The notes beneath the pieces are model-generated. The model searched no databases. It was not told where the DNA came from and worked only from the letters and a program-made list of their open reading frames with translations. This document shows positions 1 through 64,000 of a stretch of 64,000 nt of DNA, piece by piece. The stretch comes from Georgenia subflava (lineage in GTDB: Bacteria; Actinomycetota; Actinomycetes; Actinomycetales; Actinomycetaceae): the NCBI RefSeq assembly GCF_009193155.1, contig NZ_VUKD01000001.1, positions 558,001 to 622,000 on the forward strand. Direction: 5' to 3'. Each line of letters opens with the position of its first letter. Position 1 is the first letter of the stretch. Made by a program: the position numbers and the translations under genes.

Positions 1-119
1 CAGGGTGTAGGTCATGCGGACCATTGTCCCATCATCATCGGAGTGCGCTGCGTGGGCGCCCGTCGACGGCGACGGCCGGCCGTCCCCTTGCGGGAGCGGC
101 CGGCCGTCAGAGGTCGAGG

Positions 120-458
120 TCAGTTGGCCTTCTCGTAGGCCTCGCGGATCTCGGCGGAGATTCGACCGCGCTCGGAGACTTCGTACCCGTTGGTTCGGGC
201 CCACTCGCGGATCTTGCCTGCGTCCGAGGACGCGGCGCGGGCACCGGTGGACCCGCTGCCCCGCCTCGCCGTGGCGCGGCGGCCGCCGGCGCGGCGGGCG
301 TGGCCCACCCACTCGGCGAAAGACTCGCGCAGGGCATTGGCGTGTGCATCCGTCAGGTCGATCTCGTAGGAGATTCCGTCGAGGGCAAAGGTGACGGTCT
401 CGTCCGCGGGCGCACCGTCAATGTCGTCGATGAGCTGAACTTGCACCTTCTGCGCCAT
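120..458 (-). CDS. lsr2: Lsr2 nucleoid-associated protein
   Basis: Lsr2 is the actinobacterial H-NS-like protein that bridges DNA and silences AT-rich, often foreign, genes. The 112-residue product has the family's usual length. Its N-terminal oligomerisation domain starts MAQKVQVQLIDDIDG, a basic Ala/Gly/Arg linker lies at about 55-75, and the C-terminal DNA-binding domain carries the minor-groove RGR motif at about 97-99, in SERGRISAEI. An AGAAGG ribosome site lies about 8 bases before the ATG at 458. It is transcribed alone. Silencing by Lsr2 may be relevant to the lower-GC island at 48-51.6 kb (inference). Confidence 0.97.
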   Translation of the reverse strand: MAQKVQVQLIDDIDGAPADETVTFALDGISYEIDLTDAHANALRESFAEWVGHARRAGGRRATARRGSGSTGARAASSDAGKIREWARTNGYEVSERGRISAEIREAYEKAN

Positions 459-617
459 GTGTGTGCCTTCTTGTCGTCATTCACGGGAAACGGGATGCTC
501 CCGTGAGCACGATACAGAGATCGTGTCCGTGGACAGACACTAATTGGCACCCGAAGAATTGTCACGTCGGGTCGCGCGACTGTGGACGGCTTTTCGGCCA
601 AACCCGTCGAGCTTTCG

Positions 618-776
618 TCAAACCGCCGGCGCGGAAGAATCCTCCGACGTGCCCTCGTTCTCGAGCCGCTGTATCGCAGCGCGCTCGTTCCGGTCGGCGT
701 TCACGAAGGCGCGGATCACCACGTAGAAGAGAATTCCGGTGCCGATCGGGGGGATCAGCGCGATGACGTAGTCCAC
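618..776 (-). CDS. small membrane protein, 52 aa
   Basis: A short gene read directly from the sequence. The GTG start at 776 follows a TACACT -10 box by exactly six bases, the leaderless layout seen at many genes in this window. The product begins VDYVIALIPPIGTGILFYVV, which gives one transmembrane helix at about 4-22. A charged cytoplasmic tail follows (RAFVNADRNERAAIQRLE) and the protein ends SSAPAV. Similar 50-60 residue proteins are common in actinobacteria, but I know of no assigned function. It lies 159 bases upstream of lsr2 on the same strand, so co-transcription with lsr2 is possible. Confidence 0.75.
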   Translation of the reverse strand: MDYVIALIPPIGTGILFYVVIRAFVNADRNERAAIQRLENEGTSEDSSAPAV

Positions 777-782
777 GTGGCG

Positions 783-788
783 AGTGTA
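783..788 (-). promoter_or_regulatory. -10 box of the 52-aa gene (leaderless)
   Basis: TACACT on the minus strand, six bases (CGCCAC) before the GTG at 776. It supports both this small gene and its start codon. Confidence 0.6.
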
Positions 789-840
789 CGCGCTGCACTG
801 TCGGCCGCGTCAGGTCACGGGTGCGGCCGAGCCGCCGCCG

Positions 841-990
841 GCGCGCGACAGCGCGGTCGCTGCACGGTGGCCTGGTCGCCGCACGGCGGCTTGGTCGTCG
901 CGCAGCGGCGTCGTGGCCGCACAACGCCGGCGCGCGACTGCGCGGTCGCCGCACGGTCGGCGCACAACAATGCGGTAGCCGCACGGCGGC
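841..990. repeat. degenerate GC-rich direct repeats
   Basis: Four copies of a GGTCGCCGCACGG-like core lie at about 855, 874, 944 and 974. A longer near-match of about 28 bases (core GCGCGGTCGC) occurs at 841 and 930. No open frame here looks like a real protein. Confidence 0.5.
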
Positions 991-1449
991 GCGGTGGGCG
1001 CACGGGCGCAGCGCGCAGCAGGGTCTGTCGCAGTTTGCAATAGTGCGACATCTCTCAGTCTCCGCACATGCGGCCGGCCGGTCCGTGATCTCGCGCGATT
1101 GCAGGCGCCGCGATTACCCCGGTGCCGGGCGACGGCGCGGTGGGGAGAACTACCCATTCCCAAAATGAGGACATTCGGGCACGATGCCCGCCACCCGTTA
1201 ATTCACGGCCCTGCGCGACCGAAACTTCCGTGGCCGATTCCCCCTCGGCGAACCATCATCGCCGGGCGACCGAACCGTCGTCGAGATTCGGCCACCGAGC
1301 TATTTCGATGCCGCCTTGCCCAGATCCGGTCGACGGCGACGGTTTCGAGGCCACCGGCACGCGGCAAACCATTGATCGCTTCGTGGTTGCAAGGGCCCAC
1401 TGGATACGGCACGGCCCAGCGCCGGAGAACGGACCCGCCGGATACGGCT
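991..1449. other. non-coding stretch, no recognised feature
   Basis: Between the repeats and the tRNA-Thr terminator I see no convincing gene. The frames that stay open do so because the region is GC-rich. A short repeat of CGGATACGGC occurs near 1401 and 1439. Confidence 0.4.
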
Positions 1450-1481
1450 CGGCCCGGTACCGGGGAACCGGGACCGGGCCG
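1450..1481 (-). terminator. hairpin after tRNA-Thr
   Basis: Perfect 9-bp stem (CGGCCCGGT at 1450-1458 with ACCGGGCCG at 1473-1481) and a 14-nt loop, five bases beyond the tRNA 3' end. There is no T-tract, as is common for actinobacterial terminators. Confidence 0.6.
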
Positions 1482-1486
1482 AACGG

Positions 1487-1559
1487 AGCCGCCTAAGGGA
1501 ATCGAACCCTTGACCTATTCATTACGAGTGAATCGCTCTGCCGACTGAGCTAAGGCGGC
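1487..1559 (-). tRNA. tRNA-Thr (anticodon CGU)
   Basis: Complete 73-nt cloverleaf. The acceptor stem pairs GCCGCCT with AGGCGGC, the anticodon stem is ATTCA/TGAAT around a CTCGTAA loop, and the T arm contains GGTTCGATTCC. The anticodon CGT reads ACG threonine codons. The 3' CCA is not encoded. A -10-like TACAGT lies at 1597-1602 and a hairpin follows at 1450-1481. Confidence 0.96.
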
Positions 1560-1596
1560 GTGCGCGTCCGCCGGGCGGCGGGACGCAGCGCGGACC

Positions 1597-1602
1597 ACTG
1601 TA
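1597..1602 (-). promoter_or_regulatory. -10 box of tRNA-Thr
   Basis: TACAGT on the minus strand, 37 bases upstream of the mature tRNA 5' end. It matches the actinobacterial TANNNT pattern. Confidence 0.4.
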
Positions 1603-1621
1603 CCGGGGCAACCGGGCCACG

Positions 1622-1664
1622 GACAAAGTGAGCCTGCCCTCAGACAAAGTGAGCCTGCACTCAG
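1622..1664. repeat. 21-bp direct repeat spanning a stop codon
   Basis: Two copies of GACAAAGTGAGCCTGC plus CTCAG, starting at 1622 and 1643 (period 21). The second copy contains the TGA stop of the peptidase gene (1661-1663, complement strand). Confidence 0.8.
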
Positions 1665-3196
1665 CAGGTGAGTCCCTCCTCGGGGACCGTGCCGTGGATC
1701 AGGAAGTCCTCGACCGCGCCGGCGATGCAGTCGTTGGACCGGCCGTAGGCGGTGTGCCCCTCGCCCTCGTAGGTGACGAGGAAGCCGTTCTCCAGCTGCT
1801 CGGCAAGGCTGACGCTCCACTGGTAGGGCGTGGCCGGGTCGCCCGTGGTGCCGACGACCATGATCGGCGCGGAGCCCGCGGCCGTCAGGGCGCCGGCGTC
1901 GACTCCCTCGGCCGGCCAGCTGTCGCACAGCATGCCGCCATAGCTCAGCGCCGGCCCGAACGTGGGGGCGGCCTCGGCGAGCTCGTCCGCCTGCACCTCC
2001 CAGTCGGCGAGGTCGCCGGTGCTGGGATGGTCGAGGCAGTTGATCGCCCAGTTGGCCTCCGTGGAGTTGCTGGAGTAGGTGCCGTCGGCCTCGCGCGAGG
2101 CCATGAGGTCGGCGAGGAAGAGCAGCTGGGAGCCGTCGCGCTCGTTCATGGCCTGCTCCAATGCGGCCGTGAGGACGAACCACGTGGTGCTGTCGTACAG
2201 CGGCAGCAGGATGCCGGACAGGGCGAGCGAGGCAGTCAGGTCTCGGTCGGAGGCCGTGGGCAACGGGGTGTCCCCGGTGAGCTCCAGCAGCGTCTGGACC
2301 TGCTCGACGCCGCCGTCCACGTCTCCGGTGAGCGGGCACTCCGAGCCGGCCTGGCAGTCCGCGACGTAGGCCCGCAGCGCCTCCTCGAAGCCGATCGCCT
2401 GGTCGAGGGTCATCTGGTGGCTGTCGAGGGAGGGATCCATCGCACCGTCGAGCACGAGGTTTCCCACCTGCTCGGGGAACAGGTCGGCGTACGTCGCACC
2501 GAGGAACGTGCCGTAGGAGAAGCCCAGGTAGTCCAGCCGCTCCTCGCCGAGCAGGTGGCGCAGCACGTCCATGTCGCGCGCGGCCGAGACCGTGTCGACG
2601 TGTGCGACCAGGTCCCCGGAGCCCTCGGCACAGCCGTCGGCGATGAGTTCGGAGTCCGCGCGGTAGGCGCGCAGGCCCTCGTCGGTCTCGGTGTCGTAGG
2701 ACGCGCTGCGCAGCCGGTCAAGCTCGGCGTCGCTCACGCAGTCGATCGCCGTGGAGTCCCCCACTCCGCGCGGGTCGAACCCGACGACGTCGTATGCGGC
2801 GAGCAGGTCAGCACCGAACATGGCGGGCGCCGCCTCGACCAGGTCCAGGGCCGAGCTGCCGGGCCCGCCCGGGTTGATCAGCAAGGATCCGACCCGCGCG
2901 TCGTCGTCGCTCGACAGCCGCTTGAGCGCCAGGGTGATGCTCTCGCCGTCGGGCGCCTCGTAGTCGAGCGGGACGGTCGCCTCGGCACACTCGAAGTCCC
3001 CGCACGCCTCCCAGGTCAGCTCCTGGCCGTAGTACTCCTCGAGGCCGGCGGGCACCGAGGAGCCCGGTGCGGCGTCGGGCCCCACCTGTGTCACCGTCGG
3101 GTCGTCGCCCCGATCCGGCTCGGCGGAGCAGGCCGACAGCGTGAGCGCGGCGGCAGCGAGGGCGACAAGAACGCGGGCAGGGCGGGAAGCGGGCAC
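1661..3196 (-). CDS. secreted lipoprotein alpha/beta hydrolase, tripeptidyl aminopeptidase-like
   Basis: A 511-residue exported serine hydrolase of the TAP / proline iminopeptidase-like family, which cleaves peptides outside the membrane. It has a lipoprotein signal with lipobox LSAC and the lipidated Cys at 23. It shows the oxyanion-hole motif NPGGPGSS, the nucleophile elbow GFSYGTFLG, and late Asp and His motifs TTGDPATPYQW and GEGHTAYG, so the triad is complete. The C-terminal TAP-like domain is Cys-rich, as is usual for secreted members. The GTG at 3196 lies six bases after a TAGCGT -10 box, so the mRNA is probably leaderless. The substrate cannot be read from sequence. Confidence 0.9.
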   Translation of the reverse strand: MPASRPARVLVALAAAALTLSACSAEPDRGDDPTVTQVGPDAAPGSSVPAGLEEYYGQELTWEACGDFECAEATVPLDYEAPDGESITLALKRLSSDDDARVGSLLINPGGPGSSALDLVEAAPAMFGADLLAAYDVVGFDPRGVGDSTAIDCVSDAELDRLRSASYDTETDEGLRAYRADSELIADGCAEGSGDLVAHVDTVSAARDMDVLRHLLGEERLDYLGFSYGTFLGATYADLFPEQVGNLVLDGAMDPSLDSHQMTLDQAIGFEEALRAYVADCQAGSECPLTGDVDGGVEQVQTLLELTGDTPLPTASDRDLTASLALSGILLPLYDSTTWFVLTAALEQAMNERDGSQLLFLADLMASREADGTYSSNSTEANWAINCLDHPSTGDLADWEVQADELAEAAPTFGPALSYGGMLCDSWPAEGVDAGALTAAGSAPIMVVGTTGDPATPYQWSVSLAEQLENGFLVTYEGEGHTAYGRSNDCIAGAVEDFLIHGTVPEEGLTC

Positions 3197-3202
3197 GTCT
3201 GC

Positions 3203-3208
3203 ACGCTA
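3203..3208 (-). promoter_or_regulatory. -10 box of the peptidase gene (leaderless)
   Basis: TAGCGT on the minus strand with a 6-base gap to the GTG at 3196. Confidence 0.6.
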
Positions 3209-3344
3209 CCTGGCGGAGAAGATGCCGGACGCGCTGCCCCACAGACCGCTACGCCGTGACCTGCTGCCAGACCCGTGACCTGGCCTGCCATCCGGGGGTG
3301 TGGGAGAACACACACCGCCTCGGGCACAGCTGCGGCATGCTTCC

Positions 3345-4517
3345 TCAGCCCTGGGGTCGCAGGGCGACCATCATCGCCTCGACGGCGAGGAGCGGAGCGA
3401 CGTTCGCCGCCAGCCGCTCGCGCGCCACCCCTACCGCATCCATGCGCCGCACCGTCTGCTCCGGCGTCGTGCCGGCCGCGAGCCGGCGTATCTCGTCGCC
3501 GAACGCGGAGTTGACGAGGTCGACGTCCGCGCCGAGCTGGACGACGAGGACGTCACGGTAGAGCGAGAGCAGATCCACCATGGACCGGTCTAGCACGTCG
3601 CGCTGGGCGCGGGTCGCGCGCCGCTTCTGCTCGCCCTCGAGCTGAGTGACCTGGCTGCGCAGGGCAGGAGGCAGCCGGGCACCGGCCTCGGCACCGAGGT
3701 TGCGCAGCAGCTCGGCCTTCTCCGCGGCGTCGCGCTCCTCGGTGGCTGCCTTGGCGTCGGCGCCGGCGACCTCGATCAGGTCGGCGGCGGCGAGCACGGC
3801 GTCACCGACCCCGCGGATCGCCGTCGGGACGGCGAGCAGCCGACGACGGCGCTCACGGGCCTCCGGGTCACGCGCCAGGCGCCGGGCCAGGCCGACGTGG
3901 GACTGGGCGGCGCGTGCGGCGCTCAGGGCGACGTCGGGGTCGAGGCCGTCGCGCCGCACCAGGAGGTCGGCGACGGCGCGCGGGTCGGGGACCCGCAGGT
4001 GCACGGCCCGGCAGCGCGACCTGATCGTGGTGATGACGTCCTCCGGGCTGGGTGCGCACAGGAGCCAGACCGTGCGCGGCGGAGGCTCCTCGACGGCCTT
4101 GAGGAGCACGTTCGACGTGCGCTCGATCATGCGGTCGGCGTCCTCCATGAGCATCACGCGCCACCGGCCCTGCGCCGGCGCGCGCTGCGCCTGGGAGACG
4201 AGCGGGCGGATCTCGTCGATGCTGAAGACGACCTTCTCGGTCGAGATCAGGGCGACGTCGGCGTGCGTGCCGGCCAGCGCCGTCGTGCAGCCGTGACAGT
4301 GCCCGCAGCCGGGCTCGTCCGGGTCGGTGCACTGCAGGGCGGCGGCGAACGCCCGGGCGGCCACCGACCGGCCAGAACCGGGGGGACCCGTGATGAGCCA
4401 GGCATGGGTCATGGACCGGGTGGCCGAGTCGTCCGTCGCCTGGCGGGACGCGTCCACGGCGGCGCGGAGGGTGGCGACGACCTGCTCCTGGCCGACGACC
4501 TCGTCCCAGACGCTCAT
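3345..4517 (-). CDS. holB: DNA polymerase III subunit delta'
   Basis: Clamp-loader delta' subunit, 390 residues, which helps load the beta sliding clamp. The AAA+ N-terminus starts MSVWDEVVGQEQVV. A Walker A-like GPPGSGRS lies at 44-51 with Arg in place of the catalytic Lys, fitting the non-hydrolysing delta' role. A zinc module has Cys 63, 71, 74 and 77, followed by EDADRM (Walker B-like) and the SRC motif in IRSRCRAVHL. The ATG at 4517 overlaps the tmk stop (ATGA), so the two genes are translationally coupled. Much longer upstream frames are open only because of GC content. Confidence 0.95.
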   Translation of the reverse strand: MSVWDEVVGQEQVVATLRAAVDASRQATDDSATRSMTHAWLITGPPGSGRSVAARAFAAALQCTDPDEPGCGHCHGCTTALAGTHADVALISTEKVVFSIDEIRPLVSQAQRAPAQGRWRVMLMEDADRMIERTSNVLLKAVEEPPPRTVWLLCAPSPEDVITTIRSRCRAVHLRVPDPRAVADLLVRRDGLDPDVALSAARAAQSHVGLARRLARDPEARERRRRLLAVPTAIRGVGDAVLAAADLIEVAGADAKAATEERDAAEKAELLRNLGAEAGARLPPALRSQVTQLEGEQKRRATRAQRDVLDRSMVDLLSLYRDVLVVQLGADVDLVNSAFGDEIRRLAAGTTPEQTVRRMDAVGVARERLAANVAPLLAVEAMMVALRPQG

Positions 4518-5209
4518 CGGGCGGTCCCGGACGAACCGGCCGCGGAGGCCGGTGCGGGCAGCAGCGGAGCGAGCCGGGCGCGGACGGCGGCGTGGATCTC
4601 TTGCGGCGCCGCGGCGGCGTCGAGGACGAGGAAGCGGTCCGGCTCGGCAGCGGCGAGCGCCAGGAAGTGCTCGCGCACGCGGGCGTGGAAGTCCAGGGAC
4701 TCGCGCTCGAGCCGGTCGGGCGCACCCGTGCGCCGGGCAGCGGCGATCGCGGGGTCGAGGTCCAGCAGCACCGTCAGGTCGGGCAGCAGCCCGCGGGTCG
4801 CCCACAGCGAGAGGTCGCGGATCTCCTCGTCGCCGAGCGAGCGAGCCGCTCCCTGGTAGGCCACCGAGGAGTCGAGGTACCGGTCGGTGACGACGACGGC
4901 GCCACGCGCCAGCGCCGGCCGCACGAGGCTGTGCACGTGGTGGGCGCGGTCGGTGGCGTAGAGCAGCGCCTCGGTGCGCGGGTCGACGTCCTCGCCGTGC
5001 AGGACGGCGTCGCGCAGCACCTGCCCGAGGGCCGTCCCGCCGGGCTCGCGAGTGAGGACCACCTCGTGCCCGAGGTCGGTGAGCCAGGCCCCGAGGAGGT
5101 CGCGCTGGGTCGTCTTGCCGGCGCCGTCACCACCCTCGAGCGAGACGAGGCGCCCAGGGTGCGCACGATCGGCGGCGGAAGGGACGGCGGCGGGGACCTC
5201 GGGACTCAC
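4514..5209 (-). CDS. tmk: thymidylate kinase
   Basis: Phosphorylates dTMP to dTDP for DNA synthesis. The 231 residues include the P-loop EGGDGAGKTT at about 25-34, the DR motif in TREPGG, and TDRYLDSSVAYQG. The N-terminal 20 residues (PAAVPSAADRAHPG) form a short non-conserved extension. The GTG at 5209 follows a TACCCT -10 box by six bases, which supports a leaderless tmk-holB transcript. Coupling of tmk to holB is a common bacterial arrangement. Confidence 0.95.
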   Translation of the reverse strand: MSPEVPAAVPSAADRAHPGRLVSLEGGDGAGKTTQRDLLGAWLTDLGHEVVLTREPGGTALGQVLRDAVLHGEDVDPRTEALLYATDRAHHVHSLVRPALARGAVVVTDRYLDSSVAYQGAARSLGDEEIRDLSLWATRGLLPDLTVLLDLDPAIAAARRTGAPDRLERESLDFHARVREHFLALAAAEPDRFLVLDAAAAPQEIHAAVRARLAPLLPAPASAAGSSGTAR

Positions 5210-5215
5210 CCGGTC

Positions 5216-5221
5216 AGGGTA
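5216..5221 (-). promoter_or_regulatory. -10 box of tmk-holB (leaderless)
   Basis: TACCCT on the minus strand with a 6-base gap to the GTG at 5209. Confidence 0.6.
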
Positions 5222-5358
5222 GCCGTGGGAGAGGACACCTCCCGCCGTCGTCCTCAGCCGGGCGGAGGTCGGACATCCGTCCCGGCGGGGTGTCGATCGT
5301 CGGGGCCCTCGATCGTCACGGCAGTGTCAGCATCCGATCGACCGAGGAGGATGGACCC

Positions 5359-5736
5359 ATGCGCTACACGCTGCTGCTGCACTACCCCGAGGCGACCGGG
5401 GAGGACCTGGGCGCCGAGGCGATCGAGGAGGGGATGCGCGCCTTCGCCGCCTACGCCGAGACGCTGGAGCGGGCCCGGGTGCTGATCAGCGCCGAGGTGC
5501 TGCAACCCTCCTCGGAGACGACGACGCTGCGCCTCGTCGACGACCGGCTGCAGATCCAGGACGGTCCGTTCGCGGACACGAAGGAGCAGCTCGGCGGCAC
5601 CGTCGTCATCGACGTCCCCGACCTGGACGCCGCCCTCGCGTGGGCGCGCCAGGCGCCGTCGATCGCGTGGGGCCCGGTGGAGATCCGGCCCGGCGCGACC
5701 CACGTCGTCGACGGCGTGTGGCGCCCGAGCACGTGA
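5359..5736 (+). CDS. YCII/DGPF-domain protein, ECF42 partner
   Basis: A 125-residue ferredoxin-like YCII-family protein with the signature DGPF at 68-71, in IQDGPFADTKEQLGG. Proteins of this type are encoded beside ECF42 sigma factors. Their biochemical role is unknown, and they have been suggested as targets or partners of the sigma factor. The gene has a strong GAGGAGG ribosome site 8 bases before its ATG. Its TGA overlaps the GTG of the sigma gene (GTGA), so the two are translationally coupled. Confidence 0.9.
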   Translation: MRYTLLLHYPEATGEDLGAEAIEEGMRAFAAYAETLERARVLISAEVLQPSSETTTLRLVDDRLQIQDGPFADTKEQLGGTVVIDVPDLDAALAWARQAPSIAWGPVEIRPGATHVVDGVWRPST

Positions 5737-7034
5737 CGCCCACCGAGGTGCGGGCGGCGGCCGAGCTGGCCGCACGCACCTCCTACGGGCGGCTGGTCGC
5801 GATCCTGGCGGCACCGGCCGGCGACCTCGCGCTCGCCGAGGACGCGCTCTCGGATGCCTTCGAGCGGGCGCTGCGGACGTGGCCGCGCGACGGCGTCCCC
5901 GACAACCCCGAGGGGTGGTTGCTCACCGTGGCCAGGAACCGGCAGCGTGACGTCTGGCGATCGGCGGCCCACCGCACCGCCGCACCGCTCGACGCCGCCA
6001 CCGACCGCGGTCTCGGCGTGAGCCTCGACCTCGACCTCGACGCGCTCCCCGACCGCCGGCTGGAGCTGCTGTTCGTCTGCGCGCACCCGGCGCTGGCGGA
6101 GCCCGTCCGGACCCCGCTGATGCTGCAGACGGTCCTCGGGTTCGAAGCCGCCCAGATCGCGGCGGCCTACGCCGTGCCGGCCGCGACGATGGCCCAGCGG
6201 CTCGTCCGCGCCAAACGACGGATCCGACGAGCCGGGATCCCGTTCGTGGTTCCCGGGGTCGAGGCGATGCCCGAGCGACTTCCCGCGGTGCTGGAGGCGG
6301 TCTACGGCTGCTACGCCATCGCCTGGCCGGAGGCGGCCGAGGCGATGTCCCTCGCCGGGGAGGCGCACTACCTCGCCGTCACGCTCGCGACGCTGCTGGA
6401 GACCGAGCCGGAGGCCTGGGGACTGGCGGCGCTCGTCACCCTCTCGCTCGCGCGGACCACGCGCGCGACGGCGCGGTACGTGCCGCTCGAGGACCAGGAC
6501 CCGTCGACGTGGGACGCCGTCCTGGTCGCCGAGGGCGAGGGGTACCTGCGCCGGGCGGACCGGACCGGCCGCACCGGGGCACCCGGCCGGTTCCGCCTGG
6601 AGGCGGCGATCCAGGCGGTCCACTGCGAGCGGCTGCGCACCGGGCGGACCGACTGGGCGGCGCTGCGTGCGCTCTACGCCGCCCTGCTGAGGACGGCGCC
6701 GAGCCTGGGCGCCCGCGTCGCGCACGCCGCCGTCGTCGCCCACCTGGACGGACCGGCGGCAGGGCTGGCGCTGCTGGAGGAGCTCGCCGCCCCGGGCGAG
6801 GGGTTCCAGCCCCTCCACGCGGCGCGCGCGGACCTGCTCGCCCGCTCGGGTGATCAGGGTGGCGCTGCGGCGGCGTACGACCGGGCCATCGAGCTCACGC
6901 CGGACCCGCGCGTCCGGGCGTACCTGTCGGAGCGTCGCGCTCAGGCCGAGGCGGACACGTCTCACCCGCGACAGCCGCGGCCAGGTCTCGCCCGCGATCG
7001 CCCGGGCCCCGCGCAAGCATCCGGCGGGCCGTGA
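5733..7034 (+). CDS. ECF42-group RNA polymerase sigma factor with TPR-like C-terminal domain
   Basis: A 433-residue sigma-70 family protein. Region 2 lies at about 15-85, with DALSDAFERALRTWP and NPEGWLLTVARNRQRD. Region 4 lies at about 105-165 (LQTVLGFEAAQIAAAYAVP, then AQRLVRAKRRIRRAG). A helical C-terminal extension of about 250 residues contains YYG-type repeats (DUF6596/TPR). Known ECF42 members have no membrane anti-sigma factor and use this extension to control activity. The GTG at 5733 is chosen for its 4-base overlap with the DGPF gene. The last residues run into a tandem repeat at 7011, so the C-terminus is probably variable. Confidence 0.92.
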   Translation: MTPTEVRAAAELAARTSYGRLVAILAAPAGDLALAEDALSDAFERALRTWPRDGVPDNPEGWLLTVARNRQRDVWRSAAHRTAAPLDAATDRGLGVSLDLDLDALPDRRLELLFVCAHPALAEPVRTPLMLQTVLGFEAAQIAAAYAVPAATMAQRLVRAKRRIRRAGIPFVVPGVEAMPERLPAVLEAVYGCYAIAWPEAAEAMSLAGEAHYLAVTLATLLETEPEAWGLAALVTLSLARTTRATARYVPLEDQDPSTWDAVLVAEGEGYLRRADRTGRTGAPGRFRLEAAIQAVHCERLRTGRTDWAALRALYAALLRTAPSLGARVAHAAVVAHLDGPAAGLALLEELAAPGEGFQPLHAARADLLARSGDQGGAAAAYDRAIELTPDPRVRAYLSERRAQAEADTSHPRQPRPGLARDRPGPAQASGGP

Positions 7035-7140
7035 TGGCGCACGGCACTGCGCGCAAGCACCCGGCGGGCCGCGATAGGTCAGGGCACCCCGCGCGCAAGC
7101 ACCCCGGGCGGTAGCTCAGGGCACCCGCGCGCAAGCACCC
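7011..7140. repeat. tandem repeats between convergent genes
   Basis: Four copies of GCGCAAGCACCC-type units begin at 7011, 7051, 7093 and 7129 (spacing 40, 42, 36). The longer element GGCGGGCCG is shared by the first two. The sigma-factor stop (7032-7034) lies inside the first unit. Confidence 0.75.
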
Positions 7141-7151
7141 GCCGCCGGTCT

Positions 7152-8195
7152 TCACTCCCCCGGGTAGGCCACCCCGAGCTGACGACGCACCTCGTCCATC
7201 GTCTCCATGACCTCGATCGTGGCCTGCCACGGCATGGTCTCCGACTGCAGCTCGCCGGCGGCCACGCACCGGGCGACCTCGGCGGCCTGGTGCTGGAAGC
7301 CGCCGCCGTCGACGTCCCCGGGCCGCGGCCACATCCACCGCTCGCCGTCGTACGGCGTGACGACGAAGCTGTTGGGGACGAAGAAGGCACCGGCGACGTC
7401 GATCCGCCCTGCGGTGCCGACGACGGAGGCGGAGCTGGCGCTGCGGGCCCACATGTTCGCCGTGCACACGGCGACGACCCGCTCGTGCTCGCCGGTGTAG
7501 GTGAGCGTGATCGCCTCGTGGGCGTCGACCCCGCGGTCGGTGAGCACCCCGGCGGCGTGGACCCCGGCGGGTGCGCCGAGCAGGCTGTGGACGAAGGACA
7601 CGGGGTAGACGCCGAGGTCGAGCAGGGCCCCGCCGGCGAGCTCGGGCGCCAGGAGCCGTTCGACCTTGTCCAGGCGCTGGCCGTGGTCCGCGTGCACGGA
7701 CAGGATCTCGCCGAGGGAGCCGGACGCGACGACGGCGCGCAGGGCCACCAGGTGCGGCAGGAACCGCGACCACATCGCCTCCATCGCGAAGAGCCCCCGC
7801 GCCTCGGCCGCGGCGAGGACCTCGCGGGCCTCGGCGGCGTTGCGGGTGAAGGCCTTCTCCACCAGCACGTGCTTGCCGGCCTCCAGGGCGAGGAGGGCGT
7901 GCTCGTGGTGGAGGCTGTGCGGGGTGGCCACGTAGACGGCGTCGACCTGCGGGTCGGCCACGAGCTCGGCGTAGCCGCCGTGCACGGAGCCGATGCCGTG
8001 CGTCGCGGCGAACGCGGCGGCCCGGTCGAGGCTGCGCGAGCCCACCGCCACGACCTGCTGTGCCGACCTCTCCGGGACCTCGCGGGCGAACCGGTTGGCG
8101 ATGCCGCCGGCACCGAGGATCCCCCAGCGCAGCGGCGGGGCGTCGTGCGGATCGGGCGGGACGGGCAGGGTGGGCGTCGTCGCCTGGGCGCTCAT
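7152..8195 (-). CDS. Gfo/Idh/MocA family oxidoreductase
   Basis: A 347-residue NAD(P)-dependent sugar- or inositol-type dehydrogenase. The Rossmann fold starts LRWGILGAGGIANRFA at about 22-37. VEKAF, the family's EKP-like catalytic Lys site, lies near residue 113. The C-terminal alpha/beta substrate domain contains DLGVYPVSFVHSL. The ATG at 8195 is six bases after TAGCCT, so the gene is probably leaderless. The substrate is not predictable: nearby genes give no sugar pathway. Confidence 0.9.
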   Translation of the reverse strand: MSAQATTPTLPVPPDPHDAPPLRWGILGAGGIANRFAREVPERSAQQVVAVGSRSLDRAAAFAATHGIGSVHGGYAELVADPQVDAVYVATPHSLHHEHALLALEAGKHVLVEKAFTRNAAEAREVLAAAEARGLFAMEAMWSRFLPHLVALRAVVASGSLGEILSVHADHGQRLDKVERLLAPELAGGALLDLGVYPVSFVHSLLGAPAGVHAAGVLTDRGVDAHEAITLTYTGEHERVVAVCTANMWARSASSASVVGTAGRIDVAGAFFVPNSFVVTPYDGERWMWPRPGDVDGGGFQHQAAEVARCVAAGELQSETMPWQATIEVMETMDEVRRQLGVAYPGE

Positions 8196-8201
8196 GGGGT
8201 C

Positions 8202-8207
8202 AGGCTA
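8202..8207 (-). promoter_or_regulatory. -10 box of the Gfo/Idh gene (leaderless)
   Basis: TAGCCT on the minus strand with a 6-base gap to the ATG at 8195. Confidence 0.6.
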
Positions 8208-8316
8208 CGCGGTGAGCTCGGGGGCGGGCCGCGCGCCGTGGGGTGTGCCGGACGGCGGGTCTCGGCAGCCTCGGGGTGCCTGACGTCGGGCACCTCCGCG
8301 TGGGCGCCGACGGCTG

Positions 8317-8651
8317 TCAGTCGTTCGGCGGGCGGAACTTGGCCATCGGGTCGTAGCCGAGCTCGTCGGCACCGGAGGCGCCGAGGGTGTTCACGTCGGT
8401 GTCGGGGTCGCGGTCGGCCCGGGCCGGGCTCTCGCTCCCGGCGACGCGGCGGTCGGCGGCCTCGGCGCGGACGCGGCTGACGGTCCGCAGGATCACGATC
8501 GCCTCGACCACCACGACGAGGCCGACCACGCCGATGAAGACCTCGAAGGGGATCAGGTGCATGACCCAGGCCAGCACCGACGCGGCGATCACCGAGCCGG
8601 AGATCACGGCAAGCACCACGAAGGTGCGTGCCGGGGGCGTCCGGTGCGCCA

Positions 8652-8652
<1 letters not shown>
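8317..8652 (-). CDS. membrane protein downstream of topA, 111 aa
   Basis: Two hydrophobic helices at about 12-32 (VVLAVISGSVIAASVLAWVM) and 36-56 (FEVFIGVVGLVVVVEAIVIL), then a charged tail of about 50 residues ending MAKFRPPND. The start overlaps the topA stop (TGATG), so it is translated from the topA mRNA. I do not recognise a family. The conserved coupling to topA suggests an operon rather than a functional link. Confidence 0.8.
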
Positions 8653-11414
<2,762 letters not shown>

Positions 11415-11662
11415 GCGGACCTTCCTTCTTGGTGGCTGGCGTCCGGGCCGGCCTCGGGGCTGGCATCCGGGCCGGCCGTGGCTGGCATCCGGGTCGGCCC
11501 TCGGGGCCGGCCGTCGGGGTGGGCGTCGTGACGACGACCCGGGGGTTCGCGGCTGACGGTACAACGTCACCGCGACCTACGGGCAGTCGGGCTCACCGGA
11601 GCGCCCCGGCGCGCGGTGGCGTCACGGTGGTGCTTTCGTTGACATCGGGCGGGAGGTGGGTC

Positions 11663-12835
11663 ATGGCGCAGACGGGGCCGGCGGTCAGGCCGGCGGTGGT
11701 GGGACGGCGCCCGTCGAAGCGCTTCATCGCCGGCAAGGCCGTCCGTGAGTTCCTCGCCGACGAGTGCTGGGACCGTGCGGCGAGCATGACGTTCTTCGGC
11801 GTGCTGTCGATCCCGCCGCTCGCCGTCGCCCTGACCTCGGTGCTGGCGCTGATCGGGCAGGGCGAGTCCTCGACACAGGCGGTGCTGGACGTGCTGACCA
11901 TCCTCGCGCCCGACGAGGAGGCGCTCGAGACGATCAGCGCACCGGTGACGGCGGTGCTGCGGCACCCCGCCGCGGGGCTCTCGTTCACGCTCGGCCTGGC
12001 CACGGCGCTGTGGATCTCCGCGGGGTACGTCGGGGCGTTCGGCCGGGCCATGAACCAGATCTACGGCGTCCACGAGGGGCGACCGCTGTGGCGCCTGACC
12101 GCCTGGCACCTGCTCACCACGGTGATCCTGGTGGCGTTCGGGACGCTCGTGGCGCTGCTGCTGGTCGTCTCGGGGCCGGTGGCGCGGGCTATCGGCACGG
12201 TGCTCGGGCTCGGCGACACGACGGTGCTGGTCTGGGAGGTGGCCCGCACGCCGGTGCTGCTGCTCGCCGGCGTGCTGATGGTCGACCTGCTGTACTACGC
12301 GACCCCGAACGTGCGGCACCCCAGGTTCCGGCTGCTGTCGCCGGGCTCCGTCGTCGCCCTCGCGCTCGTCGCTCTGGTGTCGTTGGTGCTGCGGCTCTAC
12401 ATCCAGACCTTCGACCGCTTCGACATCACCTACGGCACGGCGCTGGCGGGTGTCGTCGTGTTCTGCGTGTGGCTGTGGATCATCAACATGGCGCTGCTGC
12501 TCGGCGCCGAGCTCGACACCGAGATCGCCCGCGCCCGCCAGCTCGTCGCGGGGATCCGGGCCGACGTGGCGATCCAGCTGCCGGTCCGGGACAGCCGGGC
12601 CACCGAGCGGGCCGCCCGACGGCGCGCGGCGGACCAGGCTCGGGCCAAGAGCCTGCGCGAGTCGCACGGCTGGTTCGACGACGACCGGCCCAAAGGTGAC
12701 CACCACACCGGCACCGGCACCGGCACTGGCACTGGCACTGGCACTGGCACTGGCACTGACGCTCGCACTGGCTCTGGCACTGGCACTGGCACCGGCGCTC
12801 GCGGCGACAGTCGCAACGAGGATGCCCGGGGCTGA
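11663..12835 (+). CDS. YihY/BrkB-family membrane protein
   Basis: A 390-residue inner-membrane protein of the YihY/virulence-factor BrkB family, whose function is not established. Six hydrophobic segments span about 45-290. It has the family's GTALAGVVVFCVWLWIINMA helix and the following LLGAELDTEIARAR. The ATG at 11663 is preceded by GGGAGG at about 7 bases. The C-terminal tail from about residue 345 is a run of Thr-Gly dipeptides encoded by a 6-bp tandem repeat. The tail is probably disordered and its length is likely to vary between strains. Confidence 0.88.
   Translation: MAQTGPAVRPAVVGRRPSKRFIAGKAVREFLADECWDRAASMTFFGVLSIPPLAVALTSVLALIGQGESSTQAVLDVLTILAPDEEALETISAPVTAVLRHPAAGLSFTLGLATALWISAGYVGAFGRAMNQIYGVHEGRPLWRLTAWHLLTTVILVAFGTLVALLLVVSGPVARAIGTVLGLGDTTVLVWEVARTPVLLLAGVLMVDLLYYATPNVRHPRFRLLSPGSVVALALVALVSLVLRLYIQTFDRFDITYGTALAGVVVFCVWLWIINMALLLGAELDTEIARARQLVAGIRADVAIQLPVRDSRATERAARRRAADQARAKSLRESHGWFDDDRPKGDHHTGTGTGTGTGTGTGTGTDARTGSGTGTGTGARGDSRNEDARG
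12708..12802 (+). repeat. 6-bp GGCACT/GGCACC tandem repeat inside the yihY-like gene
   Basis: About 15 in-frame hexamer copies encode (Thr-Gly)n. The unit is a multiple of three, so slippage changes tail length without shifting the frame. Confidence 0.9.
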
Positions 12836-12921
12836 CGTCGCCAGACTCCGCCGAGAGTTCCCCTCGGCCCGCGAATCCGCGCGCGCCCTGTGCGCGCCGC
12901 CCCTCGTCACCGCTCGCGGCT

Positions 12922-13078
12922 ACTCAGGACGAGCGGTTCGGCACCACCTTCGTGCGCCCGATCCGGTTGGCTTACCGTCGAAGCTCGCGGGCACTCAGGA
13001 CGAGCAGTTGGGCACCACCTTTCTGCGCCCGGTCCGGTGGGCTTACCGTCGCAGCTCGCGCGTGCCCAGCACGAGCGG
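12922..13078. repeat. 71-bp direct repeat copying the PAP2 gene 3' end
   Basis: Copies begin at 12922 and 12993, with a shorter third match at 13064 inside the coding region (period 71). Shared cores are CAGGACGAGC, GGGCACCACCTT and GGCTTACCGTCG. The complement of TTA at 13043-13045 is the PAP2 stop, and it is repeated at 12972. Confidence 0.85.
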
Positions 13079-13948
13079 GGCGAGCACTGCGAGGCAGGTG
13101 ACGCCGACGACGCCGACGCTCGCACCCCCGTAGGCGAGCAGGAGCTCGGTCCGGGACTCGCCATCGGCCTGGCTGATGACGAGCATGCTCAGCAGCGCCA
13201 CGAGCCCCGCACCGACGCCGACGATTGCGAGCAGGTGCACGGTCAGCCTGGTGGTGCGCGCCGCCCGGCCGGTGGCCGCGGCGGCGTCCGCCCTCGCCCC
13301 GCCTCGCCGGGCACCGCCACCGGTGCCGACCACTGCCTGGGCAAGGAGCAGCCAGGCGGTGACCACCAGCACTCCGGCGACGACGTCGGACGCCCGGTGC
13401 CAGCCACCGACCATGGTGGCGACGCCGGTGGCGCCGGTGTAGAGCGCCCCGAGGAGTGCGGCGAGCCAGCGCCACCGTGGCGGCGCGACGAGTATCGCGG
13501 CCGCGGCCACCGACGCGGCAACGGTGGTGTGGCCGCTCGGCAGGGAGTTGGTCTCGATCTCGGATACGCCGAGCTCAGGTCGGGTGAACAGCCCGTACTT
13601 AAGCAGCTGGGTGGTCACGTTGGCCGCCCCGACCATCACGCCGACCGCGACGGCGAGCAGCCACCGACGCCTGAGGACGGCCACCAGCACGCCGACGAGG
13701 ATGACCAGGACGAGGAATGGCACCGAGACGACGTCCAGGACGCTCTGGGCGCTCTCGGCCAGGCGCCAGCGACCGATAGTGGCGCCCTCGAACGCGACCT
13801 CGTCGACGTGCTGGCCGGTCGCCGTCGTGACGAAGAACCACCACACGGCGACCACTGCGGCACCGGCCAGGACGGCGAGCGCCAGGGCGACGGCCCGGCT
13901 TGCGCCGTCGCGGGAGAGGTGCCCGTCCGGGCCGGTGGTCTGGGGCAC
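13043..13948 (-). CDS. PAP2-family membrane phosphatase
   Basis: A 301-residue type 2 phosphatidic acid phosphatase-like protein, which dephosphorylates lipid phosphates such as undecaprenyl pyrophosphate or phosphatidate at the membrane. The three active-site motifs are visible: LKYGLFTRPEL (Lys...Arg-Pro), LPSGHTT (Ser-Gly-His) and GWHRASDVVAG (Arg/His/Asp). There are about six transmembrane helices. The GTG at 13948 is favoured because TACCGT lies six bases upstream, and earlier frames read through repeats. The 3' end is duplicated twice downstream. Confidence 0.88.
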   Translation of the reverse strand: MPQTTGPDGHLSRDGASRAVALALAVLAGAAVVAVWWFFVTTATGQHVDEVAFEGATIGRWRLAESAQSVLDVVSVPFLVLVILVGVLVAVLRRRWLLAVAVGVMVGAANVTTQLLKYGLFTRPELGVSEIETNSLPSGHTTVAASVAAAAILVAPPRWRWLAALLGALYTGATGVATMVGGWHRASDVVAGVLVVTAWLLLAQAVVGTGGGARRGGARADAAAATGRAARTTRLTVHLLAIVGVGAGLVALLSMLVISQADGESRTELLLAYGGASVGVVGVTCLAVLAPLVLGTRELRR

Positions 13949-13954
13949 GCCGCA

Positions 13955-13960
13955 ACGGTA
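13955..13960 (-). promoter_or_regulatory. -10 box of the PAP2 gene (leaderless)
   Basis: TACCGT on the minus strand with a 6-base gap to the GTG at 13948. It fixes the start. Confidence 0.55.
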
Positions 13961-14063
13961 TCCCGGCCCGGCGACGTACGGTCGCGAGACGAGCCACGGA
14001 GCAGGGCGAGACGCGCACCACATGCGCCCGCACGTAGTCGGGGTGGGATGCGTTGCGCGCCGG

Positions 14064-14170
14064 CCGTTCAAAGCACAGTCGGCTGGCGGGCACCGTTCAA
14101 TCACTGCAGGCTCGCCGCTCCACCGTTCAAGCACTGCCGGCGCCGCACCCCGCCGTTCAAGCACCGCCCG
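14064..14170. repeat. 30-bp tandem repeat upstream of icmF
   Basis: Four CCGTTCAA cores at 14064, 14093, 14123 and 14153, each followed by a CACTG-like element. Spacing is 29, 30 and 30 bases. Confidence 0.85.
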
Positions 14171-14203
14171 CTCGGCGGGAGACCGACGTCACGCCCGCCG
14201 AGA

Positions 14204-14209
14204 TAGACT
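14204..14209 (+). promoter_or_regulatory. -10 box of icmF
   Basis: TAGACT about 32 bases before the icmF ATG. This transcript would carry a leader with a GGAGG ribosome site. Confidence 0.45.
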
Positions 14210-14241
14210 TCAGGACCCGCCCGACGACGTGTGGAGGCTCC

Positions 14242-17200
14242 ATGACCATGCCCGCCGCCCAGTCCACCGTGGCCCCGGCCGCCGTGAGCCCGCTGCGGTT
14301 CATCACCGCCGCCAGCCTGTTCGACGGCCACGACGCCGCCATCAACATCATGCGCCGGCTCATCCAGGACCAGGGCGCCGAGGTCGTCCACCTCGGCCAC
14401 GACCGGTCGGTAGAGGACGTGGTGCGGGCCGCGCTGCAGGAGGACGCCGACGCGATCGCGATCTCCTCCTACCAGGGCGGCCACGTCGAGTACTTGCGGT
14501 ACATGGTGGACATGCTCGCCGAGCGCGGTGCCGGGCACGTGCGGGTCTTCGCCGGCGGTGGCGGGACGATCACGCACCAGGAGATCGCCGAGCTCGAGGC
14601 CTACGGGGTCGAGCGGATCTACCATCCCGACGACGGCATGAGGATGGGCCTGGTCGAGATGATCGCGGACGTCGTGGCCCGGACGGAGCGCGCCCGTGAG
14701 GAACGGCCGGGGGCTGGGGCGTCACTCGGGTCGCCGGCCGGCACGGTCGGGGCGGTCGCGCCGGCCGGGTCGACGGTGTCGGTCGGGGCAGCGGCGCCGG
14801 CCGGGTCCGTCGGTCTTGAGTGGCCGGTCGACATCGACGACGAGGCCGCCGTGGGCCGCCTGCTCAGCGACCTCGAGGACGGCGTGCACGACAGGGCTGA
14901 GCTCGAGGAGATGCGGAGCGCGTGGGCGGCGGCCGGCGCAGCGGCACCGGTCGTCGGCATCACCGGGACGGGTGGGGCGGGCAAGTCCTCGGTCATCGAC
15001 GAGCTGCTCAACCGGTTCCTCACGACGTTCCCGAAGATGCGGATCGCCGTCCTCTCGGTCGACCCGACGCGTCGGCGCACCGGCGGCGCTCTGCTGGGCG
15101 ACCGGATCCGGATGAACTCGCTGCGCAGCGACCGGGTGTTCCTGCGCTCGATGGCCACCCGCCGTCGCGACGTCGCGACCAGCGCCGTGCTCGCGGACTC
15201 CATCGCGCTCCTGCGGTCGGCCGGGTACGACCTGGTCGTCGTCGAGACGGCGGGAATCGGGCAGGGCGACTCGGCGGTGGTCGAGCTCGTGGACCTGCCG
15301 GTCTACGTGATGACCAGCGACTACGGCGCCGCGAGTCAGCTCGAGAAGATCGACATGATCGACTACGCCGACCTAGTCGTGCTCAACAAGTACGACCGGC
15401 GCGGGGCCGAGGACGCCCTGCGCGACGTGCGCAAGCAGTGGCGCCGCAACCGGGTCGCGTTCGACGTGGACGACGACGAGATACCCGTCTACCCGACGAT
15501 CGCGAGCCAGTTCAACGATCCGGGGATCACCTGGATGTTCACGAACCTGTGCAGGCTGCTGCGTGAGGTGCTGCCCGACGGCGTAGAGCGGCGATCCGTG
15601 GACTGGCGTCCGCATCTGGACACCTCCGTCCGGGAGCCGCGGGCGACGGTGCTGATCCCCGGGCACCGGGTGCGCTACCTCGCGGAGATCGCCGAGCAGG
15701 GGCGGAGCATCAGTGCGTCGATCGACCGGCAGTCTGAGGCTGCGGACAGGGCCCAGGCCTGCTGGATCTCGCTGCAGGAGCTCGGTGACGCTCGACTGCC
15801 CGAGCAGCTGGCGCCGTACGACCCGGCGGACCTGACGTCGAGAGCGGGTGCTGTCGACGCCGGTGGTTCAGACGACGCCGGTAATTCAGGCGACGCCGGC
15901 GGATCAGCGACCCGGGACGTCGAGCCGGAGCCGGACCGGACGCTCCTCACGCTGCGGCAGCGCTACGACGACGCGGTGCGGTCCCTGACCGCCGAGTCGC
16001 TGGAGCTGCTGCGGGCCTGGCCCGAACGGCGGCGGGCCGTCACGGAGGAGGTCGGCGAGTACCAGGTGCGGGGCCGGACGCTGCGGGTGGAGAACTACCG
16101 CCCCTCGCTCAGCGGCGAGCGGGTACCCAAGGTCGCCGCACCGACGTACCGCAGCTGGGGCGACCTGCTGACCTTCCTGCACAAGGAGAACCTGCCGGGT
16201 GGGTACCCGTACACCGGCGGCGTCTACCCGTACCGTCGCACCGGCGAGGACCCGACCCGCATGTTCGCCGGTGAGGGCACCCCGGAGCGGACGAACCGGC
16301 GGTTCCACTACCTCAGCGATGGCCAGGACGTGGCACGGCTGTCGACGGCGTTCGACTCGGTGACGCTGTACGGGGAGGATCCCGCGATCCGGCCGGACAT
16401 CTACGGCAAGGTCGGCAACTCCGGCGTCAACGTTCCGACGCTCGACGCCATGAAGAAGCTGTACTCGGGCTTCGACCTGTGTTCGCCGACGACCTCGGTG
16501 TCGATGACGATCAACGGTCCGGCGCCGATCATCCTGGCGATGTTCCTCAATACTGCGATCGACCAGCAGGTGGAGAAGTACCTGAGGGCCGATCCTGCCC
16601 GGTGGACAGCGGCGGAGCGCCGGCTCGACGAGCTCTTCGAGGGACGTGCGCGCCCGACCTACGCGGGGCCCTTGCCACCTGGTAACGACGGGCTCGGCCT
16701 GGCGCTCCTCGGAGTGACCGGCGACCAGCTGGTCGACGCGGAGACCTACGCACGCATCAGCGCCGAGACCCTGGCCGCAGTGCGGGGGACGGTGCAGGCG
16801 GACATCCTCAAGGAGGACCAGGCCCAGAACACGTGCATCTTCAGCACAGAGTTCGCGATGCGGATGATGGGTGACATCCAGCAGTACTTCATCGACAGGC
16901 ACGTGCGGAACTTCTACTCGGTCTCGATCTCCGGCTATCACATCGCCGAGGCGGGGGCGAACCCCATCAGCCAGCTGGCGTTCACGCTGAGCAACGGGTT
17001 CACGATCGTCGAGTACTACCTCGCGCGGGGCATGGCCATCGACGACGTCGCACCGCATCTGTCGTTCTTCTTCTCCAACGGCATGGACCCCGAGTACGCG
17101 GTCATCGGACGGGTCGCGCGTCGGATCTGGGCGCGGGCGATGCATGAGAGGTACGGCGCCGGCCCGCGCAGCCAGATGCTGAAGTACCACGTGCAGACGT

Positions 17201-17886
17201 CGGGGCGGTCATTGCACGCGCAAGAGATCCAGTTCAACGACATCCGCACGACGCTGCAGGCGCTCTACGCGATATTCGACAACTGCAACAGCCTGCACAC
17301 CAACGCCTACGACGAGGCCGTGACGACGCCGACCGAGGAGAGCGTGCGTCGGGCCGTGGCGATCCAGATGATCATCAACAAGGAGCTCGGACTGAACTTC
17401 AACGAGAACCCCTGGCAGGGCAGCTTCGTCCTCGAGGAGCTCACCGACCTGGTGGAGGAGGCCGTCTACCAGGAGTTCGACGCCATCAGCGAGCGCGGCG
17501 GGGTGCTCGGCGCGATGGACACCATGTACCAGCGCGGGAAGATCCAGGAGGAGTCGCTGCTCTACGAGCTCAAGAAGCACGACGGCTCGTTGCCGCTCGT
17601 CGGGGTGAACACGTTCCTGCCTCGGGAGCACGCGGGTGAGATCGAGAGCCCCATCGAGCTGATCCGGAGCAGCGAGGCGGAGAAGCAGCAGCAGATCGCC
17701 GACGTCGCGTCCTGGCAGCTTGCCCGGAATCCCCTCGCGCCGTCCGGACTGACCGATCTGCAGCAAACCGCCAGGGATCGGCAGAACGTTTTCACGGCGC
17801 TGATGGAGGCCGTCAAGACCCACAGCCTCGGCCAGATCACCCACGCCCTCTACGACGTCGGCGGGCAGTACCGGCGGAACATGTAG
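14242..17886 (+). CDS. icmF: fused isobutyryl-CoA mutase IcmF
   Basis: Coenzyme B12-dependent interconversion of isobutyryl-CoA and n-butyryl-CoA, with its GTPase chaperone in the same chain (1214 aa, normal for IcmF). Domain order: B12-binding at about 18-150 with the axial His30 in FDGHDAAIN, a MeaI-like G-domain with P-loop GITGTGGAGKS at 239-249, then the mutase barrel from about 620 (YRSWGDLLTFLHKENLPGG onward). An Ala/Gly-rich linker lies at about 155-195. The second ATG (Met3) is an alternative start. GGAGG lies 6 bases before the first. It stands alone and points to use of branched-chain or butyryl carbon. Confidence 0.96.
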   Translation: MTMPAAQSTVAPAAVSPLRFITAASLFDGHDAAINIMRRLIQDQGAEVVHLGHDRSVEDVVRAALQEDADAIAISSYQGGHVEYLRYMVDMLAERGAGHVRVFAGGGGTITHQEIAELEAYGVERIYHPDDGMRMGLVEMIADVVARTERAREERPGAGASLGSPAGTVGAVAPAGSTVSVGAAAPAGSVGLEWPVDIDDEAAVGRLLSDLEDGVHDRAELEEMRSAWAAAGAAAPVVGITGTGGAGKSSVIDELLNRFLTTFPKMRIAVLSVDPTRRRTGGALLGDRIRMNSLRSDRVFLRSMATRRRDVATSAVLADSIALLRSAGYDLVVVETAGIGQGDSAVVELVDLPVYVMTSDYGAASQLEKIDMIDYADLVVLNKYDRRGAEDALRDVRKQWRRNRVAFDVDDDEIPVYPTIASQFNDPGITWMFTNLCRLLREVLPDGVERRSVDWRPHLDTSVREPRATVLIPGHRVRYLAEIAEQGRSISASIDRQSEAADRAQACWISLQELGDARLPEQLAPYDPADLTSRAGAVDAGGSDDAGNSGDAGGSATRDVEPEPDRTLLTLRQRYDDAVRSLTAESLELLRAWPERRRAVTEEVGEYQVRGRTLRVENYRPSLSGERVPKVAAPTYRSWGDLLTFLHKENLPGGYPYTGGVYPYRRTGEDPTRMFAGEGTPERTNRRFHYLSDGQDVARLSTAFDSVTLYGEDPAIRPDIYGKVGNSGVNVPTLDAMKKLYSGFDLCSPTTSVSMTINGPAPIILAMFLNTAIDQQVEKYLRADPARWTAAERRLDELFEGRARPTYAGPLPPGNDGLGLALLGVTGDQLVDAETYARISAETLAAVRGTVQADILKEDQAQNTCIFSTEFAMRMMGDIQQYFIDRHVRNFYSVSISGYHIAEAGANPISQLAFTLSNGFTIVEYYLARGMAIDDVAPHLSFFFSNGMDPEYAVIGRVARRIWARAMHERYGAGPRSQMLKYHVQTSGRSLHAQEIQFNDIRTTLQALYAIFDNCNSLHTNAYDEAVTTPTEESVRRAVAIQMIINKELGLNFNENPWQGSFVLEELTDLVEEAVYQEFDAISERGGVLGAMDTMYQRGKIQEESLLYELKKHDGSLPLVGVNTFLPREHAGEIESPIELIRSSEAEKQQQIADVASWQLARNPLAPSGLTDLQQTARDRQNVFTALMEAVKTHSLGQITHALYDVGGQYRRNM

Positions 17887-18099
17887 CGGCGGGCGGCCAG
17901 TCACCTTCCCGTGATGGGCCGGGATGTCGAGGTCGGCACGATCTCATTCGAGCCGAACCCGGCGCCGATCGACGGCGAGAGCCTCCCCGCTGTCGCTCTC
18001 GTCGTCGAGCTGGGGTCTCGGCATCTCCATGAACCCGGTGGGACCTCTTCTTTGAGCCCGGTGGGCCTCCGTGGTGTCCACATCAGGGCGCTCGCCACA

Positions 18100-20922
18100 T
18101 CAGAAGGGCGGGACGTCGTCGTCCGCCTGAGATCCGTGCTGGTTCCACGGGTCCTCCCCGCGCTGCCGCGTCGGCCCATCGTCAGGACTGTCTGCCGTGG
18201 GTGGTGTGCGTCGGGCGGGGAGCATGGTGATGGTGCCGTCGGTCTCGCGTCGGTAGACGTGGCCGGTGGGGGTGGTCCATTCGAAAATGCCGGGCTGGGG
18301 TTGGACGACGGTGAAGGCACCGACGGTCTTGAGGGTGTGGTCGCGGGTGCACAGCGGTCCGTGGTTTGTATCGGCCGTGTGCCCGCCCTGGGACCACGGG
18401 ATCGTGTGGTCGATCTGGCAGCGCTGGGCCGGGACCGAGCAGCCCGGCAGGACGCAGGTGGTGTCGCGTAGACGGACGTGCTCTTGGAGGTCCTCGGGAG
18501 GCCGGTACCTGGTGCGGCCGTGGTCCAGGACGGTCCCGGTGACGGGGTCGGTGACCAGGCGCCGCCAGGTGCCGCCGACGGCCAGGGCGCGGGCGACGTC
18601 GCCGGTGATCGGTCCGTAGCCGTGCAGGACCGCGACCTCGGGAAGGGGGTCGTCGAACGGCTCGGCGGCGGTGGTGGGGTCATCGCCGCGGTCGCGCCCG
18701 TCGACCAACCCACCGCAGCCGCTGCCGCTCTCGCCGGTGCCGCTGCCGTTGCTGCTCGTGGCGCTGGTGGCGCCGCAAGTGCAGCTGTGGCCGTTGGGGG
18801 CGTTGCCGCTGTCGTCGGCGCCGATGTGATCGGCGGTGGAGGTGCCATCGGTGGTGCATTTGCGGCCGTCGCTGGCGCTGCTGCCGTCGCCCGAGCCGCC
18901 GTCGCCCGAGCCGCCCTCGCCCGAGCTGCCGTCGCCCGAGCCGCCGTCGCCCGAGCTGCCGTCGCCCGTACCGGCGCGGTCGGCATTCTGGCCGGCGAGG
19001 AGGACGCTGAGGGGGACGGTGACCTTGATCTGGGTGTGGGTGGTGGCCGGGCTGCCACAGCGCATCGGTTCGCCGGTCTGGAGGAAGGGCCACCACGGCG
19101 GCACCGCGCCGTCTTCGTCCGGTCGACCCGGTGGTGGATCATCGGCTCGCCCCTCGGGCGGCCTGGTGGGCACAGCTGTCCCCTCGGACCCTGATCCTGA
19201 TCTGTCCGCGGCGGCTGTCCGACCGGATCGGGCGCTCTGCCTGGTCTGCTCAGCGCCGGGAGGGTGGCCGACCGCCCCAGCACTGCCGGAGGAGAGGCAG
19301 CGCGTGCTGGCGGAGGCATCGGGGTCCTGCTCGACGGCACTGTCCGGGGCCGAGGGGGCGGCGTCATCGGTCGGCGGCGGCGTCGGCGACACGGCGGGCG
19401 GCGCGCTCGTGCCGGGACCGGTCGGGCCGTTCCGTTTCGGCGCGTCTGCGGTGGTGGTGGTGTGGTGTGGTGGTGGGCCGGTCCAGCCGGTGTGGATGGT
19501 GCCGCGGGCCATGGCGGCCATGGCGTCGGCGCGGAGCTGGGACATGGTGCGGGTATCGCCGGCGGCCTTGGCGGTGGTCGCGATCGCGTCTAGGGCCAGG
19601 TCGACGGTGACACAGTCCTCGGCCGGCAGGACGGCGTAGAGGGAGGCCATGCCGTCGGGCAGGGCCTTGGTGTGGTTGACGTGCCGGCCCGCCCGGGCCC
19701 GGGCATGACGGTCCTGGGCGTCCTCGGGGTCCACGGCGATCAGAGCCTTGTTCAGGTCGCCCTGGAGCTGGGAGGGGGTGCGCCCGTCGGCCTGGTGCAG
19801 GACCTCGGCCTCGACCTCGGCAGCCACCGGGCCCGGGGCGTGCTGCAACGTGGTGACGATCTTGGCCGCTTTGCGGAAGTCGATCGCCCCGGCCGCCAGT
19901 GCGGCACCGGTCTGGGTGAACGCCCGGGTCAGGCCGTGCCCGACGGTGACCAGGTCTCTGGCCTCGGTCTTGGAGATCGCCAGCCGCAGGGCGATCTCCT
20001 CCCCGGTGGCGTCGATCTTCTCCGGCAGTGACGGGTGGTGGAACGTGGTGGCCTTGTCCGCCAGGGTCGAGGCGGTCCGTGCTGCGGCGGCGGCGGCCCA
20101 GGCCTCGATCCGTTTGTATCCGGCCAGGATCTCCAGCGTCGCGAACCGGTCGATCTGGTCCTGGTCCACCCCGGCGAGCAGCGCGGCCAGGACCGGACCC
20201 GCTTTCGCCTGCCCCAGCGCGGTCAGGCTGATCCCGAGATTGCGACCGGACTCGGCCTCGACCTGCGCGAAGACCTCCGTCAACGGCCGGTCCAGCACCC
20301 GCGACCACGACCCACCGACGTCGCATGTATCGGCGTCGTCGATGTCGACCTCGATGACGGTGCCGGTGCTGTCGCCGGCGGTGTCACGAACGGACGCGGT
20401 GCCTGGAGCGGCGGCGGTGTCATCGGCCGAAACGACTGCCACGGAATCAATGCCCTCGACCGAGGTCGGAGCAGATGAGTCGGCCGAGCCGACACCGTCG
20501 ACGGCATCGACGGAATGGGCGACATCAGGGGTAGCGATGGTGCCGGTATGGACGGCCCCAGCACCGGCGGCGGCGCCGGTACCGGTCGGGTGGACCCCGC
20601 CGTCGTCGCGGAGCGGGTAGAACCGTGGGTCGTCGGCCAACGGGTCCGCGCTCGTGGGCGGCGGGCTGCCCGGCCCGTCGTCCTCCGGGCCGTCGAGGAG
20701 TACCTCCAGCGCCTCCAGCGCGGCCGAGTCACCCTCGTCCGCCGCCTCGACCAACCCTATGAAACCCAACCGGGACAGCCGCCGCGTACGCTCGACCCGT
20801 TCCTGCGCCGCCACCGCGAGCGCGAACTCACGCAGGTGCGAGCACGGGCGGCCACCGTAACCGTCCTGCTCGCAGCAGAACCCACCGGTGTCACCACCTT
20901 GCGAACCCGTCCACCTCGACAT
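18100..20922 (-). CDS. DUF222 / 13E12-family HNH endonuclease-like protein
   Basis: A 940-residue member of the DUF222-HNH group (Mycobacterium 13E12 repeat family), usually 400-600 residues and of unknown role. The DUF222 domain spans about 220-480 (LTALGQAKAGPVLAALLAG through GMASLYAVLPAEDCVTVDLAL). The HNH zinc domain is near 820-865 (CVLPGC, CQIDHTIPWSQGG, LCTRDH). A disordered insert between them contains a GDGSSGDGG repeat. The ATG at 20922 follows TAGGTT by six bases, so the long form is real. The family is multicopy in many actinobacterial genomes and behaves like a domesticated mobile gene. Confidence 0.9.
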   Translation of the reverse strand: MSRWTGSQGGDTGGFCCEQDGYGGRPCSHLREFALAVAAQERVERTRRLSRLGFIGLVEAADEGDSAALEALEVLLDGPEDDGPGSPPPTSADPLADDPRFYPLRDDGGVHPTGTGAAAGAGAVHTGTIATPDVAHSVDAVDGVGSADSSAPTSVEGIDSVAVVSADDTAAAPGTASVRDTAGDSTGTVIEVDIDDADTCDVGGSWSRVLDRPLTEVFAQVEAESGRNLGISLTALGQAKAGPVLAALLAGVDQDQIDRFATLEILAGYKRIEAWAAAAAARTASTLADKATTFHHPSLPEKIDATGEEIALRLAISKTEARDLVTVGHGLTRAFTQTGAALAAGAIDFRKAAKIVTTLQHAPGPVAAEVEAEVLHQADGRTPSQLQGDLNKALIAVDPEDAQDRHARARAGRHVNHTKALPDGMASLYAVLPAEDCVTVDLALDAIATTAKAAGDTRTMSQLRADAMAAMARGTIHTGWTGPPPHHTTTTADAPKRNGPTGPGTSAPPAVSPTPPPTDDAAPSAPDSAVEQDPDASASTRCLSSGSAGAVGHPPGAEQTRQSARSGRTAAADRSGSGSEGTAVPTRPPEGRADDPPPGRPDEDGAVPPWWPFLQTGEPMRCGSPATTHTQIKVTVPLSVLLAGQNADRAGTGDGSSGDGGSGDGSSGEGGSGDGGSGDGSSASDGRKCTTDGTSTADHIGADDSGNAPNGHSCTCGATSATSSNGSGTGESGSGCGGLVDGRDRGDDPTTAAEPFDDPLPEVAVLHGYGPITGDVARALAVGGTWRRLVTDPVTGTVLDHGRTRYRPPEDLQEHVRLRDTTCVLPGCSVPAQRCQIDHTIPWSQGGHTADTNHGPLCTRDHTLKTVGAFTVVQPQPGIFEWTTPTGHVYRRETDGTITMLPARRTPPTADSPDDGPTRQRGEDPWNQHGSQADDDVPPF

Positions 20923-20928
20923 GTATCG

Positions 20929-20934
20929 AACCTA
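20929..20934 (-). promoter_or_regulatory. -10 box of the DUF222-HNH gene (leaderless)
   Basis: TAGGTT on the minus strand with a 6-base gap to the ATG at 20922. Confidence 0.6.
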
Positions 20935-21030
20935 TGCGCGACCACTGACATTCGAGTCCGCGCTCCCCACCTCTGTGGATCTGCCACCCACCGCGTGCCC
21001 GTCCGAACCGGTCGACGACGGCTGTGGCAG

Positions 21031-21210
21031 GGGCGGCGGTGCCGGCTGTGCCAGCGGTATCGACGCGTGGCGGCGGCGGTGCCGGCTGTGGCAGCGGTAT
21101 CGGCGCGTGGCGGCGGCGGTGCCGGCTGTGGCAGCGGTATCGGCGCGTGGCGGCGGCGGTGCCGGCTGTGGCGGCGGTATCGGCGCGCGTCGGTGGCAGC
21201 GCCGGCTGTA
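21031..21210. repeat. 40-bp tandem repeat
   Basis: GCCGGCTGTG recurs at 21041, 21081, 21121 and 21161, with a decayed copy near 21201. The full 40-base unit is almost identical in the central copies. It fills the 400-base gap between the methyltransferase and the HNH gene. No spacer-repeat alternation is present. Confidence 0.92.
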
Positions 21211-21326
21211 GCGGCGGCGGCGTCGGCGGGTGGTGGTGGCCGCGGCGACGACGGAGGTGTCGGTGACGAGCTCATCGACCACGGCACGAAGAACGGATGC
21301 ACCCAGCAGGTCACAGCGGTGGAGAG

Positions 21327-22907
21327 TCACGCCGGGCGCAGGAAGCCGTCCACCACCAGGGCCCGGGCGGCCGGAAGGACCTCGCGTGCGACGTCGTCCG
21401 CCCGCAGGTCGAGAAGTGCCGCGAGCCCACCGACGATCTGCCCGACGGTCAGCTCGCCGTCGCAGGCCCCGACGGCTCCAGCGACAAGCGTTCCAGGGCG
21501 CACCACCCTGCCCAGCCCGCCACCCTGACGCAGCTGAAGGACCTGAGGATCGCTCGCACCCGGGACGAGGAACCGCTCCTCGGTGACGTCGCCGGCGACA
21601 ACCAGCCGCTCGTCGGCGAGCTCCGCCCCGACCTGACCGCCGGGACGCACTGCCTCCAGGTCCGCGAGCCAGCTCCGCACCGCGAGCACCTCCGCCATGT
21701 GCGTGCCGAGCGGCTGGCGCACCGGCCCGGTCACCTCCTCCACGCGCCGCCACGGTGCCCGTGCGGCTTCTGGTCGACCGATCAGCAGGTAGCCGAACCC
21801 CACCCCCTCCACGCCGCGCGCCGCGAAGTCGGCCAGCCACGCGGCGTAAGCGGCCTCGTAGGCCGCCCGGTCGACCTCGGGCCGCATCCCGCCGTCGCGC
21901 AGCCACAGCTCCGCGTACTCGGCCGGGTCCTGCACCTCGCGCTCGACGATCCAGGCGTCGAGACCCTCGTCGGTCAGCCACCCCTGCACCCGCTCGCGCC
22001 AGTCCTCGCCCGCGTGGTGCTCCCAGTTGCCGAGCAGCTGGGCCACGCCGCCCGGCGCCAGGTGCGCTCCGACGCCGCGGACCAGATCGGCGACGAGGTC
22101 ATCGCCACCGTGACCGGCGTCGCGGTACTCCATCACCGGCAGGCCGGCGTCGTACGCCGCGCGCGGCGTGATGACGAACGGCGGGTTCGAGACCACCAGG
22201 TCGAACTGCTCCCCTGCCACCGGGGCGAGCATCGAGCCTTCCCGCAGCTCGACGTCGACCCCCGCCAGGGCCGCGTTGAACGCGGCGAAGGCGAGCGCGC
22301 GAGCAGAGATGTCGGTCGCCGTCACCTGGTCGCTGTGCCGGGTGGCGTGCAGCGCCTGCACGCCGCACCCGGTGCCGAGGTCCAGCGTCCGCCGTCGGGA
22401 CGTACGCACAGTGATCTGGGCCAGCGTGAGCGAGGCGCCGCCGATGCCCAGCACGTGGTCGGCGCGGAGCGCCGCACCGGTGGCCAGCTCACCGAGGTCC
22501 GAGGTCACCCACCAGTGCGCAGCACCCGCCGCGTCCTGGGCGGCGTACGGACGCAGGTCGACGACGGCGCGCACGGGATCGTCGTCGCCGCCCCCGGCCG
22601 ATTGCACCAGTCCGAGCCGCTCGGCCCCGGTCGTCGTCGTCCCGGGCAGCGCGGCATCCAGCTCTGCCCGGCCGACCGCGTCTCCGAGGACGAAGAGCCG
22701 CAGCAGGACGGCGACCACATCGGAGCTTGACCGCGCTGCACGCAGTGCAGGCAGCCGCTGCTCCCGCAGGAGCGCCGCGCCGGCCACGTCGCCGACTACC
22801 TCGGCGACGCCGTCGACCGTGAACCCCGCCCGCTCGAGGTCTGCGCGGAGTCCGTCGATCTCGACTGGCCCGCCCGCCGGTGGGTGCGGGCTGGGAAGGG
22901 TGTTCAT
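21327..22907 (-). CDS. class I SAM-dependent methyltransferase with N-terminal DUF7059-like domain
   Basis: A 526-residue protein. About 190 N-terminal residues form a winged-helix-like module. The methyltransferase core follows, with the SAM loop [14 protein letters not shown], the acidic ATDISARAL, and NPPF at 241-244 in [17 protein letters not shown] is the catalytic motif of enzymes that methylate amide or exocyclic nitrogens (HemK, RsmC, RlmG classes). The substrate, probably rRNA, protein or DNA, is not determined by sequence. The ATG at 22907 lies six bases after TAGTCT. Confidence 0.88.
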
Positions 22908-22913
22908 CGCCCC

Positions 22914-22919
22914 AGACTA
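22914..22919 (-). promoter_or_regulatory. -10 box of the methyltransferase gene (leaderless)
   Basis: TAGTCT on the minus strand with a 6-base gap to the ATG at 22907. Confidence 0.6.
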
Positions 22920-22956
22920 GGGACGGAGCTGACAAGAGGTACGCCCAGGCCACGAG

Positions 22957-23019
22957 TCGCGGGTCACGGGTCACGCGTCACGGGGCACGGGGCACGGGTC
23001 ACGGGTCACGGGTCACGGA
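22957..23019. repeat. 8-bp GGGTCACG tandem repeat
   Basis: About eight near-perfect copies of (G/C)GGTCACG or GGGGCACG between the methyltransferase start and the hppA terminator. Confidence 0.85.
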
Positions 23020-23062
23020 CATCGGCACACGTCGGAACCGTGCACGGTGCGAACATCAGGAA

Positions 23063-23100
23063 CGCCGTGCCCGGCACCGCTGCGGGTGCCGGGCACGGCG
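23063..23100 (-). terminator. hppA terminator hairpin
   Basis: Perfect 16-bp stem (CGCCGTGCCCGGCACC at 23063-23078 with its complement at 23085-23100) and a 6-nt loop, about 22 bases after the hppA stop. No T-tract. Confidence 0.85.
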
Positions 23101-23122
23101 TCCGTACGGCTCGCGGCCTGTC

Positions 23123-25501
23123 TCAGCGGCGCTCGACCCGTTCCGTGGCGGACTCGACGGCCTCGCCGGGCGCGGTGGTCGCGTGAGGCTCGGGCGGGTT
23201 CGACTCCGTCGCGATGGTGTTGTCGATCTCCTCGGCCGTGTCGATCTTGCCGGCCCGGCGCCGCGACGCCCAGACCGCGCCCAGCGCGATCGCCGCGGCG
23301 ACCAGCGCGATTCCGATGCGGACGGCGTGGTTGGTGTCGGCCGGGACGCTCATCTGCACCACCGCGGGCGCGATGAGCAGCGAGACCAGGTTCATCACCT
23401 TGAGCAACGGGTTGATCGCCGGGCCGGCGGTGTCCTTGAACGGGTCACCCACCGTGTCGCCGATGACCACGGCCGCGTGCGCCTCGGAGCCCTTGCCGCC
23501 GTAGTGACCGTCCTCGACGATCTTCTTGGCGTTGTCCCACGCGCCGCCGGCGTTGGCCAGGAAGACGGCCATGAGCACGCCCGCGCCGATAGCACCGGCG
23601 AGGAACCCGGCCAGCGGACCCACGCCGAGACCGAAGCCGACGGCGATCGGGGCGAACGCGGCCAGCAGCCCGGGGGTGGCCAGCTCGCGCAGCGAGTCCT
23701 TCGTGCAGATGTCGACCACGCGCGCGTAGTCCGGCCGGGTCTGGCCCGTCATGATCCCGGGGAACTCGCGGAACTGGCGCCGCACCTCGAAGACGATGGC
23801 CCCGGCCGCCCGGGTGACGGCGTCGATCGCCAGACCCGAGAAGAGGAACACCGTCGCGCCACCCAGGATCACGCCCACCAGGGTGATCGGGGAGATGATC
23901 TCGTAGGTGACCATCGCGCCGACGACCCCGTCGGCCATCTGGGTGCCCGCCTCGGCGATCTCGCCGAGCGCGATGGCCACGGCGTCGGCGTAGGAGCCGA
24001 ACAGCGCGGTGGCCGCGAGCACCGCCGTCGCGATCGCGATGCCCTTGGTGATGGCCTTGGTGGTGTTGCCGACGGCGTCGAGGTCGGTGAGGACCTGGGC
24101 GCCCTCCTCGTCGACGTCGCCGGACATCTCGGCGATGCCCTGGGCGTTGTCGCTGACGGGGCCGAAGGTGTCCATGGCGACGATGACGCCCACCGTCGTC
24201 AGCAGGCCGCAGCCGGCCAGCGCGATGAGGAACAGGGCCAGCCAGATGTTTCCGCCCGCGATGAGGAAGACGCCGCAGATGGCGGCGGCGATGATGCCGG
24301 CCGTGTAGACCGCGGACTGGAAGCCCACGCCGATGCCGGAGAGCACGACGGTCGCCGCGCCGGTGCGCGAGGTCGAGGCCACGTGCAGGGTCGGCTTGGA
24401 GGTGGTCCCGGTGAAGTAGCCGGTCAGCCACAGGATGACGCCGGCGAGCACGACACCCACGACGACGGCGGCACTCACGATCAGCCGTGGGTCACCGCCG
24501 TGGCCGGCCAGGTCCTCGCTGATCCCGGGGATGGCCCCGAACGTGCCGGGCAGGTAGATGAAGGCCGCGATGGCGGCGAGCAGGACACCCACGAGCGCCG
24601 AGATGTAGAAGCCGCGGTTGATGGCCGTCAGGCCGGACTCGTTGCCGCGGACTCGCGTGATGAAGACACCCAGCACGGCCACGAGCGCACCGATGGCGGT
24701 GACGATGAGCGGCAGGATCAGACCCTGCTCGCCCATGGCGGCCTTGCCGAGGATGAGGGAGGCCACGAGCATCACGGCGTAGGACTCGAACAGGTCGGCG
24801 GCCATGCCGGCGCAGTCGCCCACGTTGTCGCCGACGTTGTCGGCGATGGTGGCCGCGTTGCGCGGGTCGTCCTCGGGGATGCCCTGCTCGACCTTGCCTA
24901 CCAGGTCCGCGCCGACGTCGGCGGCCTTGGTGAAGATGCCGCCGCCGACCCGCATGAACATCGCCAGCAGAGCGGCGCCGAAGCCGAAGCCCTCGAGCAC
25001 CGCCGGGGCCTCGCCGCGGTAGATGAGCACCACGCCGGCCGCACCGAGCAGGCCGAGGCCGACGACGCTCATGCCGACGACGCCACCGGTGCGGAACGCG
25101 ATCCGCGCACCCTCGGCGCGACCGCCGGAGCGGGTGGCCGCGGAGGCGACGCGCACGTTGGCCTTCACCGCCAGCGACATGCCGAGATAGCCGATCGCCG
25201 CCGAGAACCCGGCGCCGAAGAGGAAGGCGATCGCACGGCCGAGCTTGATCTCCGGGTCCGCGGGCAGCAGGAACAGCAGCCCGAAGACGACGACGGCGAA
25301 TATGCCGAGCGTCCGGAACTGTCTGCGCAGGTAGGCCTGCGCGCCCTCTTGGATCGCCCCGGCGATCTCGCGCATCCGCGGTGTTCCCTCGTCCGCGGCC
25401 AGCACCTGACGGCGCAGCACCACCGCGATCGCGAGTGAGACGACCGCGATACCCGCGATGGTCCCGACGATGATCAGGCTCGTAGCCCCCAGCTCAAGCA
25501 T
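23123..25501 (-). CDS. hppA: K+-independent proton-translocating pyrophosphatase
   Basis: Integral-membrane pyrophosphatase (792 aa, about 16 helices) that pumps protons using PPi hydrolysis. The PPi/Mg site is seen in DVGADLVGKVEQGIPEDDPR and ATIADNVGDNVGDCAGMAAD. Lys482 in GNTTKAITKG is the known marker of the K+-independent type, which has Lys where the K+-dependent type has Ala. An acidic and basic C-terminal tail (ATTAPGEAVESATERVERR) is an extension beyond the usual end. It is a single gene with its own strong terminator. Confidence 0.96.
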   Translation of the reverse strand: MLELGATSLIIVGTIAGIAVVSLAIAVVLRRQVLAADEGTPRMREIAGAIQEGAQAYLRRQFRTLGIFAVVVFGLLFLLPADPEIKLGRAIAFLFGAGFSAAIGYLGMSLAVKANVRVASAATRSGGRAEGARIAFRTGGVVGMSVVGLGLLGAAGVVLIYRGEAPAVLEGFGFGAALLAMFMRVGGGIFTKAADVGADLVGKVEQGIPEDDPRNAATIADNVGDNVGDCAGMAADLFESYAVMLVASLILGKAAMGEQGLILPLIVTAIGALVAVLGVFITRVRGNESGLTAINRGFYISALVGVLLAAIAAFIYLPGTFGAIPGISEDLAGHGGDPRLIVSAAVVVGVVLAGVILWLTGYFTGTTSKPTLHVASTSRTGAATVVLSGIGVGFQSAVYTAGIIAAAICGVFLIAGGNIWLALFLIALAGCGLLTTVGVIVAMDTFGPVSDNAQGIAEMSGDVDEEGAQVLTDLDAVGNTTKAITKGIAIATAVLAATALFGSYADAVAIALGEIAEAGTQMADGVVGAMVTYEIISPITLVGVILGGATVFLFSGLAIDAVTRAAGAIVFEVRRQFREFPGIMTGQTRPDYARVVDICTKDSLRELATPGLLAAFAPIAVGFGLGVGPLAGFLAGAIGAGVLMAVFLANAGGAWDNAKKIVEDGHYGGKGSEAHAAVVIGDTVGDPFKDTAGPAINPLLKVMNLVSLLIAPAVVQMSVPADTNHAVRIGIALVAAAIALGAVWASRRRAGKIDTAEEIDNTIATESNPPEPHATTAPGEAVESATERVERR

Positions 25502-25863
25502 CCGCCCTCCTTGGCAGCGCAGCGCACCGGCCCACAGCGGCGTCGCCGCGAGCGGTGAGTAGTTTTCCGTGCGGAGCCTACCTGGGTGACGGCGTCTCTC
25601 CTACCAATCCGGACCGTCGTCGGAGACTGCACCGGCCTGGGCGGGCCCGCCGGCGGGCGTGCGCATCGGGCCAGAATCGGGCGAAACTGGTCGATTTCGG
25701 CGGTGATCGTGGCTCGCTGAAGCCCCTAGATGGTCACTCGATGGAGAAGCACGTCTCTGTGAGGCGACGGGGTCGATCAGGTGCCGGAGCGCATGGAACC
25801 GTAGTCAGGATTATCCGGACAGACGTTCCGGGTGCTCCGGCAGAGGCGGTCGCTAGCAGCTCG
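25502..25863. other. non-coding stretch upstream of hppA
   Basis: No credible gene. It must hold the hppA promoter, but I cannot assign a -10 box with confidence. Confidence 0.35.
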
Positions 25864-25935
25864 GGCGACCTGGCCGGTTCGGCGGAGCGACCTGGCCGGG
25901 CGGAGCGACCTGGCCGGTCGGGCGGAGCGACCGGT
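25864..25935. repeat. GCGACCTGGCCGG repeat
   Basis: Copies at 25865, 25887 and 25905 and a partial copy at 25927, alternating 22 and 18 bases apart. Confidence 0.75.
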
Positions 25936-25976
25936 GGTGAGGTACGAGGTGGGCGGCCAAAGCTGGTTCCGGGCGG

Positions 25977-26031
25977 CCAGGTGAGACGGGGCGGTCAGGT
26001 GAGACGGGGCGGTCAGGCAGGTTCGGGATGC
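25977..26031. repeat. 18-bp repeat spanning the STAS stop codon
   Basis: CAGGTGAGACGGGGCGGT at 25978 and 25996 (period 18), then a diverged third unit at 26014 that carries the stop of the STAS gene (26013-26015). Confidence 0.75.
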
Positions 26032-26375
26032 CTGCCAGCGGCGCACCGCAGCGCCCCGTCGAGCGTGCGGTGCAGCGGCACGGTGTCGGCGAGGCCCATG
26101 AGCGCAAAGGTCTCGCGGACCTGGTCAGCGTCGGCGACCACGTGCAGGCGCGTGCGGAGAGTCACCATCATCGTCCTGGGCCGGACGACGGCATGCACCC
26201 CGGCCGAGTCGATGAACGTCACGTCGCCGAGGTCGACGACGAGCGTGCTGGGCAGGTCGTCGAGGGCCCGTTCCACGGCGTCGCCGAGCTGATCGGCGTT
26301 CGTGACGTCGAGCTCCCCGGCCACCGAGATGACGGGAAAGCCGCCCACACGATGCGGGCAGACGCTCAGAGCCAT
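26013..26375 (-). CDS. STAS-domain protein, anti-sigma factor antagonist type
   Basis: A 120-residue single STAS domain of the SpoIIAA/RsbV kind, which in known systems binds an anti-sigma kinase when unphosphorylated. The phosphorylatable Ser is Ser57 in FIDSAGVHAV, and the first strand is GGFPVISVAGELDVTNA. GGGAGGGGGG precedes the ATG at 26375 by about 5 bases. No kinase or sigma gene lies next to it, so its partner is elsewhere. Longer upstream starts lack conservation. Confidence 0.85.
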   Translation of the reverse strand: MALSVCPHRVGGFPVISVAGELDVTNADQLGDAVERALDDLPSTLVVDLGDVTFIDSAGVHAVVRPRTMMVTLRTRLHVVADADQVRETFALMGLADTVPLHRTLDGALRCAAGRHPEPA

Positions 26376-26595
26376 CCGTTCCCCCCTCCCGGGACCGTCG
26401 GTGAGCCGATAGTTCCACGCCCCGACCGGCACCGGAACCACTTGGGCCGGGGAGTTCTCCCCATCGCCGGTGACGGTCCGGACATCCCGGCGCTCCGGGC
26501 GGCTCCGGGCGCCGCCACGAGGTCTGGATGCACGACGTCGGAAACGAGCCGCCAGGCACCGTCACCACTCGTCCTGCGAGGCCTCTCACGTGGCG

Positions 26596-26601
26596 CACAC
26601 T
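26596..26601 (+). promoter_or_regulatory. -10-like box of the helicase gene (leaderless)
   Basis: CACACT with a 6-base gap to the ATG at 26608. It is a weaker match (C in place of T at the first position). Confidence 0.4.
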
Positions 26602-26607
26602 GGGGAC

Positions 26608-29067
26608 ATGCCCCGCCCGGACCTCGTCGAGCTGCTGCGCGCCACCGGCGCGCGCGACGGCCGCCTGGTCCACCTGGAGCAGCTGCCCGCACGCCCCGGG
26701 CAGACCGCCGAATGGCCCCCCTGGGCCGACCCGGACCTCATCACCGGCTACCGCCGCTCGGGCGTCGAGCAGCCGTGGGTCCACCAGGTCACCGCCGCCG
26801 AGGCGGCCTGGTCGGGCCGGCACACGGTCATCGCGACCGGAACCGGGTCGGGCAAGTCGCTGGCCGCCTGGCTGCCGGTCCTCTCGGCGGTGCGCGCGGG
26901 GGCCGCCCAGGCGGCCAGCCCTGCCGCCGGCAGCATCGGCACCTACAACCGCCGGCCCACCACCCTGTACCTCTCCCCCACCAAGGCGCTCGCCGCCGAC
27001 CAGCTCGCCGGGCTCGACCGGCTGCTCGCCGCCGCCCAGCTTCGCGGCGTCCGGGTCACCACCTGCGACGGCGACACCCCCCTGACCGAGCGCGACTGGG
27101 CCCGCGACCACGCCGACGTCGTCCTGTCGAACCCCGACTTCCTGCACTTCTCGATGCTGCCCTCCCACCGCCGCTGGCAGCGGCTGCTGCGCGGCCTGCG
27201 CTACGTCGTCGTCGACGAGTGCCACGCCTACCGCGGGGTCCTCGGCGCGCACGTCGCCCTGGTGCTGCGCCGGCTGCTGCGCGTCGCGGAGCACTACGGC
27301 GCGACACCCACGGTCGTTGCCGCCTCCGCCACCACGGCCGAGCCCGCGCTCACGGCGGCACGCCTCGTCGGGGTGCCCGAGGAGGAGGTCGTCGCGGTCA
27401 CCGAGGACACCGCCCCGGCCGGACGGCGGACCATCGCGCTCTGGCAGCCCGCCCTCTCCCCCGGCTGGGCCGCCGCGTGGCCCGGCGAGGGTGTGGACCT
27501 CGGCGCCGAGGGCCCGGACCAGGAGGTGCTCGAGGACGGTCCCCGGCGCAGCGCGACCGCGGAGGCGTCGGACCTGCTCGCCGACCTGGTCGCCGCCGGG
27601 GCGCGGACCCTGGTCTTCGTCCGGTCGCGCTACGGGGCCGAGGTCATCGCCGAGCAGACCCGTCGGCACCTGCGCGAGGTCGACACCGACCTGGCGGCCC
27701 GCGTGGCGGCCTACCGCGGCGGGTACCTGCCCGAGGAGCGCCGTGAGCTGGAGCGGGCCCTTCGCTCGGGCGAGCTGCTGGCGCTGGCCACCACCAACGC
27801 GCTCGAGCTCGGCGTCGACGTTGCCGGCCTCGACGCCGTCGTGATCGCCGGCTGGCCGGGCACACGGGTCTCGATGTGGCAGCAGGCCGGTCGCGCCGGC
27901 CGGGCCGGCGCCGAGGGCGTGGCGGTGCTCGTGGCGAGCGAGGACCCGCTCGACGGGTTCCTCGTCCACCATCCGGAGGCGATCTTCGGCGCGGGCGTGG
28001 AGGCGACCACCTTCGACCCGGCCAACCCGTACGTGCTCGCCCCGCACCTGTGCGCGGCCGCCGCCGAGACCCCGCTCACCCCTGACGACCTGCCCCGCTT
28101 CGGCCTGCCCGACGACTCGCTGCTGGTCGAGCTCGGTCGCCGCGGCCTGCTGCGCGCCCGCCCGGGCGGCTGGTTCTGGAACTTCGCACGGACCGAGCGC
28201 CCGCAGGACCTCACCGACCTGCGCGGCGGGGGCGTCCAGCCCGTGCAGGTGGTCGAGACCGGCACCGGGACGGTGCTCGGCACCGTCGACGGCGCGCGCG
28301 CGGACGCCACCGTCCATCCGGGCGCCGTGTACATCCACCAGGGGCGCACGTTCGTCGTCGACGCCCTGGACGACGACGTCGCGCTCGTCCACGAGGACGA
28401 CGAGCTCGGCCACCGGACCAAGGCCCGTTCGTCGTCGAGCGTCCGGATCCTCGGCACCCGCAAGCAGGAGCGGTGGGAGTCCGAGGGCACGAATGTGACC
28501 TGGGCCTTCGGCGACGTCGAGGTCACCAGCCAGGTCACCGGCTACGACAAACGCCGGCTGCCCGGCATGGACATCATCGGCTCGTACCCGCTCGAGCTGC
28601 CGGAGCGGGTGCTGCCGACCACCGCGGTGTGGTGGACGCTGTCGGCCGAGGCGTGCGAGGCGGCCGGGGTCGGCAAGGATGCCCTGCCGGGGTCGTTGCA
28701 CGCCGCGGAGCACGCCTCGATCGGCCTGCTGCCCCTGCTGGCGACCTGCGACCGGTGGGACATCGGTGGGCTCTCGACGGCGGTCCACCCGCAGACGGGG
28801 CAGCCCACCGTCTTCGTGCACGACGGCTACCCGGGTGGCGCCGGCTTCGCGGAGCGCGGCTACCGCGCGGCGACCAAGTGGCTGCGCGCGACCCTGGAGG
28901 CGATCACGGCCTGCGGGTGCGCCGACGGGTGCCCGAGCTGCGTGCAGTCCCCCAAGTGCGGCAACGGCAACTCCCCGCTCGACAAGTCCGGTGCCGTGCG
29001 GCTGCTGCGCCTCCTGCTGCGCTGCGCACCGGCCGACCGAGCGAGTGCCGCCGTGCACGCCGGCTGA
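26608..29067 (+). CDS. DEAD/DEAH-box helicase with C-terminal DUF1998 zinc domain (MrfA/YprA type)
   Basis: An 819-residue SF2 helicase. Walker A ATGTGSGKS is at 76-84, DECH at about 201 (VVVDECHAYRG), SATT as motif III and QQAGRAGRAG as motif VI. The C-terminal DUF1998 domain has four Cys in CGCADGCPSCVQSPKCGNG at about 769-785. Bacillus MrfA, with this architecture, repairs mitomycin adducts. Actinobacterial copies sit beside the tad genes (the 'helicase/secretion neighbourhood'), as here. The last 15 residues and the stop lie in a 31-bp repeat. Confidence 0.93.
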   Translation: MPRPDLVELLRATGARDGRLVHLEQLPARPGQTAEWPPWADPDLITGYRRSGVEQPWVHQVTAAEAAWSGRHTVIATGTGSGKSLAAWLPVLSAVRAGAAQAASPAAGSIGTYNRRPTTLYLSPTKALAADQLAGLDRLLAAAQLRGVRVTTCDGDTPLTERDWARDHADVVLSNPDFLHFSMLPSHRRWQRLLRGLRYVVVDECHAYRGVLGAHVALVLRRLLRVAEHYGATPTVVAASATTAEPALTAARLVGVPEEEVVAVTEDTAPAGRRTIALWQPALSPGWAAAWPGEGVDLGAEGPDQEVLEDGPRRSATAEASDLLADLVAAGARTLVFVRSRYGAEVIAEQTRRHLREVDTDLAARVAAYRGGYLPEERRELERALRSGELLALATTNALELGVDVAGLDAVVIAGWPGTRVSMWQQAGRAGRAGAEGVAVLVASEDPLDGFLVHHPEAIFGAGVEATTFDPANPYVLAPHLCAAAAETPLTPDDLPRFGLPDDSLLVELGRRGLLRARPGGWFWNFARTERPQDLTDLRGGGVQPVQVVETGTGTVLGTVDGARADATVHPGAVYIHQGRTFVVDALDDDVALVHEDDELGHRTKARSSSSVRILGTRKQERWESEGTNVTWAFGDVEVTSQVTGYDKRRLPGMDIIGSYPLELPERVLPTTAVWWTLSAEACEAAGVGKDALPGSLHAAEHASIGLLPLLATCDRWDIGGLSTAVHPQTGQPTVFVHDGYPGGAGFAERGYRAATKWLRATLEAITACGCADGCPSCVQSPKCGNGNSPLDKSGAVRLLRLLLRCAPADRASAAVHAG

Positions 29068-29190
29068 CCGAGCGAGTGCCGCCATGCGCACCGGCTGACC
29101 GAGCGAGTGCCGCCATGCGCACCGGCTGACCGAGCGAGTGCCGCCATACGCACCGGCTGACCGAGCGAGTGCCGCCCTGCACGCCGGCTG
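29039..29190. repeat. 31-bp tandem repeat at the helicase 3' end
   Basis: GAGCGAGTGCCGCC starts at 29039, 29070, 29101, 29132 and 29163 (period exactly 31, five copies). Each unit ends CCGGCTGA, and the first of these TGAs is the helicase stop (29065-29067). Confidence 0.95.
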
Positions 29191-29203
29191 AGGAGCGGCT
29201 TGC

Positions 29204-29809
29204 TCACCAGTTCTCCGCGGGTCCGGCCCGCGCCGTCGCCCGGGCGAGAAGCAGTTCGCCCGTCGCACCAATGATCGGCACGCGCGTGGTCACCCGCACC
29301 TCGTCGCCGGTGACAGTGCAACCGACGAGCTCGGCCTCGTTGGCCACCACCACCTCCCCGGCGACGGCGCACGGGTCACCTGCCGGACCGCCCACCCGGT
29401 GCAGGGCGGTGGCGGCGGCGAGCGCCCCGAGGTCGGCGGCGGTCTGGGCGGTGCCGCGCGCGTGCACGGCACGGGCCACACCGACGACGGTGAGCGTGAG
29501 CACAAGCAGCACGGCCACCAGCGCGAGTCCCAGCACGGTGCCGGAGCCACGCTCGCGCGCGCCGCCGATGCCGACCTGTCTCGCACCGCGGTCACCGTGA
29601 TCGCCGGCGACCGGCTGACCGCTCGAGCCGTCCTCACAGCTACCGCTGACGGTCGGGTCACGGCGACGGCCACGGCCAGGGCCGGCCGGACCGCCGTCGA
29701 CCCGACGCTGACCGCCGTCGGCCCGACGATGACCGCCGTCGGCCCGACGATGACCGCCGTCGGCCCGGCGATGACCGCCGTCGACCAGACGATGCCTGGA
29801 CACGCTCAC
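29204..29809 (-). CDS. TadE/TadG-like protein of the helicase-secretion neighbourhood
   Basis: A 201-residue Rv3654c-like protein. One hydrophobic helix at about 88-112 (GTVLGLALVAVLLVLTLTVV) is followed by an extracytoplasmic domain with AQTAADLGALAAATAL, typical of TadE-like pseudopilins, and two Cys. The GTG at 29809 overlaps the upstream tadE stop (GTGA). The first 45 residues contain the heptad RRADGGH repeated in frame, from a 21-bp DNA repeat, so the mature start could be later. It is the last gene of the tad operon. Confidence 0.8.
   Translation of the reverse strand: MSVSRHRLVDGGHRRADGGHRRADGGHRRADGGQRRVDGGPAGPGRGRRRDPTVSGSCEDGSSGQPVAGDHGDRGARQVGIGGARERGSGTVLGLALVAVLLVLTLTVVGVARAVHARGTAQTAADLGALAAATALHRVGGPAGDPCAVAGEVVVANEAELVGCTVTGDEVRVTTRVPIIGATGELLLARATARAGPAENW
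29689..29793. repeat. 21-bp in-frame tandem repeat
   Basis: GACCGCCGTCG starts at 29689, 29710, 29731, 29752 and 29773 (period 21). It encodes the N-terminal heptads of the TadE-like protein. Confidence 0.9.
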
Positions 29810-30204
29810 TCCCCGGGCTCCGGCACGGCGCGGGCGCTCGCGCGGGCCCGCAGGTCGGCGAGCCCGAGGGGACCGTCCAGCTCGGTGGAGACCTCGACGA
29901 CGACGTAGCGGCCGTCGTCGCCGACGACGACCTCGGCACCGGCCCCGGCGAGCTCCTGCGCGACGTCCGAGACGACGGCGGAGCTCTCGCCGAGGGCGGC
30001 CGCCCGAGCACCGGCCCGCGCCGCGTCCGCGACCCGCACCTGGGTGAGCGCAGCGCTCGCGGCCGTCAGCAGGGCGACGAGCAGGAGGACCACCCCCGGC
30101 AGCACGATGGCGAGCTCGGCGGTCACCCCGCCGCCCTCCCGGTCGCCCGGGGGCAGGCGGAGGCGCGAGCCGCCGCCCACCCACGGGCGTGGTCTCCGGC
30201 TCAT
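29806..30204 (-). CDS. tadE: TadE family pseudopilin
   Basis: A 132-residue TadE-like protein (Rv3655c type) of the Flp pilus system. The prepilin-like segment GGVTAELAIVLPGVVLLLVAL at about 26-46 has a Glu near the cleavage site. QVRVADAARAGARAAA, conserved in the family, follows. It overlaps the pilin gene upstream (ATGA) and the TadE-like gene downstream (GTGA), so all three are coupled. Confidence 0.85.
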   Translation of the reverse strand: MSRRPRPWVGGGSRLRLPPGDREGGGVTAELAIVLPGVVLLLVALLTAASAALTQVRVADAARAGARAAALGESSAVVSDVAQELAGAGAEVVVGDDGRYVVVEVSTELDGPLGLADLRARASARAVPEPGE

Positions 30205-30422
30205 CCCAGACCGAGCGCCTTGCGGATGAGGTCCGCGATGAGCTCACGGACCCAGTCGCTCTTGAGGATCCAGAGCAGGATGCTCGCGAGCGACGCGGCC
30301 GCCACTGTGCCGATGGCGTACTCGGCGGTGGCCATGCCGGCCTCGCCGTCGGCACGGAGCCCGTTGATCCGCCGGCCGAGCGCCACCCGGGCCCGTCCCC
30401 AGCGGTGTCGAACTGTCCTCAT
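30201..30422 (-). CDS. Flp-type pilin (DUF4244)
   Basis: A 73-residue major pilin candidate, homologous in position to Rv3656c. The predicted cleavage is Gly29/Met30 in EAG-MATAEYAIG, which places Glu at +5 and Tyr at +6 as in Flp pilins. One long hydrophobic helix and a short C-terminus (IADLIRKALGLG) follow. AAGGAG lies upstream of its ATG at a good distance, which fits a highly translated structural subunit. No prepilin peptidase gene is present in this window. Confidence 0.88.
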   Translation of the reverse strand: MRTVRHRWGRARVALGRRINGLRADGEAGMATAEYAIGTVAAASLASILLWILKSDWVRELIADLIRKALGLG

Positions 30423-30581
30423 CGTGCTCTCCTTCCGTCTGCCCCTTCCGGGGCGCCTTCCCGGTTCACGACCGACGGGTCGCCGGTCGTCGTGACCGAG
30501 CCTGCGGCCGGACGGGACCGCAGCGCGCCGGACCGGCGCGACGCTGTGGAGGCGACGGCAGCAGCACCGGTTGTGGAGCCG
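30423..30581. other. gap between tadC and the pilin gene
   Basis: A 158-base break in an otherwise overlapping operon. It could carry a promoter or processing site that gives the pilin separate expression. No clear -10 box or hairpin was identified. Confidence 0.3.
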
Positions 30582-31145
30582 TCAGCCACCGAGGATCCCG
30601 CCGCCCGCGGCGATCACCACCGGGACCAGACCGAGCAGGACGAACGCCGGGAGGAAGCACAGCCCGAGCGGCAGCACGAGCCGCACACCCAGCCGCGCCG
30701 CAGCCTCCTGGGCCTGCCGGTGACGGGTCGCCCGGACAGATCCGGCGGCCTGCCGGAGCAGGGGCCCAGGCGCGGCCCCGTCGAGCCAGGCAGGTTCGAG
30801 GGCGTCCGCCAGCGGGGCGAGGTGGCGCGGCGCCCCCGCCCAGGCCTCCTCCCAGGGAGCGCCCAGGAGCAGCGCACTGCCCGCCTGCCGCAGCGCCGCC
30901 CCCGGGGCTGCCGGATCCGGACCGCTGACGGCCCGGCCGAGCGCCTGCAGCGTGCCGGGGACCGCCGCGCCGGCCCCGAGTGCCGCGTCGGCAAGGTCGA
31001 GCAGGACCGCGACGTCGACGTCACCGTTCACGGGAGCAGGACGCCGGACCCGCCGACATGGTCGCACGGTGCGCGCCTGCCGGTCGGCCAGCGCCCAGGG
31101 CAGAGCGGCAAGCACTGCCAGAACGAGCAGTACCGCCACCATCAT
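30582..31145 (-). CDS. tadC: TadC-like type II secretion F-domain protein
   Basis: A 187-residue platform protein of the Flp pilus machine (Rv3657c type). An N-terminal helix (MMVAVLLVLAVLAALPWALA) precedes a cytoplasmic F domain (VDVAVLLDLADAALGAGAAV, then LRQAGSALLLGAPWEEAW) and two C-terminal helices ending VIAAGGGILGG. The first of two adjacent ATGs overlaps the tadB stop (ATGA). It is shorter than TadC of Gram-negatives, as in other actinobacteria. Confidence 0.87.
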   Translation of the reverse strand: MMVAVLLVLAVLAALPWALADRQARTVRPCRRVRRPAPVNGDVDVAVLLDLADAALGAGAAVPGTLQALGRAVSGPDPAAPGAALRQAGSALLLGAPWEEAWAGAPRHLAPLADALEPAWLDGAAPGPLLRQAAGSVRATRHRQAQEAAARLGVRLVLPLGLCFLPAFVLLGLVPVVIAAGGGILGG

Positions 31146-31966
31146 TGCCTCGCTCTCCGACGGGAGTCTCGGCCAGGCTCGGCTGCGGCGGGTCCGGTCC
31201 GGCGGGCCGACCGGAAGGATTCGCCGGCAGCGGTCGCCGCACGCTCGAGCGTGGCGACCCACCGCCGGCCGAGCACCATGAGGGCGACGCCGCCCACGAG
31301 GCAGACGCTGCCGAGCCCCCCGCCCAGGAGCACGGCGACCGGGTCCGCGCCCACAGCCGCCCCGAGGACGAGCCCGAGCAGCGGCAACCACCCGAGCAGC
31401 CGCGCCGTCGAGCGTGGCCCGGCAAGGGCGACCGACCGCGCCGCACGGGCGTTGCCTGCCTCGGTCAGCCCGTGGGCACAGCGCTCGAGGACCTGCGCCA
31501 GCGGAGCACCGAGCTCGTGGGTGAGGCGGCAGGCGGCAAGTGCGCCCGGCAGTGCACCGGCCGTGGTGACGCCGACGCCCGGACGACGGACGAGGCGCCG
31601 GAGCATCCGAGGCACCCCCTCCAGCTCGACCTGGCGCCGGGCCAGCTCGGCGAGCGGCCCGGGGACCCCGTCGTCGTCGGGACCGTCCCGGCCGCTGGTG
31701 ATACCGATACGGGCGAAGGTCTCGCGCCAGGCACTCTCGACGTCGGCGCCCGCACGCAGACGGGTGGCCACCTCGGTGACGACGACGCCGAGGTCCGGCT
31801 CCGCCGGCCGGTGCCCACGCCCACCGCGCCTGCGCCGGACCAGCCGGCGGTCGGGGACCGCGCCGAGGTGACGGGTGGGAGGCGTCGTCCCGGGTGGCCG
31901 GCGAGCCGGTACCAGCAGCGCGACCGCGAGGGCGAGCAGCCCCCCGACGGCGAGCGCGACGGTCAC
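31142..31966 (-). CDS. tadB: TadB-like type II secretion F-domain protein
   Basis: A 274-residue membrane platform protein (Rv3658c type). It has an N-terminal helix, a cytoplasmic F-domain (VVVTEVATRLRAGADVESAW, LTHELGAPLAQVLERCAHGL) and C-terminal helices (LLGWLPLLGLVLGAAVGADP). The GTG at 31966 overlaps the tadA stop (GTGA). The much longer frame that is open upstream is out of phase with TadA and is rejected. Confidence 0.87.
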   Translation of the reverse strand: MTVALAVGGLLALAVALLVPARRPPGTTPPTRHLGAVPDRRLVRRRRGGRGHRPAEPDLGVVVTEVATRLRAGADVESAWRETFARIGITSGRDGPDDDGVPGPLAELARRQVELEGVPRMLRRLVRRPGVGVTTAGALPGALAACRLTHELGAPLAQVLERCAHGLTEAGNARAARSVALAGPRSTARLLGWLPLLGLVLGAAVGADPVAVLLGGGLGSVCLVGGVALMVLGRRWVATLERAATAAGESFRSARRTGPAAAEPGRDSRRRARQ

Positions 31967-33453
31967 GTCGCCAGGCCGGCAGCGTGCCGGCCGCGACCGC
32001 CGGCGACGAACACCGCGGGCCGCGGCTGCGCGGCCGGCTCGGCATCGCCGGGCAACTGTGCGGCTGAGCCGCGATCGCCGACTGCCTCGCCGGCCCCGGG
32101 AGCCGGACCGGCCACGCCCTCGGACGGACGGAATCGGGCGCCGTCGGACGGGCCAGGCCGCACGCTCTCGGAAAGGCCGAGCCGGGCGCCGTCGGAGGGG
32201 CCAGGCCGCACACCCTCGGACGGACGGAGCCGGGCGCCGTCGGACGGACCAGGCCGCGCACCCTCGGAAAGGCCGAGCCGGGCGCCGTCGGACGGACCAG
32301 GCCGCGCGCCCTCGGAGAGGCCGAGCCGGGCGGCGAGCCGCGGCCAGCCGGCACCGTGGCGGACAGCGCCGTCGGTGCCGACCGACAGCGCGGTCTCGCA
32401 GACGAGCTCGGGGCCGCGCCGGTCCAGCACGCCGACCTCCACGAGGCGCCGCAGCCCGGTCTCGGCCCGGCGCAGGTGGAGTACGGCGTCGAGCGCGCTG
32501 ACGGCCTGAGCGGTCATGGTGGCCTCCGCCAGGCCGGCCAGGGCGCCGAGTGCCACCAGCCTGGCGGGCACGTCGGCCGAGGTGTTCGCGTGCACGGTGG
32601 CCCAGCCGCCGTCGTGCCCGGTGTTGAGCGCGCCGAGGACGTCGCGGACCTCCGGCCCCCGGCACTCGCCCAGCACGATGCGGTCGGGCCGCATCCGCAT
32701 GGCCGCCCGGACGAGGTCGCTGAGCGGCACCTCCCCCACCTGCTGGACGTTGGCGCGGCGCACCTGCAGGTGAACCACATGGGGGTGCGTCGGACGCAGC
32801 TCGGCGGACTCCTCGATGCACACGATCCGCTCCCCGTGCCCCACCAGGGACAGCAGCGCCGCGAGCAGGGTGGTCTTGCCGGAACCGGTGGCGCCGGAGA
32901 CCAGCACGTTGGCACGACGGTCGACCAGCGCACCCAGGACAGGCGCGAGGGCGCCCGGCACGGTGCCGCAGGCGACGAGCTGGTCGAGGGTGAGCACCCG
33001 GGTGCGATGGGTGCGCAACGAGATTAGCGTGCCGGTGGCCGAGAGCGGCGGCAGGACGGCGTGCAGCCGGGTGCCGTCCGGCAGCGAGCCGTCCACCACG
33101 GGGCTGGCGTCGTCGAGGCGCTGCCCGCACGCGGCGGCGAGCCGGGCGGCCAGCGAACGGACCGCCGCGGCGTCGTCGAATGTCGCGTCCGTGACGTCGA
33201 CCCTCTCGAGGCCGGCACCGCGGTCCACCCAGACGCCGTCGGTGCCGTTGACGAGGACGTCGGTGACCAGTGGGTCCTCGAGCAGCGGCTGGAGGACCGG
33301 GCCGCCGCCACGGAGCTGGGCGCGCACCTCGGTGTCGAGCCGCAGCAGGCCGGCGGCGCCGACGCCGGTGTCGGCGTCACCGAGGGCCCCGGTCAGGCTC
33401 GCACCACGCGCCAGCGCGGTCCGCACGCGCGCCACCTGCGCTGGGGCGCTCAC
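31963..33453 (-). CDS. tadA: TadA/CpaF-type pilus assembly ATPase
   Basis: The motor ATPase of the Flp pilus (496 aa, Rv3659c type). Walker A VSGATGSGKTT is at about 187, the Asp box MRPDRIVLGECRG follows, and the His box is in GHDGGWATVHANTSADVPARL. The core ends near residue 370. Beyond it is a repetitive tail of RPGPSDGARLGLSEG units from a 48-bp DNA repeat, unlike typical CpaF proteins. The GTG at 33453 overlaps the upstream gene's stop. Confidence 0.92.
   Translation of the reverse strand: MSAPAQVARVRTALARGASLTGALGDADTGVGAAGLLRLDTEVRAQLRGGGPVLQPLLEDPLVTDVLVNGTDGVWVDRGAGLERVDVTDATFDDAAAVRSLAARLAAACGQRLDDASPVVDGSLPDGTRLHAVLPPLSATGTLISLRTHRTRVLTLDQLVACGTVPGALAPVLGALVDRRANVLVSGATGSGKTTLLAALLSLVGHGERIVCIEESAELRPTHPHVVHLQVRRANVQQVGEVPLSDLVRAAMRMRPDRIVLGECRGPEVRDVLGALNTGHDGGWATVHANTSADVPARLVALGALAGLAEATMTAQAVSALDAVLHLRRAETGLRRLVEVGVLDRRGPELVCETALSVGTDGAVRHGAGWPRLAARLGLSEGARPGPSDGARLGLSEGARPGPSDGARLRPSEGVRPGPSDGARLGLSESVRPGPSDGARFRPSEGVAGPAPGAGEAVGDRGSAAQLPGDAEPAAQPRPAVFVAGGRGRHAAGLAT
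32114..32330. repeat. 48-bp in-frame repeat in the tadA tail
   Basis: CCGTCGGA recurs at 32141, 32189, 32237 and 32285 (period exactly 48). It encodes a 16-residue unit rich in Pro, Ser, Gly and Arg. Confidence 0.92.
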
Positions 33454-34463
33454 GGGTCGAGACCCAGCTTCTCGACCAGGGCGCGCGCAGTCGTCATGAC
33501 GCCCCCGCGCCGCTGGTCGCCGGGCGTGACGCCGTGCTCGATGCCGGCGGGCAGTGCCCGCTCGTCACGCATCCTGGCCGTCAGAGCCAGCCCGGCCGCG
33601 GCGGCGATGTCCTCGGCGTCCTGGCCCCGCTCGCGCACCACGAGGTGGACCCGGTCGACGGGGACCGCGGTGCCGGCGAGCCCGCCGACGGCCTGGGCGG
33701 CGGCCCCGCCGCGCACGCCACCGCAGGTGAGAAGGACGAGGTCGGCGCACCAGCCCAGCCACAGCTCCTGCGCGGGCCCGGGCGCCAGGACCTGACGCGG
33801 GAGATCCAGCACGACGACGTCGTGCCCCTGGCCCAGGGCGCGCACGGCAGAGCGGACGACGAGGTCTTCCGCCTGGGCCCCGCCGCGCCGGTCCCCGGAC
33901 AGCACCCGCACGAGGTGCCAGGTGGGCAGCGCCAGGGCGAGCTGCTCGGGAAGCAGGGCGCCGCGCTCGCCGTGCACGTCGGCCCAGCGCCTGCCGGGGT
34001 CGTGCTCGAGCCCCAGCAGGACGTCGAGGCCGCCGCCTGCCGGGTCGAGGTCCACCAGAGCCGTCGCCGCTCCGGCGCCGACGCACGCGCGGGCCAGACC
34101 AGCTGCCAGCACGGAGGCACCCGCCCCACCGTGCGCACCCACCACCCCGACCGTCCGGGCGCGGTGCGGCGTCCCGGCCATGACCAGGACGTCCAGCAGC
34201 GTCGCATCGTCTGCAGGCAGCCGCACGGACGTGGGGACGGCGTCCGTCACCGCGGCCGGCTGCACCCGCACCGGATCCACCCGGACGGCCAGGTCGCCCG
34301 TGGGGCCGGCGTCGAGGGTCACCGCGGCCGCTGGAAGCACCCGGTCCTCGGGCACGACCACGAGAGCGATCCCGGCGAGGTCGGTGAGTCGGCGGACCTG
34401 GTCGGCGAGCACACCGTCGCCGGTGCGCAGCACCACCTCCGCCATTCGCGTGCTCGTTCCCAT
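33450..34463 (-). CDS. CpaE/TadZ-like (Ssd-type) ATPase-fold protein
   Basis: A 337-residue MinD/ParA-fold protein heading the tad operon (Rv3660c/Ssd type), thought to position the pilus apparatus or influence septation. A receiver-like N-terminus (residues 1-100) precedes a degenerate deviant Walker A, GAHGGAGASVLA, that lacks the usual Lys. Conserved LVDLDPAGGGLDVLLGLE and DVVVLDLPR follow. The ATG at 34463 is chosen for the AAAGGA 5 bases upstream. A second in-frame ATG at 34445 is possible. Confidence 0.87.
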   Translation of the reverse strand: MGTSTRMAEVVLRTGDGVLADQVRRLTDLAGIALVVVPEDRVLPAAAVTLDAGPTGDLAVRVDPVRVQPAAVTDAVPTSVRLPADDATLLDVLVMAGTPHRARTVGVVGAHGGAGASVLAAGLARACVGAGAATALVDLDPAGGGLDVLLGLEHDPGRRWADVHGERGALLPEQLALALPTWHLVRVLSGDRRGGAQAEDLVVRSAVRALGQGHDVVVLDLPRQVLAPGPAQELWLGWCADLVLLTCGGVRGGAAAQAVGGLAGTAVPVDRVHLVVRERGQDAEDIAAAAGLALTARMRDERALPAGIEHGVTPGDQRRGGVMTTARALVEKLGLDP

Positions 34464-34482
34464 CCCGGTCCTTTCTCCTCCG

Positions 34483-34680
34483 TCGTCGGGACGTCCTCGT
34501 GCCGTCGAGACGTCGTCCTGCTGTCGTCGAGACGTCCTCCTGCTGTCGTCGGGACGTCGCGCCGCTGCTCCGGCCGGCCCGGCGTCGCCGGCGTCCCGAC
34601 GTCGATCCCGACCCAGTCGCCGTCGTCCCGACGTCGCTCCCAACCCTGTCGCCGTCGTCCCGACGTCGCTCCCGACCTTG
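34483..34680. repeat. direct and inverted repeats upstream of the tad operon
   Basis: GTCG(G/A)GACGTC occurs four times between 34483 and 34560, about 20 bases apart. Its near-complement GTCCCGACGTCG occurs three times between 34590 and 34670, the last two 32 bases apart. The two halves could fold against each other. The gap contains no gene. Confidence 0.7.
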
Positions 34681-34861
34681 GCGCGGACCGGACCCGCCGC
34701 GCCGACAGGGTGTGGACGGGTACGACGCCGCCACCGCTGTGGACGGGCGCGCGTCACCGTGACCACGCCCTCCCGTCCTCCGCGCGCAGGTGATAGCCCG
34801 CGTGCCGACAGCGCCTCGGGCGAGCCGCCGGTACCAGGGGCAGGGCCGGGGCCTGCGGCGA

Positions 34862-34867
34862 TAGGCT
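34862..34867 (+). promoter_or_regulatory. -10 box upstream of the two-module membrane protein gene
   Basis: TAGGCT, 23 bases before the TTG at 34891, leaving room for the GGAGG ribosome site. Confidence 0.45.
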
Positions 34868-34890
34868 GCCGATGGCGGAACGGAGGACCG

Positions 34891-35874
34891 TTGAGCAACC
34901 AGGACGAACCACCTCAGGCGGCCGACCCGAACCGGTCCTACGGCAGCACCTACCCGCCCGTGCCGCCGCGCTCGCGAAGGGCAGGGCACGTCGTCGGCAT
35001 CGTCGCGGGGCTGCTGCTCCCGCCCGTGTTCCTGGTCCTCGTGGCGCTCGGCTGGTCCGAGCTCACCGGCGGTGCGGGACTCCTGGGGCTCGCCTACCTG
35101 CTGCTCGGCGTGGCGGTGCTCGCCGGCCTCGCCGCGGTCGCTGCCCTGGGATCGAGCCTCGCCCTGGTGGTCGGCGGGCTCGTCTGGGGCGTCGCCGGAC
35201 ATCTCGGCCGCGACGCGGTCGGACCTGCTCTGACCGACGCGACGTCCGGTGTCCCCGCGACTCTCGGCGTCGCGCTGACCGGTCCGCTGTACTTCGCGCC
35301 GGTCGCGGTGCTCGGGGTCACGATGGTGGCCGGCGGCATGGCGGTGCATCTGGCCCGCCGGGCCGGTCGCCGGCAGGAGCGGGTCGAGGCACGTCAGACC
35401 CGCGGCACTCAGGTCGGTGAGGCACCGGTGCCGCCGGGCTCCCGCCGGTGGGCGCACGTCCTCGGCACGGTGCTGGCTCTGGTCGCCACCGTCGTCGCGC
35501 TCTTGGTGCTGGCCCGCGACGCGGGGGCCGGCGGTCCGGGCTGGACCGTGCCGGTGCTGGTCGGCGCGTCGGTGCTCCTCGCGGCCGCCGCGCTGGTGGG
35601 GGCGGTCTCCTCCCTCGGGCCGCAGGTGGCCGGCTGGGGGCTGCTCGTCGCGCCCGCCATGGCGGCGCTGTGGTTCACCCGGCCGGGCTCGCCCGAGGTG
35701 CTCGCGCCCGTGGTGGAGACGCTGTTCCGGCTGACCGGCGGGCCGCTCCTGACGGTCACCGGCACGCTGCTCCTGCTCGGCCTGACCCTTGCGATCGGCG
35801 GTGCGGCGGCCCACTGGGCCAGGCGCGCCGGTCGGCGGTACGAACGGGTGGACCTGGCACTGACGGCCAGGTGA
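34891..35874 (+). CDS. membrane protein with two repeated modules, 327 aa
   Basis: I do not recognise a named family. The chain has two similar halves. Each begins with (G/W)AHV(V/L)G and a helix, continues through further hydrophobic segments, and ends in a helix followed by a basic motif: LARRAGRRQERVE at about 160 and WARRAGRRYERVD near the C-terminus. About eight transmembrane segments are likely. The TTG at 34891 is preceded by CGGAGGACCG, a good ribosome site, and matches where the protein-like sequence begins. The next gene encodes a third copy of the module. Confidence 0.78.
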   Translation: MSNQDEPPQAADPNRSYGSTYPPVPPRSRRAGHVVGIVAGLLLPPVFLVLVALGWSELTGGAGLLGLAYLLLGVAVLAGLAAVAALGSSLALVVGGLVWGVAGHLGRDAVGPALTDATSGVPATLGVALTGPLYFAPVAVLGVTMVAGGMAVHLARRAGRRQERVEARQTRGTQVGEAPVPPGSRRWAHVLGTVLALVATVVALLVLARDAGAGGPGWTVPVLVGASVLLAAAALVGAVSSLGPQVAGWGLLVAPAMAALWFTRPGSPEVLAPVVETLFRLTGGPLLTVTGTLLLLGLTLAIGGAAAHWARRAGRRYERVDLALTAR

Positions 35875-36027
35875 CCAGTCGACGGGTAGGCGCGGGCAGA
35901 TTCGCCCGCGGCGGGCGTTGGAACCCACGCAGGGGCGGGGATCCGCCTCTGGCGGGGCATCGAACCGACGCAGGAGCGGGAGTGCTGCGCGCGGCGCGCC
36001 CCCGTGGTCGCCCCCACCGGTGCTCGG

Positions 36028-36033
36028 TAGCGT
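36028..36033 (+). promoter_or_regulatory. -10 box of the one-module membrane protein gene
   Basis: TAGCGT, about 25 bases before the GTG at 36059. Confidence 0.4.
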
Positions 36034-36058
36034 GGGAACGACCTATCCAGGAGGCCCC

Positions 36059-37033
36059 GTGAGCACCCCCAGTCCCGACCACCGCGCCGAGTCCGAGACA
36101 CCCGGCAGCGAGCCCACCGGCCCGGCGAGCGCCGGTCGGATCGACCACGACGCCACGACCGGCGACGCCACGGCCGGCCAGGCCGCCCCGGCGCGGGCCG
36201 ACGTCTCCCCTGGCTCCGACGCCCCCGCCCGCACAGACGCGGAGTCCGAGACCGAGACCACTGCCGTGCGCCGGAGGGGCTTCCTCGGGCTGCACGGCGA
36301 CGACGCGGCCGCCGCCCCGTCGACCGGCGTGGCGGACGCCCCGTCGACCGGCGCGGCGGAGACCCGCCGGCTCAGCCCCTCCAGGGGGAGCTCCGCCGTC
36401 ACGCCCGACCGTGCCGGCGACGACGCCGCGCTGCGGGAGCGCTGGCGCGACCAGCCCGAGCCCACCACCGACGTGCTCCTCGACGGCGCCACCCAGGCGG
36501 CGCCCCGGTCGAGGGCCGGCGCCCACGTGCTGGCGCTGGTCCTCTCGATCCTCCTGGTCCCGATCGCCTGGTACCTCGTGGCCGACGCCGGAGCCCGGCT
36601 GACGCTCGGTGAGGACTCGCCGTGGGAGACGGGCGACCTCAACCCTGCCGCCCTGATCGAGCTGGTCGCCGCCCTGGTGGTCGTCGCCGCGGTGCTCTTG
36701 CTGGCGCGCTGGTCGTCCGTCGGCGCCATCGTCACGGGCGTCGTCGTGCTCCTCGCAGGCCTGGCCTTCGTCGTCGTGCCGGGTCTGACCCGGGAGGTCC
36801 TCGAGCCGGCGCTTGAGTGGCTGCGCGGCTTCAACGACCTCGGCGGCAACGTCGCCCACCACCTCACCGCGGACGGTCCGGCCGGACGCATCGCCCTGTA
36901 CGGCCTGGCGCTGATCCTGGTCGGTGTCGTCTCGCACGGCGCCCGCCGCCTGGGCCGCTCGGAGGAGCGCTCTCGCGAGGCCCGTGCACGACGCGAGGAG
37001 CGTGCGGGGCGCCACGGCACCCCTCGCGCCTGA
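36059..37033 (+). CDS. membrane protein with one copy of the same module, 324 aa
   Basis: Residues 1-155 are hydrophilic and Ala/Glu/Thr-rich, probably disordered and cytoplasmic, with a repeated APSTG. Residues 160-310 form four hydrophobic segments that open GAHVLALVLSILLVPIAWYL and end SHGARRLGRSEERSREARARR. They resemble each half of the protein encoded just upstream. AGGAGG lies 5 bases before the GTG at 36059. The function is unknown. The pair sits between the tad operon and acs. Confidence 0.78.
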   Translation: MSTPSPDHRAESETPGSEPTGPASAGRIDHDATTGDATAGQAAPARADVSPGSDAPARTDAESETETTAVRRRGFLGLHGDDAAAAPSTGVADAPSTGAAETRRLSPSRGSSAVTPDRAGDDAALRERWRDQPEPTTDVLLDGATQAAPRSRAGAHVLALVLSILLVPIAWYLVADAGARLTLGEDSPWETGDLNPAALIELVAALVVVAAVLLLARWSSVGAIVTGVVVLLAGLAFVVVPGLTREVLEPALEWLRGFNDLGGNVAHHLTADGPAGRIALYGLALILVGVVSHGARRLGRSEERSREARARREERAGRHGTPRA

Positions 37034-37108
37034 CCGACGCGGCGCGGTCACGGGACCGATTCTGGCGCTCGTGCCCGACTTCGATATCTTGATGCGGACA
37101 GCCCTGTG

Positions 37109-37131
37109 AGCCACGGCACGCCGCCGTGGCT
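37109..37131 (+). terminator. short hairpin before acs
   Basis: Perfect 9-bp stem AGCCACGGC/GCCGTGGCT with a 5-nt loop, 75 bases after the membrane-protein stop and 36 bases before acs. It may end the upstream transcript or lie in the acs leader. Confidence 0.4.
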
Positions 37132-37167
37132 GCGGTCCGGAAGCGAACCACTCCACGGAGGACATCG

Positions 37168-39159
37168 ATGTCCCAGCACGACCCCGCCAGCACCACGCCG
37201 GAGAGCGGCCTGGAGAACCTCCTCCACGAGACGCGGGCCTTCCCGCCCAGCGAGGAGTTCGCCGCGCAGGCGAACGCCACCGCGGAGATGTACGACCGCG
37301 CCAAGGCCGACCGCGAGGGATTCTGGGCCGAGCAGGCCCGCGACCTGCTCACCTGGTCCAAGGACTTCACCGAGGTCGTGGACTTCTCCGGCGCACCGGT
37401 GGCCCGCTGGTTCGGTGACGGTGAGCTGAACGCCGCCTACAACGCCGTCGACCGGCACGTGGACGCAGGGCTCGGCGACCGGGTCGCGCTCCACTTCGAG
37501 GGCGAGCCGGGCGACACCCGCACGCTCACCTACGCCGACCTCAAGGAGCAGGTCTCCCGCGCCGCCAACGCGCTGGAGGCGCTCGGCGTCAAGACCGGCG
37601 ACCGGGTGGCGATCTACCTGCCCATGATCCCCGAGGCCGTCATCGCCATGCTCGCCTGCGCCCGGATCGGCGCCCCGCACTCGGTGATCTTCGGCGGCTT
37701 CTCCGCCGAGGCGCTGCACAGCCGCATCAACGACGCCGAGGCCCGGGTGGTCATCACGGCCGACGGCGGCTACCGCCGCGGCAAGCCCAGCGCCCTCAAG
37801 CCCGCCGTCGACGACGCGATCGCCAAGGGCACCCCGGTCGAGCACGTGCTCGTCGTCGAGCGGACCGGCCAGGACGTGGCATGGACCGAGGGCCGGGACA
37901 AGAAGTGGGCCGACGCCCTCGCGGAGGCCTCGCCCGAGCACACGCCGGTGCCGGTGGACGCCGAGCACCCGCTGTTCATCCTCTACACCTCCGGCACCAC
38001 CGGGAAGCCCAAGGGCATCCTGCACACCACCGGCGGTTACCTGACCCAGTGCGCCTTCACCCACAAGTACGTGTTCGACCTCAAGCCCGAGACCGACGTG
38101 TACTGGTGCACGGCGGACATCGGCTGGGTGACCGGCCACTCCTACGTCACGTACGGGCCGCTCATCAACGGTGCCACCCAGGTCATCTACGAGGGCACCC
38201 CGGACACCCCGGACAAGGACCGGTGGTGGGAGATCGTCGAGAAGTACAAGGTCTCCATCCTCTACACCGCCCCGACGGCGATCCGCACGTGCATGAAGTG
38301 GGGTGCGGAGTTCCCCGCCCGCCACGACCTGTCCTCGCTGCGGGTCCTCGGCTCCGTGGGCGAGCCCATCAACCCCGAGGCCTGGATCTGGTACCGCGAG
38401 ACCATCGGCGCCGGCACGACCCCGGTGGTGGACACGTGGTGGCAGACCGAGACGGGCGCCATCATGATCTCGCCGCTGCCCGGCGTGACGGCCGCCAAGC
38501 CCGGTTCCGCGCAGACCCCGCTGCCGGGCATCTCCGCCGACGTCTTCGACGAGGCCGGGCGCTCGGTGCCCGACGGCGACGGCGGCTACCTGGTCCTGAC
38601 GGAGCCGTGGCCGGCGATGCTCCGCGGCATCTGGGGCGACCCGCAGCGGTTCGCGGAGACCTACTGGTCGCGCTTCGAGGGCAAGTACTTCGCCGGCGAC
38701 GGCGCCAAGAAGGACGAGGACGGCGACATCTGGCTCCTCGGCCGGGTCGACGACGTCATGAACGTCTCCGGCCACCGTCTGTCGACGACGGAGATCGAGT
38801 CCGCCCTCGTCTCCCACCCGATCGTGGCCGAGGCCGCCGTGGTGGGCGCCAAGGACGACACCACCGGCCAGGCCGTCGTGGCATTCGTGATCCTGCGCTC
38901 GGACGCTCTGGAGCGGGTCGACGAGATCGGCGAGGGCGAGGACGTCGTCGCCGAGCTGCGCGCGCACGTGGCGAAGGAGATCGGGCCGATCGCGAAGCCA
39001 CGGTCCATCCTCGTCGTCGCCGAGCTGCCCAAGACCCGGTCCGGCAAGATCATGCGCCGCCTGCTGCGTGACATCGCCGAGGGCCGCGAGGCCGGCGACG
39101 TCACGACCCTGGCCGACTCCTCCGTGATGGACAAGATCAGCCAGGGCATGGGCAAGTAG
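37168..39159 (+). CDS. acsA: acetate-CoA ligase (acetyl-CoA synthetase)
   Basis: Converts acetate, ATP and CoA to acetyl-CoA. The 663 residues are of standard length. The AMP-binding signature is [11 protein letters not shown], then [36 protein letters not shown] and the C-terminal [16 protein letters not shown], whose Lys is the regulatory acetylation site in characterised enzymes. GGAGG lies 6 bases before the ATG at 37168. The gene lies on the same side of crp as in M. tuberculosis, and Crp control is plausible, but I did not find a clear site. A strong terminator follows. Confidence 0.97.
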
Positions 39160-39169
39160 CCGCCGCCCG

Positions 39170-39199
39170 GTCGCGGCGCACCGGCGGGTGCGCCGCGAC
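39170..39199 (+). terminator. acs terminator
   Basis: Perfect 13-bp stem (GTCGCGGCGCACC with its complement) around a 4-nt GGCG loop, starting 10 bases after the acs stop. The azlC -10 box begins 2 bases later. Confidence 0.85.
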
Positions 39200-39200
39200 C

Positions 39201-39206
39201 TAGTCT
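39201..39206 (+). promoter_or_regulatory. -10 box of azlC (leaderless)
   Basis: TAGTCT with a 6-base gap to the ATG at 39213. Confidence 0.65.
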
Positions 39207-39212
39207 GGGTCC

Positions 39213-40112
39213 ATGTCCGCCTCGCCCGAGCCCGCCGAGCGGGGTGCGGTGGACCTGCGCGCCTACCGCCGTCGGGAGATCGGCCTCGCGGTCAGGGACA
39301 CCCTCGGCGCCGGCATGGGCTATCTCCCGCTCGGCGCCGCGTTCGGCGTCCTGCTCGTCAACAGCGGGCTGGCGTGGTGGTGGGCACCGGTGTTCTCGGT
39401 GCTCATCTACGCCGGGTCGATGGAGTTCCTCGCGATCGGTCTCGTCACCGGCGGTGCGGGTCTGGCCCAGGTCGCCGCAACCACGTTCTTCGTCAACTTC
39501 CGGCACGTGTTCTACGGGCTGAGCTTCCCGCTGCGCGTCATCCGCTCCGGCCTCGGGCGCCTGTACGGCGTGCACGCGCTGACGGACGAGGCCTACGCCC
39601 TGCTCGCCACCAAACCGCGGCAGGGCCTGACCGGCACCAGGGTGCTGGCTACCCAGATCCTGTGCCAGCTGTACTGGGTGACCGGCTCCACCGCCGGCGC
39701 GCTGCTCGGGGCGGGCCTCGGACTCGACGTCGAGGGCCTCGGCTTCGCCCTGACCGCGCTCTTCGTGGTCCTGACGATCGACGCCTACCGGGCCGCACCG
39801 GACCTGCCCACCCTCCTGATCGCCCTCGCGTGCGCGGGACTGGCGCTGGCGGCCGCCCCGGGCGGCATGCTCGTGCTCGCGCTGACCGGCTTCGTCGTGG
39901 TGCTCGCCGCCCGGGTGGTCGTGAGCCGGCGCCGTCGCCCCGGCCACCTCGGCGGGGCTGACGACGGCGCGGCCCCATCCGGCGGGACCCCATCAGGCGG
40001 CGCCCCATCCGGCGGGATCCGATCCGGCGGTGCACGATCCGGCGGAGCCAGATCCGGCGACGCCCCCTCCGGCGAATCCCCGGACGAGACGGGCGGAGAC
40101 ACGCGTGCCTAG
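39213..40112 (+). CDS. azlC: AzlC-family branched-chain amino acid exporter subunit
   Basis: Large subunit of an AzlCD exporter for branched-chain amino acids and analogues. Of 299 residues, about 1-240 are AzlC, with GAGMGYLPLGAAFGVLL, FSVLIYAGSMEFLAIG and NFRHVFYGLSFPL, and about eight helices. The last 45 residues are an unusual Pro/Ser/Gly-rich tail made of five-residue SGG-A/T-P repeats. Its stop overlaps the start of azlD by 8 bases. Confidence 0.92.
   Translation: MSASPEPAERGAVDLRAYRRREIGLAVRDTLGAGMGYLPLGAAFGVLLVNSGLAWWWAPVFSVLIYAGSMEFLAIGLVTGGAGLAQVAATTFFVNFRHVFYGLSFPLRVIRSGLGRLYGVHALTDEAYALLATKPRQGLTGTRVLATQILCQLYWVTGSTAGALLGAGLGLDVEGLGFALTALFVVLTIDAYRAAPDLPTLLIALACAGLALAAAPGGMLVLALTGFVVVLAARVVVSRRRRPGHLGGADDGAAPSGGTPSGGAPSGGIRSGGARSGGARSGDAPSGESPDETGGDTRA
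39968..40083 (+). repeat. 15-bp in-frame repeat in the azlC tail
   Basis: About eight copies of a CCATCCGGCGGGRYC-type unit. It encodes APSGG/TPSGG/ARSGG pentapeptides. Confidence 0.85.
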
Positions 40113-40428
40113 CCCGCTGCAGATCCTCCTGACGCTGCTGGTCATCGGCGCCGTCACCTACGCGCTGCGTCTGGCGCCGTTCGTGGCGCTGCGGAAGGTG
40201 CGCGACTCCGAGCTCGTCGACCACCTGTCGCGCACGATGCCGCTGGGCGTCATGGCGATCCTCGTCGTGTACACGCTCTCGACCGTGGACCTCACCGCCG
40301 CACCGCACGGGCTGCCGGAGATCGCCGGTGTGGCCGTCACCGCCGGCCTGCACCTGTGGCGTCGCAACGCCATGCTCAGCATCATCGCCGGCACTGCCAC
40401 GTACATGGCGGTCCTGGCGCTCGTCTGA
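40105..40428 (+). CDS. azlD: AzlD-family branched-chain amino acid exporter subunit
   Basis: Small partner of AzlC, 107 residues with about four helices. Visible family motifs are GAVTYALRLAPFVAL, LSRTMPLGVMAILVVYTL and HLWRRNAMLSIIAGTATYM. The GTG at 40105 overlaps the azlC stop by 8 bases, which is typical of azlCD pairs. Confidence 0.92.
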   Translation: MPSPLQILLTLLVIGAVTYALRLAPFVALRKVRDSELVDHLSRTMPLGVMAILVVYTLSTVDLTAAPHGLPEIAGVAVTAGLHLWRRNAMLSIIAGTATYMAVLALV

Positions 40429-40472
40429 CGGCGTCGCTCGGCGCGTGGTGCTCCGGCAGGTGAGGCGACCGG

Positions 40473-40478
40473 TAGCCT
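40473..40478 (+). promoter_or_regulatory. -10 box of the hydrolase-fold gene (leaderless)
   Basis: TAGCCT with a 7-base gap to the GTG at 40486. Confidence 0.6.
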
Positions 40479-40485
40479 GCCGACC

Positions 40486-41397
40486 GTGGTCGCCGACTCG
40501 AGCTGCGTGCTGGTCCCCGGTCCCTGGGAGCACCGGGACGTCGCAGCCAACGGCGCCCAGTTCCACGTCGTCACCGCCGGCACCCTCCGCACGGACCGAC
40601 CGCTGGTGGTCCTGCTGCACGCCTTCCCCCAGTTCTGGTGGGCGTGGCGCCACCAGATCCCCGCGCTCGCCGGTGCGGGTCACCCCGTCGTCGCCATGGA
40701 CCTGCGTGGCTTCGCGGGATCGGACAAGCCCCCGGACCGGCACGAGACCTCGGTGTTCGCCCGCGACGTGGCCGGTGTCGTCCGTTCCCTGGGCGCGCGG
40801 GACGCAGTCGTGGTCGGGCACGGCTTCGGTGGCACGGTCGCCTGGTCCATGCCGCACGTGGCGCCCGATCTCACCCGCGCCGTGGCCGTGCTCGCCAACC
40901 CGCACCCGCTGCCGCTCCACCGTGCCCGCAACCGCGTCCCGCTGCGCGCGCTGGGCAGGCTGCTCCACTTCCAGGTGCCCTGGTTCCCCGAGCACGCCAT
41001 CGTCCGCGGCGACCTCGTCGAGCGGCTGCTCCGAGCGTGGTCGGCCCCCGGCAACGACGGCGCCACCTCCCAGTCGGGCCTGTACACCGAGGCGATGGGT
41101 CTGCCGTTCGCGGCGCACGCCACCATGGAGCACTTCCGCTGGCTCGTCCGCTCGACGCCGCGCGCGGACGGACGCCGTTTCCTCGAGACGGTCTCCGCGC
41201 CGATCACCGTGCCCGTGCTGACCGTCCGGGGCGGCCGGGACCCGCTCCTGCCGGCCCGTACCTTCGCCAAGGACGCGGACTTCGTCACCGGGCCGCTGCA
41301 CCGGTCGGTCGTCGACGACGCCGGTCACTTCCTGCCCGAGGAGGCGCCCGACCAGGTCACCGAGCTGCTCCTGGACTTCCTCGCCGGCCTGGCGTGA
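40486..41397 (+). CDS. alpha/beta-hydrolase fold protein lacking the catalytic nucleophile
   Basis: A 303-residue member of the epoxide hydrolase/haloperoxidase group, in the position of M. tuberculosis ephE. The oxyanion region is LLHAFPQFWWAWR, and MDLRGFAGSDKP is intact. The late acid (GGRDPLLPA) and His (DDAGHFLPEEAP) are present. The nucleophile elbow reads VVGHGFGGTVAW: the Ser or Asp normally between His and Phe is Gly (codon GGC). It may be a pseudoenzyme, or use another mechanism. Its stop is followed directly by a 33-bp repeat shared with the nth 3' end. Confidence 0.88.
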   Translation: MVADSSCVLVPGPWEHRDVAANGAQFHVVTAGTLRTDRPLVVLLHAFPQFWWAWRHQIPALAGAGHPVVAMDLRGFAGSDKPPDRHETSVFARDVAGVVRSLGARDAVVVGHGFGGTVAWSMPHVAPDLTRAVAVLANPHPLPLHRARNRVPLRALGRLLHFQVPWFPEHAIVRGDLVERLLRAWSAPGNDGATSQSGLYTEAMGLPFAAHATMEHFRWLVRSTPRADGRRFLETVSAPITVPVLTVRGGRDPLLPARTFAKDADFVTGPLHRSVVDDAGHFLPEEAPDQVTELLLDFLAGLA

Positions 41398-41404
41398 GCG
41401 GCCG

Positions 41405-41490
41405 TCCGGGGCGCTGCGGTCAGGGGACCACCGGCCGGACGGGACGCTGCGGTCAGGGGACCACCGGCCGGACGGGGCGCTGCGGTCAGG
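41405..41490. repeat. 33-bp repeat spanning the nth stop codon
   Basis: CGCTGCGGTCAGGG begins at 41412, 41445 and 41478 (period 33). The nth stop (complement of TCA at 41486-41488) lies in the third copy. The same TCAGG is present in the other two. Confidence 0.92.
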
Positions 41491-42193
41491 GAACGGTCAC
41501 CATCGCGCGAGCGGCCTCGGGGTCCGTCTCGCCGATCCCGTAGGAGGGGCACAGCCCCGCGAGCACGCACGCCCCACACGCCGGCTTGCGCGAGTGGCAC
41601 ACGCGCCGGCCGTGGAAGATCAGCCGGTGGCAGGCCATCGTCCACTCCTCGGGCGGGAGCAGCTCGCCGATGGCGTGCTCGACCTTGCCCGGGTCCTTCT
41701 CCTTCGTCCAGCCGAGCCGCCGCGCCAGGCGACCGACGTGGGTGTCCACCGTGATGCCCGGCACGCCGAAGGCGTTGCCGAGCACCACGTTCGCGGTCTT
41801 GCGCCCGACGCCGGGCAGCTTGACGAGCTCCTCGAGCGTGCTGGGCACCTCGCCGTCGTGCTGCTCGAGCAGGGCGGCGCCGATCCCCTGCAGCGAGCTC
41901 GCCTTGGCGCGGAAGAACCCGAGCGGGCGCAGCACCTCCTCGAGCTCCTCGCGCGGCGCGCCGGCGTAGGCGGCGGCGTCGGGATACATGCGGAAGAGGG
42001 TCGGCGTCACCTGGTTGACGCGTACATCGGTGGTCTGGGCGGAGAGCACCGTGGCCACGAGCAGCTCGAGCGGGGTGGTGAAGTCGAGCTCGCAGCGCGC
42101 GTCGGGCCAGGCGTCGGTCAGCAGCTCGTCGACGGCTCGGGCCTGCTCGCGGGCGGCCTTCTTCGATCGGGGCCGGCGTGGCGCTGCGGTCAT
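41486..42193 (-). CDS. nth: endonuclease III
   Basis: Base-excision repair glycosylase/AP lyase for oxidised pyrimidines, 235 residues. The helix-hairpin-helix [18 protein letters not shown] includes the catalytic Lys. The catalytic Asp is in [14 protein letters not shown]. The 4Fe-4S cluster Cys are C-x6-C-x2-C-x5-C in [17 protein letters not shown]. The ATG at 42193 is six bases after TAGCCT and is preferred to the GTG one codon upstream. It is divergent from crp, as in mycobacteria. Confidence 0.96.
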
Positions 42194-42199
42194 CACCCC

Positions 42200-42205
42200 A
42201 GGCTA
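42200..42205 (-). promoter_or_regulatory. -10 box of nth (leaderless)
   Basis: TAGCCT on the minus strand with a 6-base gap to the ATG at 42193. Confidence 0.6.
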
Positions 42206-42230
42206 GCGGCGCGCCGCGCACGAGCGACCG

Positions 42231-42246
42231 TGTGCCCGGGATCACG
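42231..42246. promoter_or_regulatory. possible Crp/GlxR binding site
   Basis: TGTGCCCGGGATCACG keeps eight of the ten defined bases of TGTGA-N6-TCACA. It lies between nth and crp, about 80 bases before the crp start, which would fit autoregulation. Confidence 0.35.
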
Positions 42247-42326
42247 TTGAGTGGCAGGATGGTGGCGGATCGGGGCGCCGGGTGCGCCCCGAGCCGCGTA
42301 CCGCCCGCCGGCAGATGGGATCCACC

Positions 42327-43004
42327 GTGGAACAGAACGTGATCGGCACCGTGCCGCTCTTCGACGCACTGGACGAGCAGGGCCAGGCCGAGCTGCGCTC
42401 CCTGATGAGCGAGACCACCCTGCGCCGTGGGGAGACGCTGTTCAACGAGGGGGACCCCGGCGACCGCCTCTACATCCTGCTGGACGGGAAGGTGAAGCTC
42501 GGCCACACGGCGTCGGACGGCCGGGAGAACCTGCTGGCCGTCCTGGGGCCCGGTGAGCTGCTCGGCGAGCTCACCCTGTTCGACCCGGGCCCGCGCTCGA
42601 CGACGGCGACGGCGGTGGCCGGCACGCGGATGCTGCAGCTCGAGCACGGTGCGCTCATGACGTTCCTCGAGTCGCGGCCGGAGCTCGCCAAGCACATGCT
42701 CAAGGCGCTCGCCCAGCGGCTGCGCCGCACCAACGAGTCCCTCGCCGACCTCGTGTTCTCCGACGTCCCCGGGCGTGTGGCGAAGGCGCTGCTGGACCTG
42801 GCCGACCGCTTCGGCCAGACGACCGACGAGGGCGTGCACGTCCCGCACGACCTCACCCAGGAGGAGCTCGCCCAGCTCGTCGGCGCCTCCCGCGAGACGG
42901 TCAACAAGTCCCTGGCCGAGTTCGTATCCCGCGGCTGGATCCGTCTCGAGGGCCGGGCCGTGCTGCTGCTCGACGTCGACCGGCTGCGTCGCCGGGCGCG
43001 CTGA
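42327..43004 (+). CDS. crp: Crp/Fnr (GlxR-type) cAMP-responsive regulator
   Basis: A 225-residue global regulator. The cyclic-nucleotide domain at about 10-120 includes FNEGDPGDRLYILLDGKVKL and LGELTLFDPGPRSTTATA, the phosphate-binding cassette. The winged HTH has LTQEELAQLVGASRETVNKSL. Genes for acetate use such as acs, three genes upstream, are known targets of mycobacterial Crp and corynebacterial GlxR. I favour the GTG at 42327 (GGGA six bases upstream, length like GlxR). The ATG at 42315 would add four residues. Confidence 0.95.
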   Translation: MEQNVIGTVPLFDALDEQGQAELRSLMSETTLRRGETLFNEGDPGDRLYILLDGKVKLGHTASDGRENLLAVLGPGELLGELTLFDPGPRSTTATAVAGTRMLQLEHGALMTFLESRPELAKHMLKALAQRLRRTNESLADLVFSDVPGRVAKALLDLADRFGQTTDEGVHVPHDLTQEELAQLVGASRETVNKSLAEFVSRGWIRLEGRAVLLLDVDRLRRRAR

Positions 43005-43016
43005 GCCTGCCGTAGG

Positions 43017-43064
43017 ACGGACGAAGGCGCCTCTTCGCGGTCGGGAGGAGGCGCCTTCGTCCGT
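43017..43064 (+). terminator. crp terminator 1
   Basis: Perfect 17-bp stem (ACGGACGAAGGCGCCTC at 43017-43033 with its complement at 43048-43064) and a 14-nt loop, 12 bases after the crp stop. Confidence 0.85.
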
Positions 43065-43068
43065 CGTG

Positions 43069-43110
43069 AGGTCGCTGAAGTGGTCGCTATTACGACCACT
43101 TCAGCGACCT
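43069..43110. terminator. second hairpin between convergent crp and ridA
   Basis: Perfect 18-bp stem (AGGTCGCTGAAGTGGTCG with its complement) and a 6-nt CTATTA loop. It is symmetrical enough to end transcripts from both sides. Confidence 0.85.
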
Positions 43111-43169
43111 TGGCTGCTTGCAGCTCGGCGGTGCCGTCGTCGGCCGTCGAACGGGCTTTCGTCGTGCGG

Positions 43170-43637
43170 TCAGCGGACGGCGACGACGATCTCCACCTCG
43201 ACGGGGGCGTCCAGCGGGAGGACGGCTACCCCGACGGCGGAGCGCGCGTGCCGGCCGGCGTCGCCGAAGATCTCACCGAGGAGCTCCGAGGCGCCGTTGA
43301 TCACGCCGGGCTGGCCGGTGAACGACGGCTCGGAGGCGACGAATCCGGTCACCTTGACGACCCGCTCGACCTTCTCGAGGTCGCCGATCTGATCGGCGAC
43401 GGCGGCGAGGGCGTTGAGCGCACAGGTGCGCGCGGCGTCCTTGGCCTGCTCGGGCGTGACCGAGCCGGGCGAGTCGCCCACCTTCCCGGTCAGCGCGAGG
43501 GCGCCGTCGACCATGGGGAGCTGCCCGGCGGTGTGGACGACGTCACCGTGACGCACGGCGGGGACGTAGGCGGCGACGGGCGCGACCACCTGCGGCAGGG
43601 TCAGGCCGAGCTCGGCCAGTCGGTCGGCGATGCTCAC
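43170..43637 (-). CDS. RidA/YjgF-family protein
   Basis: A 155-residue RidA-like protein, whose best-known relatives hydrolyse reactive enamine/imine intermediates from PLP enzymes. It has the family start-to-core pattern (VHTAGQLPMVDG, EQAKDAARTCALNALAAV) and ends APVEVEIVVAVR. Members with an internal insert like this (Rv3678c type) may lack the canonical Arg, and I do not see it in the usual place, so deaminase activity is uncertain. The GTG overlaps the DUF4177 stop. Confidence 0.88.
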   Translation of the reverse strand: MSIADRLAELGLTLPQVVAPVAAYVPAVRHGDVVHTAGQLPMVDGALALTGKVGDSPGSVTPEQAKDAARTCALNALAAVADQIGDLEKVERVVKVTGFVASEPSFTGQPGVINGASELLGEIFGDAGRHARSAVGVAVLPLDAPVEVEIVVAVR

Positions 43638-43798
43638 TGCTCACCCCGCGGACGCTTTAGGTAGGCGACCAGGTTGTTGGACCCGGCCGGGCCGGGCACC
43701 ACCTGGACGAGCTCCCAGCCGTCGGCTCCCCACTGGTCGAGGATCGCCTTCGTGTTGTGGATCAGCAGCGGAATGGTGGCGTACTCCCATGTCGTCAT
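43634..43798 (-). CDS. DUF4177-like small protein, 54 aa
   Basis: A short gene read directly. The product starts MTTWEYATIPLLIHNTKAIL and continues DQWGADGWELVQVVPG, the DUF4177 pattern of a WEY start followed by GxxGWELV. It corresponds to Rv3678A beside Rv3678c. The ATG is six bases after TAGGAT. It overlaps ridA by 4 bases (GTGA). Function is unknown. Confidence 0.85.
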   Translation of the reverse strand: MTTWEYATIPLLIHNTKAILDQWGADGWELVQVVPGPAGSNNLVAYLKRPRGEQ

Positions 43799-43804
43799 GA
43801 CGAC

Positions 43805-43810
43805 ATCCTA
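43805..43810 (-). promoter_or_regulatory. -10 box of DUF4177-ridA (leaderless)
   Basis: TAGGAT on the minus strand with a 6-base gap to the ATG at 43798. Confidence 0.65.
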
Positions 43811-43920
43811 GGGGCGGCCCCCGAGCAGCAGCCGCTGCGCGAGCGCGGCCCGGCCAGGCGCCGGCAGGGCTGGGGGCCGCGTTCCGCTCCACCGTCGAGC
43901 GGCCCGAGTGAGCATGCCCG

Positions 43921-44040
43921 GGCTCGCCAGGCGATGCGTGAGCTCGTCAGGCGGTGCGGGTGAGCATCACGGGCACGTCAGGCGGTGTCTGGGCTCGTCT
44001 GGCGGTGCGGGTGAGCGTCCCGAGGCTCGTCAGGCGGTGC
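43921..44040. repeat. higher-order repeat spanning the whiB stop codon
   Basis: CTCGTCAGGCGGTG-like cores at 43923, 43943, 43974, 43994 and 44026, alternating about 20 and 31 bases, so the true unit is about 51 bp. The whiB stop (44030-44032) is in the last copy. Confidence 0.85.
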
Positions 44041-44374
44041 GTTCGGCGCGCGCACGCGCGATGATCCGCGGTGCGCGCTGCTCGCGGAGCTCGGTCACCA
44101 GCTCGTCGTCGTCGCGACGCAGCCAGGCCGCCCAGTCCGTGACCTCCGGGTAACGGCGCAGCAACGCCCGCCGCTCACGCTCGGTGAGCCCGCCCCAGAC
44201 CCCGAAGCTGGTCTGGGAGCTCAGTGCGTCGGCCAAGCACTCCATCCTGACCTCACAGCTGAAACAGAGCTCGCGCACCTGGCGCTGGGCCGCCCCGCGG
44301 ACGAACAGCGCGTCCGGCTCGGCAGCGGCGCACGCGGCGCGCAGCGCCCACGTCTGGTCCTCGTTGACAGTCAT
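44030..44374 (-). CDS. whiB: WhiB-family iron-sulfur regulator
   Basis: A 114-residue redox-sensing transcription regulator carrying a 4Fe-4S cluster on Cys15, Cys37, Cys40 and Cys46 (the C-x2-C-x5-C part is CFSCEVRMEC). The turn GVWGGLTERERRALLRR follows. Position next to the PBP gene matches whiB4 of mycobacteria. GGGAGG lies 4 bases before the ATG at 44374. Longer starts are unsupported. The C-terminus ends inside a tandem repeat. Confidence 0.95.
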   Translation of the reverse strand: MTVNEDQTWALRAACAAAEPDALFVRGAAQRQVRELCFSCEVRMECLADALSSQTSFGVWGGLTERERRALLRRYPEVTDWAAWLRRDDDELVTELREQRAPRIIARARAERTA

Positions 44375-44585
44375 CGGGCCTCCCGACCTCGAACCTCGCA
44401 TCCGGCGTGTCACCGGCGATGTCTGGGGCCGACGCTATATGTGACGCACGTAACAGGAAAGGTTCGTGACCAAACCGCGATGTTTGAAGCGTTGATCACC
44501 TGAAACTGCACCGTTCCGAGGGGGGCCGAACAGTCCGTGAGCGGTTCCACGGCCTGCCGCAGGGCACTCTCCCAGGTGCGCCACG

Positions 44586-44591
44586 TACCCT
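44586..44591 (+). promoter_or_regulatory. -10 box of the PBP gene (leaderless)
   Basis: TACCCT with a 7-base gap to the ATG at 44599. Confidence 0.6.
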
Positions 44592-44598
44592 GGAGCCC

Positions 44599-47082
44599 AT
44601 GTCGTCTCCCTCTTCCGCGCCGGGCCGTGCTGTCAAGCCGGCGCAGCTGCTGGTGATGCTGCTCGCCTTCCTGCTCGTCGCGGGCCTCGGCGGCGTGCTC
44701 ACCGCCGGCCTGGTCATGCCCGCCGTCGGCGCCGCCGGCACCGTCAGCCAGGCCACGACAGACCTGTTCGAGGACCTGCCGAGCGAGCTGGCGATCGCCG
44801 AGCCCTCGCAGGGCAGTGTGATCCTCGCCGCGGATGGCTCCGAGCTGGCGACCATCTACGCCGACAACCGCATCAACGTCAGTCTCGACGAGGTCTCGCC
44901 GCACATGCGCAACGCCGTCGTCGCGATCGAGGACCGCCGCTTCTACGACCACAACGGCATCGACCCCGAGGGCATCATGCGCGCCCTCGTCAACAACCTC
45001 GCCGGCGGCCAGACCGAGGGCGGCTCCACCCTGACCCAGCAGTACGTCAAGAACGTGCTCATCGAGGCCGGCCGGGTGTCGGGCGACGAAGAGGCGATCC
45101 GGGAGGCGACCGCGCCGACGATCGGCCGCAAGCTGGAGGAGGCGCGGCTGTCGATCGGCCTCGAGCAGCAGGTCGGCAAGGAGAAGATCCTCGAGGGCTA
45201 CCTGAACATCGCGCAGTTCGGCCCGTCCCAGTACGGCGTCGAGACGGCGGCGCAGTACTACTTCAGCAAGCCTGCCGCGGACCTGACCATCGCGGAGTCG
45301 GCCATGCTGGCCGGCATCACGCAGTCCCCCGCCCGGCACGACCCGGTCCGCAACCCGGAGAACGCCAAGAAGCGGCGCGACACCGTGCTGAGGACCATGC
45401 GCGCCCAGGGCTTCATCACCGAGGCCGAGTACGACGAGGCGGTCGCCCTGCCGATCGAGGACATGCTCAACGTCACCCCGTCGTCGAGCACCTGCGCGGC
45501 AGCAGGGATCTCGGCCTACTTCTGCGAGTACGTCGTCGACGAGCTGATCCAGTCCGACGCGTGGGGCGAGGACGCCGACGACCGCCGTCAGGCCCTCTAC
45601 CGGGGCGGCCTGGTCATCAAGACGACCCTCGACCCGGCCAAGCAGCAGGCCGCCTACGACGCCGTCGTCGCGAACGTGCCGGTCAACGACCCCTCCGACG
45701 TGAACATGGCGCTGTCCTCGGTCGAGCCGGGCACGGGCAAGATCCAGGCGATGGTGCAGAACACCAACTACGGCAACGCCACCGAGGAGGACCCCGGCGC
45801 GCTCAAGCTGAACCTCAACGTCGGGCAGAGCCACGGTGGCGGCACCGGCTACCAGTCGGGCTCGTCCTTCAAGGTCTTCACGCTCATCGAGTGGCTCGAG
45901 ACCGGGCACTCGCTGATGGACCGGGTGGACTCGTCCAACCAGACGTACCCGCGAGAGTCGTGGACCATCTCCTGCGACCCGACCCGTCGCGACGACTGGT
46001 CGCCGAAGAACCTCGAGGGCATCGGCGGCGGCCGGATGACGGTGCTGGAGAGCACCCGACGCTCGGTCAACGTCTCCTTCGCGGAGATGGCCAACCAGAT
46101 GGACATGTGCGCGATCATCGACAACGCCGAGAGCATGGGTCTGAAGACCGGCACCGGCGAGCCGCTGATCCCGAACCCGTCGGCAGTTCTCGGGACCAAC
46201 AACGTGACCCCGCTGAGCCAGGCGACGGCCTTCGCCACCCTGGCCGCGGGCGGCGTCACCTGCGAGCCGATGGCCATCACGGAGATCACCGACCGCTCGG
46301 GCAACGTCGTCGCCACCCCGGAGTCGACGTGCTCGCAGGTGCTCGAGCCGGCAATCGTCAACGGCGTCAACCATGCGCTGCAGGAAGTGGTCTCGCCCCG
46401 GCCGTCCTCGACCGGGTTCCGGGCAGTGGTGCCGGGCCGTCCGGCCGCCGGCAAGACCGGTACGGCGAACGACGACTCCGCGGCCTGGTTCGCCGGCTAC
46501 ACCCCGCAGCTCGCCACGGCGATCTGGATGGGCCATGTCGAGTCCAACCGCTCGATGTTCAACTCGACCATCAACGGCCAGTTCCACCGCGAGGTCTTCG
46601 GTGGCCTCTACCCGGCGCAGGTGTTCTCGCAGTACACCGCTCGGGCGCTGGAGGGCCAGCCGGTCGAGCAGTTCCCGCAGGTCTCGCCCCGACAGCTCTT
46701 CGGCGAGCGGGTCCGCGTGCCTAACGTCGTCGGCCGCTCGGTGTCCGACGCGCAGTCGATCCTGGCCGGCGCCGGCTTCCAGGTGCAGATCGGCTCGCCG
46801 GTGGAGTCCTCCTGGCAGGCAGGCGGGGTGGCAGCCACGCAGCCCGCGTCCGGCGCCCAGGTCTCCCCCGGCACGCGAATCACCATCATCCCGAGCTCCG
46901 GCCCGCCCGAGCCCCCGCCCCCGCCGCCCGACGAGGAGGATGACGGCGGCGACGGCGGAGGCGACGACGGCGGCGATGACGGTGGCGACGGCAACAACGG
47001 CGGCGGCAACGGCAACGGCAACGGCAACGGCGGCGGCAACAACGGCCGGGGCAACGGCAACGACGGCGGGGGCGACGACTGA
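44599..47082 (+). CDS. class A penicillin-binding protein with PASTA domain (PonA2-like)
   Basis: Bifunctional peptidoglycan glycosyltransferase/transpeptidase, 827 residues. It has a membrane anchor at about 18-42. The GT51 motifs are AIEDRRFYDHNGID and GGSTLTQQYVKN. The transpeptidase has SSFK (nucleophile Ser), SVN and KTGTAND. One PASTA domain is at about 705-770 (VPNVVGRSVSDAQSILAGAGF). The tail from about 772 is Pro-rich, then Asp/Gly and Asn/Gly repeats. It overlaps the next gene, as ponA2 does with Rv3683. Confidence 0.96.
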   Translation: MSSPSSAPGRAVKPAQLLVMLLAFLLVAGLGGVLTAGLVMPAVGAAGTVSQATTDLFEDLPSELAIAEPSQGSVILAADGSELATIYADNRINVSLDEVSPHMRNAVVAIEDRRFYDHNGIDPEGIMRALVNNLAGGQTEGGSTLTQQYVKNVLIEAGRVSGDEEAIREATAPTIGRKLEEARLSIGLEQQVGKEKILEGYLNIAQFGPSQYGVETAAQYYFSKPAADLTIAESAMLAGITQSPARHDPVRNPENAKKRRDTVLRTMRAQGFITEAEYDEAVALPIEDMLNVTPSSSTCAAAGISAYFCEYVVDELIQSDAWGEDADDRRQALYRGGLVIKTTLDPAKQQAAYDAVVANVPVNDPSDVNMALSSVEPGTGKIQAMVQNTNYGNATEEDPGALKLNLNVGQSHGGGTGYQSGSSFKVFTLIEWLETGHSLMDRVDSSNQTYPRESWTISCDPTRRDDWSPKNLEGIGGGRMTVLESTRRSVNVSFAEMANQMDMCAIIDNAESMGLKTGTGEPLIPNPSAVLGTNNVTPLSQATAFATLAAGGVTCEPMAITEITDRSGNVVATPESTCSQVLEPAIVNGVNHALQEVVSPRPSSTGFRAVVPGRPAAGKTGTANDDSAAWFAGYTPQLATAIWMGHVESNRSMFNSTINGQFHREVFGGLYPAQVFSQYTARALEGQPVEQFPQVSPRQLFGERVRVPNVVGRSVSDAQSILAGAGFQVQIGSPVESSWQAGGVAATQPASGAQVSPGTRITIIPSSGPPEPPPPPPDEEDDGGDGGGDDGGDDGGDGNNGGGNGNGNGNGGGNNGRGNGNDGGGDD

Positions 47083-48053
47083 GCACCGTCGCTGCCCGGC
47101 GTGCGGCCGCCGGCCTCGGTGCCGCCGTCCTCGCCGGTGCCACGGCGTTCGGGTGGGCCCTGGCCGAGGCGTCGATGTTCACGCTGCGCCGGTACACCGT
47201 GCCGGTGCTGCCGACCGGCGCCGCGCCCCTGCGGGTGCTGCACCTGTCCGACCTGCACCTCGTCCCCAGCCAGCGCCACAAGATCGCCTGGGTCCGTGAT
47301 CTCGCACGGGTGGACCCGGACCTGGTCATCACCACCGGGGACAACATGGCCCACCCGGACGCGGTGCCGGCGGTGCTCGAGGCGTACGCGCCGTTGCTCG
47401 ACCGGCCCGGGGCGTTCGTGCTCGGGTCGAACGACTACTTCGCCCCGCGGCCCAAGAACCCCGCGCGCTACCTCCTCCCCGACGCACGGACGAAGCCGCT
47501 CGAGCACCGGCCCCTCCCGGCACCCGAGCTTGCCGCCGCCTTCCGTCGCGCGGGCTGGAAGGACCTGACCAACCGGCGCGACGAGCTCCGGCTGCGCGGC
47601 ACCCGGGTCACGCTGGTGGGAGTCGATGACCCGCACATGGAGCGGGACCGCTTCCCGGCCCCGCCCGGGCCCGCGCACAGCGCCCGACGGCACGACGGAC
47701 AGCCGGACGGGACGGACGCCCGGGCGCTGCACATCGGGGTGAGCCATGCGCCCTACACGAGGGTTCTCGACCAGATGCACGCCGACGGCTGTGGGCTCGT
47801 CCTCGCCGGGCACACCCACGGCGGACAGCTCTGCGTCCCCTTCTACGGCGCTCTGGTGACCAACTGCGACCTCGACCGCGAGCGCGCGTCGGGTCTGCAC
47901 GGCTGGCCCGGTCCGCGGCCGGACACCGACGGTGGCACGAGCTCCACGTGGCTGCACGTCTCCGCAGGACTCGGGACGAGCCCGTACACGCCGGTGCGCT
48001 TCGCGTGCCGGCCGGAGGCGTCGTTGCTCACGCTCGTCCCGCGGGCCGATTAG
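47079..48053 (+). CDS. metallophosphoesterase (calcineurin-like)
   Basis: Rv3683-type phosphohydrolase. The metal-binding motifs are HLSDLHLVP (D-x-H), TGDNM (GDN), GSNDYF (GN-D variant), GVSHAPY and LAGHTHGGQ. Normal members begin with a transmembrane anchor. Here a helix (AAAGLGAAVLAGATAFGWAL) is coded in frame before the first ATG at 47175, but no ATG, GTG or TTG precedes it. A CTG at 47079 overlapping the PBP stop (CTGA) is the only natural start, and I adopt it tentatively. Starting at 47175 would delete the anchor. Confidence 0.82.
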   Translation: MSTVAARRAAAGLGAAVLAGATAFGWALAEASMFTLRRYTVPVLPTGAAPLRVLHLSDLHLVPSQRHKIAWVRDLARVDPDLVITTGDNMAHPDAVPAVLEAYAPLLDRPGAFVLGSNDYFAPRPKNPARYLLPDARTKPLEHRPLPAPELAAAFRRAGWKDLTNRRDELRLRGTRVTLVGVDDPHMERDRFPAPPGPAHSARRHDGQPDGTDARALHIGVSHAPYTRVLDQMHADGCGLVLAGHTHGGQLCVPFYGALVTNCDLDRERASGLHGWPGPRPDTDGGTSSTWLHVSAGLGTSPYTPVRFACRPEASLLTLVPRAD

Positions 48054-48163
48054 ACCGGGTCCACCGTCGGCCACCAACCGCGTGGTCGCGGATGTCATGG
48101 GGTACCGGCGTGGTGTGCATCTCATCCGGCGCGGCCAGTTTCACGACGGCGGCCGGCCTCGGC

Positions 48164-48169
48164 TATCCT
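48164..48169 (+). promoter_or_regulatory. -10 box of tRNA-Pro
   Basis: TATCCT, 13 bases before the mature tRNA 5' end. Confidence 0.5.
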
Positions 48170-48182
48170 GATCCGGTTCCAC

Positions 48183-48256
<74 letters not shown>

Positions 48257-48268
48257 CTCGGTGACATG

Positions 48269-48304
48269 AGGCCCCTGGCCTGCGGCGACGCGGACCAGGG
48301 GCCT
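48269..48304 (+). terminator. tRNA-Pro terminator
   Basis: 10-bp perfect stem AGGCCCCTGG/CCAGGGGCCT with a 16-nt loop, 12 bases after the tRNA. Confidence 0.75.
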
Positions 48305-48344
48305 TACCGTTCGCCTGCTCCGCACGCGAGGCGGTGGCCGAAAA

Positions 48345-48635
48345 TCACCCCAGAATCACCCCTGCCCCTGGACGGGCCGGTCGGGCACGTCGCGCCGAGA
48401 CGCCGTTGAGCAGTTGCAGCGCCGAGCGGTCGTCGGAGTCGCCGAGGTGGTGCAGGTAGCAAGCGGTGATCTCGATCGAGCCGTGCCCGAGCCACGCCTG
48501 AACGGTCGTGAGGGGAACGCCGCGCAGGATCCAACGTTGCCGCAGGTCGTGGAGCGTGCGGCCGCGCGGGCCTCGGCTGAGCATGTAGGCAGCGCCCGAC
48601 GCTGCGCGGATGTGGCCGCGCCCCGCGAGCCCGCC
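48345..48635 (-). pseudogene. tyrosine recombinase (integrase) C-terminal remnant
   Basis: The C-terminal catalytic part of a phage-type integrase: LHDLRQRWILRGVPL, then VQAWLGHGSIEITACYLHHLGD, containing the HxxR, GH and Tyr positions. It ends GVILG. The usual HT-A-SW segment after HDLR is missing, and reading upstream meets a stop near 48636, so the core-binding domain and first catalytic Arg are absent. It points at tRNA-Pro 90 bases away, which marks an old integration event. The remaining bases up to 48774 hold no gene. Confidence 0.75.
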
Positions 48636-48774
48636 TCAGTTGAACTGAGCGGGAGCGTTGGATCGCGTGGTACCGCTTTTGCGGACTCACAGAGCGTCTA
48701 ATGCGGGACGCGCTATCCGTCACCACCCTAGAATCCTGGTCAGGGACACCTCAGAGTAGAGAGAAGCACGTCTG

Positions 48775-50034
48775 ATGGGACGCAAGCGCGGATTTCTTGC
48801 CGAGATTCAGCACCAAGCAGCTGTCGCTCAACGGCAGAAGCAACACGCCACGGCCGCCGCAGAACGGGATCGGCAACGCGCCCGGAAGGAAGCCGAACGT
48901 GCAAAGGCCGCGGCTGTCCGGGCACAGCAAGCCGCGGCTCGAGCCGATGCAAGGACGCAAGCTGCAGCTGAGAAGGAAGCCAAGCGTCTCCACATCGAAG
49001 CCATGGAGTCGATTGCCGCGTCCGCCAACGCTGAACTCACCGGCCAACTCGCCGACATCGACAGCATCCTCACTTTCACCCTTGACGTTGACGACTACGT
49101 CGACCTCGAAAAGCTACGCAAGCACGCCGATCACACGCCGTTTCGCTCCGCGCACCAGGAACCGAGGCCGCAGCCTCCTACGATCGTTGCCCCGCCCGAG
49201 CCGGTCTACATCGAGCCTGACGCCCCGTCGGGGTTGTTCGGGCGGAAGAAGAAGCATGCAGTTGCCATCGAGGAAGCCCAGGCGGCCCACGCCGCCGCAC
49301 ACGCCGCCTGGCAGGCTGAGGTTGCCGCCACTCCTCGGAGGCAGCTCGAACAACTTGCTGCCCATTCCGAAGCGGAGGCCGAAAGAGCCCGACTGCTGGC
49401 AATTGACCAGGCCGCCTACGCTGAGGAGTGTGCGCAGCGGCAACAACAAGTTGACGATGACAACGCCCAACTTGACGCGCTCATCATTGGCCTCGCGGGA
49501 GGGAGAGCCGATGCAGTAGACGAGTACATCGGGATCGTCCTGGGCAACTCCGTCTACCCGGACGGCATAGAAATCGGCTATGAGTACGAATACGACGAAG
49601 CCGCCCGTGAACTACGCATAGACCTTGAGCTCCCTAGTCCGGACCAGATTCCCACGACCAGGGGGTTCAAGTACGTTCGTGCCCGCGATGAAATTTCCGA
49701 ATCAGCTCAGCCGCTGAAGGAGCAGAAGGACCGGTATGCCGGCCTGCTACACAACACGGCCTTGAGGACCCTTCACGAGGTGTTCGAAGCTGACCGGAAC
49801 CGTCATGTCGAAACCATCTCTCTGGCCGCTGGAACCAATCACATCGATCCCGCCACTGGCACTGACACCTTCACCCCACTCCTAGCCGTTGCCGTGGCGC
49901 GGGAAGACTTTGAGGGCATTGACCTGTACCGGGTCACCCCTGCTGAAACCCTCAAGCATTTCGGGGCAGCTCTGTCTAAGGACCCGCGCGGCCTGACCGC
50001 CATCAGCACTACGCTCGGCGTGCGTTCACACTAA
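48775..50034 (+). CDS. coiled-coil protein of the tRNA-Pro island, 419 aa
   Basis: Residues 1-75 are a charged Ala/Arg/Glu coiled coil (QRARKEAERAKAAAVRAQQA). About 78-115 form a conserved-looking block (IDSILTFTLDVDDYVDLEKL). A Pro-rich linker with GLFGRKKKHAVAIEEA leads to a second coiled coil to about 235. The C-terminal 180 residues look globular (DEYIGIVLGNSVYPDGIEIG through LRTLHEVFEADRNR). From memory this matches an N-terminal region seen in some actinobacterial 'restriction system' (Mrr-linked) proteins, but no nuclease domain is present here. Base composition is visibly lower in GC than the neighbours. It is followed after 66 bases by a GIY-YIG gene. Confidence 0.8.
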   Translation: MGRKRGFLAEIQHQAAVAQRQKQHATAAAERDRQRARKEAERAKAAAVRAQQAAARADARTQAAAEKEAKRLHIEAMESIAASANAELTGQLADIDSILTFTLDVDDYVDLEKLRKHADHTPFRSAHQEPRPQPPTIVAPPEPVYIEPDAPSGLFGRKKKHAVAIEEAQAAHAAAHAAWQAEVAATPRRQLEQLAAHSEAEAERARLLAIDQAAYAEECAQRQQQVDDDNAQLDALIIGLAGGRADAVDEYIGIVLGNSVYPDGIEIGYEYEYDEAARELRIDLELPSPDQIPTTRGFKYVRARDEISESAQPLKEQKDRYAGLLHNTALRTLHEVFEADRNRHVETISLAAGTNHIDPATGTDTFTPLLAVAVAREDFEGIDLYRVTPAETLKHFGAALSKDPRGLTAISTTLGVRSH

Positions 50035-50100
50035 CGCCCCGCGGAGTATCGCCAACGTCGAGGTTGCAGGCAGCTAGGAGGAAGAGGGGACCATACATCC

Positions 50101-51621
50101 ATGATCGGCTTCAGATTCAATACGCCTCCAGGCTGGCCACCTGCTCCAGTCGGGTGGACCCCGGCTTCTGACTGGCAACCGGACCCGGCGTGGCCTCCAG
50201 CGCCCAACGGCTGGAGTTTCTGGGTCCCCGACAATGACAGCAACGAAGAATCCGCACAGACGGGTGCACCTAAGGCCGAGGTCGAGCAAGGCCCAGAAGT
50301 GCAAGACGACAACACAATTCCAATTGCGAGCCCGCATGGCAGACCTGTCTCTGATACCGATGAAGCAGGCCCCGTCAACTCAGCCCAAGAGGCAGAGATC
50401 AGCCGACTACGGAGCGAGATAGCGGAACTGCGAACGCGCGAGCACCAACTCCGCGACCAACTGGACGATGAACGCGACCGACCCGCTCATCACCAAGTCC
50501 GAGCAGGGGCCAGCGCCGAAGAGGACAAGAAACTCAGGTCCCAGATTGCCGACCTGCGCAACGAACTCGTCGAACTCAACGATGCAGTCCTCCTTCAGCA
50601 GGTCGGCATCTACGAGTACCATCATCCGCTCGAAACCGCAGCCGCGTATAAGGAACGCCTTGCCGACCTTCGCGAACGCATCCGCGGCGCCGTCCGTGAC
50701 AAGGCAGCTATCGAAGCCTCGGAGCGATTCTCCTACAACAACTCCCTAGCTCAGGGGCGTAAGATGGTATCCGATTTCTCCAGGCTTATGCTGCGTGCCT
50801 ACAACGCAGAGGCCGACAATTGCGTTCGTTCTCTCCGTGCGGGCACAGCCTCATCCGCCGTAAAACGACTCACTACCTCGGCCGATACGATCGCCAAACT
50901 CGGCACCATGATGGGGTTGAAGGTGTCTGAGACGTACCACGCGTTGCGGATCGAAGAAATTGAACTCGTCTCCGACCACATGATGAAGATTCAGGAGGAG
51001 CGTGAGGCAGCCCGCGAAGAACGCGAGCGACTCCGTGAGGAACGCCGGGCCGAACAAGAACTTGCCGCCGAGCGCGAACGCCTCGAGAAGGAGCGCTCCC
51101 ACTATCTGAACGCACTAGAGGCATTGCGTCGACAGGGCAAGGCAGACGATTACGAAGACCTTGAGCGACGCCTCGCCGGCATCGAGCGAGCCATTGCCGA
51201 TAACGACTACCGGGCCGCGAACATTCGTGCGGGCTACGTCTACGTCATATCAAACATCGGCACGTTTGGTGGTCACGTCGTCAAGATCGGCATGACACGG
51301 AGACTCGACCCAATGGACCGGGTTCGAGAACTTGGAGATGCTTCAGTCCCGTTCCCCTTCGACGTGCATGCCCTGTACTTCTCTGAGGATGCCGTCACCC
51401 TGGAGACTGAACTTCACAAGGAGTTCGCCGCCGGACGCGTGAACCAGGTAAACCCACGCCGAGAGTTCTTCTTCGCCACTCCCGAACAGGTTCGAGACGC
51501 GCTCACTAAAAGGGTGGGAAATCTGCTCGAATACGTCGATCAACCCGAAGCAACGCAATACCACCAATCCCAGTCTTCATGGCCAATAGCGGATTCGATC
51601 GGCCCCGCTAAAGGATACTGA
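50101..51621 (+). CDS. DUF4041 protein with C-terminal GIY-YIG (T5orf172/MUG113) domain
   Basis: A 506-residue protein. The Trp/Pro-rich N-terminus (NTPPGWPPAPVGW, then WPPAPNGWSFW) resembles short tandem motifs on some actinobacterial membrane or effector proteins. Coiled coil follows at about 95-140, and a DUF4041-like helical core at about 160-360, ending in a long charged coil. The GIY-YIG-type nuclease domain at about 378-475 includes YVYVISNIGTFGGHVVKIGMTR, RVRELGDASVPFPF and ETELHKEF. Phage and defence islands often carry DUF4041/T5orf172 proteins. AGGAGG lies about 19 bases upstream, rather far, with GAGGGG nearer. Confidence 0.85.
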   Translation: MIGFRFNTPPGWPPAPVGWTPASDWQPDPAWPPAPNGWSFWVPDNDSNEESAQTGAPKAEVEQGPEVQDDNTIPIASPHGRPVSDTDEAGPVNSAQEAEISRLRSEIAELRTREHQLRDQLDDERDRPAHHQVRAGASAEEDKKLRSQIADLRNELVELNDAVLLQQVGIYEYHHPLETAAAYKERLADLRERIRGAVRDKAAIEASERFSYNNSLAQGRKMVSDFSRLMLRAYNAEADNCVRSLRAGTASSAVKRLTTSADTIAKLGTMMGLKVSETYHALRIEEIELVSDHMMKIQEEREAAREERERLREERRAEQELAAERERLEKERSHYLNALEALRRQGKADDYEDLERRLAGIERAIADNDYRAANIRAGYVYVISNIGTFGGHVVKIGMTRRLDPMDRVRELGDASVPFPFDVHALYFSEDAVTLETELHKEFAAGRVNQVNPRREFFFATPEQVRDALTKRVGNLLEYVDQPEATQYHQSQSSWPIADSIGPAKGY

Positions 51622-51686
51622 GCCGCCTCCCTGCGCGCCGAGCACCGAGGATCACGTCGACCGTTTTATGGTGGTGGCCTGCGAAT

Positions 51687-52133
51687 TCAGGCGAGGGCGG
51701 TGACCAGCAGCGTGAAGGCGGCGATGAGGACTGCTACGCGGACGTAGTGGAAACGGTCCCAGCGGCTCATCTGCTCCTTCCAGTCCTCGGGCCGGCTCTC
51801 GGTCGTCCACGTCTTCCCCCGGTTGTTGATCGGGACGAGCAGGAGGAGCGACATGACCACGCTGAGGATCAGCAGCGCGCCGGCGACGACGACGAGGCGC
51901 GCGCCGTCTTGGTGCCACCCGCCGACGGCCCACACCCCGCTCAGGGCCAGCGAGCCGATGTACCAGAACGGCATGACGACACCGAGCATGCGGCCTCCGT
52001 GGCTTCTGCCACGCTGGCTGCTGTCACTGGGGAGCGCGTCGAGAATCGGGTTGACGACGAAGGCGACGGAAAACTCCACCCCTGCGAGCAGGCCGACGAC
52101 CACGGTGGTGGCGACCTCAAGTGCGTCAAGCAT
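51687..52133 (-). CDS. DUF1772 membrane protein
   Basis: A 148-residue, four-helix protein of the DUF1772 (anthrone oxygenase-like) family. VVGLLAGVEFSVAFVVNPIL begins it, FWYIGSLALSGVWAVGGW is central, and WDRFHYVRVAVLIAAF ends it, with the conserved NxR-containing INNRGKTW. GGAGGAG lies before the ATG at 52133. A palindrome TCTAGCGCCGCTAGA lies just upstream and is shared with the divergent TetR gene, so it is probably repressed by that regulator. Confidence 0.87.
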   Translation of the reverse strand: MLDALEVATTVVVGLLAGVEFSVAFVVNPILDALPSDSSQRGRSHGGRMLGVVMPFWYIGSLALSGVWAVGGWHQDGARLVVVAGALLILSVVMSLLLLVPINNRGKTWTTESRPEDWKEQMSRWDRFHYVRVAVLIAAFTLLVTALA

Positions 52134-52150
52134 GATGACTCCTCCTGGAA

Positions 52151-52165
52151 TCTAGCGCCGCTAGA
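52151..52165. promoter_or_regulatory. TetR operator O1
   Basis: Perfect 15-base palindrome TCTAGCGCCGCTAGA, 18 bases upstream of the DUF1772 ATG. Confidence 0.75.
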
Positions 52166-52201
52166 TGACGCGGCAACGCTAGTACTGCCCTCGCTCGGTT
52201 G

Positions 52202-52216
52202 TCTAGCGATGCTAGG
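52202..52216. promoter_or_regulatory. TetR operator O2
   Basis: TCTAGCGATGCTAGG, the same palindrome with one end mismatch. It overlaps the tetR -10 box (52213-52218), as expected for autorepression. Confidence 0.75.
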
Positions 52217-52218
52217 AT
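52213..52218 (+). promoter_or_regulatory. -10 box of tetR (leaderless)
   Basis: TAGGAT with a 6-base gap to the ATG at 52225. It overlaps operator O2. Confidence 0.65.
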
Positions 52219-52224
52219 CGACTC

Positions 52225-52803
52225 ATGTCCGTGCAGGCACGCAAGGAGCGAGAGCGGGTTGTCCGCGAGCGCCTCATTGTGACGACGGCCCGCGAGATCG
52301 CCGAGCAGCAGGGCTGGGACGCGGTCACCACCCGCCGTCTCGCCGAGCGCATCGAGTACAGCCAGCCCGTCCTCTACAGTCACTTCCGCGGTAAGCGCGA
52401 GATCATCGGCGCCGTCGCCCTTGAGGGCGCCGCCGAGCTGGCGGCGGCGCTGCGAGCCGGAGCCTCCTCCGCGGACGGCCGTCGCACCCGGGTCCTCACC
52501 CTCGCCGGCACCTACCTCGAGTTCGCTGAGCGCAACCCGGCCGTCTATGACGCCATGTTCCGGCTCGACGGCGGTCTGGCGTTCGCGAACGAGAACACCC
52601 CGGAGCCACTGAAGGACGCCTTCGCCGCCCTGCTGGAGACGCTCGGCGAGGTCGCTGGGGACAGCGTCCATCCGGCACTGTTCACCGAGGTGTTCTGGGC
52701 GGCCCTGCACGGGCTGGCCACCCTCACCCGGGCGGGACGGCTGCCGCCGGAGGACACCCAACGGAGGGTGACACTACTTGTGGACCGGCTCGCCATGGTC
52801 TGA
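52225..52803 (+). CDS. TetR-family transcriptional repressor
   Basis: 192 residues. The N-terminal HTH is TTAREIAEQQGWDAVTTRRL, then IEYSQPVLYSHFRGKREII. The C-terminal ligand domain (TetR_C, WHG type) has FAERNPAVYDAMFRLDGGLAF and EVFWAALHGLATLTRAGRLP. It is divergent from the DUF1772 gene. Two matching palindromes lie in the 91-base gap. A small lipophilic inducer is the usual theme, but the ligand is unknown. Confidence 0.93.
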   Translation: MSVQARKERERVVRERLIVTTAREIAEQQGWDAVTTRRLAERIEYSQPVLYSHFRGKREIIGAVALEGAAELAAALRAGASSADGRRTRVLTLAGTYLEFAERNPAVYDAMFRLDGGLAFANENTPEPLKDAFAALLETLGEVAGDSVHPALFTEVFWAALHGLATLTRAGRLPPEDTQRRVTLLVDRLAMV

Positions 52804-53044
52804 CGCACCGTCCGTCGGGCATCCGGCCGACTGATCACTAATCGATACCGGTGCTGCGATCCCGCTCGTCGGTCGCGTTGCACTCCACGTCGACGCCGCC
52901 CCACCGCGTCCCCCATAGAGCTCCAGACCCAACAGCGACCCCCAGCCGACCACTTCCCGTCACCGGCTGGTCAACGCGCCGTGCCGAGCCGGACACCTTC
53001 CCTGCCTAGCGTCGCCAGCACCTCGACGACGACTAGGAGCTCCC
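52804..53044. other. gap upstream of the PhoX-like gene
   Basis: 240 bases without a gene. I see no operator or clear promoter. An AGGAGC just before the ATG at 53045 serves as ribosome site. Confidence 0.35.
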
Positions 53045-55051
53045 ATGAGCACGACCGTCCCCGGCCGCCGCCCGCTTCCGTTGCTGCCCGCGCACGACGG
53101 CGGCCGGTCCGCCCTCACCTGCCGGTTCCGCTGCGGCGACGCCTGCTTCCACCCGGTGCCCAACACCTCCGCGAACGAGTACTTCGGCGACGTCGCGGCC
53201 CGCGCCTTCTCCCGCCGATCGGTCCTCCGGGCCGGCGCTGTCGTGGCCGCGGCCACCGCCGCCGTGCCCATGATGGGCAGGCAGGGCGCCCAGGCCGCGC
53301 CCGCCGTCGGAGGCCCCGACGCCGTGGGGCTGCGCTTCGACGCCGTCGCCCCGAACTTCGTCGACGCGGTCAGCGTGCCGGCCGGCTACACGTCCGAGCC
53401 GGTGATCCGCTGGGGCGACAAGCTCTTCTCCGACGCCGCCGACTTCGACCCCGCGAACCTGACCGCTGCCGCCCAGGCGCGCCAGTTCGGCTACAACAAC
53501 GACCACGTCGGGCTGCTGCCGCTCGAGCAGGACGAGCACCTGATGGTCGTCAACCACGAGTACACCGACGAGGTCATGATGTTCGGCGGCTACGACGCGG
53601 CGAACCCCACCCGCGAGCAGGTGGAGGTCTCCTGGGCGGCTCACGGCCTGAGCGTCGTCGCCGTCACCGGTCGGCACCGCGGGCCGCGCAACGGTGGCCT
53701 CGACCCCGTCGTCGACCATCCCCTCAACCGCCGGTTCACCGCGACCGACGAGTTCGAGCTGACCGGCCCGGTGGCCGGCGCCGAGCTCGTGCGAACCTCC
53801 GCCGACCCGTCCGGCCGCGTCGTGCTCGGCACGCTCAACAACTGCGCCGGCGGCCTGAGCCCGTGGGGCACCTGGCTGACCGCCGAGGAGAACTTCAACC
53901 AGTACTTCGCGAACGCCGACGGCGTGACCGACTCCGCCACCAGGCAGCGGCTCGCCCGCTACGGCCTGCCCGGCGGCGCCTCCGAGCGCAAGTGGGAGCG
54001 GTTCGACACCCGCTTCGACCTGTCCGCCGAGCCCAACGAGGTCAACCGGTTCGGCTGGATCGTCGAGGTCGACCCGTACGACCCCACCTCGACCCCGCGC
54101 AAGCGCACGGCGCTCGGGCGCTTCAAGCACGAGGCGGCCACCGTGAGCCTCACCCCGGGTCGCCGGGCCGCGCTCTACATGGGCGACGACGAGCGTTTCG
54201 ACTACCTGTACAAGTTCGTGACCCGGGACGCCTACCGGAGCAACGACGTCGCGCACAACGCCACGCTCCTCGACAACGGCACCCTCTACGTCGCGCGGTT
54301 CGCCGACGACGGATCCGGCGAGTGGATCCCGCTGGTCACCTCCACCGGCGACACCGCCACCTCTCACGTGCCCGGCATGACGGGCGTCGAGGTCCTGCTG
54401 TTCACCCGCCAGGCGGGCGACGCCGTCGGCGCGACCACGATGGACCGCCCCGAGGACGTCGAGCCCAGCCCGAAGACCGGCGTCGTCTATGTCGCACTGA
54501 CCAACAACACAGCCCGGTCCGCCGCCCAGCTCAACGCACCCAACCCGCGCCCGAGCAACAAGCACGGACACGTCATCGAGCTCGTCGACGGACGGAACGA
54601 CGCGACGTCGTCGACGTTCACCTGGGACATCTTCCTGCTCTGCGGCAACCCGGAGGACGAGGACACCTACTTCGCCGGGTACGACAAGACCCAGGTCTCG
54701 CCGATCTCGTGCCCCGACAACCTCGCCTTCGACAGGCACGGCAACCTCTGGATCAGCACGGACGGCCAGAACGGCACCATCGGCGCCAACGACGCCCTCC
54801 ACGCCGTCGCCGTGAAGGGCAGCCGGCGCGGGCAGGTCAAGACGTTCCTCACCGTCCCCCGCGGCGGCGAGACCTGCGGGCCGATCGTCACCGACGAGCG
54901 CGTCCTCGTCGCCGTCCAGCACCCGGGCGAGTACGGCGGCGCGTCCTTCGAGACCCGCCTGTCGAGCTGGCCGGACGGCGGAGGTCAGGTGCCCCGCCCG
55001 TCGGTGGTGGTCGCGTACCGCCTCGACGGCAAGAAGATCGGCCACGGCTGA
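53045..55051 (+). CDS. PhoX-like (DUF839) Tat-exported phosphatase
   Basis: A 668-residue protein. SRRSVLRAGAVVAAATAAVP at about 58-77 is a twin-arginine signal preceded by a long N-region. The PhoX/DUF839 beta-propeller has GYNNDHVGLLPL, LMVVNHEYTDEVMMF, NNCAGGLSPWGTWLTAEENF and YMGDDERFDYLYKFV. Characterised PhoX enzymes are Ca2+/Fe3+ alkaline phosphatases. Actinobacterial homologues are often induced by phosphate starvation, but no PHO box is evident here. A hairpin follows. Confidence 0.92.
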   Translation: MSTTVPGRRPLPLLPAHDGGRSALTCRFRCGDACFHPVPNTSANEYFGDVAARAFSRRSVLRAGAVVAAATAAVPMMGRQGAQAAPAVGGPDAVGLRFDAVAPNFVDAVSVPAGYTSEPVIRWGDKLFSDAADFDPANLTAAAQARQFGYNNDHVGLLPLEQDEHLMVVNHEYTDEVMMFGGYDAANPTREQVEVSWAAHGLSVVAVTGRHRGPRNGGLDPVVDHPLNRRFTATDEFELTGPVAGAELVRTSADPSGRVVLGTLNNCAGGLSPWGTWLTAEENFNQYFANADGVTDSATRQRLARYGLPGGASERKWERFDTRFDLSAEPNEVNRFGWIVEVDPYDPTSTPRKRTALGRFKHEAATVSLTPGRRAALYMGDDERFDYLYKFVTRDAYRSNDVAHNATLLDNGTLYVARFADDGSGEWIPLVTSTGDTATSHVPGMTGVEVLLFTRQAGDAVGATTMDRPEDVEPSPKTGVVYVALTNNTARSAAQLNAPNPRPSNKHGHVIELVDGRNDATSSTFTWDIFLLCGNPEDEDTYFAGYDKTQVSPISCPDNLAFDRHGNLWISTDGQNGTIGANDALHAVAVKGSRRGQVKTFLTVPRGGETCGPIVTDERVLVAVQHPGEYGGASFETRLSSWPDGGGQVPRPSVVVAYRLDGKKIGHG

Positions 55052-55067
55052 TCGCGGATGCTCGCGC

Positions 55068-55106
55068 CGGGCGGGCCGTCGACCTCACCGGTCGGCGGCC
55101 CGCCCG
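55068..55106 (+). terminator. phoX-like terminator
   Basis: Perfect 11-bp stem CGGGCGGGCCG/CGGCCCGCCCG with a 17-nt loop, 16 bases after the stop. Confidence 0.65.
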
Positions 55107-55111
55107 CGTCG

Positions 55112-55117
55112 TAGGCT
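55112..55117 (+). promoter_or_regulatory. -10 box of the Nudix gene (leaderless)
   Basis: TAGGCT with a 6-base gap to the ATG at 55124. Confidence 0.65.
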
Positions 55118-55123
55118 GACCCG

Positions 55124-55609
55124 ATGCCCGTCCCCCCGTTCGTCGCCGAGCTGCGCTCACATGTCGGGCACGCCCTGCTCTGGCTCCCCGGCGTCACCGC
55201 CGTCGTCCTCGACGACGACGACCGCCTGCTGCTCGGGCGTCGGGCCGACAACGGGCTCTGGGCACTGGTGTCGGGCATCCTCGAACCAGGTGAGGAGCCC
55301 GCCGTCGGGCTGCGGCGCGAGATCGCCGAGGAGACCGGCGTGGACGCCGAGGTGCTGGCGCTGACCGCCGTCTCCTCCGGGCACCGCGTCACCTATCCCA
55401 ACGGGGACGTGTCGCAGTACCTGGACCTGACCTTCCTGTGCCGGTACGTCGACGGCACCGCGGGTGTCGGCGACGACGAGTCCACCGACGTCGCCTGGTT
55501 CGCTCTCGATGCCCTGCCGGCGGACATGGCGCCGACCTCCCGCGAGCGCCTGGAACGGACGCTGGCGTACCGCGCGGATCCCACGGCGGGGCCGTACTTC
55601 GAGCGCTGA
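55124..55609 (+). CDS. Nudix hydrolase
   Basis: 161 residues. The Nudix box is GILEPGEEPAVGLRREIAEE followed by TGV (G-x5-E-x7-REUxEExGU), and it binds Mg2+ for pyrophosphate hydrolysis of a nucleoside diphosphate-linked substrate. QYLDLTFLCRYVDG follows. The fold is the NADH pyrophosphatase/MutT-like type, but the substrate is not set by the motif. It is convergent with the USP gene, 30 bases apart. Confidence 0.92.
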   Translation: MPVPPFVAELRSHVGHALLWLPGVTAVVLDDDDRLLLGRRADNGLWALVSGILEPGEEPAVGLRREIAEETGVDAEVLALTAVSSGHRVTYPNGDVSQYLDLTFLCRYVDGTAGVGDDESTDVAWFALDALPADMAPTSRERLERTLAYRADPTAGPYFER

Positions 55610-55639
55610 GCGTGCCGACGCCTCCCGCCGGTGAGACTC

Positions 55640-56524
55640 TCAGCGACGCGCCCTCTCGTGGTGGACCCGTACGACGGCGACCAGCGGCGCCTTCTGCAGC
55701 ACGCCCCGACTGACCGAGCCGAGGAAGAAGCTCGCCAGACCGCCCCGCCCACGGCTCCCGACGACGAGCACGCCCGCCTCGGCGGCCGCCTCCGCCAGCG
55801 CCTCCACCGGGTGTCCGGTGGTGCGGCGGACCTCGAGCTCGACGTCGGGGAAGCGTGTGCGCCAGCTCTCGACCCGCTCGTCGCTGGCACGGTGAACCTT
55901 GGCGAGGAGGGTGTCGAACTGCTCGACGAGGCGCTCGTCCGCATCGCCGCTGAACGACTCGTGCTGTCTGCCCTGGACCACCAGCAGGCCGACGCCGCGC
56001 CGTCGCGCCTCCTCGAGGGCGAACTCGACCGCCTCGGGCGCCCCCTCGCCCGGGTCCATCCCCACCGCCACCGGGCCGTCCGGGTGCGGCGGGCGCTCGT
56101 GCACCACGATGACCGGCCCGTGGGCGTGAGCGGCCACCTTCTCCGAGACCGAGCCGAGCAGCGGCCGGACCGCGCTGCCCCGGCCGCGTGCCCCGACGAC
56201 CACGACGTCGGCGGAGGTCGAGGCCTCGATCAGGGCCGTGACCGGGTCGTCCACGAGCATCCGGCCGTCCACCGGCAGGCCGGGGTGGGCGTCCCCGACC
56301 CGGGCCGCCGAACGGTCGGCGATCGACTCGGCGGCAGCGAGCGCGTCGGCGGGAGGCGACCACTCCCAGCGCTGCGCCCTGGCCATCCACGGGAAGACGT
56401 AGACGATCTGCAGCGCGACGCCGCGCCGCACCGCCTCCTCGGCGGCCACGTCCACCGCCAGCTCCGCGTGCTCGGACCCGTCCGTGCCCACCACCACGCC
56501 GGGTGCCGGTAGCTGGCTCGTCAT
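55640..56524 (-). CDS. tandem universal stress protein
   Basis: 294 residues with two Usp domains. Each shows the ATP-binding G-2x-G-9x-G-S motif: GARGRGSAVRPLLGSVSEKV in the first half and GSRGRGGLASFFLGSVSRGV in the second. Dual-domain USPs in actinobacteria often belong to hypoxia or stress regulons. GGGAGG lies 6 bases before the ATG at 56524. Longer upstream frames are not conserved in character. Confidence 0.92.
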   Translation of the reverse strand: MTSQLPAPGVVVGTDGSEHAELAVDVAAEEAVRRGVALQIVYVFPWMARAQRWEWSPPADALAAAESIADRSAARVGDAHPGLPVDGRMLVDDPVTALIEASTSADVVVVGARGRGSAVRPLLGSVSEKVAAHAHGPVIVVHERPPHPDGPVAVGMDPGEGAPEAVEFALEEARRRGVGLLVVQGRQHESFSGDADERLVEQFDTLLAKVHRASDERVESWRTRFPDVELEVRRTTGHPVEALAEAAAEAGVLVVGSRGRGGLASFFLGSVSRGVLQKAPLVAVVRVHHERARR

Positions 56525-56752
56525 CGACGACCTCCCGCTGCAGACCTCCCGGCGGTCGCCGGGACTCGTGCGACCAGGGTGGCACGGTCCGTACCGCCGC
56601 GCCGGGCGGTCAGCGGGGCGCCGGTCCGCGACCTCCTCGGCCGCATCGAGCGGCGACCGGGCAACGCCTCGGCCAGCGGCGCGACCGGCTCCGCCTCGGT
56701 GCGCTGTCCGACCGTCGCATCCGGCGCACTGCCGCACTGCCGCACTGCCATC

Positions 56753-57238
56753 ATGGGCTTCATGGCCACCGCTGACGACCACCTCCGCCGCTGCGTCGAG
56801 CTCGCCCGAGAGGCCCTCGAGGCGGGAGACGAGCCCTTCGGGTCCGTGCTGGTCAGCGCGGACGGAGCCGTGCTCGCCGAGGACCGCAACCGCGTGGTCT
56901 CCGACGGAGACCCCACGGCGCACCCCGAGATCGCTCTCGCCAGGTGGGCCGCGGTCCACCTGGACGCAGCCGAGCGGGCGTCCGCCACCGTCTACACCTC
57001 CGGCGAGCACTGCCCGATGTGCGCGGCCGCGCACGCCTGGGTGGGGCTGGGACGCATCGTCTTCGTCGCCTCCGGCGCCCAGCTCGTCGGCTGGCTCGAC
57101 GACCTCGGCGTCGAGCCCGGGCCGGTCGCCCCGCTACCGGTGACGGCCGTCGCGCCGGGCGTCGTCGTCGACGGACCCGTCGACGGCCTGGACGAGGAGG
57201 TCCACGACCTGCACCGCCGCCACCGCACGGCGCACTGA
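56753..57238 (+). CDS. nucleoside deaminase (cytidine/deoxycytidylate deaminase fold)
   Basis: A 161-residue zinc deaminase. The zinc and proton-shuttle motif HPE is in TAHPEIALARW, and the Cys pair in SGEHCPMCAAAHAW replaces the usual PCxxC with HCPMC. DEPFGSVLVSADGAVLAED is typical of guanine/tRNA-adenosine-like deaminases. The substrate is unclear. ATGs at 56753 and 56762 are both possible, and neither has a strong ribosome site. A GCACTGCC triplet repeat sits just upstream. Eight bases of the C-terminus lie near the next promoter. Confidence 0.88.
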   Translation: MGFMATADDHLRRCVELAREALEAGDEPFGSVLVSADGAVLAEDRNRVVSDGDPTAHPEIALARWAAVHLDAAERASATVYTSGEHCPMCAAAHAWVGLGRIVFVASGAQLVGWLDDLGVEPGPVAPLPVTAVAPGVVVDGPVDGLDEEVHDLHRRHRTAH

Positions 57239-57255
57239 GGCGCGGGCCGGCGATC

Positions 57256-57261
57256 TACGCT
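57256..57261 (+). promoter_or_regulatory. -10 box of the S9 peptidase gene (leaderless)
   Basis: TACGCT with a 6-base gap to the ATG at 57268. Confidence 0.6.
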
Positions 57262-57267
57262 TCGAGC

Positions 57268-59133
57268 ATGAGCACCGCCGTACCGACCGTCCGGTCCCAG
57301 GACCCAGGCGCCTGGCCGCCACCCGCGTGGGAGCTGCGCCTGCGCGCACGCCAGGTCGACCTGCCCGAGTGGGCCGAGTACGCACCCGACCGTGCCTGCG
57401 TGGTCGCCACGAACCGCGGAGTCCTGCAGGTCCACTCCTTCGAGGTGGGCACCGGGCGGCTGATACCGCTGACCGACCGGGCGCAGGGCACCACCGAGTG
57501 CACCATCGACCCGCACGGGCAGTGGGTGTGGTGGTTCGACGACACCGACGGCGACGAGTGGGGCCGGTGGCGCCGTCAGCCCTTCGGCTCACCGCCAGGG
57601 CACGCCGTGCAGGACCCGATCGACCTGCCCGACTCCTATCCCGCCGGGCTGCTGCTCGCCCGGGACGGTACCGCCGTCGTCGGCCGGATCGACGAGCACG
57701 GGACGACCATCCACCAGGTCGTCGTCGGCGCGAGCGAGCCCGGCACCGACGTACCGGTGCTGCTCTACCACCACGCCAACGACGCCGTCGCGTCCGCCCT
57801 GTCGCACGACGGAAACCTCACCGCGATCGAGCACTCCGAGCGCGGGGACAACCGCCACCTCGCGCTGCGGGTGCTGCGCTCGGACACCGGCGCCGTGGTG
57901 GCCGACCTCGACGACGGCCCCGGGAAGGGCCTCGTCGCGATCGACTTCGCCCCGCTCGACGGCGACGCCCGCCTCCTCGTCGGGCACGAGCGCCACGGAC
58001 GGGCCGAGCTGCTGATCTGGGACCTGTCGACGGCGCAGACCCGCGACGTGGTGCTGACGAGCGGCGGCGAGGCGCTGCCCGGCGACGTGACCGAGGCGTG
58101 GTGGTACGCCGACGGTCGCACCCTCCTGGTCGCCGTCGACCATCACGCCCGCACCCGCCTGTACCGGCACAGCCTCGTCACGGGTGCGACGACGCCGGTC
58201 GGACCGGCCGACGGCAGCGTCTCCGAGGCCGGCCCGCGGCCCGACGGCGACGTCTGGCTGCGGTGGTCCTCCGCGGCCACCCCGCGCCGCGTCCTCTCGG
58301 CCGGCACCGGCCGGGAGGTCGTGACGGTCGGCGGCGTGCGCCCCGCACCGTCGGTGCCGGTGCGGGACGTGTGGGCGGACGGCCCGGGCGGCCGGGTGCA
58401 CGCGCTGCTGCGCGTGCCCCCGACAGGCAGCGCCCCGTACCCGGTGGTCGTCGACGTCCACGGTGGTCCGGCGTGGCACCGGTCCGACTCGTTCTCCCCG
58501 CACCTGGCCGCCTGGGTGGACCACGGCTTCGCCGTCGTGAGCGTCAACTACCGCGGGTCGACCGGCTACGGCACCGCGTGGCGCGACGCCCTGGAGGGCC
58601 GCGTCGGGCTCACCGAGCTCGAAGACATCGCCGCCGTCCACGACCACCTCGTCGCCGAGGGAGTCGCCGACCCGGCGCGCTCCGTCCTCGCAGGGGCGTC
58701 CTGGGGCGGCTACCTCACGCTCCTGGGCCTGGGCACCCAGCCGGAGCGGTGGGCGGTCGGCCTGGCCGACGTGCCGGTGGCGGACTATGTCACCGCCTAC
58801 GCGGAAGAGATGCCGGACCTGCAGGCCTTCGACCGCTCGCTGTTCGGCGGCTCCCCCGCCGAGGTGCCCGGGCGCTACCGCGAGTCGAGCCCGATCACCT
58901 ACGTCGACGCCGTCCGCGCACCGGTGCTCATCATGGCCGGGCTGAACGACCCACGCTGCCCGCTGGGGCAGATCCACCGCTACGTGGACGCGCTGCGCGG
59001 CCGTACCGACCACGACGCGCCCGTCGAGCTGTACACCTACGGCGCGGGCCACGGGTCGGTGGTCGACGACGAGGAGGTCGGGCAGCTGCGCCGGCAGCTC
59101 GACTTCGTCGCCCGTCACCTGCCGGCCGGGTGA
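57268..59133 (+). CDS. S9-family prolyl oligopeptidase-like serine peptidase
   Basis: 621 residues, no signal peptide, so cytosolic. A seven-bladed beta-propeller at about 30-370 (ALSHDGNLTAIEHSERGDNRH) precedes the alpha/beta-hydrolase domain with VDVHGGPAWH, nucleophile GASWGGYLTL, Asp in NDPRCPLGQ and His in GAGHGSVVD. This is the acylaminoacyl-peptidase/DPP-like branch of S9. The ATG at 57268 sits six bases after TACGCT. Confidence 0.93.
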   Translation: MSTAVPTVRSQDPGAWPPPAWELRLRARQVDLPEWAEYAPDRACVVATNRGVLQVHSFEVGTGRLIPLTDRAQGTTECTIDPHGQWVWWFDDTDGDEWGRWRRQPFGSPPGHAVQDPIDLPDSYPAGLLLARDGTAVVGRIDEHGTTIHQVVVGASEPGTDVPVLLYHHANDAVASALSHDGNLTAIEHSERGDNRHLALRVLRSDTGAVVADLDDGPGKGLVAIDFAPLDGDARLLVGHERHGRAELLIWDLSTAQTRDVVLTSGGEALPGDVTEAWWYADGRTLLVAVDHHARTRLYRHSLVTGATTPVGPADGSVSEAGPRPDGDVWLRWSSAATPRRVLSAGTGREVVTVGGVRPAPSVPVRDVWADGPGGRVHALLRVPPTGSAPYPVVVDVHGGPAWHRSDSFSPHLAAWVDHGFAVVSVNYRGSTGYGTAWRDALEGRVGLTELEDIAAVHDHLVAEGVADPARSVLAGASWGGYLTLLGLGTQPERWAVGLADVPVADYVTAYAEEMPDLQAFDRSLFGGSPAEVPGRYRESSPITYVDAVRAPVLIMAGLNDPRCPLGQIHRYVDALRGRTDHDAPVELYTYGAGHGSVVDDEEVGQLRRQLDFVARHLPAG

Positions 59134-59326
59134 CGGGGCACGGCACCTGCCACCTGCCACCTGTTGCCAGCACCCGCCTCGTCCTCGCGACCGCGGCCGG
59201 CCAGACCGGGGTACGACGTCGCGGTGCTAATCTGGCCGCTGCACGCACCAACGGTGGTGCGCGCTGCGCGGAGCCCCCGCTGCGCCGCTGGTACTCCCGC
59301 GTCTCTCCCGCGTGAGGAGCGGCCGA

Positions 59327-60543
59327 ATGCCCCTCGAGACGTCAACGCCCCGCCCGGTCCACATCATCGGTGGCGGCCCCGTCGGTCTCATGCTGACGGC
59401 CTTGCTGCAGACCACGGGCGACTACGCCGTGCACCTCTACGAGAAGCGTCCCCGGTACACCCGGACCCGCATGGTCAAGCTCGACAGCTACCTCGTGGCG
59501 GACTCCGTCGAGAGCTACTGCATCGACTACATCGACGAGGAGAACGTCGAGGCCGTCTTCGACCGCACCGACCTCGAGGAAGGTGTCGCCTCCAGAAAGC
59601 TGATCCCGTCGGACCTGAGGTCGCTCCTGCTCCAGTGGACGCTGGGCTTCTGCCCGCTCAACGCGATCGAGCAGGCTCTCAGCGACCTGATCGACCGGCG
59701 CGGGACCTCCTCGGTCGAGCGGGTCGCCGGTGAGATCACGGCACCGGACGCGCTGGCGATGGTGGGGCCGGACGACATCCTGATCGACTGCACGGGCAGC
59801 AGGTCCCTCCTGCGGGACCACATGTCCCCCGCCTTCGGCGGCCCCGGGGGCGAGACGAACCTCTTCCGGCTCCGACTCGAGTACGCCCTGGTGATCACCT
59901 TCCTGTACAGCCAGACGTATCACTGCGACGAGTACTGCAAGTACTACAAGAACGCCGAGAACGACAGCTACAAGTTCATCCCTGGGTCCACCGGACCTAC
60001 TACGACCAGGGCGTCAGCCACGTGACGGGCATCGTGAACATCACCGAGGACGAGTTCCGGGCGATGCCGTCGACGTTCGACAGCGCATGGCTGCGGGACA
60101 ACTTCCCCGGCGTCACTGTGTCCATGGACCGGTTCATCGACCGGATCAAGAACGAGACCGGCGGGGAGATACTCGGCGAGCTCGAGATCGTCCGGATCCC
60201 GCTGGACCTCTACCACGCCCGCAACGTGACCAGCCGGAGCTGGCACGCGGCCGGGTCGGTCCACCCGTTCGCGACGTCGCCGGCATTTCTGGCCGGCGAC
60301 TCGGCGATCGGCTCGCCGTACTTCCAGTCGATATCGCTGGGGTTCGAGTGCGCGATGTTCCTCGCCGGCCTCATCGGCCAGCCGGACCTGCAGCTGACGG
60401 AGAAGTTCGACCGGTACGAGAGCTTCATGTACAAGCAGTGGCTGCGCGTCTACATGCGCAGCAAGATGATCAAGCACAACAAGGACCTGTTCGAGACCCT
60501 GGACGACACCTTCGCGCTCCTGGACAAGCTCCACATCTACTGA
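59327..60543 (+). pseudogene. FAD-dependent monooxygenase-like gene with a 1-base frameshift
   Basis: Residues coded from 59327 start MPLETSTPRPVHIIGGGPVG, an FAD-binding GxGxxG, then HLYEKRPRYTRTRMVKLDS and DDILIDCTGSRSLLRDHM. That frame ends at 60025 after a nonsense tail. The other frame continues the protein from 59983 (WVHRTYYDQGVSHVTGIVNI) to LAGDSAIGSPYFQSISLG, the GD FAD motif, ending at 60543. Restoring one base in the CCC run at 59980-59982 rejoins a 405-residue protein. It is either a recent mutation or a sequencing error. GAGGAG precedes the ATG. The substrate is unknown. Confidence 0.85.
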
Positions 60544-60646
60544 GGTGCTGCCCGGCTCCACCGAGGTTCCGCGGCTCCGCCGAGTGCGCGGCCGCTACCG
60601 AGGGACCCGCGGCCCTCGGTGGCCTGCAGCCTCGCGCCGGCAGGTC

Positions 60647-62374
60647 TCAGACGGCGGCGCGCTCGTCCGCGAACCCCGCCCTCCCGCTCGGCGTGGCGGT
60701 CGTCAGGGGGATCGACGCCGTCGGCGAGAGCCACGGCCGACCGGCGCGGACCGTCGCACCGTCGACGTCGACCCGCGCGTCCCTGCCGGAGATCACCAGC
60801 GTCATGACGCCGTTGACGAACCACGGGCCGTGGTCGACGTCCCACCTGAGCGGCACCTCCGTGACCCGCGCGGACCTGGCCATCTTGTGCCACAGGAGAC
60901 GGACCGGGGCGACGTCGAGGGCGGCGTAGGCCAGGCGCAGCGGAGTCTCCATCGGGTTGCGGAACGGTGACTGCGTCAGCTGGTGCACCGCCGTCGCCGG
61001 ATGGTCCGTCCGTAGCTCGGCGCGAGCGGTGTAGGAGCAGTGGACGTCACCGGAGAGCACCAGCACGCTGGCCGGCGGGTCGGCGCCACGGATGACGTCC
61101 TCGAGGAGGTCGACCATGCTGTCGAACGAGCCGCGGAAGGCGGCCCAGTGCTCGAGGTCGACGGCGCGTCGGAGCACCTCACCGAACCGCGCCACCACCG
61201 GTCGCCAGGTGCGGCGGGAGGTGACGGCCTCGTTCCATCCCTCCAGGTGGTGGATGCCGTGCGGGAGCAGGAACGGCAGCGTCGTGCCGATCAGCAGGTG
61301 GTCGAGGTTGCCCGCCCGCGCGTGGTCGAGCACCCACTGCCACTCGTCGTCGTCGACCATGGAGCGTTCGTCGGGACCGAGCCGTCGCGAGCACCGCGAG
61401 TCCACCACCACGAGCCGGATCCGGTGGTCCGGGGTACCGAAGTCGCGGTAGAAGCTCCAGCGGACGCTCGTCGGCTCCGCGTCCGAGCGCCAGGCGAAGG
61501 CATCGAGCGCGTCGGTGCGCGCGGCGTCGTCCGTCGTCCCGCGCACGAGGGCCCACATACGGTCCTGCTCGAGCTCGTCCGGGGAGAGGTTCCCGAGGTG
61601 CTGGTAGATCCAGTACGACGCGAACGCCCCGGTCACCCGGCCCCGCCACCAGTCCTGGGCGGTGGCCCACTCCCGCCACGAGAGCGAGGAGTTCCAGTCG
61701 TCCCGAAGGTCGTGGTCGTCGAGGATCATCGCACTCGGGACGGTGGAGAGCAGCCACCGCACCGGCGGCGGCGTCCAGCTCTCGTGATACAGCCAGGTGT
61801 ACTCCTCGAAGTTCTGCACCTCGGCCCGCACGGCCCGGTCGCCGTCGACGTGCGCCGCCTTCAGCCGCTCGACGAGCTCCGGCGAGGGGTCGTCGGCGTA
61901 GATCTGGTCCCCGGCGAGGAACAGGGCGTCGGGCCACTCCTCGTGCGCGGTGACGGCCATCCGCTCGGCCATACCCGCGAGCGCGTCGACACCGAAGGCC
62001 CGGCGGGCGCGGTCGTCGTCCGGCGCGCAGCGACGGCAGGACCCGAACGCGAGGCGCAGCGACGCGTCCGGGCGGATCGTGCGGATCACGCTCGGCGGGA
62101 ACCGGCTCTCCGGCTCGGGCCAGACGGACCGGTCGTCGAGGAGGACCTCGTACGGGTGCTCCGAGGCGGGTTCCAGCCCGGTGAGTGCGACCAGCGCGTA
62201 GTGGTGGCCGTGGACTGCCCAGGTGCGCTCGCGCTCGCTCCGGCCGCCGGCACGGAGGACGACGTCGCACGGCCGGTCGGTCTCGACCCAGACCGTGGCG
62301 CTGGTCGCGTCGACGTGCCGCAGCAGCGGTCCGAGCAGCAGCCGCGGCGCCTCCGTTCCGCGCACGGGGTCCAT
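60647..62374 (-). CDS. PhoD-like alkaline phosphatase / metallophosphatase
   Basis: 575 residues. An N-terminal Fn3-like domain (SATVWVETDRPCDVVLRAGG) leads to the catalytic domain with ALFLAGDQIYADD, AMILDDHDLRDDWN, LVVVDSRCSRRLG and VLVLSGDVHCSYTA, the metal-ligand motifs of the PhoD family. Characterised PhoD enzymes are exported phosphodiesterases/phosphatases. I see no Tat signal from the ATG at 62374, so this one may be cytoplasmic. A -10-like TATCGT lies 8 bases before that ATG. Confidence 0.9.
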   Translation of the reverse strand: MDPVRGTEAPRLLLGPLLRHVDATSATVWVETDRPCDVVLRAGGRSERERTWAVHGHHYALVALTGLEPASEHPYEVLLDDRSVWPEPESRFPPSVIRTIRPDASLRLAFGSCRRCAPDDDRARRAFGVDALAGMAERMAVTAHEEWPDALFLAGDQIYADDPSPELVERLKAAHVDGDRAVRAEVQNFEEYTWLYHESWTPPPVRWLLSTVPSAMILDDHDLRDDWNSSLSWREWATAQDWWRGRVTGAFASYWIYQHLGNLSPDELEQDRMWALVRGTTDDAARTDALDAFAWRSDAEPTSVRWSFYRDFGTPDHRIRLVVVDSRCSRRLGPDERSMVDDDEWQWVLDHARAGNLDHLLIGTTLPFLLPHGIHHLEGWNEAVTSRRTWRPVVARFGEVLRRAVDLEHWAAFRGSFDSMVDLLEDVIRGADPPASVLVLSGDVHCSYTARAELRTDHPATAVHQLTQSPFRNPMETPLRLAYAALDVAPVRLLWHKMARSARVTEVPLRWDVDHGPWFVNGVMTLVISGRDARVDVDGATVRAGRPWLSPTASIPLTTATPSGRAGFADERAAV

Positions 62375-62382
62375 ACGAGGCG

Positions 62383-62388
62383 ACGATA
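62383..62388 (-). promoter_or_regulatory. -10 box of the PhoD-like gene
   Basis: TATCGT on the minus strand with an 8-base gap to the ATG at 62374, so the leader is absent or very short. Confidence 0.5.
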
Positions 62389-62502
62389 GTCGTGACGGCC
62401 CGCGTTCGCCGGGCTCCGTCGGGGCGGCGCCGGGGCGACGCCGGGGCGCGCCGGACGGCACCCGGAGGCGGCCGGTCACGCTCGTCGACGACAATGTCGG
62501 AC

Positions 62503-62868
62503 ATGACCGACCAGGCGCCGCGCCATCACCCGATCCACTACGTCGAGCTGACCGTGAGCGACATGGAGAGCGCCAAGGCGTTCTACGCCGCTGCCTTCGG
62601 ATGGGTCTTCACCGACTACGGGCCGGAGTACACCGGGATCCAGGGACCGGCGGGCAGCGATGAGGCGGGTGGGCTGCGCCTCGGGACCGACATCCGGCCG
62701 GGCGGACCGCTCGTGCTGCTGTTCTCCGAGGATCTCGATGCCACAGTGACCGCCGTCGAGCAGGCGGGCGGTCTGGTCATCCAGGGCCCGTACGAGTTCC
62801 CCGGTGGACGCCGGTTCCACTTCCAGGACCCGAGCGGCAACGAGCTCGGCGTCTGGGCGAAGGCCTAG
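62503..62868 (+). CDS. VOC/glyoxalase-superfamily protein
   Basis: A 121-residue single VOC domain: HYVELTVSDMESAKAFYAAA, then FGWVFTDYGPEYTGIQ, and C-terminal FHFQDPSGNELGVWAKA with the metal-ligand-like Glu. It could be a lyase, dioxygenase relative or binding protein. GACAAT lies seven bases before the ATG at 62503, which favours this start over the ATG three codons earlier (62494). Confidence 0.88.
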   Translation: MTDQAPRHHPIHYVELTVSDMESAKAFYAAAFGWVFTDYGPEYTGIQGPAGSDEAGGLRLGTDIRPGGPLVLLFSEDLDATVTAVEQAGGLVIQGPYEFPGGRRFHFQDPSGNELGVWAKA

Positions 62869-62899
62869 AGAATGCCGCGTGGGCAGGCCTCTCCTCTGG

Positions 62900-62905
62900 C
62901 ATGAT
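62900..62905 (+). promoter_or_regulatory. -10 box of the 198-aa membrane protein gene (leaderless)
   Basis: CATGAT with a 6-base gap to the ATG at 62912. Confidence 0.45.
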
Positions 62906-62911
62906 CCGGCC

Positions 62912-63508
62912 ATGTCACTCGCCACCGGCCCGGCGCCGGCTCTCGACGGGCCCGCGCGTCGTTCGGACCGGCGGCCGGTGATCCTCGCCGCGCTGGTGCT
63001 CGCCCTCGCTCTGGTCGCCGCCGTCGTCCTCCTGCCCCCACGGGTCGGGCCGGGCCAGCTGACGCAGCACGGCGACGCGCTGACCCTGACGGCTCTGGAC
63101 ACCAGGCAGGCCTACCAGGTGACCGGACCCGATCCCGGTGACGCCGTGGCGCTCTACACCTTCGTCAACGACGGACGGCTGCCCGTCACCGTCCGCGCGG
63201 CCGAGCCGGGCGACGCCGTCGGTGACGACGCGCTCACCGTCGAGCTCATGTCGTACGAGCGAGAGCGCGGCGTGCTCGGTGACGCGACGCCCAGCGTCCG
63301 GGTGGCCGGCGGCGAGGGCTTCGCTGTCCGAATCACCCAGGACTGGCCCGCGTGCCTGCACCTCGAAGCCGGGAGCGGGATCACGCGCGAGCTTGTCGAC
63401 CTCGCGGTCACCCGGCTCGGCCTGACCCGCACCGTCACCGTCCCGCTGGACCCGGTCCTGCACCTCGTGACCATGCAGGACCGGACCCCCTCGGAGTCCT
63501 GCGGGTAG
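62912..63508 (+). CDS. single-pass membrane protein, 198 aa
   Basis: One N-terminal helix at about 22-43 (PVILAALVLALALVAAVVLL) anchors an extracytoplasmic domain of about 150 residues with beta-rich sequence (AVALYTFVNDGRLPVTVRAA) and two Cys (PACLHLE and the C-terminal ESCG) that could form a disulfide. I do not recognise the family. It lies alone between the VOC gene and asd. Confidence 0.78.
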   Translation: MSLATGPAPALDGPARRSDRRPVILAALVLALALVAAVVLLPPRVGPGQLTQHGDALTLTALDTRQAYQVTGPDPGDAVALYTFVNDGRLPVTVRAAEPGDAVGDDALTVELMSYERERGVLGDATPSVRVAGGEGFAVRITQDWPACLHLEAGSGITRELVDLAVTRLGLTRTVTVPLDPVLHLVTMQDRTPSESCG

Positions 63509-63576
63509 ATCCGGGGCCGTGGTCGGCCGGCTCCGCGGCCCTCCCCCGCGCAGCCGCGCAGCCGCGCAGCCCGACC

Positions 63577-64000
<424 letters not shown>

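Follow-up and report, generated by a model that had tools for sequence, protein, structure and literature searches.

A two-gene island in Georgenia subflava pairs a SNIPE-family nuclease with a restriction-enzyme-like module and is a candidate anti-phage cassette

A 64,000-nucleotide stretch of the Georgenia subflava genome, here called the window, carries next to a tRNA-Pro gene an island of two genes, A and B, whose relatives are also found side by side in other genomes. The tight linkage of a nuclease-less A to B is what is new here, and from the sequence features described below we lean towards reading the island as a mobile two-gene anti-phage cassette, in which B, a nuclease of the SNIPE family, would be guided or licensed by A, a dedicated adaptor.

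SNIPE (PD-Lambda-1) is an anti-phage nuclease that cuts phage DNA on cell entry (Saxton et al., Nature 2026; PMC13190303). According to the portions of that article drawn on here, the DUF4041 region of E. coli SNIPE binds DNA and phage injection proteins while the GIY-YIG domain cuts phage DNA, an E414A substitution abolishes defence, host DNA is spared partly through membrane tethering, and loss of the transmembrane part makes SNIPE toxic and lets it cut host DNA. The same portions place homologues without a predicted transmembrane domain at 34% of 474 and describe no partner gene (PMC13190303).

Results

The island is imported and foreign-looking, and its site is unoccupied in congeners. The sequence-only reading had placed it beside tRNA-Pro with an integrase remnant, and both features are present (Table 1), although the remnant, a stop-free piece, aligns with no more of Phage_integrase (PF00589) than its C-terminal end, at profile positions 130-168 of 172 (21 bits, E 3e-4); this match is weak and partial and scores below the curated cut-off of 27.1 bits. 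A search of the window for a further copy of the tRNA 3' end (att), allowing up to three mismatches, was negative. Genes A and B lie in the same direction 66 bases apart, and, as had also been proposed, they are lower in GC than their flanks: GC and GC3 are 0.620 and 0.674 for gene A and 0.589 and 0.641 for gene B, versus 0.67-0.74 and 0.88-0.97 for six flanking genes and a GC of 0.723 for the whole window. The minimum among 625 sliding 1500-base windows starts at 50101, and none of the 625 falls below gene B; the composition of the pair is thus not host-like. The order phosphoesterase then tRNA-Pro is conserved in all eight congeners, none of which has A or B at this site (8.5 kb inspected per site), and the eight congener genomes gave zero matches to A at E <= 0.001. 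Given that the site lacks A and B, and the genomes lack A, in 8/8 congeners, the possibility that these are host core genes is ruled out.

Table 1. Features of the island and its edge (positions within the window)
Feature	Position	Strand	Basis or remark
tRNA-Pro(cgg)	48183..48257	+	ARAGORN; presumed integration site
Integrase remnant, 96 aa, C-terminal fragment of tyrosine recombinase	48345..48635	-	translation, PF00589
Gene A, 419 aa	48775..50034	+	PADLOC mREase_IV PDLC03663
Gene B, 506 aa, SNIPE/PD-Lambda-1-type nuclease	50101..51621	+	PADLOC, phrog, Pfam
Trp/Pro-rich N-terminal module of B	50119..50229	+	sequence, N-terminus listing
DUF4041 domain of B	50782..50949	+	PF13250
GIY-YIG-type nuclease domain of B	51229..51510	+	MUG113, T5orf172
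Glu435 codon of B	51403..51405	+	aligned with catalytic E414 of SNIPE
Trp494-Pro495, C-terminal tail of B	51580..51585	+	mark of A-linked clade

Judged by its sequence, B is a homologue of SNIPE/PD-Lambda-1 with intact nuclease positions. It matches the PADLOC PD-Lambda-1 profile with 366 bits (residues 100-492 on profile positions 70-471 of 491) and phrog_1847 with 382 bits, and the architecture first read from the letters, DUF4041 followed by a C-terminal GIY-YIG nuclease, is borne out by Pfam matches above cut-off: PF13250 at residues 228-283 (62.1 bits, cut-off 27), MUG113 (66.5 bits, cut-off 22.3) and T5orf172 (55.3 bits, cut-off 20). The catalytic Tyr, Arg and Glu of the GIY-YIG domain are intact, and G378, Y381, G397, R400, R401, E435, H439 and N448 are invariant in 140 of 140 aligned rows. 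While B thus shares the domain order of SNIPE, with Glu435 in the place of E414, the founder has an N-terminal transmembrane anchor, and B has at that end the Trp/Pro-rich module, whose sole match in this genome is B itself. Kyte-Doolittle hydropathy in a 19-residue window found no transmembrane helix in B (maximum 1.05), nor did hydropathy find one in the A-linked B proteins. Given that, by hydropathy, 18 of the 20 actinobacterial solo B proteins examined likewise have no transmembrane-like stretch, the missing anchor alone does not explain A.

By sequence comparison, gene A corresponds to a type IV-like restriction enzyme reduced to its N-terminal module, the Mrr nuclease being absent. Its closest named profile is PADLOC mREase_IV (PDLC03663; 93.3 bits, residues 22-411 on profile positions 24-381 of 544), with which it has the N-terminal module in common; mREase_IV/Mrr enzymes carry Mrr_cat, whereas A lacks it and terminates in a GVR tail of its own. 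The resemblance to the N-terminal part of restriction-nuclease proteins had been anticipated, and Mrr_cat is present in seven of eight longer A relatives scanned. In seven longer relatives the N-terminal parts are 27-41% identical to gene A (six of the seven longer copies in alignment A2 were trimmed by hand at the module end), and gene A ends at the point where Mrr_cat starts in them. By eye, a Pro-rich linker connects two stretches of the protein that are rich in Ala/Arg/Glu and poor in P/G and that probably form coiled coils; a conserved C-terminal part follows. Searches with A returned no Pfam domain and no NCBIfam or PDB relative of note: the PDB sequence search gave five weak hits (E 0.044 to 3.8), mostly coiled-coil or fibrous proteins, and Pfam on 87 A members gave weak matches with no family in more than three.

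Relatives of A were collected with a profile made from nine standalone A proteins: 149 were confirmed, and in each of the best 80 B follows directly after A on the same strand, so that the co-occurrence suspected from this one island recurs far beyond chance. With starts chosen by script, 46 of these 80 pairs overlap by 4 bases and 8 by 1 base. Besides Actinomycetota and Pseudomonadota, metagenome bins of further phyla contain such pairs. In a class sample standalone A adjoins B in eight of nine genomes, the ninth (G143) having a B that breaks off after its start and gives way to a DDE transposase, while none of 21 longer A relatives examined has B within flanks of up to 1.5 kb. An order sample added one standalone-type A, which is cut off by the contig end (G686, L218); a partial match in G494 holds no A module. 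Phage records gave no match to A. Matches to A occur in 16 plasmid records, most of which, besides that of Kocuria, are annotated as restriction endonuclease; the one plasmid inspected of the 16, that of Kocuria, has a standalone A with B. The distances of A and B correlate (r = 0.862 over 77 pairs, leaving out L089, L126 and L140; 0 of 999 permutations), as expected of genes inherited together.

In a tree of B the 89 A-linked rows group together in a single clade, apart from the 51 others (SH-aLRT 95; 0 of 500 shuffles). These rows comprise 88 distinct proteins, since L170 repeats L110, and the 140 rows 139; the frame-shifted B of L126 and the fragment L057 were left out, L140 was entered as the longer of two pieces, and L067/L004 and L100/L006, each pair being from the same genome, were used once. 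Residues specific to the A-linked clade include N368 and W494-P495: Trp494 is present in 97% and Pro495 in 93% of the 89 rows, versus 0% and 2% of the other 51. These 51 are B relatives without A, which are frequent, so that the SNIPE family, taken as a whole, does not depend on A. Solo B was defined as A absent within flanks of about 1.5 kb, or none annotated nearby, and the survey examined 30 of the loci in 38 genomes with B; L195 is classed as solo despite an A-TerD gene downstream, and the solo status of L191, with 340 bases upstream of the match, is weak.

One genome (G637, locus L197) has, by its domain content, a second, differently arranged link between A and SNIPE: a TerD-B gene comes first and then an A-TerD fusion that lacks Mrr, each fusion carrying a Pfam TerD domain. 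This locus has the sole full-length match to the A-TerD protein in 396 genomes of the order. As in the island, A and SNIPE modules lie side by side, but the gene order is reversed, TerD replaces the Trp-rich module, and the B part falls outside the A-linked clade.

As a check on membership in defence islands, 115 of the 239 ORFs that a crude GC-frame script called in the neighbourhoods, an uncontrolled sample, were scanned, and no clustering with defence genes emerged. PADLOC matched 164 families to at least one member; among the 25 families listed none occurs in more than two members, with AbiEi, PDC-S09, mad2 and HTH_VI in two and IetS, QatA, QatD, PDC-S30 and a type II methyltransferase among those in one. 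Pfam matched 130 families, again none in more than two.

Discussion

The sequence-only reading had proposed a split sensor and nuclease. The two-gene cassette stands, but the notion of a single enzyme divided in two does not, given that the longer relatives of A bear Mrr rather than GIY-YIG and that DUF4041/GIY-YIG proteins of the B type are known anti-phage systems in their own right. Rather, a nuclease of another fold, B, acquired the partner module A, a putative sensor. SNIPE/PD-Lambda-1 is known as a single-gene system, whereas here and in the best 80 of the 149 relatives A lies directly upstream of B, and the titles and abstract openings searched gave no description of a two-gene SNIPE or of A.

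In the mechanism that we propose, B would, by homology, use its GIY-YIG domain to cut phage DNA on entry and its DUF4041 region to bind DNA and phage injection proteins, as in E. coli SNIPE. A, presumably co-transcribed with B, would act on it in trans as an adaptor, probably within a physical complex, using its likely coiled coils and the conserved C-terminal part to bring B to entering DNA or to license it there. A would thereby replace the job of the transmembrane anchor in E. coli SNIPE, a job that the A module may do in cis for the Mrr nucleases of type IV-like restriction enzymes. This two-component reading is supported by the strong PD-Lambda-1 match and conserved nuclease positions of B, by the A-B linkage, the single B clade, the distance correlation and the G637 case, by the lack of B near longer A relatives together with Mrr_cat in seven of eight of them, and by the lack of a transmembrane helix in A-linked B as judged by hydropathy. 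A further-reaching proposal, that A is a transferable nuclease-guiding module serving Mrr in cis and GIY-YIG SNIPE in trans, so that A and not an anchor discriminates phage from host DNA, we put forward tentatively, as something that may well not hold.

It is also conceivable, if rather unlikely, that A restrains B, as an antitoxin-like inhibitor that is encoded first and prevents the unanchored nuclease from attacking host DNA before a phage signal releases it. The toxicity reported for SNIPE deprived of its transmembrane part (PMC13190303), the lack of such a helix in A-linked B, and the position of A before B with often overlapping ends are consistent with this, as is the damage found in genome pairs, where B is broken in three (L126, L140 and G143, the last with the DDE transposase) and A in one (L089). 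However, these counts are tiny and a viral contig (L141) has A broken, solo B proteins with neither A nor a transmembrane-like stretch are common, and fusion of the A module to Mrr elsewhere agrees no less well with a domain for targeting or regulation.

Given that mREase_IV is the closest named profile and that Mrr_cat occurs in the longer relatives, A might instead recognise modified DNA and direct B to phage genomes that carry base modifications, but the 'type IV methyl-directed' label is an annotation, and Pfam and PDB sequence searches found no known modification-reading domain in A; we judge this improbable. Still less probable is that B works alone as a SNIPE nuclease and that A is a separate defence protein which, having lost Mrr, acts on something else. 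The retained nuclease positions of B and the abundance of solo relatives would accommodate this, whereas the presence of B beside nuclease-less A in every one of the best 80 of 149 and the clade-specific residues of B argue against it. That A and B are unrelated and merely share a mobile element, as the tRNA and integrase fragment at the island and a tRNA within about 1.3 kb of 9 of the 80 pairs might suggest, is already strongly disfavoured by the conserved order and strand in those 80, the single B clade and the lack of any Pfam family common to more than two of the 115 sampled neighbour ORFs.

Should the adaptor reading be true, A and B would constitute a distinct two-component type of SNIPE that uses a partner protein instead of a membrane anchor. 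Annotation tools would label B as single-gene PD-Lambda-1, and A is the second component to seek. The unnamed N-terminal module of many annotated restriction endonucleases gains its first functional context, and a widespread SNIPE branch with a second gene and no visible transmembrane helix is well suited to testing cleanly how a nuclease of this sort can be restrained or aimed other than by membrane tethering.

A two-gene insert beside tRNA-Pro

The sequence-only reading had placed an integrase remnant and two genes of low GC content, A (419 residues, no nuclease domain) and B (506 residues), next to a tRNA-Pro gene. Both points hold: of the tyrosine integrase a C-terminal remnant is present, and GC3 is 0.674 for A and 0.641 for B versus 0.88-0.97 for six neighbouring genes. 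Gene B, which begins 66 bases beyond A, has the lowest GC in the 64 kb, with none of 625 windows of 1500 bases below it.

Features of the locus (positions in the window)
Feature	Position	Remark
tRNA-Pro(cgg)	48183-48257	
Tyrosine integrase, C-terminal scrap	between tRNA-Pro and gene A	strand opposite to A/B
Gene A	48775-50034	
Gene B	50101-51621	
Trp/Pro-rich module	50119-50229	within gene B
DUF1772/anthrone-oxygenase-like gene and TetR regulator	51687-52803	the two genes divergent

The left-hand phosphoesterase and tRNA-Pro occur together in all eight congeners, and in seven of them PhoX and/or a NUDIX gene follows beyond the tRNA, at varying spacing, within the 8.5 kb read. Neither A nor B is present in any of these eight 8.5-kb stretches, in keeping with the proposed foreign origin and not with core genes at a shared site, and A had no match in the eight congener genomes. 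On the right side of B, the genes for TetR and the DUF1772-like protein were also unmatched in the congener stretches, so the insert may reach as far as PhoX, and these two genes perhaps belong to it. No second att copy was found.

Gene B encodes a SNIPE-type nuclease

Pfam assigns DUF4041 and GIY-YIG-type domains to B, which matches the PADLOC PD-Lambda-1 models with 366 and 339 bits over residues 97-492, and phrog_1847 with 382 bits. PD-Lambda-1, or SNIPE, is described in E. coli as a nuclease bound to the membrane, where it cleaves phage DNA as this is injected, with E414 essential and DNA binding promoted by DUF4041 (PMC13190303). The nuclease domain earlier assigned to B stood up at its catalytic position: E435 aligns with E414 of SNIPE and is invariant in 140/140 aligned rows, as are seven further positions of the domain.

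The first 45 residues of B form a Trp/Pro-rich repeat. This module, without a Pfam match, is found in other proteins too, at the N-terminus (locus L059) or C-terminus (L060), and is a portable, possibly localising domain. It is absent from seven B proteins that have A directly upstream (L080, judged by eye, L084, L104, L106, L120, L129 and G241/L008); therefore in these A may be sufficient, or the module may not be required.

Linkage of A and B

A profile built from nine standalone A proteins, that is, lacking the Mrr nuclease (the nine best of an earlier search), was scanned against the genome collection and gave 149 confirmed relatives, of which the best 80 were examined. The expectation that the two genes co-occur elsewhere was borne out, since in all 80 the next gene after A, in the same orientation, is B; with B starts picked by script, the overlap with A is 4 bases in 46 pairs and 1 base in 8. 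Among these 80, B is frame-shifted in two pairs and A split in one. Their hosts are mainly Actinomycetota, together with Pseudomonadota isolates (Paracoccus, Breoghania, Aliidiomarina) and metagenome bins labelled Nitrospira, Verrucomicrobiales, Acidobacteria and others. One contig labelled Candidatus Peribacteraceae (L098), whose B groups with near-identical Nitrospira copies, is perhaps a misplaced metagenome contig. In G143 (L009) no more than the beginning of B remains after a standalone A, and a DDE transposase gene comes next.

Searching from B, 38 of 396 genomes of the order had a match at E <= 1e-40. Standalone A adjoins B in 4 of the 30 loci examined, all four within the A-linked clade described below; no A lies upstream in the other 26, one of which (L195) has a gene for A fused to TerD downstream. 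At a loose cut-off, 62 of the 394 genomes in a class sample gave a match to B, many of these being to the Trp-rich module only.

In the only viral contig found with standalone A (L141), that gene is broken into two pieces that differ in frame, and the adjoining B stays open as far as the retrieved sequence reaches. Mycobacterium phage Mask and Corynebacterium phage Poushou (L161, L162) carry B relatives without A, annotated hypothetical or DUF4041, near integrase genes.

In a tree of the B core (346 columns; quick search without bootstrap), a branch with SH-aLRT 95 separates 89 A-linked rows (88 distinct) from 51 others, which include the E. coli phage-borne PD-Lambda-1. Shuffled A-link labels needed a mean of 41.6 changes. 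Several residues mark the A-linked proteins against the others: N368 (99% vs 0), F458 (98% vs 2%), L216 (98% vs 8%), W494 (97% vs 0), M273 (96% vs 0), P495 (93% vs 2%) and H174 (91% vs 6%).

Gene A corresponds to the module that precedes Mrr nucleases

A matched neither a Pfam nor an NCBIfam family, none of its PDB matches was convincing, and it covers positions 24 to 381 of the 544 in mREase_IV, the PADLOC profile of type IV-like restriction enzymes. Longer A relatives (517-929 residues) occur at 21 loci, none with B in flanks of up to 1.5 kb. Seven of the eight scanned carry the Mrr nuclease domain Mrr_cat, one of them with TerD as well (L031, A-Mrr-TerD by Pfam); the eighth, L024, had no Pfam match. 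Because the longer relatives carry Mrr_cat and the mREase_IV match stops at 381, A corresponds to the module before the Mrr nuclease, ending where the nuclease would begin.

A GVR tail is common to the standalone A proteins (G in 79/80, R in 78/80) and is missing at that place in the one longer relative that can be compared, L011, six of the seven in the A alignment being trimmed there. Residues R331, H334, E335, E338, D340 and R341 of A are invariant or nearly so, R341 being P in six of seven longer copies; these residues may form an active or binding site.

A second association was found in G637 (L197), where a TerD-DUF4041-GIY-YIG gene precedes a gene whose product joins an A module (168 bits to mREase_IV) to TerD (Pfam, 83 bits) and has no Mrr. 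A search of the 396 genomes of the order with this A-TerD protein gave no other full-length match of its kind; it also gave a standalone-type A cut by a contig end (G686) and longer A relatives with no B in their flanks (G495, G544). The B of G637 sits on a long branch and is not part of the A-linked clade, so the link of A to SNIPE was made again there or retained in a different form. By Pfam, TerD also stands at the N-terminus of SNIPE-type nucleases in L047, L188, L195 and L196, and DUF2510 is fused ahead of those without A in L044, L045, L046, L048, L049 and L056.

A proposed role for A

By homology with SNIPE, B would be the cutting component, and A, encoded directly before it, is the same module that elsewhere precedes the Mrr nuclease. 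The simplest role common to both settings would be that of aiming or licensing the nuclease: in cis where it is Mrr, in trans where it is SNIPE. The main rival is that A may restrain B as an unanchored nuclease: no transmembrane-like stretch was found in B, and SNIPE without its transmembrane part is reported to cut host DNA (PMC13190303). Such restraint is perhaps part of the same job, and A probably aims or licenses B.

A literature search of titles and abstract openings found no description of a two-gene SNIPE variant. The founder belongs to the same family as B, but it has a transmembrane anchor, which B lacks, and is a single gene, whereas B is paired with A. Because these two features differ, the most fitting name for the locus is a two-gene variant of SNIPE, not SNIPE as published.
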